In this document: positions 1 to 25,931 of the stretch, piece after piece
Position numbering within the stretch: position 1 is the first letter of the stretch
Layout: every line of letters begins with the position of its first letter
Source: a virus
Direction: 5' to 3' (one strand)
DNA length: 25,931 nt
IMG/VR virus record: IMGVR_UViG_3300028581_000214
Span: 1-25,931 of that record
The notes under the pieces: model-generated
Told to the model about the DNA's origin: nothing
The model's input: the letters and a program-made list of their open reading frames with translations, nothing else
Databases searched by the model: none
Made by a program: the position numbers and the translations under genes

Positions 1-2406
1 GTGCGCTGGGCGGTCGAGGGTGGCCGGCGTGCGATCTTCGCCGCCTTCGGACTCGGCAAGACCCGCATGGCGCTCGAGACCGTGCGTCTCACCCTCGCCA
101 AGTCGGGCGGGCGGCGCGCCCTCATCATCTGCCCGCTCGGCGTGCGTCAGGAGTTCCGGCTCGACGGCGCCGCCATCGGCATCCATGTCACCTTCGTGCG
201 ACGCACCGAGGAGATTCCGACCGACGGCTCCGACCACGGCCTGATCTACCTGACCAACTACGAGAGCATCCGAGACGGACGCCTCGACCCGGACCTGTTC
301 GACGTCGTGTCGCTTGACGAGGCGGCGGTGCTGCGCTCGTTCGGCTCGAAGACCTACATCGAGTTCTTGTCGATGTTCGGCCGGACGCCTCACAAGTTCG
401 TGGCGACCGCCACGCCATCGCCGAACCGGTACAAGGAGCTGATCCACTACGCAGGCTTCCTCGGCATCATGGACACCGGATCGGCGCTGACTCGCTTCTT
501 CCAGCGTGACAGCACGCAAGCGAACAACCTGACGATCTACCCGCACAAGGAGCGAGAGTTCCACCTGTGGCTGGCATCGTGGGCCGTGTTCGTCCAGATG
601 CCGTCAGACCTCGGCTTCCCCGACGACGGCTACGTGATGCCGCCCATCGAGATCGTCTGGCACGAACTGCCGACCAACCACCTCGCCAACATCGCCGTCG
701 ACAAGATGACGAACCAGTCGATGATGTTCCGAGACGGTGCGCTCGGCGTCACGGGTGCATCGGCGGAGAAGCGGACCTCGCTGCCCGCCCGCATCGAGCG
801 CATGGCCGAGATCGTTGCAGCGTCGCCGGATGATCACTTCGTACTCTGGCACGACCTCGAGGACGAACGCCACGCCATCAAGCGAGCGCTGCCCGACGCC
901 GTCGAAATCTACGGAGCGCTGGACATCGACGAGCGCGAAGAGCGGATCATCGCTTTCAGCGAGGGCCGGGCCCGTCTGCTGGCGACGAAGCCGATCTTGT
1001 CGGGTTCCGGGTGCAACTTCCAGAAGCATTGCCACCGGGCGATCTACGTCGGCGTCGGCTTCAAGTTCGCCGACTTCATCCAGTCGCTTCACCGCATCCA
1101 GCGCTTTGGCCAGACCGTGCCGGTGCGTGTCGACATCATCTACACCGAGGCAGAGCGCTCGGTCAAGGCAACCCTCCTTCGCAAGTGGGAGCAACACAAG
1201 GAGCTGACCTCAGCTATGTCACAGATCATCCGAGACTACGGCCTCGCGCACATCCGCCCCGAGGACATCGGCGGACTGACCGACGGCATCGAGCGGGTCA
1301 CCGTGTCGGGCGAGTCGTGGTCGATGGTCAACAACGACACCGTGCTCGAGTGCGCCACCATCGCCGGCAACTCGGTCGACCTGATCGTCACCTCGATCCC
1401 GTTCGGCAACCAATACGGCTACGTCAACTCGACCGCCGACTTCGGCCATACCGACGACAACGGGCACTTCTGGGAACAGATGGACTACCTGACGCCGAAC
1501 CTTCGCCGCATCCTCGCCCCTGGCCGCATCTACGCCTGCCACGTGAAGGATCGCATCCTGTTCGGCAACGTCACCGGCGAGGGTGCGCCGACCGTCGCCC
1601 CGTTCCACGCCGAAGCGATCATGCACGGCATCAAGCATGGCTTCAACTTCATGGGCATGATCACCGTCGTTACCGACGTCGTTCGCGAGAACAACCAGAC
1701 GTACCGGCTGTCGTGGTCCGAACACGCCAAGGACGCGACGAAGATGGGCGTCGGCTGCCCGGAGTACGTGTTGCTGTTCCGCAAGCCGCAGACCGACAAG
1801 TCGAGGGGCTACGCCGATACCCCGGTCGTGCATCCGAAGGATGAGTATTCGATCGCCCGCTGGCAGGTCGACGCTCACGCTTTCTGGGCGTGCTCGGGGG
1901 ATCGTCTGCTGTCCGTCGACGAGATGACAGCCATGCCGACGGCGGCACGGATGCGGGCTTTCCAGGAGTGGACCCGCACCGAGGTCTACGACTATCGCGC
2001 CCACGTCGAGCTCGGCGAGGCGCTGGACGCCAACGGCGGCGCCCTGTCCAAGGAGTTCATGATGCTCGCCCCGGCGTCGAAACATCCAGCCGTGTGGACC
2101 GACATCAACCGCATGATCACGCTCAATAGCGAGCAGCGCCGCCGTGACGTCGAGATGCACGTCTGCCCGTTGCAGATCGAGATCGTCGACCGGCTGATTG
2201 AGCAGTACTCCATGAAGGGCGAGCTCGTGCTCGACCCGTTCGCCGGCATCGGCACCGTGCCCTCGAGGGCGATTGCGCTGGGCCGTCGTGGCGCTGGCGT
2301 GGAACTGAACGAGCAGTACTACCGGGACGCCATCGGCTACTGCGAGCGGGCCGAGGCGAAAGCGTCGGTGCCGTCACTGTTCGACCTGCTGGACACCCCA
2401 GCGTGA
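1..2406 (+). CDS. SNF2-type helicase fused to a beta-class DNA methyltransferase (5' truncated)
   Basis: The frame is open from base 1 for 801 codons. The Walker A motif (GLGKT, residues 17-21) lies too near the N-terminus for a complete helicase, so the true start is upstream of the window. Superfamily 2 signs: Walker B-like DEAA at 106-109, TATP (motif III) near 136, and a motif VI-like HRIQRFGQ at 364-371. The second half is a DNA methyltransferase: the catalytic motif IV position reads TSIPF (464-468) and the SAM-binding motif I reads DPFAGIGT (745-752), followed by VELN (767-770). Motif IV before motif I is the order of the beta class of N6-adenine/N4-cytosine enzymes. SIPF departs from the usual (D/N/S)PP(Y/F). 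It probably modifies phage DNA, with the motor moving along or remodelling DNA, possibly to resist host restriction. Domain calls are firm; substrate and target are inference. Confidence 0.85.
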   Translation: MRWAVEGGRRAIFAAFGLGKTRMALETVRLTLAKSGGRRALIICPLGVRQEFRLDGAAIGIHVTFVRRTEEIPTDGSDHGLIYLTNYESIRDGRLDPDLFDVVSLDEAAVLRSFGSKTYIEFLSMFGRTPHKFVATATPSPNRYKELIHYAGFLGIMDTGSALTRFFQRDSTQANNLTIYPHKEREFHLWLASWAVFVQMPSDLGFPDDGYVMPPIEIVWHELPTNHLANIAVDKMTNQSMMFRDGALGVTGASAEKRTSLPARIERMAEIVAASPDDHFVLWHDLEDERHAIKRALPDAVEIYGALDIDEREERIIAFSEGRARLLATKPILSGSGCNFQKHCHRAIYVGVGFKFADFIQSLHRIQRFGQTVPVRVDIIYTEAERSVKATLLRKWEQHKELTSAMSQIIRDYGLAHIRPEDIGGLTDGIERVTVSGESWSMVNNDTVLECATIAGNSVDLIVTSIPFGNQYGYVNSTADFGHTDDNGHFWEQMDYLTPNLRRILAPGRIYACHVKDRILFGNVTGEGAPTVAPFHAEAIMHGIKHGFNFMGMITVVTDVVRENNQTYRLSWSEHAKDATKMGVGCPEYVLLFRKPQTDKSRGYADTPVVHPKDEYSIARWQVDAHAFWACSGDRLLSVDEMTAMPTAARMRAFQEWTRTEVYDYRAHVELGEALDANGGALSKEFMMLAPASKHPAVWTDINRMITLNSEQRRRDVEMHVCPLQIEIVDRLIEQYSMKGELVLDPFAGIGTVPSRAIALGRRGAGVELNEQYYRDAIGYCERAEAKASVPSLFDLLDTPA

Positions 2407-2555
2407 CCCCCACCCTCTACCGCTGCCGCACCTGTGGCAGCGAGTGGACGACATCCGTGCCGGCGGTCATCACCTGCCCGCACGGCGAGCACAGCGGCCG
2501 ACGGCCGACGGTGATGGACAAGATCGACGAGACAGAGACAGGGGACAACCAATGA
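2403..2555 (+). CDS. Mini zinc-ribbon protein, 50 aa
   Basis: A GTG start overlaps the TGA of the helicase-methyltransferase gene (GTGA), and the frame stays open to TGA at 2553-2555, which overlaps the ATG of the next gene. The product has a CxxC knuckle (C8, C11) and a second CxH/CxxxxH cluster (C25, H27, H30), enough ligands for one zinc ribbon. The tail is polar and acidic. Tight overlap on both sides argues for a real coupled gene. Small zinc ribbons like this may bind nucleic acid or partner proteins, but no function can be assigned. The last codons also carry the GACAGGGGAC start-associated sequence of the next gene. Confidence 0.6.
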   Translation: MTPTLYRCRTCGSEWTTSVPAVITCPHGEHSGRRPTVMDKIDETETGDNQ

Positions 2556-3274
2556 CCAACATCCAACATCCACTCCGGCTGGCAGTCGGATCACACCAGG
2601 CAGGCTCGGGCCAGGGCTGCGCCATGAACGTCGTGTCGTGGGAGTCCGGCGACACCACCATCACCGACATGCCCGCCTGCGCCGATCGGGTGCTCGCCCG
2701 CATCGCGCAGCGGGTCAACGACATGATCTGCACGCACCGTGACGGCGATCTGTTGTGCCCGTCGTGCTCGGTGCTGGTGCTCGACCTCGCCCATCGCACG
2801 GTCGGCACCGGCACGGTCGCCCTGACCGAGATGGAGCTTCGTCGGGTGTGGGTGCGGATCGCCGCCGACCAGGCCCGCCAGGTGGCGCACCTGAACCCCG
2901 ACCCTCGGGTGATGGCAGCGATCAAGGCGGCTGAGGGTTGGTGCGACGGCACGGTGACGGCTGAGCAGTGCCGTCAGGCCGCCTACGCCGCCTACAACGC
3001 CGCCAACGCCGCCAACGCCAACGCCGCCTACAACGCCGCCAACGCCGCCTACGCCGCCTGCGCCGCCAACGCCTGCGCCGCCAACGCCAACGCCGCCTAC
3101 GCCAACGCCGCCTGCGTCGACGCCGCCAACGCCGACGCCGACGATCAGCTGAAGCTCGCCCACCGGGCCATCGACGTGTTCGAGCAGCACACCGGCTTCA
3201 AGGCGGGCAGGCCGGACCCGGTCGTCGTCACCCGTGCGGTTGAGCAGATGGCGCAGGTGAGCTACCCGACTTGA
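2552..3274 (+). CDS. Conserved phage protein with Ala/Asn/Tyr triplet-repeat tract
   Basis: The chosen start is the ATG in the ATGA overlap with the zinc-ribbon gene, preceded by GACAGGGGAC 5 bases upstream; the frame is open further upstream but lacks a better start. The 240 aa product has three parts. Residues 1-140 form a globular region with Cys residues (CTH..., LLCPSCS) and the pattern GSH...GCAMN...S that resembles an actinophage hypothetical family I recognise but cannot name. Residues 143-196 are almost only Ala with Asn, Tyr, Cys or Asp at every second or third position. Residues 197-240 form a polar, helical-looking tail. Function unknown. The repeat tract is encoded by GCCGCC plus AAC/TAC/TGC units, so it may expand and contract by slippage. 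Confidence 0.75.
   Translation: MTNIQHPLRLAVGSHQAGSGQGCAMNVVSWESGDTTITDMPACADRVLARIAQRVNDMICTHRDGDLLCPSCSVLVLDLAHRTVGTGTVALTEMELRRVWVRIAADQARQVAHLNPDPRVMAAIKAAEGWCDGTVTAEQCRQAAYAAYNAANAANANAAYNAANAAYAACAANACAANANAAYANAACVDAANADADDQLKLAHRAIDVFEQHTGFKAGRPDPVVVTRAVEQMAQVSYPT
2978..3141 (+). repeat. In-frame GCC-GCC-(A/T)AC codon repeat tract
   Basis: About 54 codons are dominated by GCC, with AAC, TAC, TGC or GAC interspersed, giving hexamer and nonamer DNA repeats. The third-position residues vary while the Ala codon is always GCC, as expected for replication-slippage expansion followed by point change at the first base (A/T) and second base of the variable codon. Confidence 0.85.
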
Positions 3275-3352
3275 TCATGGTTGAACTGCTCGCCAACGCG
3301 TGCACCCGGCACCGCAAGCAATGAACCAGATCAACGAGACAGGGGAAGTGCA

Positions 3353-4912
3353 ATGACCGACCTATTCACCCTCGCCACGGCGACCGCTGCGCCTGACGAC
3401 TTCCCACGGGACCGCTACGGCCGACCGATGATCGTGCCCGCCGACGGTGGCAAGCCTGTGCCCTACGGCCGCCCGTCGAGCTTCGGCAAGAAGCTGGAGG
3501 ACACCTACGGCCTCGAGCAGTGGCAGCGCAGGATGGTGACGGTCGGGCTCGCCCGCACGCCGTCGCTGGTGGCCCGTGCCGCCACCATCCCCGGTGACCC
3601 GAAGGCGTGGACGAAGGCCCATAAGGCCGACCTCAACGCCATCGCCGACGAGGCACTGATCGCCGCCAAGGCCAACCAGGCCGCCGACATCGGCACGTCG
3701 CTGCACCGGATGACGGAACTAGCCGACCTCGGCGACGACGTCAGCCACCTGCCCGAGCCGTTCGCCGCCGACGTCGCTGCCTACCGGGCGGGCATGGCGG
3801 CGCACGGCTTCACCATCGACCCGGCCCACATCGAGTGTCGCATGGTGTGTGACGAGCTGCGCCTCGCCGGGACCACCGACCGCATCCCCTACGTCAACGG
3901 CATCGGTCGGCATCGCATCCTCGACCTGAAGACCGGCGAGTCCATCGAGCTCGCTGCGCTCGGCTACGCTGTGCAACTGGCGGTCTATGCCCACAGCGTG
4001 CTCTACGACGTCGCCACCGGTGAGCGCACGCCGATCGACCTCGACCTGTCGACGGCGCTGATCGTGCACCTGCCGGCGGGCAAGGCGACCTTCACGCTGT
4101 ACGAGGTCGACGTCGCCGCCGGGTGGGAGGCCGCCCTGGTCTGCGCCGAGATCGACCGGTGGCGCAAGCGCAAGAACCTGCTCGTGGCCGTGCCCGAGGT
4201 CAAGGCCACGACCGTCGAAGCGGTCAACGTCCCCGACACCTGGGACAACCTCCTCCGGCGCTGCCGCAAGGTGGCCGAAATGTCGCCTGCCGGTGCCGAG
4301 TGGCTCAAGGCCGAGCTCGTCAAGCGTTCGCTCAACGTGCGCCATGCAACGGTTGCCGAGTTTCCGTTGATCGTCGAGGTGCTAGAGCAGGCCGAGACGT
4401 ACGTGTCGGCCCCGTTCGACCCGCTGCCGGTGCCGCCGGTGGAGCGCAGCGCCGAGGCGTCGGACCCGGTGCCGACGCTCGACGTCGCGCCGGACGAGGG
4501 TCCGACGGTCGACGACGACGACGACACCTTCGCCGAGATGCGGGCCGCCTACGGTGCGCTCGACGCCGCCGGCAAGGCATGGGTCGGCAACATCGTCACC
4601 GAGTCGATCCAGGCCGGGCGGTCGTTGCACATGGTCGACGCTCGGACGCTGCGCCGGGTGCGCACGACGCTTGGGCTGGCGTTGCTGGCCGCCGACGGCA
4701 CCGAGGACGACGGCGCACTGCGCGCCCTCGTCCACCTCGCCACCGGGGTCGACGCCGCGCTGTTCCCGTCGGTGCCGCTCGGCGCCGCTGTGTCGATCAT
4801 GTCGGCCGCCGAGGCTGACGTGTTCGTCGGTGCGGTGCGGCTGTTCTTGGCGGGCATGCTCGCTGCGTCGGTCGACGACGACGGGCACGTGCGGCTGGGG
4901 GTGGCGGCGTGA
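3353..4912 (+). CDS. RecB/Cas4-like PD-(D/E)XK exonuclease
   Basis: The start chosen is ATG 3353, 5 bases after GACAGGGGAA; upstream in-frame TTG 3281 is less likely. Product 519 aa. Nuclease motifs run in order: GTSLH (114-118, the His of RecB-type nucleases), GTTDR with D176, LDLKTG with D191 and K193 (the D...(D/E)xK metal site), and YAVQLAVYA near 207 (the downstream Q/Y motif). This is the PD-(D/E)XK fold of phage exonucleases annotated as Cas4/RecB-like. No four-Cys iron-sulphur cluster of true Cas4 is visible. Residues from about 345 are a long C-terminal extension with an Asp-rich linker and an Ala/Leu-rich helical part of unknown role. An SSB-like gene lies just downstream, so recombination or end-processing during phage replication is likely. 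Confidence 0.8.
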   Translation: MTDLFTLATATAAPDDFPRDRYGRPMIVPADGGKPVPYGRPSSFGKKLEDTYGLEQWQRRMVTVGLARTPSLVARAATIPGDPKAWTKAHKADLNAIADEALIAAKANQAADIGTSLHRMTELADLGDDVSHLPEPFAADVAAYRAGMAAHGFTIDPAHIECRMVCDELRLAGTTDRIPYVNGIGRHRILDLKTGESIELAALGYAVQLAVYAHSVLYDVATGERTPIDLDLSTALIVHLPAGKATFTLYEVDVAAGWEAALVCAEIDRWRKRKNLLVAVPEVKATTVEAVNVPDTWDNLLRRCRKVAEMSPAGAEWLKAELVKRSLNVRHATVAEFPLIVEVLEQAETYVSAPFDPLPVPPVERSAEASDPVPTLDVAPDEGPTVDDDDDTFAEMRAAYGALDAAGKAWVGNIVTESIQAGRSLHMVDARTLRRVRTTLGLALLAADGTEDDGALRALVHLATGVDAALFPSVPLGAAVSIMSAAEADVFVGAVRLFLAGMLAASVDDDGHVRLGVAA

Positions 4913-5025
4913 GGGACGAGATCGAGCAGCTGCGCACCGAGGTCGCATGGCAGCGGCAGCGGCGCACGCTCGGCATTACACACAAGGCATTGGACGCCTA
5001 CGAGGAGGCCCGTCATGGACGGTGA
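4909..5025 (+). CDS. Small charged helical protein, 38 aa
   Basis: A GTG start overlaps the stop of the exonuclease gene (GTGA), and the frame runs 38 codons to TGA at 5023-5025, overlapping the next gene by 11 bases. The sequence is rich in Glu, Arg and Gln with heptad-like hydrophobics and should form one helix or short coiled coil. Its distal end carries the GAGGAGG ribosome-binding site of the next gene. It may be a functional mini-protein or simply a coupling ORF; nothing assigns a function. Confidence 0.4.
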   Translation: MRDEIEQLRTEVAWQRQRRTLGITHKALDAYEEARHGR

Positions 5026-5296
5026 CCGCTACGCCGTCGTCAGCCACGGCCGCTGGCTCGACGACGATGAGCCACGGGCGACGGTGATCCGCTCCCGTGA
5101 CGGCTGGACGTGGCACGACATGTGCACGACCGACCCGGACTCGGCCGACGAGATCGCCGAGGCGCTGACCGTGGTGGAGGAACTGCGGGCCGAGCGGGTG
5201 GCGGCCGAGGTTGCGGCGCTGGTGGCACAGATGTCCCGCAGCGATGCGGGCGAAGCAAGCAAGACCAACCATACAAACAAGAAAGCAGGGGACTGA
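5015..5296 (+). CDS. Hypothetical protein, 93 aa
   Basis: ATG 5015 follows a strong GAGGAGG at 5001-5007. The N-terminal half (residues 1-45) looks like a small beta fold with the pattern RYAVVSHGRW...VIRSRDGWTWHDM. The C-terminal half is a helix rich in Glu/Ala/Arg (EIAEALTVVEELRAERVAAEVAALVAQM). The gene ends in a TGATG overlap with the SSB-like gene, so the two are co-translated. I do not recognise the family. Its place between exonuclease and SSB suggests a role in replication or recombination, by context only. Confidence 0.65.
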   Translation: MDGDRYAVVSHGRWLDDDEPRATVIRSRDGWTWHDMCTTDPDSADEIAEALTVVEELRAERVAAEVAALVAQMSRSDAGEASKTNHTNKKAGD

Positions 5297-5739
5297 TGTC
5301 CGATCCATTCAGCAACAACTCCGACCCGTTCATGGACGGCGGCGGCTCATCGAACCCGTCGGTGTCGTTCCCCGACATCGGCGCCAGTGTCACCGGCGTC
5401 GTCACCAAGGTCGACCAGCGCGACGACACCAAGCCGGACGGCACGGTCAAGACGTGGCCGGACGGCAAGCCGATGGCGGTGTTCATCTTCACGCTCGACA
5501 CCGACGACGGGCCGCAGAGCCTCTGGGTGCGCGGCAACATGGTCACGGCGGTGCGTGAGGCCAGCCGTGCGGCGGGCCTGACGACGGTGATCGGCTCGCA
5601 GTTGACGGTCCAGCACCACGCCCTCGGCGAGGAGCGCAAGGGCTTCGCCAGGGCGAAGTTGTTCCGAGCGAAGTTCGAGCCGGCGGCGAAGGTGGCGGTG
5701 GCCGCTTCGGCTGCTTCGGCGGTCGAGGAGCCGTGGTGA
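5296..5739 (+). CDS. OB-fold, SSB-like DNA-binding protein
   Basis: ATG 5296 overlaps the previous TGA and has CAGGGGAC at 5286-5293. The 147 aa product begins with a low-complexity DPF...DPF tail, then a beta-rich core: GVVTKVDQRDD, KTWPDGKPMAVFIFTLDT and SLWVRGNMVTAV, followed by AKLFRAKFEP. This layout matches small phage proteins usually annotated as SSB-like. Having the acidic DPF tip at the N-terminus instead of the C-terminus is typical of this phage group as I recall it. Inferred role: coat single-stranded DNA during replication or recombination with the adjacent nuclease and the prim-pol. Classical SSB identity is not proven. Confidence 0.5.
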   Translation: MSDPFSNNSDPFMDGGGSSNPSVSFPDIGASVTGVVTKVDQRDDTKPDGTVKTWPDGKPMAVFIFTLDTDDGPQSLWVRGNMVTAVREASRAAGLTTVIGSQLTVQHHALGEERKGFARAKLFRAKFEPAAKVAVAASAASAVEEPW

Positions 5740-5751
5740 CCTGACCAGGTT

Positions 5752-5784
5752 GGCCGTCTCGGGGGGTGCAACCCCGAGACGGCC
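5752..5784 (+). terminator. Perfect 13-bp hairpin after the SSB-like gene
   Basis: GGCCGTCTCGGGG (5752-5764) pairs perfectly with CCCCGAGACGGCC (5772-5784) across a 7-base loop. It sits 12 bases after the SSB-like stop codon, in a 102-base gap. There is no T-tract after the stem, so it is either an actinobacterial-style U-less terminator or an mRNA-stabilising/processing hairpin separating the nuclease/SSB operon from the replication pair. Confidence 0.65.
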
Positions 5785-5841
5785 GTGGTGCCCTGCCTGA
5801 AGCGAACGAACGAAAGGCGTGACCAGCGTGTCACAGACCGA

Positions 5842-6879
5842 ATGACCGACCCGACTCTCACCGCCGACTGGCTGCGCTACGTCTACGCCCGGGCCATCGG
5901 CGTAGGCATCCCCGGCGTGGCGGTGTTGTCGACGCCGACCATCCACGAGGGGCGCAAGGCGTGGAAGTCGAAGTGCTTCCAGCTCGACGAGCTCGACGAG
6001 GCCGGGCGCGCTGCGTCGGGTGCGTCCGAGGCCGGGCTGAACATCTACTACCGGGTGCACCTGCTCGGGGCGCCGGTGTCGCCGTTCAAGCGTGGCGGTG
6101 GTGCGTCGACCCGCTGGGTCACCCACATCACCAGCGACGTCGACATCGCCGGGCCGGGGCACAAGCCGCCGGCGGGCAAGCACCTGCCGACGCTGGAGCA
6201 GGCCGTCGACCTCATCGACGCCACGCTGGCGCCGTCGGCCATCGTCGCCAGTGGCGGCGGGCTGTACCCGGTCTGGCGGCTGGCTGAGCCGTTCTTGATC
6301 ACCGGGCCCGACGACACCGAGCGGTTTCGTCAGATCGGCCGACGGCTCGACGCTGCGCTCGGCTCGCACGGCTACCACGTCGACGCCACGGCGCTTGACC
6401 TCGCCCGGGTGATTCGCCCGCCCGGCGTCGACAACCGCAAGCCGGGGCGGGACGTGCGCAGCGTGACCGTGCTACGGCACTGGTCCGACGGTGCGGGCGA
6501 CGTGACGCTCGGCGAGCTTGAGGAGCGCCTGCCGGTCGTCGAGCCGAAGCGCATCCGTCGCCTCGCCCCGCTCAGCACCACCGGTGACGCCCCGTGGGAG
6601 ATATTCGCCAACAAGCACAGCGTCACCGACGTGCTCGACGCCGACCCAACCCACCAGTGGGAGGACGTCGGCACCCGTGGCGGGATGCCCGCATGGCGTT
6701 ACGTCGGGTCGTCGTCGGACTACTCGATAAAGCAGTCCGACACCGGCGCCGTGATCGTCTGGTCCGGCACCATCGCCGACGAGCTCGGCATCGAACCGGG
6801 CGACGGCGTCGACCTGTGGCGCCTAGCGTGCACGTTCGCCGGCATCGACCCGACCCAAGCAGCGAAGGGGGCAGTGTGA
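5842..6879 (+). CDS. Primase-polymerase (AEP prim-pol superfamily)
   Basis: ATG 5842 is the best start: upstream in-frame GTG 5785 directly abuts the hairpin. Product 345 aa. Archaeo-eukaryotic primase motifs: SDVD with D99 and D101 (metal-binding DxD), SGGGLYPVW (137-145, the nucleotide-binding motif, with Tyr where many enzymes have His), and ATALDLARVIRPPGVDNRKPG near 180-200 (the third Asp and the RxPGxxN signature of phage/plasmid prim-pols). The C-terminal 130 residues are a separate domain. It probably lays down primers and may also extend them; it overlaps the helicase gene (GTGTGA) and the two likely form a minimal replisome. Confidence 0.8.
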   Translation: MTDPTLTADWLRYVYARAIGVGIPGVAVLSTPTIHEGRKAWKSKCFQLDELDEAGRAASGASEAGLNIYYRVHLLGAPVSPFKRGGGASTRWVTHITSDVDIAGPGHKPPAGKHLPTLEQAVDLIDATLAPSAIVASGGGLYPVWRLAEPFLITGPDDTERFRQIGRRLDAALGSHGYHVDATALDLARVIRPPGVDNRKPGRDVRSVTVLRHWSDGAGDVTLGELEERLPVVEPKRIRRLAPLSTTGDAPWEIFANKHSVTDVLDADPTHQWEDVGTRGGMPAWRYVGSSSDYSIKQSDTGAVIVWSGTIADELGIEPGDGVDLWRLACTFAGIDPTQAAKGAV

Positions 6880-8204
6880 GCGCGCTGCACGAGATGATCT
6901 ATGGGGCGGTGCGGGAGTCGGCCGAGCGTCGCAGCGAGCGCCAGCGTGACGACGAGCGGGCAATGAACGCCCTGACCCGCCAGCCGGTCGGCACGGTGGC
7001 GCCCGTGGCGATGCAGGTGGCCGACGAGCTGCCGAGCGACCCGGAGCCGATGAGCACCTACGACACCGACCTGCTGAGCCAGATCGTCGACTGGGGCGAG
7101 TTCTGGTCGCAGGACACCGACGAGGAACAGTGGATGGCCGAGCCGGTCATCGCCCTCGGCCGTGCCCACGCCATCTACGCCCCGGGTGGCACGGGCAAGA
7201 GCCTGTTCAGCCTGTGGCTCGCTGCGGCGCTCGCTACCGGGCGACAGGGCCTCGACGGTGAGCCGTTGACCCGGCGGCGGGTGCTGTACCTCGACTACGA
7301 GATGACGCACGCCGACGTGCTTGAGCGGCTGCGGTCGATGGGCTACGACGAGTCGTGCGACCTGTCGTGGCTGTCGTACGCCATCCTGCCGACGCTGCCG
7401 CCCGCTGACGCACCCGAGGGCGGCAAGGCCATCGCCCGCATGGCGCAGCTCGTCGACGCCGAGATGGTGGTGCTGGACACGTTCAGCCGGGCGGTGAGCG
7501 GCGACGAGAACGACGCCGACACGGTGCGGTCGTTCTACCGCTGGACCCTGCTGCACCTCAAGTCGGACGGCCGCACGTTCGTGCGCATCGACCACGCCGG
7601 CAAGGACGTCGAGAAGGGCCAGCGAGGCTCGTCGGCCAAGAACGACGACGTCGACGTGGTGTGGCAGATGGTCAAGGCTGACGGCGGCTTCAAGCTCACG
7701 GCCAAGAAGGCGCGCATGGGCTGGGTGGCGCCGACCATCGCACTCCAGCAGTTCGACTCGCCGAGCCTGCACTACAAGGCGGTCGGGTTCGTCGCCCCGG
7801 CGGGCACTGATCGCATCGTGGCCGACCTCGACGACCTCGGTGTGCCGGGTGACGCGACGACCCGTGCGGCCGCTCAGGCGCTCAAGTCGGCAGGCCGTGG
7901 CGCACGTATGGAGCTCGTCCGGGCGGCACAGAAACGGCGTGGCGTGGTGACGCTGGAGGGGCTGATCGGGGTCGGGACCCACCCGGGACCCACCCCCTTG
8001 GAGGGTACCCCGGGACCCACTCGGGACCCACAACCCGGAAATGCCCATCTACCAGGTACGGACCCACTGCGGGACCCACGGGACCCACCAGATTTCCCTA
8101 GTGGGTCCCGGGGTCCCCTACCTAGTGGGGACCCGGACCCAGGGCGGCATTCTGCGACGCCGCCGACCACCATCATCGACGGCGTCGAGGCGCCGCTGTG
8201 GTGA
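6876..8204 (+). CDS. RecA-fold replicative helicase / RepA-like ATPase
   Basis: GTG 6876 overlaps the prim-pol stop and has AAGGGGG upstream. Product 442 aa. Walker A is APGGTGKS (102-109), Walker B MVVLDTF with D201, followed by SGDENDA, and a sensor-like RIDHAGKD (237-244) as in RepA/DnaB-type hexameric helicases (AAA_25). Residues 330-365 look like a small helical region. From about residue 366 the protein becomes Pro/Gly/Asp-rich low complexity, because its DNA is a cluster of GGGACCCAC repeats. The role inferred is DNA unwinding at the phage origin alongside the prim-pol; the repeat-bearing tail recalls lambda O, whose gene contains the origin. Confidence 0.8.
   Translation: MSALHEMIYGAVRESAERRSERQRDDERAMNALTRQPVGTVAPVAMQVADELPSDPEPMSTYDTDLLSQIVDWGEFWSQDTDEEQWMAEPVIALGRAHAIYAPGGTGKSLFSLWLAAALATGRQGLDGEPLTRRRVLYLDYEMTHADVLERLRSMGYDESCDLSWLSYAILPTLPPADAPEGGKAIARMAQLVDAEMVVLDTFSRAVSGDENDADTVRSFYRWTLLHLKSDGRTFVRIDHAGKDVEKGQRGSSAKNDDVDVVWQMVKADGGFKLTAKKARMGWVAPTIALQQFDSPSLHYKAVGFVAPAGTDRIVADLDDLGVPGDATTRAAAQALKSAGRGARMELVRAAQKRRGVVTLEGLIGVGTHPGPTPLEGTPGPTRDPQPGNAHLPGTDPLRDPRDPPDFPSGSRGPLPSGDPDPGRHSATPPTTIIDGVEAPLW
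7974..8140. repeat. Iteron-like GGGACCCAC cluster, candidate replication origin
   Basis: Six exact GGGACCCAC copies start at 7974, 7985, 8012, 8023, 8071 and 8080, with a one-mismatch copy at 8059 (CGGACCCAC) and an inverted copy at 8101 (GTGGGTCCC). Next come GGGGTCCCC (8110-8118) and GGGGACCCGGACCC (8127-8140), which can fold back on 8103-8118 across TACCTAGT. The copies fall in all three codon frames of the helicase gene, so the DNA word, not the peptide, is conserved. Origin function is inference. Confidence 0.75.
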
Positions 8205-8383
8205 CCCCCGCCCCGTACCCCGGCGGCACCGCCTGGCGCTGCCCGAACTGCGGCTACGGCCCACACGTCTGGTCCGCCCTGCCGATGCACCGAGCGCCAC
8301 GGCATCGCTGCCAGGCCGGCGGGCGTCGGCAGTACTCGATGGTGCCTGTTGAACCCACCCCCGAAGCCAAGGAGCCGCAATGA
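8201..8383 (+). CDS. Mini zinc-finger protein, 60 aa
   Basis: GTG 8201 overlaps the helicase stop (GTGA); GTG 8198 is one codon upstream and equally possible. Possible zinc ligands are C14 and C17 (CPNC), then H22, H30, H35 and C37 in the segment ending HRC. The start bases GTGACCCCC are identical to those of the mini zinc-ribbon gene at 2403, which also directly follows a helicase gene. The last codons carry the AAGGAG ribosome-binding site of the next gene. Likely a nucleic-acid- or partner-binding accessory; function unknown. Confidence 0.6.
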   Translation: MTPAPYPGGTAWRCPNCGYGPHVWSALPMHRAPRHRCQAGGRRQYSMVPVEPTPEAKEPQ

Positions 8384-8874
8384 CCCGTACTCGCAACGAC
8401 GTCGCCCTCGAGGCGGCCAGCCTTCTCCTCGGCAACCTTGCCGCCAAGATGCCCGTCGCCATCGCCACGCTGAAGCGTGAGCTCGACATCGTCGACGGCT
8501 ACCCAGCCACGACGCTCGGCGACGGCATGTCACGATCCACCGCCGACCTCACCTCGGTCGAACGGGCCGCCGACGCCCGGTGGCGCATGTCAGGCAACCT
8601 CGACGACCTGCGCGACATGGCGACGGCGATCGTCGAGCTCGTGAACACGATGGCGACGATGACCGACCGAGCACTCGGCACCCGTGCCCCGGCGGCCGAC
8701 GTGGCTCGCTGCCGTGACCACCAGCTCGGGCGCGATGGTGCGCTCGACTGGGGCGACCCGACGTGTGAGGAGCTGCCGGTCAAGGCTGGCGTCTGTGGTG
8801 CGTGCTACCAGCGCGAGCGACGCTGGCGCATCGGTGCCGGGCTGGCCGAGCGTGACACCGCCCCGGCGGCGTGA
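8380..8874 (+). CDS. Hypothetical protein with C-terminal Cys/His cluster
   Basis: ATG 8380 overlaps the preceding TGA and follows AAGGAG by 7 bases. Product 164 aa. Residues 1-95 are mostly helical with no motif I recognise. The C-terminus has C111-x2-H114, C129 and C139-x2-C142, a likely structural zinc site, followed by a basic stretch (RERRWR). It is the last gene of the left module and ends just before a promoter-like region. A DNA-binding or regulatory role is possible but only by analogy. Confidence 0.7.
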   Translation: MTRTRNDVALEAASLLLGNLAAKMPVAIATLKRELDIVDGYPATTLGDGMSRSTADLTSVERAADARWRMSGNLDDLRDMATAIVELVNTMATMTDRALGTRAPAADVARCRDHQLGRDGALDWGDPTCEELPVKAGVCGACYQRERRWRIGAGLAERDTAPAA

Positions 8875-8899
8875 AACCTGCCCGATGACCTGCGATGAC

Positions 8900-8928
8900 T
8901 TGCAATGTGAAACCGGCGGCGCTACCCT
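8900..8928 (+). promoter_or_regulatory. Candidate promoter with overlapping palindrome
   Basis: A -35-like TTGCAA (8900-8905) and a -10-like TACCCT (8923-8928) are separated by exactly 17 bases. The -10 box lies inside the inverted repeat CTACCC-TAGG-GGGTAG, an operator-like arrangement. This is the largest gap before the packaging genes and the expected site for a late promoter. Confidence 0.45.
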
Positions 8929-8939
8929 AGGGGGTAGTT

Positions 8940-8970
8940 CAGCCGTCGTGACCCTTGGGTCCGGCGGCTG
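8940..8970 (+). promoter_or_regulatory. Leader hairpin upstream of the HNH/packaging operon
   Basis: CAGCCG (8940-8945) pairs with CGGCTG (8965-8970), and inside it GACCC (8950-8954) pairs with GGGTC (8957-8961) across TT, leaving an internal loop. It would lie just downstream of the predicted transcription start. It could attenuate transcription, protect the transcript or be a protein-binding site. Confidence 0.4.
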
Positions 8971-9005
8971 TTGCCGTTCCGGGGGTCGGTGAAAGGCGTG
9001 TGCCC

Positions 9006-9290
9006 GTGACCGGGCGCAAAGCGCACTACGCCGGGAGCTACCAGACTCGAGCCGCGGCCGTTCGGGACCGGGCCAACCGTGACCCGTTCACACGCTGTTG
9101 GCGATGCGGGCTCACGCTCTCGGAACATGAGCCACACAAGAACGGCAAGCGCCCGGTATGGACGGCTGGCCACGTTCGGGATACTGACCCCGGCTCGCCG
9201 CTACTGCCCGAGGCGAGCACGTGCAACTACGTAGCCGGCGCTACCTACGGGCAACGCACACGGCGACAGGGCACTACGCGGCACTGGTGA
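9006..9290 (+). CDS. HNH endonuclease (packaging-associated)
   Basis: GTG 9006 is chosen because GAAAGG (8991-8996) is 9 bases upstream; GTG 9000 is too close. Product 94 aa. Zinc knuckle C31-x2-C34, then AGHV with H56 (first HNH His), and C73-N74 in TCNYVAGA (the Asn motif): the compact HNH layout found beside terminases in actinophages. In HK97-like phages the neighbouring HNH protein works with the large terminase to cut cos DNA. Here it lies 136 bases upstream of the terminase pair and is the first gene in the right-module DNA style. Confidence 0.8.
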   Translation: MTGRKAHYAGSYQTRAAAVRDRANRDPFTRCWRCGLTLSEHEPHKNGKRPVWTAGHVRDTDPGSPLLPEASTCNYVAGATYGQRTRRQGTTRHW

Positions 9291-9308
9291 ACGGCTCAAC
9301 GCTCATCG

Positions 9309-9328
9309 GGATATCCATATCCGCGGAT
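9309..9328. promoter_or_regulatory. Adjacent palindromes GGATATCC and ATCCGCGGAT (candidate cos or terminase site)
   Basis: Two perfect palindromes, 8 and 10 bp, are separated by two bases in the 136-base gap (9291-9426) between the HNH and small terminase genes. That is the position where cos sites lie in many HNH-encoding phages. The rest of the gap holds a GGGAAC/GTTCCC inverted pair (9350-9355, 9383-9388) and a short hairpin. Function is by position only. Confidence 0.3.
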
Positions 9329-9390
9329 TCGTTCGTTTCTTAGGAACTAGGGAACGGCTCTAGCCTCTCTGCCCTGCTTTCGGTTCCCCT

Positions 9391-9407
9391 CCCCGGTACG
9401 ACCGGGG
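9391..9407 (+). terminator. 7-bp GC hairpin before the small terminase gene
   Basis: CCCCGGT pairs with ACCGGGG across ACG, followed by GCTAGCTAGG and no T-tract. It may be a weak terminator or part of a packaging-initiation region. Evidence is structural only. Confidence 0.3.
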
Positions 9408-9426
9408 GCTAGCTAGGCGGTCTGAC

Positions 9427-9648
9427 GTGCTCGAAGACATTAAGTCTGGCGACCATCGTAAAGCGCTAACGGCGTTGCGTGACGTGCTTGCCGATCATCT
9501 TGCGATTGCCGAACCGAGCGTGTCCGCACAGATCGCGGGCCGATTGCAAGCGGTACTCAATGACCTAGCCGCATTGCCGGCCGAGGCGTCAGCGCTCTCA
9601 ACGGCTGACCAGTTGCGAGCCCGTCGCGACAAGCGCCGCAGCGCATGA
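9427..9648 (+). CDS. Terminase small subunit-like protein
   Basis: GTG 9427 follows TAGGCGG. Product 73 aa, mostly helical, with the pattern LEDIKSGDHRKALTALRDVLA...L...DQLRARRDKRR. It resembles the short proteins found directly upstream of large terminase in many actinophages and usually called small terminase; they bind the packaging start site. It overlaps the large subunit gene (ATGA). Assignment rests mainly on position and this helical pattern; it is shorter than classical TerS proteins. Confidence 0.6.
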   Translation: MLEDIKSGDHRKALTALRDVLADHLAIAEPSVSAQIAGRLQAVLNDLAALPAEASALSTADQLRARRDKRRSA

Positions 9649-11096
9649 GGACCGGCGCGCAGGTTCCGCGCCTCTCGTTCGTTCCCGAGTACGTGAGCAA
9701 CCACGCCGCTGACGACGTAATCGAAATGGCGCGCGTTGCCGGAATGCCACTTGACCCGTGGCAGGAATGGGTGGCGCGCAATTCGCTAGGCGAGCTTGAC
9801 GATGAACGTTGGGCGGCGTTCGAGGCTGCGCTCATCGTCCCGCGCCAGTGCGGCAAATCGGCACTGATTCAAGCGCTCATCATGGCGGCGCTCATCGTGT
9901 GGCGCGAACAGACCGTGATCTACTCGGCGCACTTGTTCGCCACGGCGCAGGAAACGTTTATGCGCTTGCGTGCGCTGTTCGAGAACAGCGAATTTGCCGA
10001 CGAGGTTGCGAAGGTCTACACGGCGAACGGCAAAGAGTCCATCATCCTCAAGAACGGTTGTCGCGTAAAGTTCATGGCGCGCAGCCGTGGCGGTGGTCGC
10101 GGTTTCTCGGGTGACCGCATCATCTTTGATGAGGCTTACGACCTGTCGCCGCAGAGCATCGGCGCAATGGTGCCCACGCTCGCGGCGCGCTCGATGCGCG
10201 GCGAGAGCAATCCGCAAATTTGGTATGCGTCATCCGCGCCACACGTGGATTCCGTCGTGTTGCACGCAATCCGCAAGCGGGCACAGACCGAGACTCCCGG
10301 CCGGCTGTTCTTTGCGGAATGGTCCGCGCCGGCCGACGTTGACCCCGACGACGTAGACGCGTGGTACCAGGCAAACCCGGCGCTCGGGATTCGCATTGCC
10401 GAGGATTTCGTACGCGACGAACGCGCCGCGCTCATGCATTCGCCGCATGAGTTCCTACGCGAACGGCTCGGCGTGCCCGATGAACCGCCGAGCGTTGACG
10501 GGCCCGAGCCGAAACTAGACCCGGCGCTCTGGCAAGCGACCGTGACCGCGGACCGGCTTGAGCCCGAGCCGGGCGCTTGCGTGTTCGCTTTCGACATTCA
10601 CCGCGATTGGTGCTCCGTCGCTATCGGCATGGGCACGCTCGGCGCGCCCTACGTTGAGATAACGGACTACCGGACGGGCGACGGTTGGCTACCCAATCGC
10701 ATCGTTGAGCTAGTGATGAAATACCGGCCCGCGGCTATCGGGCTTGACGGCGCGAGCGGCGCAGCGGTTGCCGTGCTCGGCGTCATCCGCGAACGGCTCG
10801 AAGACAACGGCCTAGACCCTGACATGGTTAGGCCGCTCACGACCACGGCCTACCGAGCTGCGTGTGGCGGTTTCGCTCGGTCGGTCGCTGACGGCTCGCT
10901 ACGTCGGCCGCTGGTCAACCCTGACCAGCTCAAGCTAGCCGGGCTCAAGGCAAGTGAGCGCATCGTTGGCGACTCATGGCTATGGGATAGGCGCGCCGCA
11001 ACCGTGACGCTCTCGCCGTTGATCGCGGCGACCGTGGCGCGGTCGCTACTGAGTGACAAACAGCAAGCTGAGCCCGAACCGTTCTACGTGTACTGA
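9645..11096 (+). CDS. terL: Terminase large subunit
   Basis: ATG 9645 overlaps the small subunit stop. Product 483 aa. The packaging ATPase has Walker A VPRQCGKS (65-72) and Walker B IIFDEAY (D162, catalytic E163). The C-terminal nuclease has the first metal Asp in FAFDIHRD (D317) and a second in IGLDG (D368); further acidic residues lie near 450. It pumps DNA into the prohead and cuts the concatemer, acting at the portal with the HNH protein and small subunit. Length is typical for this family. Confidence 0.93.
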   Translation: MRTGAQVPRLSFVPEYVSNHAADDVIEMARVAGMPLDPWQEWVARNSLGELDDERWAAFEAALIVPRQCGKSALIQALIMAALIVWREQTVIYSAHLFATAQETFMRLRALFENSEFADEVAKVYTANGKESIILKNGCRVKFMARSRGGGRGFSGDRIIFDEAYDLSPQSIGAMVPTLAARSMRGESNPQIWYASSAPHVDSVVLHAIRKRAQTETPGRLFFAEWSAPADVDPDDVDAWYQANPALGIRIAEDFVRDERAALMHSPHEFLRERLGVPDEPPSVDGPEPKLDPALWQATVTADRLEPEPGACVFAFDIHRDWCSVAIGMGTLGAPYVEITDYRTGDGWLPNRIVELVMKYRPAAIGLDGASGAAVAVLGVIRERLEDNGLDPDMVRPLTTTAYRAACGGFARSVADGSLRRPLVNPDQLKLAGLKASERIVGDSWLWDRRAATVTLSPLIAATVARSLLSDKQQAEPEPFYVY

Positions 11097-11110
11097 TTGG
11101 AGGGCCGACG

Positions 11111-11263
11111 ATGAACAACCGTGCGCGCTCTGCCATCACCACGGCGCTTGATCTTTCGGGCGCTGCGCTCATCGTGGCGGCGTTCTCGTCGGTCGCTACG
11201 GCGCTCGGCATGTTCGCCGCGGGCGTGCTTGCGCTGGTCGGCTCATGGCGGCTCACGCGGTGA
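11111..11263 (+). CDS. Small hydrophobic membrane protein, 50 aa
   Basis: ATG 11111 is preceded by TTGGAGGG. The 50 aa product has a short basic N-terminus (NNRAR), then a near-continuous hydrophobic stretch (residues 12-45) with a Ser/Thr break that could make one long or two short membrane helices, and a basic end (WRLTR). Its stop overlaps the portal start region. Small membrane proteins between terminase and portal occur in other actinophages; their role is unknown. Confidence 0.6.
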   Translation: MNNRARSAITTALDLSGAALIVAAFSSVATALGMFAAGVLALVGSWRLTR

Positions 11264-12474
11264 GCCTGTTCTTTCGGGCCGAGCGGCGCAGTGATTCGGC
11301 CGACCTAATCGCACGCGACCCGCGCAGCCGCGGGCGCAGCACAAGCGCCGGCGTGTTCGTTGACGAGGCCGCATCGTTGCGGCATTCGGCCGTGTGGGCA
11401 TCGTTGAGCGCTATTGCCGAGGCCGTGCAGCAGTTGCCGCTAGATGAGGTACGCGCCAACGCTGACGGAACCACGGTTCGCCGGCGACCCCCGGCCGTGT
11501 TCTACCAGCCGACACCTGACCTGCCGTGGGAGACATGGATTTGGCAACAGGCGTGGGCGCTCGCTGCGTCGGGCCGTTGTTACGCGCTGGTCACGTCGGT
11601 TGACGCCGGCGGTTGGCCGCGCACGCTGGTGCCCGTGGGCTCGAGCGACGTGGTTTGGAAGATGAACCGGCTTACCGGCGCGTGGGATATCACGGTAGGC
11701 GGCTCGGCCGAACAGCTTTGGCCGCTCGGCCGGCTCTGGCATTGCCCGTTGTACGTCACTGATTCCGCGCCGTGGGGAATGTCGCCCATTGCGCACCACG
11801 CCGAAAGCATCGGCGTCGGGCTCGCGGCGCAGCGGTTCGGCGCACAGTTCTTTGGTGATGGCGGTCACCCGACCATGACCGTGACGACCGAGCGCGACCC
11901 CGGCGACGCCGGCGCTAAGGCGCTCAAGGCAAAGATCATGGGCGTTCTTGCGGGCAACCGTGAACCGCTCATCGTCCCGGCCGGCGTCAAGCTCGACCGC
12001 TGGCAAGTAGCGCCCGACGAATCACAGTTCCTAGACACAATGCGTTATTCCGGTGAGGACGTTGCCCGTATTCTCGGCGTCCCGCCGGGCAAGATCGGGC
12101 TAGCCGTCAGCGGGCAGAACGTCACGTACACGAACGCTGACACGGCCAATGCCGATTGGCGCGTTAGCGGGCTCTCCCGGTACATCGTCCCGCTTGAGGC
12201 GAATCTTTCGCGGCTGGTGCCCGAAGGCGCTACGCGCACGCTGCGTTTCAATTTCGACGGGTTCCTACGTTCGGACCTTGCCGCGCGTTCGGCGTTCTAT
12301 AAGACCGCGGCCGACATTGGCGACGTTGCCGGAACGCCGTTGCTGACGGTTAACGAAATGCGTAACGCCGAGGGCTTGCCGCCCATTGACGGCGGCGACA
12401 CGTTCGCACGGCGCGGAATGCCGCAGCCCGTGCAATCACGCGAAAGGTCTACCGATGCCAACGTTTCTTCCTGA
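11260..12474 (+). CDS. HK97-type portal protein
   Basis: GTG 11260 is chosen because it makes a GTGA overlap with the membrane-protein stop; in-frame ATG 11245 is possible and adds five residues. Product about 404 aa. HK97/SPP1-type portal patterns include the early SLRHSAVWASLSAIAEAV helix, PWETWIWQQAWALAASGRCYAL, WGMSPIAHHAESI and DTMRYSGEDVARILGVPPGKIG, with the LTVNEMRNAEGLPPIDGGD segment near the end. It forms the dodecameric ring through which DNA enters and to which connectors attach. It overlaps the protease gene by 20 bases. Confidence 0.9.
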   Translation: MSLFFRAERRSDSADLIARDPRSRGRSTSAGVFVDEAASLRHSAVWASLSAIAEAVQQLPLDEVRANADGTTVRRRPPAVFYQPTPDLPWETWIWQQAWALAASGRCYALVTSVDAGGWPRTLVPVGSSDVVWKMNRLTGAWDITVGGSAEQLWPLGRLWHCPLYVTDSAPWGMSPIAHHAESIGVGLAAQRFGAQFFGDGGHPTMTVTTERDPGDAGAKALKAKIMGVLAGNREPLIVPAGVKLDRWQVAPDESQFLDTMRYSGEDVARILGVPPGKIGLAVSGQNVTYTNADTANADWRVSGLSRYIVPLEANLSRLVPEGATRTLRFNFDGFLRSDLAARSAFYKTAADIGDVAGTPLLTVNEMRNAEGLPPIDGGDTFARRGMPQPVQSRERSTDANVSS

Positions 12475-13126
12475 CGAGGTTCGGGCCCGGCTCGGGCTTG
12501 ACGATGACGGGCTTATCGCTGCGCAGATTGCCGACCGGCGCGCCCGGCTCGGCATGGTCGATACCCGAGCGCAGCGGCTTGAGGTCCGCGCCGACGATGA
12601 CGGCACGCGCAGCCTGACCGGCTACGCAACGACGTGGGACACGTTCTATGACGTGGCCGGCGGCGCGCCGTATGGTTGGTCGGAAACCATCGTGCGCGGC
12701 GCAGCCACAAAGAGCCTTGCCGAACGTGACGATGTGCGATTCCTCATCAATCACGACGGCTTGCCGCAAGCTCGAGCACGTGGGCTCGCCGTTGACACGA
12801 TGACCCTGACGCCCGATGAGCTTGGGCTACGTGTCGATATCCCGAGCCTTGATGAGCGCAACTCGCGCGTGGTTGAGCTACTGAGCGCCATTGACCGCGG
12901 CGACGTTGACCAAATGTCATTCGCGTTCTACGTGGTGCGCCAGGAATGGAACGCCGAATACACAGAGCGCCGCGTTCTCGAATTGCGGCTCGTTGACGTG
13001 AGCGCCGTTACCTACCCGGCCAATAGCGCCACGATCATTGCCGCTCGAGCGGCACACGTTCCGCAGGGCACGGCCCGTAGCGGTTTCCCGCTCTCGCTCG
13101 CGCTCGCGCAGGCGTCGTCTCTCTAG
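12455..13126 (+). CDS. HK97-family prohead protease
   Basis: ATG 12455 has GAAAGG 8 bases upstream inside the end of the portal gene. Product 223 aa. Catalytic-motif candidates: H100 in RFLINHDG, S155 in DQMSFAF, and the LVDVSAVTYPAN segment near 185-196 typical of HK97 gp4-type serine proteases. The chymotrypsin-unrelated herpes-protease fold is expected. It would cleave the capsid protein N-terminal delta domain during head maturation; the next gene encodes that substrate. Confidence 0.88.
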   Translation: MPTFLPDEVRARLGLDDDGLIAAQIADRRARLGMVDTRAQRLEVRADDDGTRSLTGYATTWDTFYDVAGGAPYGWSETIVRGAATKSLAERDDVRFLINHDGLPQARARGLAVDTMTLTPDELGLRVDIPSLDERNSRVVELLSAIDRGDVDQMSFAFYVVRQEWNAEYTERRVLELRLVDVSAVTYPANSATIIAARAAHVPQGTARSGFPLSLALAQASSL

Positions 13127-13286
13127 CCGTCGCTCCCGGCCGCACACGCGGCCACAACCGGCAACACGCCGGGCAACACGCCGCGCCACGCGCCGACCGC
13201 CCACGCGGTCACCCGTCGCGCACCTGTTGCCCACCTGAACGCCGATCCCAACAGATCACCCGTTCTCAACAGGAGTGCTACCCATC
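13127..13286 (+). other. Protease-capsid spacer with small repeats
   Basis: This 160-base gap holds a 6-bp hairpin (GGCCGC-ACAC-GCGGCC, 13138-13153), a tandem pair of GGCAACACGCC (13160-13170, 13172-13182), a direct repeat of CAACAG, and AGGAG 11 bases before the capsid ATG. No convincing gene was seen: the overlapping Arg-rich frame looks like a shadow. It may be a regulatory leader that raises capsid expression. Confidence 0.45.
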
Positions 13287-14669
13287 ATGGATTTTCTTAC
13301 CCAGTTGCGCGCCCGGCTTGCCGAGCGCATCAATGACCGCGCGGCCGCTAAGGCTGAGCTTGACGCCGTGCTCATCGCGCCGACCAATGAGGCTCGCGAC
13401 CTGAGCGACGCCGAGAGCGCCGCATTCGCTGAGGCTCGCGGCAAGGTCACCGCGGCTGATGCCGAGATTGACACGCTGACCGCTCGCGTTGCCGAGCTCG
13501 AGAAGATCGAGGCTCGCCGGCATGAGGTCGCCGCGGCTCTGCCGGCCGGCGTCAGTGCCCGCGTGGGCTCCGAGCCGCGCACGTACTCGCGTCACGCAGA
13601 GCGCATGGAGGGCCGTTCGTTCATCGCTGACGTGATTGCCCGCAAGGGCGGCGATTTCGACGCAGCGCAGCGGCTCGCCCGGCACATGCAGGAGGAGCGC
13701 GCCGAGCGTGGCGCGCTGCTCGAGGCTCGCGCCGTGGGAACCGCGGCATTCGCCGGGCTCGTGGTCCCGCAGTACCTGACCGATTTGGTTGCGCCGCTTG
13801 CCCGCGCCGGCCGTCCGCTTGCGGACATTTGCGCCATCAAGGAGCTTCCCGCTACCGGGATGGACGTGAACATTTCGCGTATCACCACGGGCACCAGTGC
13901 AGCCGTGCAGGCCACGCAGAACAGCGCGGCCAGCGAAACCGACATGGATGACACGTTGCTCACGGTCCCGATTGTCACGATTTCGGGCCAGCAGGTGATT
14001 TCGCGCCAGGCCATCGAGCGTGGCACGGGCGTCGATACGCAGGTTGTGGGCGATCTTGTCCGCGCCTATCACACGTCGCTCGATAACCAGCTTCTCAACG
14101 GCTCGGGCGCGAGCGGTCAGCATCAGGGTTTGACCACCCTGGCCGGCGCGGTTGCCGTCACGTTCACCAACGCAAGCCCGACCGTGGCGCTTGCGTGGCC
14201 AACCCTGTTCAACCTTGTGCAGCAGGTTCAGAGCGGCGTGTTCGCCGGCGTCACCCACTGGGTCATGCACCCGCGGCGCTTTTGGTGGTTCGCCTCCAAC
14301 GTCGGCACGAACTTTCCGTTTGTGCAGCTTGCGGGATCGGCCCCGCAGGTCGGCGGCTCGGTCAGCGGCACCCAGTACGGGCAGGGCGTCAGCGGCATTC
14401 TTGCCGGTATCCCCGTCATCGTTGACGCCAACGTGACCACCACGGCGAGCACTAACCAGGACGTGATTTACGGCGTGACCGCGCCCGAGCTTCACCTTTG
14501 GGAGGACGCCAACGCGCCGCTCTACATCCGCGCCGACGACGGCCCGGCGCTTGCGTCGCTCGGCGTCAATGTCGTGGTCTACGGCTACTCGGCATTCACG
14601 GCCGGCCGCTACCCCGCCGCTCACGGCCGCATCAGCGGAAGCGGCTTGGCAACGCCGGCGTTCGTCTGA
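13287..14669 (+). CDS. Major capsid protein, HK97 fold
   Basis: ATG 13287 follows AGGAG (13271-13275). Product 460 aa. Residues 1-75 are a charged coiled coil (delta/scaffold domain), then a linker and the HK97-fold core starting near AVGTAAFAGLVVPQYL. Core features include LADICAIKELPATGMDVNISRI, the DTQVVGDLVRAYHTSLDNQLLNG spine-helix area and THWVMHPRRFWWF in the P-domain. The upstream protease presumably removes the delta domain. A strong hairpin follows the gene, consistent with high separate expression. Confidence 0.92.
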   Translation: MDFLTQLRARLAERINDRAAAKAELDAVLIAPTNEARDLSDAESAAFAEARGKVTAADAEIDTLTARVAELEKIEARRHEVAAALPAGVSARVGSEPRTYSRHAERMEGRSFIADVIARKGGDFDAAQRLARHMQEERAERGALLEARAVGTAAFAGLVVPQYLTDLVAPLARAGRPLADICAIKELPATGMDVNISRITTGTSAAVQATQNSAASETDMDDTLLTVPIVTISGQQVISRQAIERGTGVDTQVVGDLVRAYHTSLDNQLLNGSGASGQHQGLTTLAGAVAVTFTNASPTVALAWPTLFNLVQQVQSGVFAGVTHWVMHPRRFWWFASNVGTNFPFVQLAGSAPQVGGSVSGTQYGQGVSGILAGIPVIVDANVTTTASTNQDVIYGVTAPELHLWEDANAPLYIRADDGPALASLGVNVVVYGYSAFTAGRYPAAHGRISGSGLATPAFV

Positions 14670-14689
14670 CCGAACGCGGTCAGTAGTTC

Positions 14690-14732
14690 GAGCAACGCCA
14701 CCGCGGCCGGGTTCCCCGCGGTGGCGTTGCTC
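14690..14732 (+). terminator. Perfect 17-bp hairpin after the capsid gene
   Basis: GAGCAACGCCACCGCGG (14690-14706) pairs with 14716-14732 without mismatch, with a 9-base loop. It lies 20 bases after the capsid stop. There is no T-run afterwards, so it may be a partial terminator or a 3' stabiliser that sets the high capsid-to-connector ratio. Confidence 0.75.
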
Positions 14733-14752
14733 CCCTACCCGAGAGGGCATCA

Positions 14753-14950
14753 ATGCACCCCGACCCGCACTACGTGGAAGCGCTCAAGCGCGAGCGCGCC
14801 ATGCACCTTTCGGCCGGGCACGCAGACCGCGCGGCCGAGGTCGCTAGCGAGCTTGCCCGCGCCACTGGCAAGGCAACCGAAACAACGGCGCTCGAGCCGA
14901 CCGAAAACGCAACACGGCCGCGGCCGGCAAGAAAGAGAGTTCAGCCATGA
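14753..14950 (+). CDS. Small head-region protein, 65 aa
   Basis: ATG 14753 follows GAGAGGG. The 65 aa product begins HPDPHYVEALKRERAMHL and forms one or two charged helices, then a basic Pro/Arg tail. Short proteins with this (P)xYVxALxRE start are commonly found just after the capsid gene in actinophages, without known function. It overlaps the next gene by 4 bases (ATGA). Confidence 0.65.
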   Translation: MHPDPHYVEALKRERAMHLSAGHADRAAEVASELARATGKATETTALEPTENATRPRPARKRVQP

Positions 14951-16338
14951 GCGACGGCGGCGCGTGGGGTTCAGCATTGCTCGGTGGTGCAGCGGCTGAG
15001 TCCGCATCGCACGCCATCACGGTCGATTCAGTGCAGAAGAAATGGCGTGACTCGTTCACGGGCGATCTTGGGCGCTGGGAGGTCACCAGCGCGCTTGGCT
15101 CAACGGCTGCGCTCTCGGCCGGCGTGCTCACGCTCTCGAGCGGCACCACGGCCGGCGGCTATGTCGAACTGCTCTCGCGAGAGACGTTCACGATTCCGCT
15201 CCGCGCCATGTTCGCCGTTCAGAACACGCGCAACGCGAACAACCATCACGTGATGGAAATTGTGAGCGTTGATCCGGTGAACCAGATTCCTGACGGCCGG
15301 CATTCGGTCGCCGTTGACGTGGGCGGCGCTGCGTCGGTCACGGCTACGCAGATGCTCTACTACGTGCAGAACGGCGGGCAAATCCCGCTCGCGTCGGCTG
15401 CGTCAACCATCACGACCACGGCGACGTATTCGATTCTCGAGCTCGAGCCGTTCGCGGATGAAGTGTATTTCCATTCGCGGGCGCTCGATTCCACTATGGG
15501 CCGAACGAGTAGCTACGTGCGCCAGCAGCAGATTCCCGACCCGGCCGGGCTCTACAAGGTCCGCATCCGTAGCCAGAACCACGGCGCGTGGAAAGCGGTT
15601 ACCGGCGCGATTGCGGGCACGGGCAACGCCATTCGGCTCACCATCACGGCGCACGCCTACACGGGCACCGTGTGGGTTGATTCGCTCAACGGCGTAACGA
15701 ACGCCGGCGCAGAGGTCCGCGGCAACTACGCCATTTCGGTCGTTGACGCCAACACGATCGAACTGACCGGCACCACGTTTGCCGGTACCTACGTCACGGG
15801 CTCGGGCCGGGCCGCTATGGCGCTCGCGCCGACCGCGGTAACGGCGTCATTTCAGTTTGCGAACGTGCAGGACTACGCCGAACTGACCGCAGAAATCACC
15901 GCGGGCCGCGGGCAGATCGTAGAGGGCCAGGCAATCGCCACCCGGCTGGTCGCCGGAACGGCCATCGTTGGCGACGTTGGCGTGACCTACCGCACCACGG
16001 CTACCGGCGGCGCTACCCGTTCGCACCTAGTCGCCGCGGGCACCACTAACCCGACCGTTGTCAAGGCCGCGGCTGGCCGGCTCATCGGGTGGAACGTGGC
16101 GAACACTACGGCGACGTGGCGCTATCTCAAGCTCCACAACCAGGCGACCGCGCCGACCGCTGGCGTTGGCGTGGTGCAGACCATCGCCGTAGCTCCGAAC
16201 CGCGTGAACACTCAAACGCTCGAGGCCGGCATCGGCTACGGCGCGGGCATTGCCTACACCACGGTCACGGGCTCTGCCGACGCTGACGCCACGGCCGTGA
16301 CCGCGGGCGATCTTGTTATCGAACTGTTCTACGCGTAA
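14947..16338 (+). CDS. Head decoration/appendage structural protein
   Basis: ATG 14947 overlaps the previous stop. Product 463 aa, beta-rich and Thr/Ala/Gly-rich. Residues 30-220 look like a lectin-type beta sandwich (RDSFTGDLGRWEV ... FAVQNTRNANNHHVMEI). Residues 215-300 form a small repeat-like beta insert. Residues about 330-463 match the recurring phage surface domain with LIGWNVANTTATWRYLKLHNQATAPTAG and ...GIGYGAGIAYTTVTG. These domains decorate capsids or fibres in other phages. Position right after the capsid suggests a head appendage; surface glycan binding is a possibility. Confidence 0.6.
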   Translation: MSDGGAWGSALLGGAAAESASHAITVDSVQKKWRDSFTGDLGRWEVTSALGSTAALSAGVLTLSSGTTAGGYVELLSRETFTIPLRAMFAVQNTRNANNHHVMEIVSVDPVNQIPDGRHSVAVDVGGAASVTATQMLYYVQNGGQIPLASAASTITTTATYSILELEPFADEVYFHSRALDSTMGRTSSYVRQQQIPDPAGLYKVRIRSQNHGAWKAVTGAIAGTGNAIRLTITAHAYTGTVWVDSLNGVTNAGAEVRGNYAISVVDANTIELTGTTFAGTYVTGSGRAAMALAPTAVTASFQFANVQDYAELTAEITAGRGQIVEGQAIATRLVAGTAIVGDVGVTYRTTATGGATRSHLVAAGTTNPTVVKAAAGRLIGWNVANTTATWRYLKLHNQATAPTAGVGVVQTIAVAPNRVNTQTLEAGIGYGAGIAYTTVTGSADADATAVTAGDLVIELFYA

Positions 16339-16350
16339 CGAGAGGCACCA

Positions 16351-17193
16351 ATGACCACGCTTGGTATGGAGCGCGTGCTAGCGGGCTCGGTCAACCCGGT
16401 TCTCTCGGTCACGCTCGCTGACCAGTACGGCGACGCAGCCGACGCAGCCGGAGCCGTTACGTGCTCACTGAGCCGTGCTGACGGCTCGAGCATCGCCACG
16501 GGCCGGGCGACCGCCAACCCGGCCGGTACGGGCACGTACACGGTTGCACTGACCACGGCCGAGGCGCTGACCCTTGACGTGATCCGCGCCGTGTGGCTTG
16601 ACGGCGCAACGGCTCGAGCGACCACGTACCACCGCGTTGTGGGCGGCTTCATGTTCACCACGGCCGAACTGACCGCGCTAGGCGGGCTCAACGGCTACAG
16701 CACGGTCGAACTGCGCACGGCACGCGACCAAATAACGGACCTGTTCGAGCTTCACACGGGCGCGGCATGGTGCCCGACGTATGACCTTGAGGAATTCACG
16801 GGCAACGGCACGCCGTATCACACGGGCGATTACCGGCCGCTGCGTTCGGTTCGGTCATGCACCATTGACGGCGACGCCGAGCCGCTTACCGATTTCGAGC
16901 TAGACCGCGCATCGGGCATCGTCTACGCCGGGACCGCGTTCTACGGCGTTTGCACGCTCGGGCTCGACCACGGTTTCGACGCGCCGACCGCTGACCTACG
17001 CGACGCCGCGCTACTGGCGGCGAAAGATCGGCTCTTGCGCCGGCGCTCGGCTCTGAGCGACCGTGCCCGTTCGGTCACCGATGACATGGGTACGCGCACG
17101 TTCGCCTACGCCGGCGCTGGTCACCCGACCGGCATTGATGAGGTTGACGCCGTGCTCGCTGCGCATGACTACCGCGTGCCCGGTATCGGCTAA
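16351..17193 (+). CDS. Head-tail adaptor with N-terminal Ig-like domain
   Basis: ATG 16351 follows GAGAGG. Product 280 aa. Residues 10-100 form a beta domain with VTLADQYGDAADA and GTGTYTVALTTAEAL typical of Ig-like additions. Residues 105-280 look like the gp6/adaptor family: an N-terminal TTAELTALGGL, RDQITDLFELHTGAAWCP, RPLRSVRSCTIDG and a helical end (LRDAALLAAKDRLLRRRSALSDRARSV). Such adaptors form the first ring under the portal. The stop overlaps the next start (TAATG). Confidence 0.65.
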   Translation: MTTLGMERVLAGSVNPVLSVTLADQYGDAADAAGAVTCSLSRADGSSIATGRATANPAGTGTYTVALTTAEALTLDVIRAVWLDGATARATTYHRVVGGFMFTTAELTALGGLNGYSTVELRTARDQITDLFELHTGAAWCPTYDLEEFTGNGTPYHTGDYRPLRSVRSCTIDGDAEPLTDFELDRASGIVYAGTAFYGVCTLGLDHGFDAPTADLRDAALLAAKDRLLRRRSALSDRARSVTDDMGTRTFAYAGAGHPTGIDEVDAVLAAHDYRVPGIG

Positions 17194-17675
17194 TGGCGGG
17201 CAATCCGGTTGCCACGGTAAAGGCGAATCTTGCTGACGCTTTGCGGCCGCTCATGCCGCTCCAGACCGGCGCAGCCGACCCTGTGCCCGTGTTCTACACG
17301 TACCCCGGCGATGACAACGCCGGGCGCGAGCTTGTGTGGCTACACGGCGCAGACACGGAATACGAAGTGCATTCACTGCGCGCTGGTCGCCGGCGTCGGT
17401 TGCTGACCGTTCGCTTTGACGTGGTGGCGCAAGTGCTGCTAGAGGGCGGCACGCTCGAGGCCGGGACCGATGCGCCGCAGCAAGTGGCCGACGCCCGAGC
17501 CGACGAGCTTGCCGGCGTGGTGGACACGTTCATAGCCGACGAGGAACACGCAGCAACGCCGGCGCTCGTTGACGTGGCGTGGGTCGAAAGCTCCCGGTTC
17601 GAGTACGGCGTTCACGACCACGGCGCATGGTCCCGCGTGATTCTGCGCGTGGCATTCCGTACACGCATTCTCTAG
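17193..17675 (+). CDS. Tail terminator / tail completion protein
   Basis: ATG 17193 overlaps the adaptor stop. Product 160 aa of alpha/beta make-up with early helix VATVKANLADALRPLM, VFYTYPGDD, RRRRLLTVRFDVVAQVLL, and a strand-rich end. The size and pattern fit gpU/HK97 gp10-neighbour tail terminators that cap the tail tube and join it to the head; position before the tail tube gene agrees. A head-closure (stopper) role is the alternative. Confidence 0.5.
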   Translation: MAGNPVATVKANLADALRPLMPLQTGAADPVPVFYTYPGDDNAGRELVWLHGADTEYEVHSLRAGRRRRLLTVRFDVVAQVLLEGGTLEAGTDAPQQVADARADELAGVVDTFIADEEHAATPALVDVAWVESSRFEYGVHDHGAWSRVILRVAFRTRIL

Positions 17676-17687
17676 GAAAGGCTGACC

Positions 17688-17978
17688 ATGCAGGTTCGCT
17701 ATATCGGCCCGTTTGATGCCGTAGAAATCGACGGCGTGCCCGGCAACGTCAAGCGTGGCGACACGTTCGACGTGCCCGCCGAGGTCGCCGGCCGAGCCGC
17801 TGACCCGCGGCTCATGGTCGCCCACGCAGAGCACGCCGCGGCCGTCGCCGCTATCGACCACGTGAACGCGGCCCGGCTGCGTGACGAGATTCTGACGCTT
17901 GACGCCGGTTCCGGCTTGCTCGCCCAATCCGCAAATTTCGAGGCCGTCAAGGCCGCAAAGAAAGGTGACCCGTCGTGA
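17688..17978 (+). CDS. Small connector/neck-region protein, 96 aa
   Basis: ATG 17688 follows AGGAAAGG. The 96 aa product starts with a beta motif (MQVRYIGPFDAVEIDG...VKRGDTFDVPAEVAGR) then a helical half. The N-terminal pattern resembles small actinophage head-tail proteins placed before the tail tube. GTGA overlap with the tail tube gene indicates coupling. Role unproven. Confidence 0.55.
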   Translation: MQVRYIGPFDAVEIDGVPGNVKRGDTFDVPAEVAGRAADPRLMVAHAEHAAAVAAIDHVNAARLRDEILTLDAGSGLLAQSANFEAVKAAKKGDPS

Positions 17979-18955
17979 CAACGATGAACACGCAGCTTGG
18001 CGTGGTGGACGAATCCACCTACGGCACGCCGGTAACCGTTACCCGGTTCTTTGAGTTCAACGGCGAGAGCGTGAAGCTCGAGCAGGGCCGCGTGGAAAGC
18101 GCCGGCTTGCGCTCCGGTACGCGCACGATGCGCGCCGACCGTTTCGAGCCGTACCGCATCGGCGCGGCTGGTGACGTGGTGATGGACGTGCCGACAAAGG
18201 GCTTTGGTTTCTTCTTGAAGCACATGCTTGGCACGGTCGCCACGGGCACCGTGGTTGACGGCAACTACACGCACACGGGCACTGAGGGGTCGCTACTGGG
18301 CGACGTGTTCACCATGCAGATCAACCGGCCGTTTAACCCGGCCGGCACAAACCAGGCTTTCACCTATCACGGTTGCAAGATCACCGGATGGGAGCTTGCC
18401 GCGGACACTGACGGTGTGCTCGTGGCGACGCTCTCGGTTGACGCTGAGGACGCGGACACGTCAACGCCGCTCGCGACCGCGAGCTACCCGACCGATTACC
18501 GCGTGTTCTCGTTCACTGGCGCATCGCTGACCATCGGCGGCGCGGCCGTAGAGGTCAAGAATTTCAGCGTGTCATGCGATAACGCGCTGAACGTAGAGCG
18601 CCGCTATCTGCGCTCTACGTCGCTCAAGAAAGAGCCCGTGGAAGATGGCATGAGAACCTACGAATGGTCATGCACCGCGGATTTCTCGGCGCTCACACAG
18701 TACGACCGTTTCCGTGATGCGGCTCGGGCTACGAACCTTGCGGCCATCGTGGCGACGTTCGAAGGCCCGGTAGCGCACGCCGGGACCACGCTCCCCCGGC
18801 TGACCGTCACCATTCCCGCGGCGCGGTTCGATGCCGTGGATTTCAACATCAGTGGGCCCGAGGCGCTCATGCAGGAAATGAGCGGCATCGCCACGTTCGA
18901 CGGCACCAACAGCCCGGTAACGCTCGCATACCGGACCACTGACGCGCTCCCCTGA
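17975..18955 (+). CDS. Major tail (tube) protein
   Basis: GTG 17975 makes a GTGA overlap; ATG 17984 is an alternative. Product 326 aa. Patterns of phage tail tube proteins: N-terminal LGVVDESTYGTPVTVTRFFEFNGESVKLEQGRVES, GDVVMDVPTKGFGFFLKHMLG, and a beta-rich end with FDGTNSPVTLAYRTTD. It would polymerise around the tape measure. Followed two bases later by the HK97-gp10-like gene without its own good ribosome-binding site, so coupled expression is likely. Confidence 0.82.
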   Translation: MTTMNTQLGVVDESTYGTPVTVTRFFEFNGESVKLEQGRVESAGLRSGTRTMRADRFEPYRIGAAGDVVMDVPTKGFGFFLKHMLGTVATGTVVDGNYTHTGTEGSLLGDVFTMQINRPFNPAGTNQAFTYHGCKITGWELAADTDGVLVATLSVDAEDADTSTPLATASYPTDYRVFSFTGASLTIGGAAVEVKNFSVSCDNALNVERRYLRSTSLKKEPVEDGMRTYEWSCTADFSALTQYDRFRDAARATNLAAIVATFEGPVAHAGTTLPRLTVTIPAARFDAVDFNISGPEALMQEMSGIATFDGTNSPVTLAYRTTDALP

Positions 18956-18956
18956 C

Positions 18957-19427
18957 ATGGCACGGCTTGACGCCGGCACGGTCAAGGTTGCCGGGCTGAG
19001 CGAGCTACGCAAAGAGCTAAAGCGGCTCGATGAAGCAACCCTAATTGACGAACTCAAAGACGCCAATTACGAGGTTGCCGAACTGGTGCGCAAAGAGGCC
19101 GTAGGGCGCGCCAGCACGAAAATGGAACAGCGCGCCGCGGATTCGCTCAAGAGCGCACGTCAAGCGGCGCGGGCGCAGCTATCCGGCGGTGGCGCAAAGG
19201 TTCCGTATTTCGGCGGCGCAGAATTCGGCGCGATGCGCAACCAAACGCGGACCGGGCCGAGCGGCCGCACCTATCAGGGATACAACCAATTTCAGGAATG
19301 GCGCGGCAACGGTTCCGATGCCGGCTATTTCCTCTATCCCGCCATTCGCGACCTAAGCGAGCCCATCGTCAATATCTATGGCGACTACCTCGAGCAGATC
19401 ACGAAGAAAGCATTTCCGGACGAGTAG
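18957..19427 (+). CDS. HK97-gp10-like neck/tail protein
   Basis: ATG 18957 lies 1 base after the tube stop. Product 156 aa with the gp10 layout: GLSELRKELKRLDEATLIDELKDANYEVAELVRKEA (long N-terminal helices), a middle strand region with VPYFGGAEFG and ending GYFLYPAIRDLSEPIVNIYGDYLEQI. The family usually joins head to tail and is encoded before the tube gene; here it lies after it. Confidence 0.65.
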   Translation: MARLDAGTVKVAGLSELRKELKRLDEATLIDELKDANYEVAELVRKEAVGRASTKMEQRAADSLKSARQAARAQLSGGGAKVPYFGGAEFGAMRNQTRTGPSGRTYQGYNQFQEWRGNGSDAGYFLYPAIRDLSEPIVNIYGDYLEQITKKAFPDE

Positions 19428-19439
19428 GGAGCTAGGGAC

Positions 19440-19757
19440 ATGGCAAGTAGGGGACGAGAGCGCAGCGGCGTAACGCCGGCCGATCTGCCGGTAGCGGTCA
19501 TCCGCGTGGCCGGGCAAGAGGTCACCATTGACCAACGAACGATGACGATGCGCGAACGGCAAGCGATGCGGGCCGCTCTGGCGACCGTGGCCGAGCCCGA
19601 CGACCTAGATGCGCTCTGCGCGACCATTTGGGTAGTCATGCGCCGCGATGACCCGTCGCTCACATTCGAGAGCGTTTGTGATTCCATCACGCTTGCGGAC
19701 CTTGCCGACGCCACGACCGTAGAGCCCGGCGACCGCGACCAATCCGACCCAAACTGA
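19440..19757 (+). CDS. Tail assembly chaperone (G protein)
   Basis: ATG 19440 has GGGAGCTAGGG upstream. Product 105 aa, a small alpha/beta protein with VRVAG-type strand, TMRERQAMRAALATVAEPDDLDALCATIWVVMRRDDPSLTFESVCDSITLADL. Size, location between tube and tape measure, and the -1 slippery site at its end identify it as the short chaperone that, with its frameshifted longer form, prevents early polymerisation around the tape measure. Confidence 0.85.
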   Translation: MASRGRERSGVTPADLPVAVIRVAGQEVTIDQRTMTMRERQAMRAALATVAEPDDLDALCATIWVVMRRDDPSLTFESVCDSITLADLADATTVEPGDRDQSDPN

Positions 19758-19930
19758 TTCGGCGGGCACTGCTCAAACAGTGGCCCGCCATCACCCGGTT
19801 CTACGGGCTTTTCCCGTGGGATATCGACCGGCTCACGGTTGACGAGCTAGCCGAATACACGCGGCAAATGGCCGAGTACCAACGTGAAATGAAGCGGCAA
19901 GAATCACGCGCCAAGCGCTGGAGAGGCTAG
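19440..19930 (+). CDS. Tail assembly chaperone GT fusion made by -1 frameshift
   Basis: Slipping back one base at 19748-19754 moves ribosomes from the frame ending in TGA 19755-19757 into a frame open from 19682 to TAG 19928-19930. The fused product is about 163 aa: 105 from G and 58 from T. The T part reads LIRRALLKQWPAITRFYGLFPWD..., a helical, Trp-containing segment typical of T domains, which bind the tape measure. T has no good start of its own. The tape measure ATG follows 5 bases after the TAG. Confidence 0.85.
19748..19754 (+). promoter_or_regulatory. -1 frameshift slippery site CCCAAAC
   Basis: The heptamer C CCA AAC has the X XXY YYZ form in the G reading frame and is followed directly by TGA. 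Tandem slippage gives CCC AAA with P- and A-site pairing kept at the first two positions. A stop codon just 3' of the slip site often aids frameshifting. Confidence 0.88.
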
Positions 19931-19935
19931 GGACG

Positions 19936-21711
19936 ATGGCCGGCGTTCGTAAGCTCTCTATCGAAATCTTGGGCGACGCTAAGGGCGTTTCTAAAGCGTT
20001 TGGCGACGCCGAAAGGGACGCTGACGGTTTCGGCGCAAAGATGGGCAGCGTTGGCAAAGCGGCCGGCGTTGCGTTTCTCGGCATCGGCGCGGCCGCGGTC
20101 GGCGCGGGCGTGGTGCTCTCCGATTGGGCTAGCGATGCCGCGGCAGATTCGGCCGAGCAATCGCTCATGGAAAAGCAATTGAAGCTCGCCGGCGGCACGC
20201 AGGCCGTTATAGACGGCTTCAACGCGCAGATTGACGCCGGCATGAAACTCAAGGGCTTTACCGATACGGAACTGCGCTCGAGCTACGCGCAAGCGTTCTC
20301 ACAGTCAAAGGACATGGCGACGGCGAACGCTGACGTTGCGCTCGCTATGGACATTGCGCGCAAGGCCGGCGTTCCTCTCGAGAGGGCCCTAGACGCCGTG
20401 ACGAAAGCGCACAACGGGCAGACCACGGCGCTCGGCAAGATGCTCCCCGAGTACGGCGGGCTCATCAAAGAGGCCGGCTCGAGCGCCGAGGCGCTTGACC
20501 TCGTGCGCAACGCGACCGCGGGAATGTCCGACGAGTTTGCCAACACGACGCAAGGCCGTATGGAGCGCGCAAAGAATCAGTTTGGGGAGCTTAAGGAAAC
20601 GGTCGGCGCGGCGTTCATCCCCGTGATGGAATCGCTGATTCCGGTTATCACGAACGTAATGACATGGATTGGCGAAAAGCTCCCCGGCGCTATGGCCGCG
20701 GTCAAGGCGTGGGTTGATACGAATTGGCCCGCCATTCGCGATGCCATCATGGTTGCCGTTGACGCCGTGCGCGAGGGCATCGCCGGTTTCGTCACGTTCG
20801 TTCAAGAAAAGTGGGCGGCGTGGGGCGATGAAATCATGGCCGTGGTTGACCGCGTGTGGTCCGCCATTCAGGCCACGGTAGAGAACGTCATCAACGCCGT
20901 TCGTGGCATCATTGAGACTGTCGTCAACCTCATTCACGGCGATTGGTCGGGCGCGTGGGACGGCATCAAGGCGACGCTTTCGGCCGTTTGGGAGCAGATC
21001 AAGAACGTGGTTTCTCTCGCGCTTGACGGGCTAAAGGCGCTCATCAAGGGCGCGTGGGACGGCATCAAGTCTGTTGCGTCATCCGTATGGGACGGCATCA
21101 AGTCAACCATTTCGGGCGCGTGGGACGGCATCAAGTCGGCCGTCAGCGGCGCAGTAGACGCCGTGGTGGAATACGTCAAGGGCATTCCCGGCAAGCTCAT
21201 CCGGCTTGTCTCGTCGTTCGCCACGGCCGGCGGCAACATTGCTAGCGCCATCGTCGGCGGTATCACTGACGGCTTCACGTCGCTACTGAGCAAGGCGACC
21301 GACGCCGCTAAGGGTTTCGCCAACGCCATCATTCGGTTTATCAACGAAAAGGTCATCGGCAAGATAAACGATTTGCTCGAATTCGAGATTTCGTTTTTTG
21401 GCAAGACTGTCAGAATTGACCCGCCAGACTTGCCGAGCATCCCGACGTTTCACACGGGCGGCGTGGTCGGCGGTATGTCGTTCGGCGGCATGGCTCCCGA
21501 TGACGTTGCCGCGGTGCTGCGCAAGGGTGAAACCGTGCTGACGCCGGCGCAGCTTGCCGCGGTCGGCGCGGGTGGCTCTGGCGGCTCGAGCCGTACCTAC
21601 GCGATCACGGTCAACGTCCCGCCGACCGCGAACCTTGCCGACGTGGGCCGGCAGACCGTGCTAGCCGTGCAGGAATTCGAGCGCAGCAACGGCGCGGGCT
21701 GGCGCAACTAA
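19936..21711 (+). CDS. Tape measure protein
   Basis: ATG 19936 follows TAGGGACG. Product 591 aa, short for a siphovirus, which would predict a short tail of very roughly 90 nm at the usual 0.15 nm per residue. An N-terminal region (KLSIEILGDAKGVSKAFGDAERDADGFGAKM) and a hydrophobic glycine-rich segment (about 45-65) are typical. The centre holds Trp-rich repeats around WDGIKS (about 340-400). The C-terminus ends with FHTGGVVGG...VLRKGETVLTPAQL, the usual actinophage end. It sets tail length and may help DNA delivery. Confidence 0.9.
   Translation: MAGVRKLSIEILGDAKGVSKAFGDAERDADGFGAKMGSVGKAAGVAFLGIGAAAVGAGVVLSDWASDAAADSAEQSLMEKQLKLAGGTQAVIDGFNAQIDAGMKLKGFTDTELRSSYAQAFSQSKDMATANADVALAMDIARKAGVPLERALDAVTKAHNGQTTALGKMLPEYGGLIKEAGSSAEALDLVRNATAGMSDEFANTTQGRMERAKNQFGELKETVGAAFIPVMESLIPVITNVMTWIGEKLPGAMAAVKAWVDTNWPAIRDAIMVAVDAVREGIAGFVTFVQEKWAAWGDEIMAVVDRVWSAIQATVENVINAVRGIIETVVNLIHGDWSGAWDGIKATLSAVWEQIKNVVSLALDGLKALIKGAWDGIKSVASSVWDGIKSTISGAWDGIKSAVSGAVDAVVEYVKGIPGKLIRLVSSFATAGGNIASAIVGGITDGFTSLLSKATDAAKGFANAIIRFINEKVIGKINDLLEFEISFFGKTVRIDPPDLPSIPTFHTGGVVGGMSFGGMAPDDVAAVLRKGETVLTPAQLAAVGAGGSGGSSRTYAITVNVPPTANLADVGRQTVLAVQEFERSNGAGWRN
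20953..21135 (+). repeat. Tape measure repeats GCGTGGGACGGCATCAAG
   Basis: The 18-mer occurs at 20953, 21052 and 21118, with a variant (GTATGGGACGGCATCAAG) at 21085. The last three are exactly 33 bases apart, an 11-residue protein repeat starting WDGIKS. The near-identical DNA suggests recent duplication, a way to lengthen or shorten the tail. Confidence 0.85.
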
Positions 21712-22937
21712 TGCCGTTGCCGAACGTGACCGTTACGGCGGCGTTCACTCTGTTGAATTCCGATAACGGCATCATTCTCGATGACCCGGTTCGCGGCGTC
21801 ATGGATTCGACCTACGTGCTCGGCGGCGATCTGCCGACCAATATCAGCGATTTCGTAGAGGCCGTGAACGTGCGCCGCGGTCGCTCTGGCGTGCTCGAAA
21901 CCATCTCGGCGGGCACGGCAACGCTGACGCTCGAGGACCAATCGCGCACGTTCGACAGCCTGAACACGGCGAGCCCGTACGCGGGCAACATTGCGCCGGG
22001 CAAGCGCGTCACGGTCGCCGTTGATGGCGTCACGATCTTTGACGGCAAAGCATCAACGTGGCAGAACGATTACCGGGCCAACGCCGGCGCATCGGTCGCG
22101 TTGGCGCTCGAGGACGCGCTAGCGGCTCTCGGCCGGCGCACGCTCAACAGCCACACGGCTACGGCACAGTTGCCGGGCGCGCGCATCAATGCCGTTCTAG
22201 ACCGTGCCGAGATTGCGTTTGGCGCGAACCGGGCCATCGACCCCGGCGCAAGCTCGCTACAGGCCGACGCCGTGAACGCTGACGCCAACGCGCTCGGCTA
22301 TCTGCAATTGGTCGCCGGTAGTGATAACGGCCGATTGTTCGCCGCGCGTGATGGCGTGCTGACGTTTAAGGACCGGGCAAGCGTTGCCAGTACGGCCGCG
22401 GTGGTCACGTTCACCGATGACGGCTCGGGCGTCGATTTCGAGAGCGTGCGCCGTTCCGATGCTGCGCGGTCGCTCTACAACCGGGTAACCGTGCAGCGCG
22501 CCGGCGGCGTGGCGCAAACCGTCAGCGCCGCCGCAAGCATCGACACGTTCGACGTGCGCACGCTCTCGGTTTCGGGCGTTCTGCTCTCGAGCGACGGCGA
22601 CGCGCTCGCGATGGCTAACTATCTGCTCGGGCTGTTCTCGGCTCCCGAACAGCGAATAGAGGCCGTCACGGTCAACGTGACCACGTTGCCCACGGCCGAA
22701 CTACGAACGGCCGTGGTCGGTTTGGATATGGCGCAAATTGTCCGGTTCGTTTGGACGCCGCTCGGCATGGGCGCACCGATTGACCGCTACTGCATCGTTG
22801 AGAGCATCGAACACGCCATCGGCCCGTTTGGGCACGCGATGACGGTTGGGCTCTCTGAGGTCACATCACGAACGCCGTTCACTCTCGATGACGCCGTGCT
22901 CGGCGTGCTCGATGGTCCCGGCGTGCTCATCTACTGA
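21711..22937 (+). CDS. Minor tail protein (distal tail/baseplate hub type)
   Basis: ATG 21711 overlaps the tape measure stop (TAATG). Product 408 aa. An N-terminal part near 45-150 with VNVRRGRSGVLETISAGTATLTLEDQSRTFDSLN...GKRVTVAVDG is characteristic of actinophage tail proteins encoded after the tape measure, which build the tail tip. N- and C-termini share the pattern LDDxVxGV(M/L)D (22-30 and about 391-399). It probably forms the hub through which DNA and tape measure leave. Confidence 0.7.
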   Translation: MPLPNVTVTAAFTLLNSDNGIILDDPVRGVMDSTYVLGGDLPTNISDFVEAVNVRRGRSGVLETISAGTATLTLEDQSRTFDSLNTASPYAGNIAPGKRVTVAVDGVTIFDGKASTWQNDYRANAGASVALALEDALAALGRRTLNSHTATAQLPGARINAVLDRAEIAFGANRAIDPGASSLQADAVNADANALGYLQLVAGSDNGRLFAARDGVLTFKDRASVASTAAVVTFTDDGSGVDFESVRRSDAARSLYNRVTVQRAGGVAQTVSAAASIDTFDVRTLSVSGVLLSSDGDALAMANYLLGLFSAPEQRIEAVTVNVTTLPTAELRTAVVGLDMAQIVRFVWTPLGMGAPIDRYCIVESIEHAIGPFGHAMTVGLSEVTSRTPFTLDDAVLGVLDGPGVLIY

Positions 22938-22949
22938 GGACGGTTCAAC

Positions 22950-23423
22950 ATGCCCGATAAAACCTACGTAGCCGGCGACCGCATTTACGCAGCCGACGCG
23001 AACCTCTACCTCACGCATACCGGCGGCGCGTGGAACAGCTACACGCCGGCATTCGTCGGGCTGACGGTCGGCAACGGCGCGCTCACGGGCAAGTGGTACC
23101 GGTCGGGACGGCTCATCACGTTCAAGGTTCGGCTTGCGTTCGGCACGTCTACGACGATTACCGCCGCGGTTAGCGCGTCGCTCCCGACCGCGTACGCGGA
23201 CGGAACCGAGGTGGAGTCATTCAGCGGGCTCATGTTCGACTCAAGCGTAAACCTTCGCTTTCAGGCGATGACTTTTGCTCTGACGACAACGACGTTCGGA
23301 ATTCGGGCGCTTGCCCTATCCGGCGGTCACCTTGCCCAAGTAGACCTATCGGCAACAGTCCCGTTCACATGGGCCACGGGTGACGCGCTCACGGTTTCGG
23401 GCACCTATGAGGCCGCGAGCTAG
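22950..23423 (+). CDS. Minor tail / fibre-like protein
   Basis: ATG 22950 follows GAGGACGG. Product 157 aa. KTYVAGDRIYAADANLYL at the start and WNSYTPAFVGLTVGNGALTGKWYRSGRLITFKVRLAFGTS are a recurring beta-rich module of phage tail fibres and adhesins. It is coupled to the endolysin start (TAGTGA). Probably part of the tail tip or a short fibre. Confidence 0.65.
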   Translation: MPDKTYVAGDRIYAADANLYLTHTGGAWNSYTPAFVGLTVGNGALTGKWYRSGRLITFKVRLAFGTSTTITAAVSASLPTAYADGTEVESFSGLMFDSSVNLRFQAMTFALTTTTFGIRALALSGGHLAQVDLSATVPFTWATGDALTVSGTYEAAS

Positions 23424-24172
23424 TGACGTTCACGCACGCTCGGGCCACGTGGCTTGCTCCCGCGCCGCCCATCACCGGCCCGGCGTTGCTGTGGCACACG
23501 GTCGATACCGTCGTCATTCACTACACGGCGGCGTACAACCTCATTGACGGCGACCCCGGCGAACATGCCGACCGGCTCGATGACTACCTACGCGCGATGC
23601 AATCGGCCTCCGTGCGCGAGCGTGGCTATTCGGTCGTCTACAACGCCGCGATTGATTGGCTCGGCGGCTCATGGGAGCTACGCGGGCTTGATATTCAGTG
23701 CGCCGCCAATAAGGGCCACAACGGGCACACGTGGGCCGTGCTGGTGCTGGTGGACGGCAACGACGGCGCTACGGCGCACGCAGCGGCCGAGATTCGCCGG
23801 CTCATCGCCGCGGCCGAACGGCTCGCCGGGCGAAAGCTCAAGATCACCGGGCACGGGCAGTTGCCCGGCGCGGCGACCGCGTGCCCCGGCATCGGGCTAC
23901 GCGCGCAGATCACGGCCGGCGTGTTCACGCCGGGCGCACAACCACAACCGGGAGACGATGACATGACGGGCACACTCTGGCGACACCCGGCCTATTGGAA
24001 TGTGTTTCTCATCGGCTCCGGCCCGGCCATCAACGTCAGCCCGGCCGTGTACCAGTCGCTCAAGGCGCGTGGCGTGCCCGAGATTGTCGAGGCGCATGAC
24101 CAAATGCTCAAAACGTGCATGGCTCAAGCATCGCTGACGTTTGACGGCGGCGACATGGTGCCATCGGCATGA
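23423..24172 (+). CDS. Endolysin, N-acetylmuramoyl-L-alanine amidase type
   Basis: GTG 23423 overlaps the previous stop. Product 249 aa. Amidase_2/PGRP zinc ligands: H33 in VVIHYTA, H144 in TGHGQLPG and C154 in TACPG, with GHTWAVLVLVDG between. It should cut the MurNAc-L-Ala bond of peptidoglycan. Residues 170-180 are a Pro/Asp linker; residues 181-249 (TGTLWRHPAYWNVFLIGSG...) are a separate C-terminal domain, probably cell-wall binding. An in-frame ATG with its own GGGAG site starts that domain. Next genes encode membrane proteins, making a lysis cassette. Confidence 0.82.
   Translation: MTFTHARATWLAPAPPITGPALLWHTVDTVVIHYTAAYNLIDGDPGEHADRLDDYLRAMQSASVRERGYSVVYNAAIDWLGGSWELRGLDIQCAANKGHNGHTWAVLVLVDGNDGATAHAAAEIRRLIAAAERLAGRKLKITGHGQLPGAATACPGIGLRAQITAGVFTPGAQPQPGDDDMTGTLWRHPAYWNVFLIGSGPAINVSPAVYQSLKARGVPEIVEAHDQMLKTCMAQASLTFDGGDMVPSA
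23963..24172 (+). CDS. Possible internally initiated C-terminal domain of the endolysin, 69 aa
   Basis: In-frame ATG 23963 has GGGAG (23950-23954) 8 bases upstream and lies exactly at the linker-domain junction. Internal starts making free wall-binding subunits are known for some endolysins. The product would be the second domain alone. Could also be a remnant of fusion of two genes, or chance. Confidence 0.35.
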   Translation: MTGTLWRHPAYWNVFLIGSGPAINVSPAVYQSLKARGVPEIVEAHDQMLKTCMAQASLTFDGGDMVPSA

Positions 24173-24477
24173 GCGCCGTGTTCACGCAAGCTGACGCAAC
24201 CGTTATCGGCTCGCTGTTCGCGCTGGTCGCCACGCTTACCGGGCTCTACGTGCAGAACCGCCGAGCGCACCAGCAGAACCACGCCGAACACGCGGCGACG
24301 TTTCATCTTGTGCGCAAGGTCGCCGCGGACGTGAAAGAGGTTCGCGCCGACCAGCGCAAACAGGGTTCCGAACTGCGCAGTCACGGCGACCGCTTGCGCC
24401 GGCTCGAGCTTGACGCCGAGCCCGTCAAGCCGTCGCCCATCAAGGCCGCGCCCAAACCCCGAAAGAGGTCCGCATGA
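24169..24477 (+). CDS. DUF2746-like membrane/coiled-coil protein of the lysis cassette
   Basis: ATG 24169 overlaps the endolysin stop. Product 102 aa: one membrane helix at about 12-28 (IGSLFALVATLTGLYV), then QNRRAHQQNHAEHAATFHLVRKVAADVKEVRADQRKQGSELRSHGDRLRRLE, a charged coiled coil with the H...N..EHA pattern of DUF2746, and a basic Pro/Lys tail. Such genes sit beside holins in actinophages and may act as a second holin or spanin-like partner. Confidence 0.7.
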   Translation: MSAVFTQADATVIGSLFALVATLTGLYVQNRRAHQQNHAEHAATFHLVRKVAADVKEVRADQRKQGSELRSHGDRLRRLELDAEPVKPSPIKAAPKPRKRSA

Positions 24478-24647
24478 GCGCATACGCAAAGCTCATCGCC
24501 GCCGGTTCTGCCGCGCTTGCCATTGCCGTGACCGTGACCGCTGACGGCTCTGTGTCGCTCAACGATGCCGTGGTCATCGCATCGGCGTTCGTCGGCGCGC
24601 TTGCCGTGTACTACGTGCCGAACACGCCGAACGGCTCGGGCGACTGA
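24474..24647 (+). CDS. Holin, two membrane helices
   Basis: ATG 24474 follows GAAAGAGG and overlaps the previous stop. The 57 aa product has two hydrophobic segments (about 5-21 and 31-48) joined by the DGSVSLNDA turn, and ends VYYVPNTPNGSGD. The (D)G-x-(V/L) turn and C-terminal VYYVPN are typical of actinophage holins. It would form membrane lesions letting the amidase reach the wall. Its stop overlaps the next ATG. Confidence 0.75.
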   Translation: MSAYAKLIAAGSAALAIAVTVTADGSVSLNDAVVIASAFVGALAVYYVPNTPNGSGD

Positions 24648-25609
24648 TGACGACCGTTAGCCAACTACCGGCGCAGCTTGACGCCGAATGCGTGGCCGGC
24701 GACCCGTTCACGCTATCGGTCACCTCCACCGGTGCGACGATCACCGCGCCGGCCGTCACGCTGCGCGACGCGCAAGGCTCCCCCATCACGGGCACGGTCC
24801 CGACCGTCACGCAAGTGGGCGCGGTCACCACGGTTGCATTCTCGGCCGCGACTACCGCTGCGCTCAACGGCGACCCGACCCGGCCGCGTGTGCTCACGTG
24901 GTCCCTTGCCGCGACCGTTGACGGCTCCGGCCCGTTTCAATTGATCGCACGGCGCATCACGGTTTACCCGGTTGGCACCGCGGGCGTTAGCACTAGCTCG
25001 AGCGCCACGCTTGCCGTTACGGTCGGCTCTCAAGCGGTCACGCTCGCCGTGGCGCTCGGCGGTGGCGCGACCGTGGTGGTGCCGCCAATCAACCGGGCGA
25101 CGGCAGGCGTCTATGCCAACTTCCCGACGTCGGTCGGTGGCTCGACGGCGGCGACGCTTCAGGCGAACGGGAACCTGTGGTTCACGCCCGTGATGCTCGC
25201 TGTCGGCCGTACAGCGGACCGCATCGGTATCGAGGTCACGACGGGCGGCACGGCCTCCGTCTCGGTGCATCGGCTCGGGATCTGGGAAGACGGCGGCGGC
25301 GTGCCGGGCACACTCCTGCTCGACGCGGGGACCGTCGCGACCGCCACCACTGGCATCAAGGAAGTCACCATTTCCCAGGCACTGGCAGCGAACACGGTGT
25401 ACTGGTTTGGGGTTGCCCAGCAGGGCGCACCCGCAGTGCTGGCGGCCATCCGCACGGTGGCAACGATGGGGCCGGTCATGCTCAGCACCAACCCGGCATT
25501 CACCCCGGCGGGTTTCGAGGCACGGTCAGTGACCGGCGCGCTCGCCTCGACGCCTTCGCTCTTCATCAACGGTTTCAGCGTCCCCCGCATCTTCCTGAGG
25601 TTCACCTGA
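24647..25609 (+). CDS. Receptor-binding / tail fibre-type protein (mosaic)
   Basis: ATG 24647 overlaps the holin stop. Product 320 aa. Residues 1-110 are a beta domain (GDPFTLSVTSTGATITAPAVTLRDAQG...), 110-150 a Ser/Thr/Ala-rich stalk-like connector, and 155-320 a jelly-roll-like domain with DRIGIEVTTGGTASVSVHRLGIWEDGGGVPGTLLLDAG and VKEVTISQALAANTVYWFGVA patterns I recognise from C-terminal domains of actinophage minor tail proteins. The DNA style changes near 25,150, at the start of this domain. Likely host recognition; location after the holin is unusual but known in actinophages. Confidence 0.6.
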   Translation: MTTVSQLPAQLDAECVAGDPFTLSVTSTGATITAPAVTLRDAQGSPITGTVPTVTQVGAVTTVAFSAATTAALNGDPTRPRVLTWSLAATVDGSGPFQLIARRITVYPVGTAGVSTSSSATLAVTVGSQAVTLAVALGGGATVVVPPINRATAGVYANFPTSVGGSTAATLQANGNLWFTPVMLAVGRTADRIGIEVTTGGTASVSVHRLGIWEDGGGVPGTLLLDAGTVATATTGIKEVTISQALAANTVYWFGVAQQGAPAVLAAIRTVATMGPVMLSTNPAFTPAGFEARSVTGALASTPSLFINGFSVPRIFLRFT

Positions 25610-25806
25610 TGCCCACCACCACCGTCACCACCTACGGCCCCGGTGGCTACGACCCGGCCAAGCCGAACGGCAACGTGATCGGCGTCGAACACTTCGACGC
25701 ACCCGCCGAGCCGACGCCGACCGCCGAAGAGCGCCTCGCTGCGCTCGAGGGCGAGCTGCGCGACGTGAAGGGCCGACTCGCCGCCGCCGAGCGACGCAAG
25801 CCGTAG
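25609..25806 (+). CDS. Small protein with C-terminal coiled coil, 65 aa
   Basis: ATG 25609 overlaps the previous TGA. The product begins PTTTVTTYGPGGYDPAKPNGNVIGVEHFD and ends in a charged helix (AEERLAALEGELRDVKGRLAAAERRK) that should form a coiled coil. It may be a small tail-associated or chaperone protein for the receptor-binding protein. Family not recognised. Confidence 0.6.
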   Translation: MPTTTVTTYGPGGYDPAKPNGNVIGVEHFDAPAEPTPTAEERLAALEGELRDVKGRLAAAERRKP

Positions 25807-25835
25807 CAACCGAAGCCGACGACAGGGGACATGTT

Positions 25836-25931
25836 GTGGATATCGACGAACTGCTCAACGCCAACGCGAGGAAGAAGTCGGGCACGAAGTGCATGACCGG
25901 CCTCGCCCTCGCCAAGCTCGACAAAGCCACC
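25836..25931 (+). CDS. Start of a protein gene, 3' truncated by the window
   Basis: GTG 25836 follows GACAGGGGAC (25821-25830) by 5 bases. The 32 visible residues begin VDIDELLNANARKKSGTKC. It loosely resembles small actinophage DNA-binding-type proteins starting DxLL...C, but too little is visible to assign. The start-associated sequence links it to left-module genes. Confidence 0.5.
   Translation, partial: MDIDELLNANARKKSGTKCMTGLALAKLDKAT

Follow-up and report, generated by a model that had tools for sequence, protein, structure and literature searches.

Several described replication systems share features with the locus analysed here. In lambda O and in TP901-1 ORF13/Tuc2009, the phage origin consists of short direct repeats that lie within the gene for their own binding protein (PMC7466680; PMC8965321). 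In SaPI Rep, the C-terminal domain of a helicase recognises iterons located directly downstream of its own gene (PMC7581432, citing Ubeda 2007), and a similar proposal has been made for SCCmec Cch2, a helicase paired with a primase-polymerase (PMC7581432). In RSF1010 the helicase RepA depends on a separate protein, RepC, for the opening of the origin (PMC8965321), and the replication protein of pRN1 has a C-terminal DNA-binding domain and requires a stem-loop just behind its gene (PMC4234260). Each element is already known on its own, the origin inside a gene from lambda O and the self-recognising helicase from SaPI Rep. In the open-access literature searched, we found no report that combines an origin inside a gene with self-recognition in a RecA-fold helicase, and no natural specificity code of the size described below.

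We analysed a 25,931-base stretch of viral DNA (hereafter, the window), in which a previous reading made from the letters alone (the sequence-only reading) had proposed an iteron-type origin inside a helicase gene, with lambda gene O as the precedent. This precedent agrees with the literature (PMC7466680), and comparison with relatives supported the proposal. We consider it likely (probability about 0.74) that the array is an iteron replication origin and that the helicase encoded by the surrounding gene reads it through its C-terminal domain, although both the binding and the start of replication at this site are inferred.

The helicase gene and its neighbours

The helicase gene (6876..8204, + strand, 442 amino acids) belongs to AAA_25 (Pfam, 5e-23), and its GTG start codon lies in a GTGA overlap with the stop codon of the upstream gene. 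The best PDB folds for the modelled core (1nlf, 1olo and 1g8y) are those of RepA of RSF1010, a hexameric helicase (Foldseek E 5.6e-12, TM 0.69 by target), indicating a RepA/KaiC-like RecA fold. The upstream gene (5785..6879, + strand, start codon unverified) encodes a primase-like (AEP/prim-pol) protein (PHROG 2478 DNA polymerase/primase, E 6e-8; weak RepB_primase). The locus thus resembles the RepA-RepB-RepC system of RSF1010 in having the closest solved core fold and a primase-like protein encoded next door. It differs from lambda O and the origins of that kind, where a dedicated initiator recruits the helicase, in that the gene containing the repeats encodes the helicase itself. SaPI Rep and SCCmec Cch2 have SaPI Rep-like, D5-like cores, unlike the AAA_25 RecA-fold core found here, and pRN1 differs in having an SF3 helicase and no iterons.

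Behind the core, the models contain a C-terminal three-helix domain (7806..7940, + strand; residues 405-449 of P0001) with helices at residues 405-415, 423-432 and 439-448, which we infer from the covariation described below to be the reader of the iterons. Pfam and PDB sequence searches with this domain gave nothing convincing and no Pfam family was matched, and Foldseek found no significant PDB match, a few winged-helix regulators being among the insignificant ones. Because the fold has no significant match, the term HTH-like is used as a description and not as a demonstrated homology. The domain, in the window and in the relatives, may represent an undescribed DNA-binding domain family, a possibility for which no binding data are available. 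The domain is followed by a tail (7941..8201, + strand) whose translation, as the sequence-only reading had stated, is of low complexity and rich in Pro, Gly and Asp; its codons carry the array, and it is not conserved among the relatives. The terminase gene (9645-11096) lies about 1.4 kb downstream of the array, which is located at the border between the replication and packaging genes.

The repeat array in the window

Exact copies of GGGACCCAC are present on the + strand at 7974..7982, 7985..7993, 8012..8020, 8023..8031, 8071..8079 and 8080..8088 (iterons 1 to 4, 6 and 7), with a near-exact copy, CGGACCCAC, at 8059..8067 (iteron 5) and an inverted copy on the - strand at 8101..8109, so that direct and inverted copies together extend over 7974-8109. 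The start-to-start spacings are 11, 27, 11, 36, 12 and 9, and the copies occupy all three codon frames. In the whole 25,931-base record the exact word occurs 7 times, always within the array. The number and kinds of copies, their location, their spacings and the use of three frames had been stated in the sequence-only reading and were confirmed. The commonest 9-mer of 7941-8204 has 7 copies, against no more than 4 in 2000 dinucleotide shuffles, and in 2000 synonymous recodings of the same region, with the peptide kept, no 9-mer exceeded 4 copies. Neither composition nor peptide therefore accounts for the array.

The long imperfect hairpin that had been noticed was also confirmed (8071..8117; arms 8071-8088 and 8101-8117). 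Its arms are made of iterons, the inverted copy being in the 3' arm, and when folded as DNA its score (z -5.4) was equalled by none of 200 shuffles. A second hairpin (8103..8140, GGGTCC..GGTCCCC / GGGGACCCGGACCC; DNA fold z -2.2) and the first are mutually exclusive. The spacer between the iteron groups (8032..8058) is 48% AT, compared with 23-27% in the flanking iteron blocks, and a role for it in unwinding is not shown. An AT-rich tract adjoins the iterons of lambda, whereas none is evident here, the spacer being only 48% AT. An Rfam search gave only chance matches below the threshold.

The iteron array is not the densest repeat in the window, and the scale of the sequence-only reading is corrected in this respect. 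Tandem coding repeats of the GCCGCCAAC type are denser at 2978-3143 in the ORF 2444-3274; they encode an Ala/Asn/Tyr-rich stretch and are ordinary coding repeats, unlike the iteron array.

One alternative interpretation is that the array is an operator cluster and that its binder, either the helicase or a phage repressor, controls how the replication or late operon is transcribed. Arrays of binding sites can indeed regulate, and this one is at the border between the replication and packaging genes. However, no promoter-like or terminator-like site was found in 7700-8500, although the sigma-70 consensus used is a poor test because the phage is GC-rich. The array also lies inside or right behind the gene, the word tracks the helicase domain, and its confinement to the array argues against an operator regulon. 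We regard this interpretation as very unlikely.

Layout and repeat words among the relatives

Relatives were collected with helicase queries in five scans of viral contigs and one of genomes, together with Streptomyces phage mu1/6, giving at least 304 sequences (at most 80 loci per search), of which 105 were non-redundant. The loci were thus selected by the helicase and not by the array. A search of a plasmid collection found no relatives. When the densest repeated 8-mer was searched for blindly, the 600 nt behind the helicase C-terminal domain ranked top in 77 of the 105 loci, and a top-ranked array was absent in the remaining 28. In ten relatives (L012-L014, L027, L028, L098-L100, L274 and L281) the helicase ends shortly after the C-terminal domain and no array is detectable; their origin has possibly been moved or lost.

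In most relatives the array is within the 3' end of the gene, in which respect the system differs from SaPI Rep, and in others (L019, L021 and the ACGGCGT group) it is just past the stop codon and non-coding. Unlike in lambda O and similar systems, the word differs widely between lineages, with GGGAACCAC, GGGAACCG, GGGACACC, GGGACAGG, GGGGCGCG, GGGACGCG, GGGGACCAC, GGGGAACC, GGGAACGT, ACGGCGTG and ACAAGCAA among others, and the 79 arrays fall into 32 word classes at the chosen threshold. The copies are spaced by multiples of about 11-12 nt (peaks at 10-13, 21-26, 33-37 and 44-45 nt); they sit one to four helical turns apart and are thus helically phased. Hairpins with iteron arms likewise recur; stems of at least 11 occur in 53% of the arrays, compared with 5.3% of control stretches. 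The words are confined to the arrays, with 475 copies inside and 29 outside, where 34 would be expected by chance. The locus thus shows repeats concentrated at one site beyond chance, phased and in a replication gene, as in an origin of the lambda O kind; the cognate relation between protein and repeats is here inferred from covariation. In the helicase relatives from Mycobacterium genomes (L094, L095 and L096) the arrays consist of GGGACAC, with copies about equally frequent on both strands, and may be made up of sites paired in inverted orientation instead of direct repeats.

Within close groups the copy number varies and the word stays, and the iteron columns are more conserved than the spacers in seven of eight groups. 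The sequence-only reading had proposed aligning related helicase genes to see whether repeat number varies while the word persists; this outcome was obtained within close groups, and across lineages the word changes. Its inference that selection acts on the DNA and not on the peptide was also supported, as synonymous recodings do not reproduce the array and the relatives keep a phased array with a changed peptide. The opposite interpretation, a low-complexity tail maintained at the protein level with DNA repeats as a by-product of GC-rich Pro, Gly and Asp codons, has in its favour that the tail is indeed rich in these residues. It is contradicted by the occupation of three frames, by the recodings (no more than 4 copies against 7), by the unrelated tail peptides of other lineages and by the non-coding arrays of some relatives, and is all but excluded. 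Peptide low complexity as the cause of the array was accordingly rejected.

Among named phages in culture, only Streptomyces phage mu1/6 (NC_007967) has this helicase; its gene for gp21 ends in an array of ACCTGCCC with a hairpin (L022 4626-4815), the 3' end of the gene being at about 14.1-14.3 kb of NC_007967. The array is unannotated and gp21 is annotated only as a DNA helicase. This protein is 60% identical to its closest relatives among the viral contigs (L217) and about 40% identical to that of the window over the matched part. No report of this origin was found in the open-access literature (subscription papers, including any on mu1/6, were outside the scope of the search).

We also examined other features of origins. 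DnaA boxes were 13-fold enriched near the arrays (0.35/kb versus 0.026/kb elsewhere) and were present, sometimes in front of the array, in only 12 of the 79; no lineage word is itself a DnaA box. There is no DnaA box near the array of the window, and a DnaA-box origin in the window was rejected. No enrichment of an AT-rich unwinding element was found, the lowest-GC 20-mer being 0.434 in arrays and 0.450 in controls. GC skew, another check that had been proposed, shifted in the expected direction in 33 of 46 loci (p 0.001), a signal that is weak overall. In the window the skew was opposite to the expectation.

Covariation of the repeat word with the helicase

For each pair among the 79 arrays, the similarity of the words was set against the identity of the proteins, with permutation tests that ignore phylogeny. 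The final 44 helicase columns correlated with the word at rho 0.56 (0.55 as a partial correlation given the ATPase core), and none of 500 permutations gave a value as high, whereas the ATPase core gave 0.13 (partial -0.04) and core blocks of equal size at most 0.11. The relation between domain and word was positive in every one of the seven core-identity bins (0.27-0.56), was 0.45 with GC difference as a covariate and 0.38 within G-rich words only. Along the helicase, the signal climbs at residues 401-440, the three-helix domain, no other part of the protein having an identity that tracks the word; columns 421, 423 and 438, located ahead of helices 2 and 3 or at their start, are among the strongest. 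Neighbouring gene families, including terminase and exonuclease, did not correlate with the word (-0.10 to 0.17).

Natural swaps illustrate the same relation. L035 and L044 have 81% identity in the core and 20% in the domain, and their words are ACGGCGT and ACAAGCAA; L039 and L019 have 40% identity in the core and 55% in the domain, and both have GGGAACCG. There is also an exception. The word ACGGCGTG is common to L034 and L035 on the one hand and L047, L063 and L087 on the other despite strongly differing C-terminal domains (L034 and L063 have the same word with only 27% domain identity). Fitch parsimony of the word classes was uninformative and did not separate the trees (38 changes on the domain tree, 39 on the core tree). 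The data nevertheless favour the C-terminal three-helix domain as the likely reader, a conclusion inferred from covariation without binding data. Of the two binders suggested in the sequence-only reading, the helicase is thus preferred; the other, a mini zinc protein, is not widely conserved as a neighbour.

A referee may object that the array is an iteron origin bound by host DnaA or by an unrecognised phage initiator, and that the domain covaries with the word only through co-inheritance as one cassette. Co-inheritance remains allowed because the domain and the array adjoin, and the permutation tests take no account of phylogeny. Moreover, RSF1010, the closest structural relative, uses the separate initiator RepC (PMC8965321), and DnaA boxes are enriched beside the arrays. 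However, linkage would need a sharp stop on both sides, because the part of the core immediately preceding the domain (residues 371-390, partial 0.03) and the downstream families are nearly without signal. No other gene family was found in more than 32 of the 79 array loci, and DnaA boxes occur in a minority of arrays and differ from the lineage words. Unlike in RSF1010, it is the extra C-terminal domain of the helicase that covaries with the word; no neighbouring gene family behaves like RepC in this respect, although a distant gene is not excluded. We consider this explanation unlikely.

It is also conceivable that the array is a site for packaging, partition or recombination and lies between the replication and terminase genes by coincidence, since such sites have repeats and hairpins and the terminase gene is close downstream. 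However, the word does not track the terminase (partial 0.17 in 18 loci where the helicase domain reached 0.32), and no partition genes were present among the window families searched. This explanation appears very unlikely. The operator array and the recombination site, both named as alternatives in the sequence-only reading, are thus disfavoured.

We therefore return to the origin read by the helicase. The array, its phasing, the hairpin, the covariation of word and domain and the absence of the word elsewhere are shown; direct binding, strand opening, ring loading and the start of replication at the array are inferred, as there are no replication or binding data. In the proposed mechanism, the C-terminal domain, encoded just upstream of the array, would bind the GGGACCCAC iterons, and with copies separated by one or more helical turns, several subunits would come to lie on the same face of the DNA. 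The iteron-armed hairpin and the spacer may assist opening or the exposure of single strands, the RepA-like RecA-fold ring would assemble in place on the array, and the primase-like protein encoded just upstream would prime synthesis. The helicase would thus probably start copying of the genome at the array without a separate initiator protein. Host DnaA may assist in some relatives, which have DnaA boxes; the window has none.

By the strong covariation of domain and word, though without binding data, the system appears to work like SaPI Rep; its core, however, is not of the SaPI Rep or D5 type. Because the working is alike and the core differs, we regard it as a variant of known systems, a RecA-fold helicase with an apparent origin reader of its own. 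In a bolder reading, to which we incline by a narrow margin, widespread RecA-fold (RepA/DnaB-like) hexameric helicases would be their own origin-recognition proteins through a fused, previously undescribed three-helix domain that reads iterons at the end of the gene, and domain and word would have changed together into more than 30 specificities, each replisome assembling only on its own origin.

If true, a ring helicase of the RepA/DnaB kind would locate its start site without a separate initiator, recognition and unwinding being united in one protein. The pairs of domain and word (79 arrays, 32 word classes) would provide a ready-made specificity code, in which near-natural swap experiments exist between phages with helicase cores 70-80% identical. 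Phage mu1/6 is the best laboratory handle on the system. In a large set of phages that have not been cultured, most of them GC-rich and with actinobacterial hosts where known, the origin would become computable from sequence alone. The finding would also invite the testable hypothesis that the word changes rapidly because of origin incompatibility.
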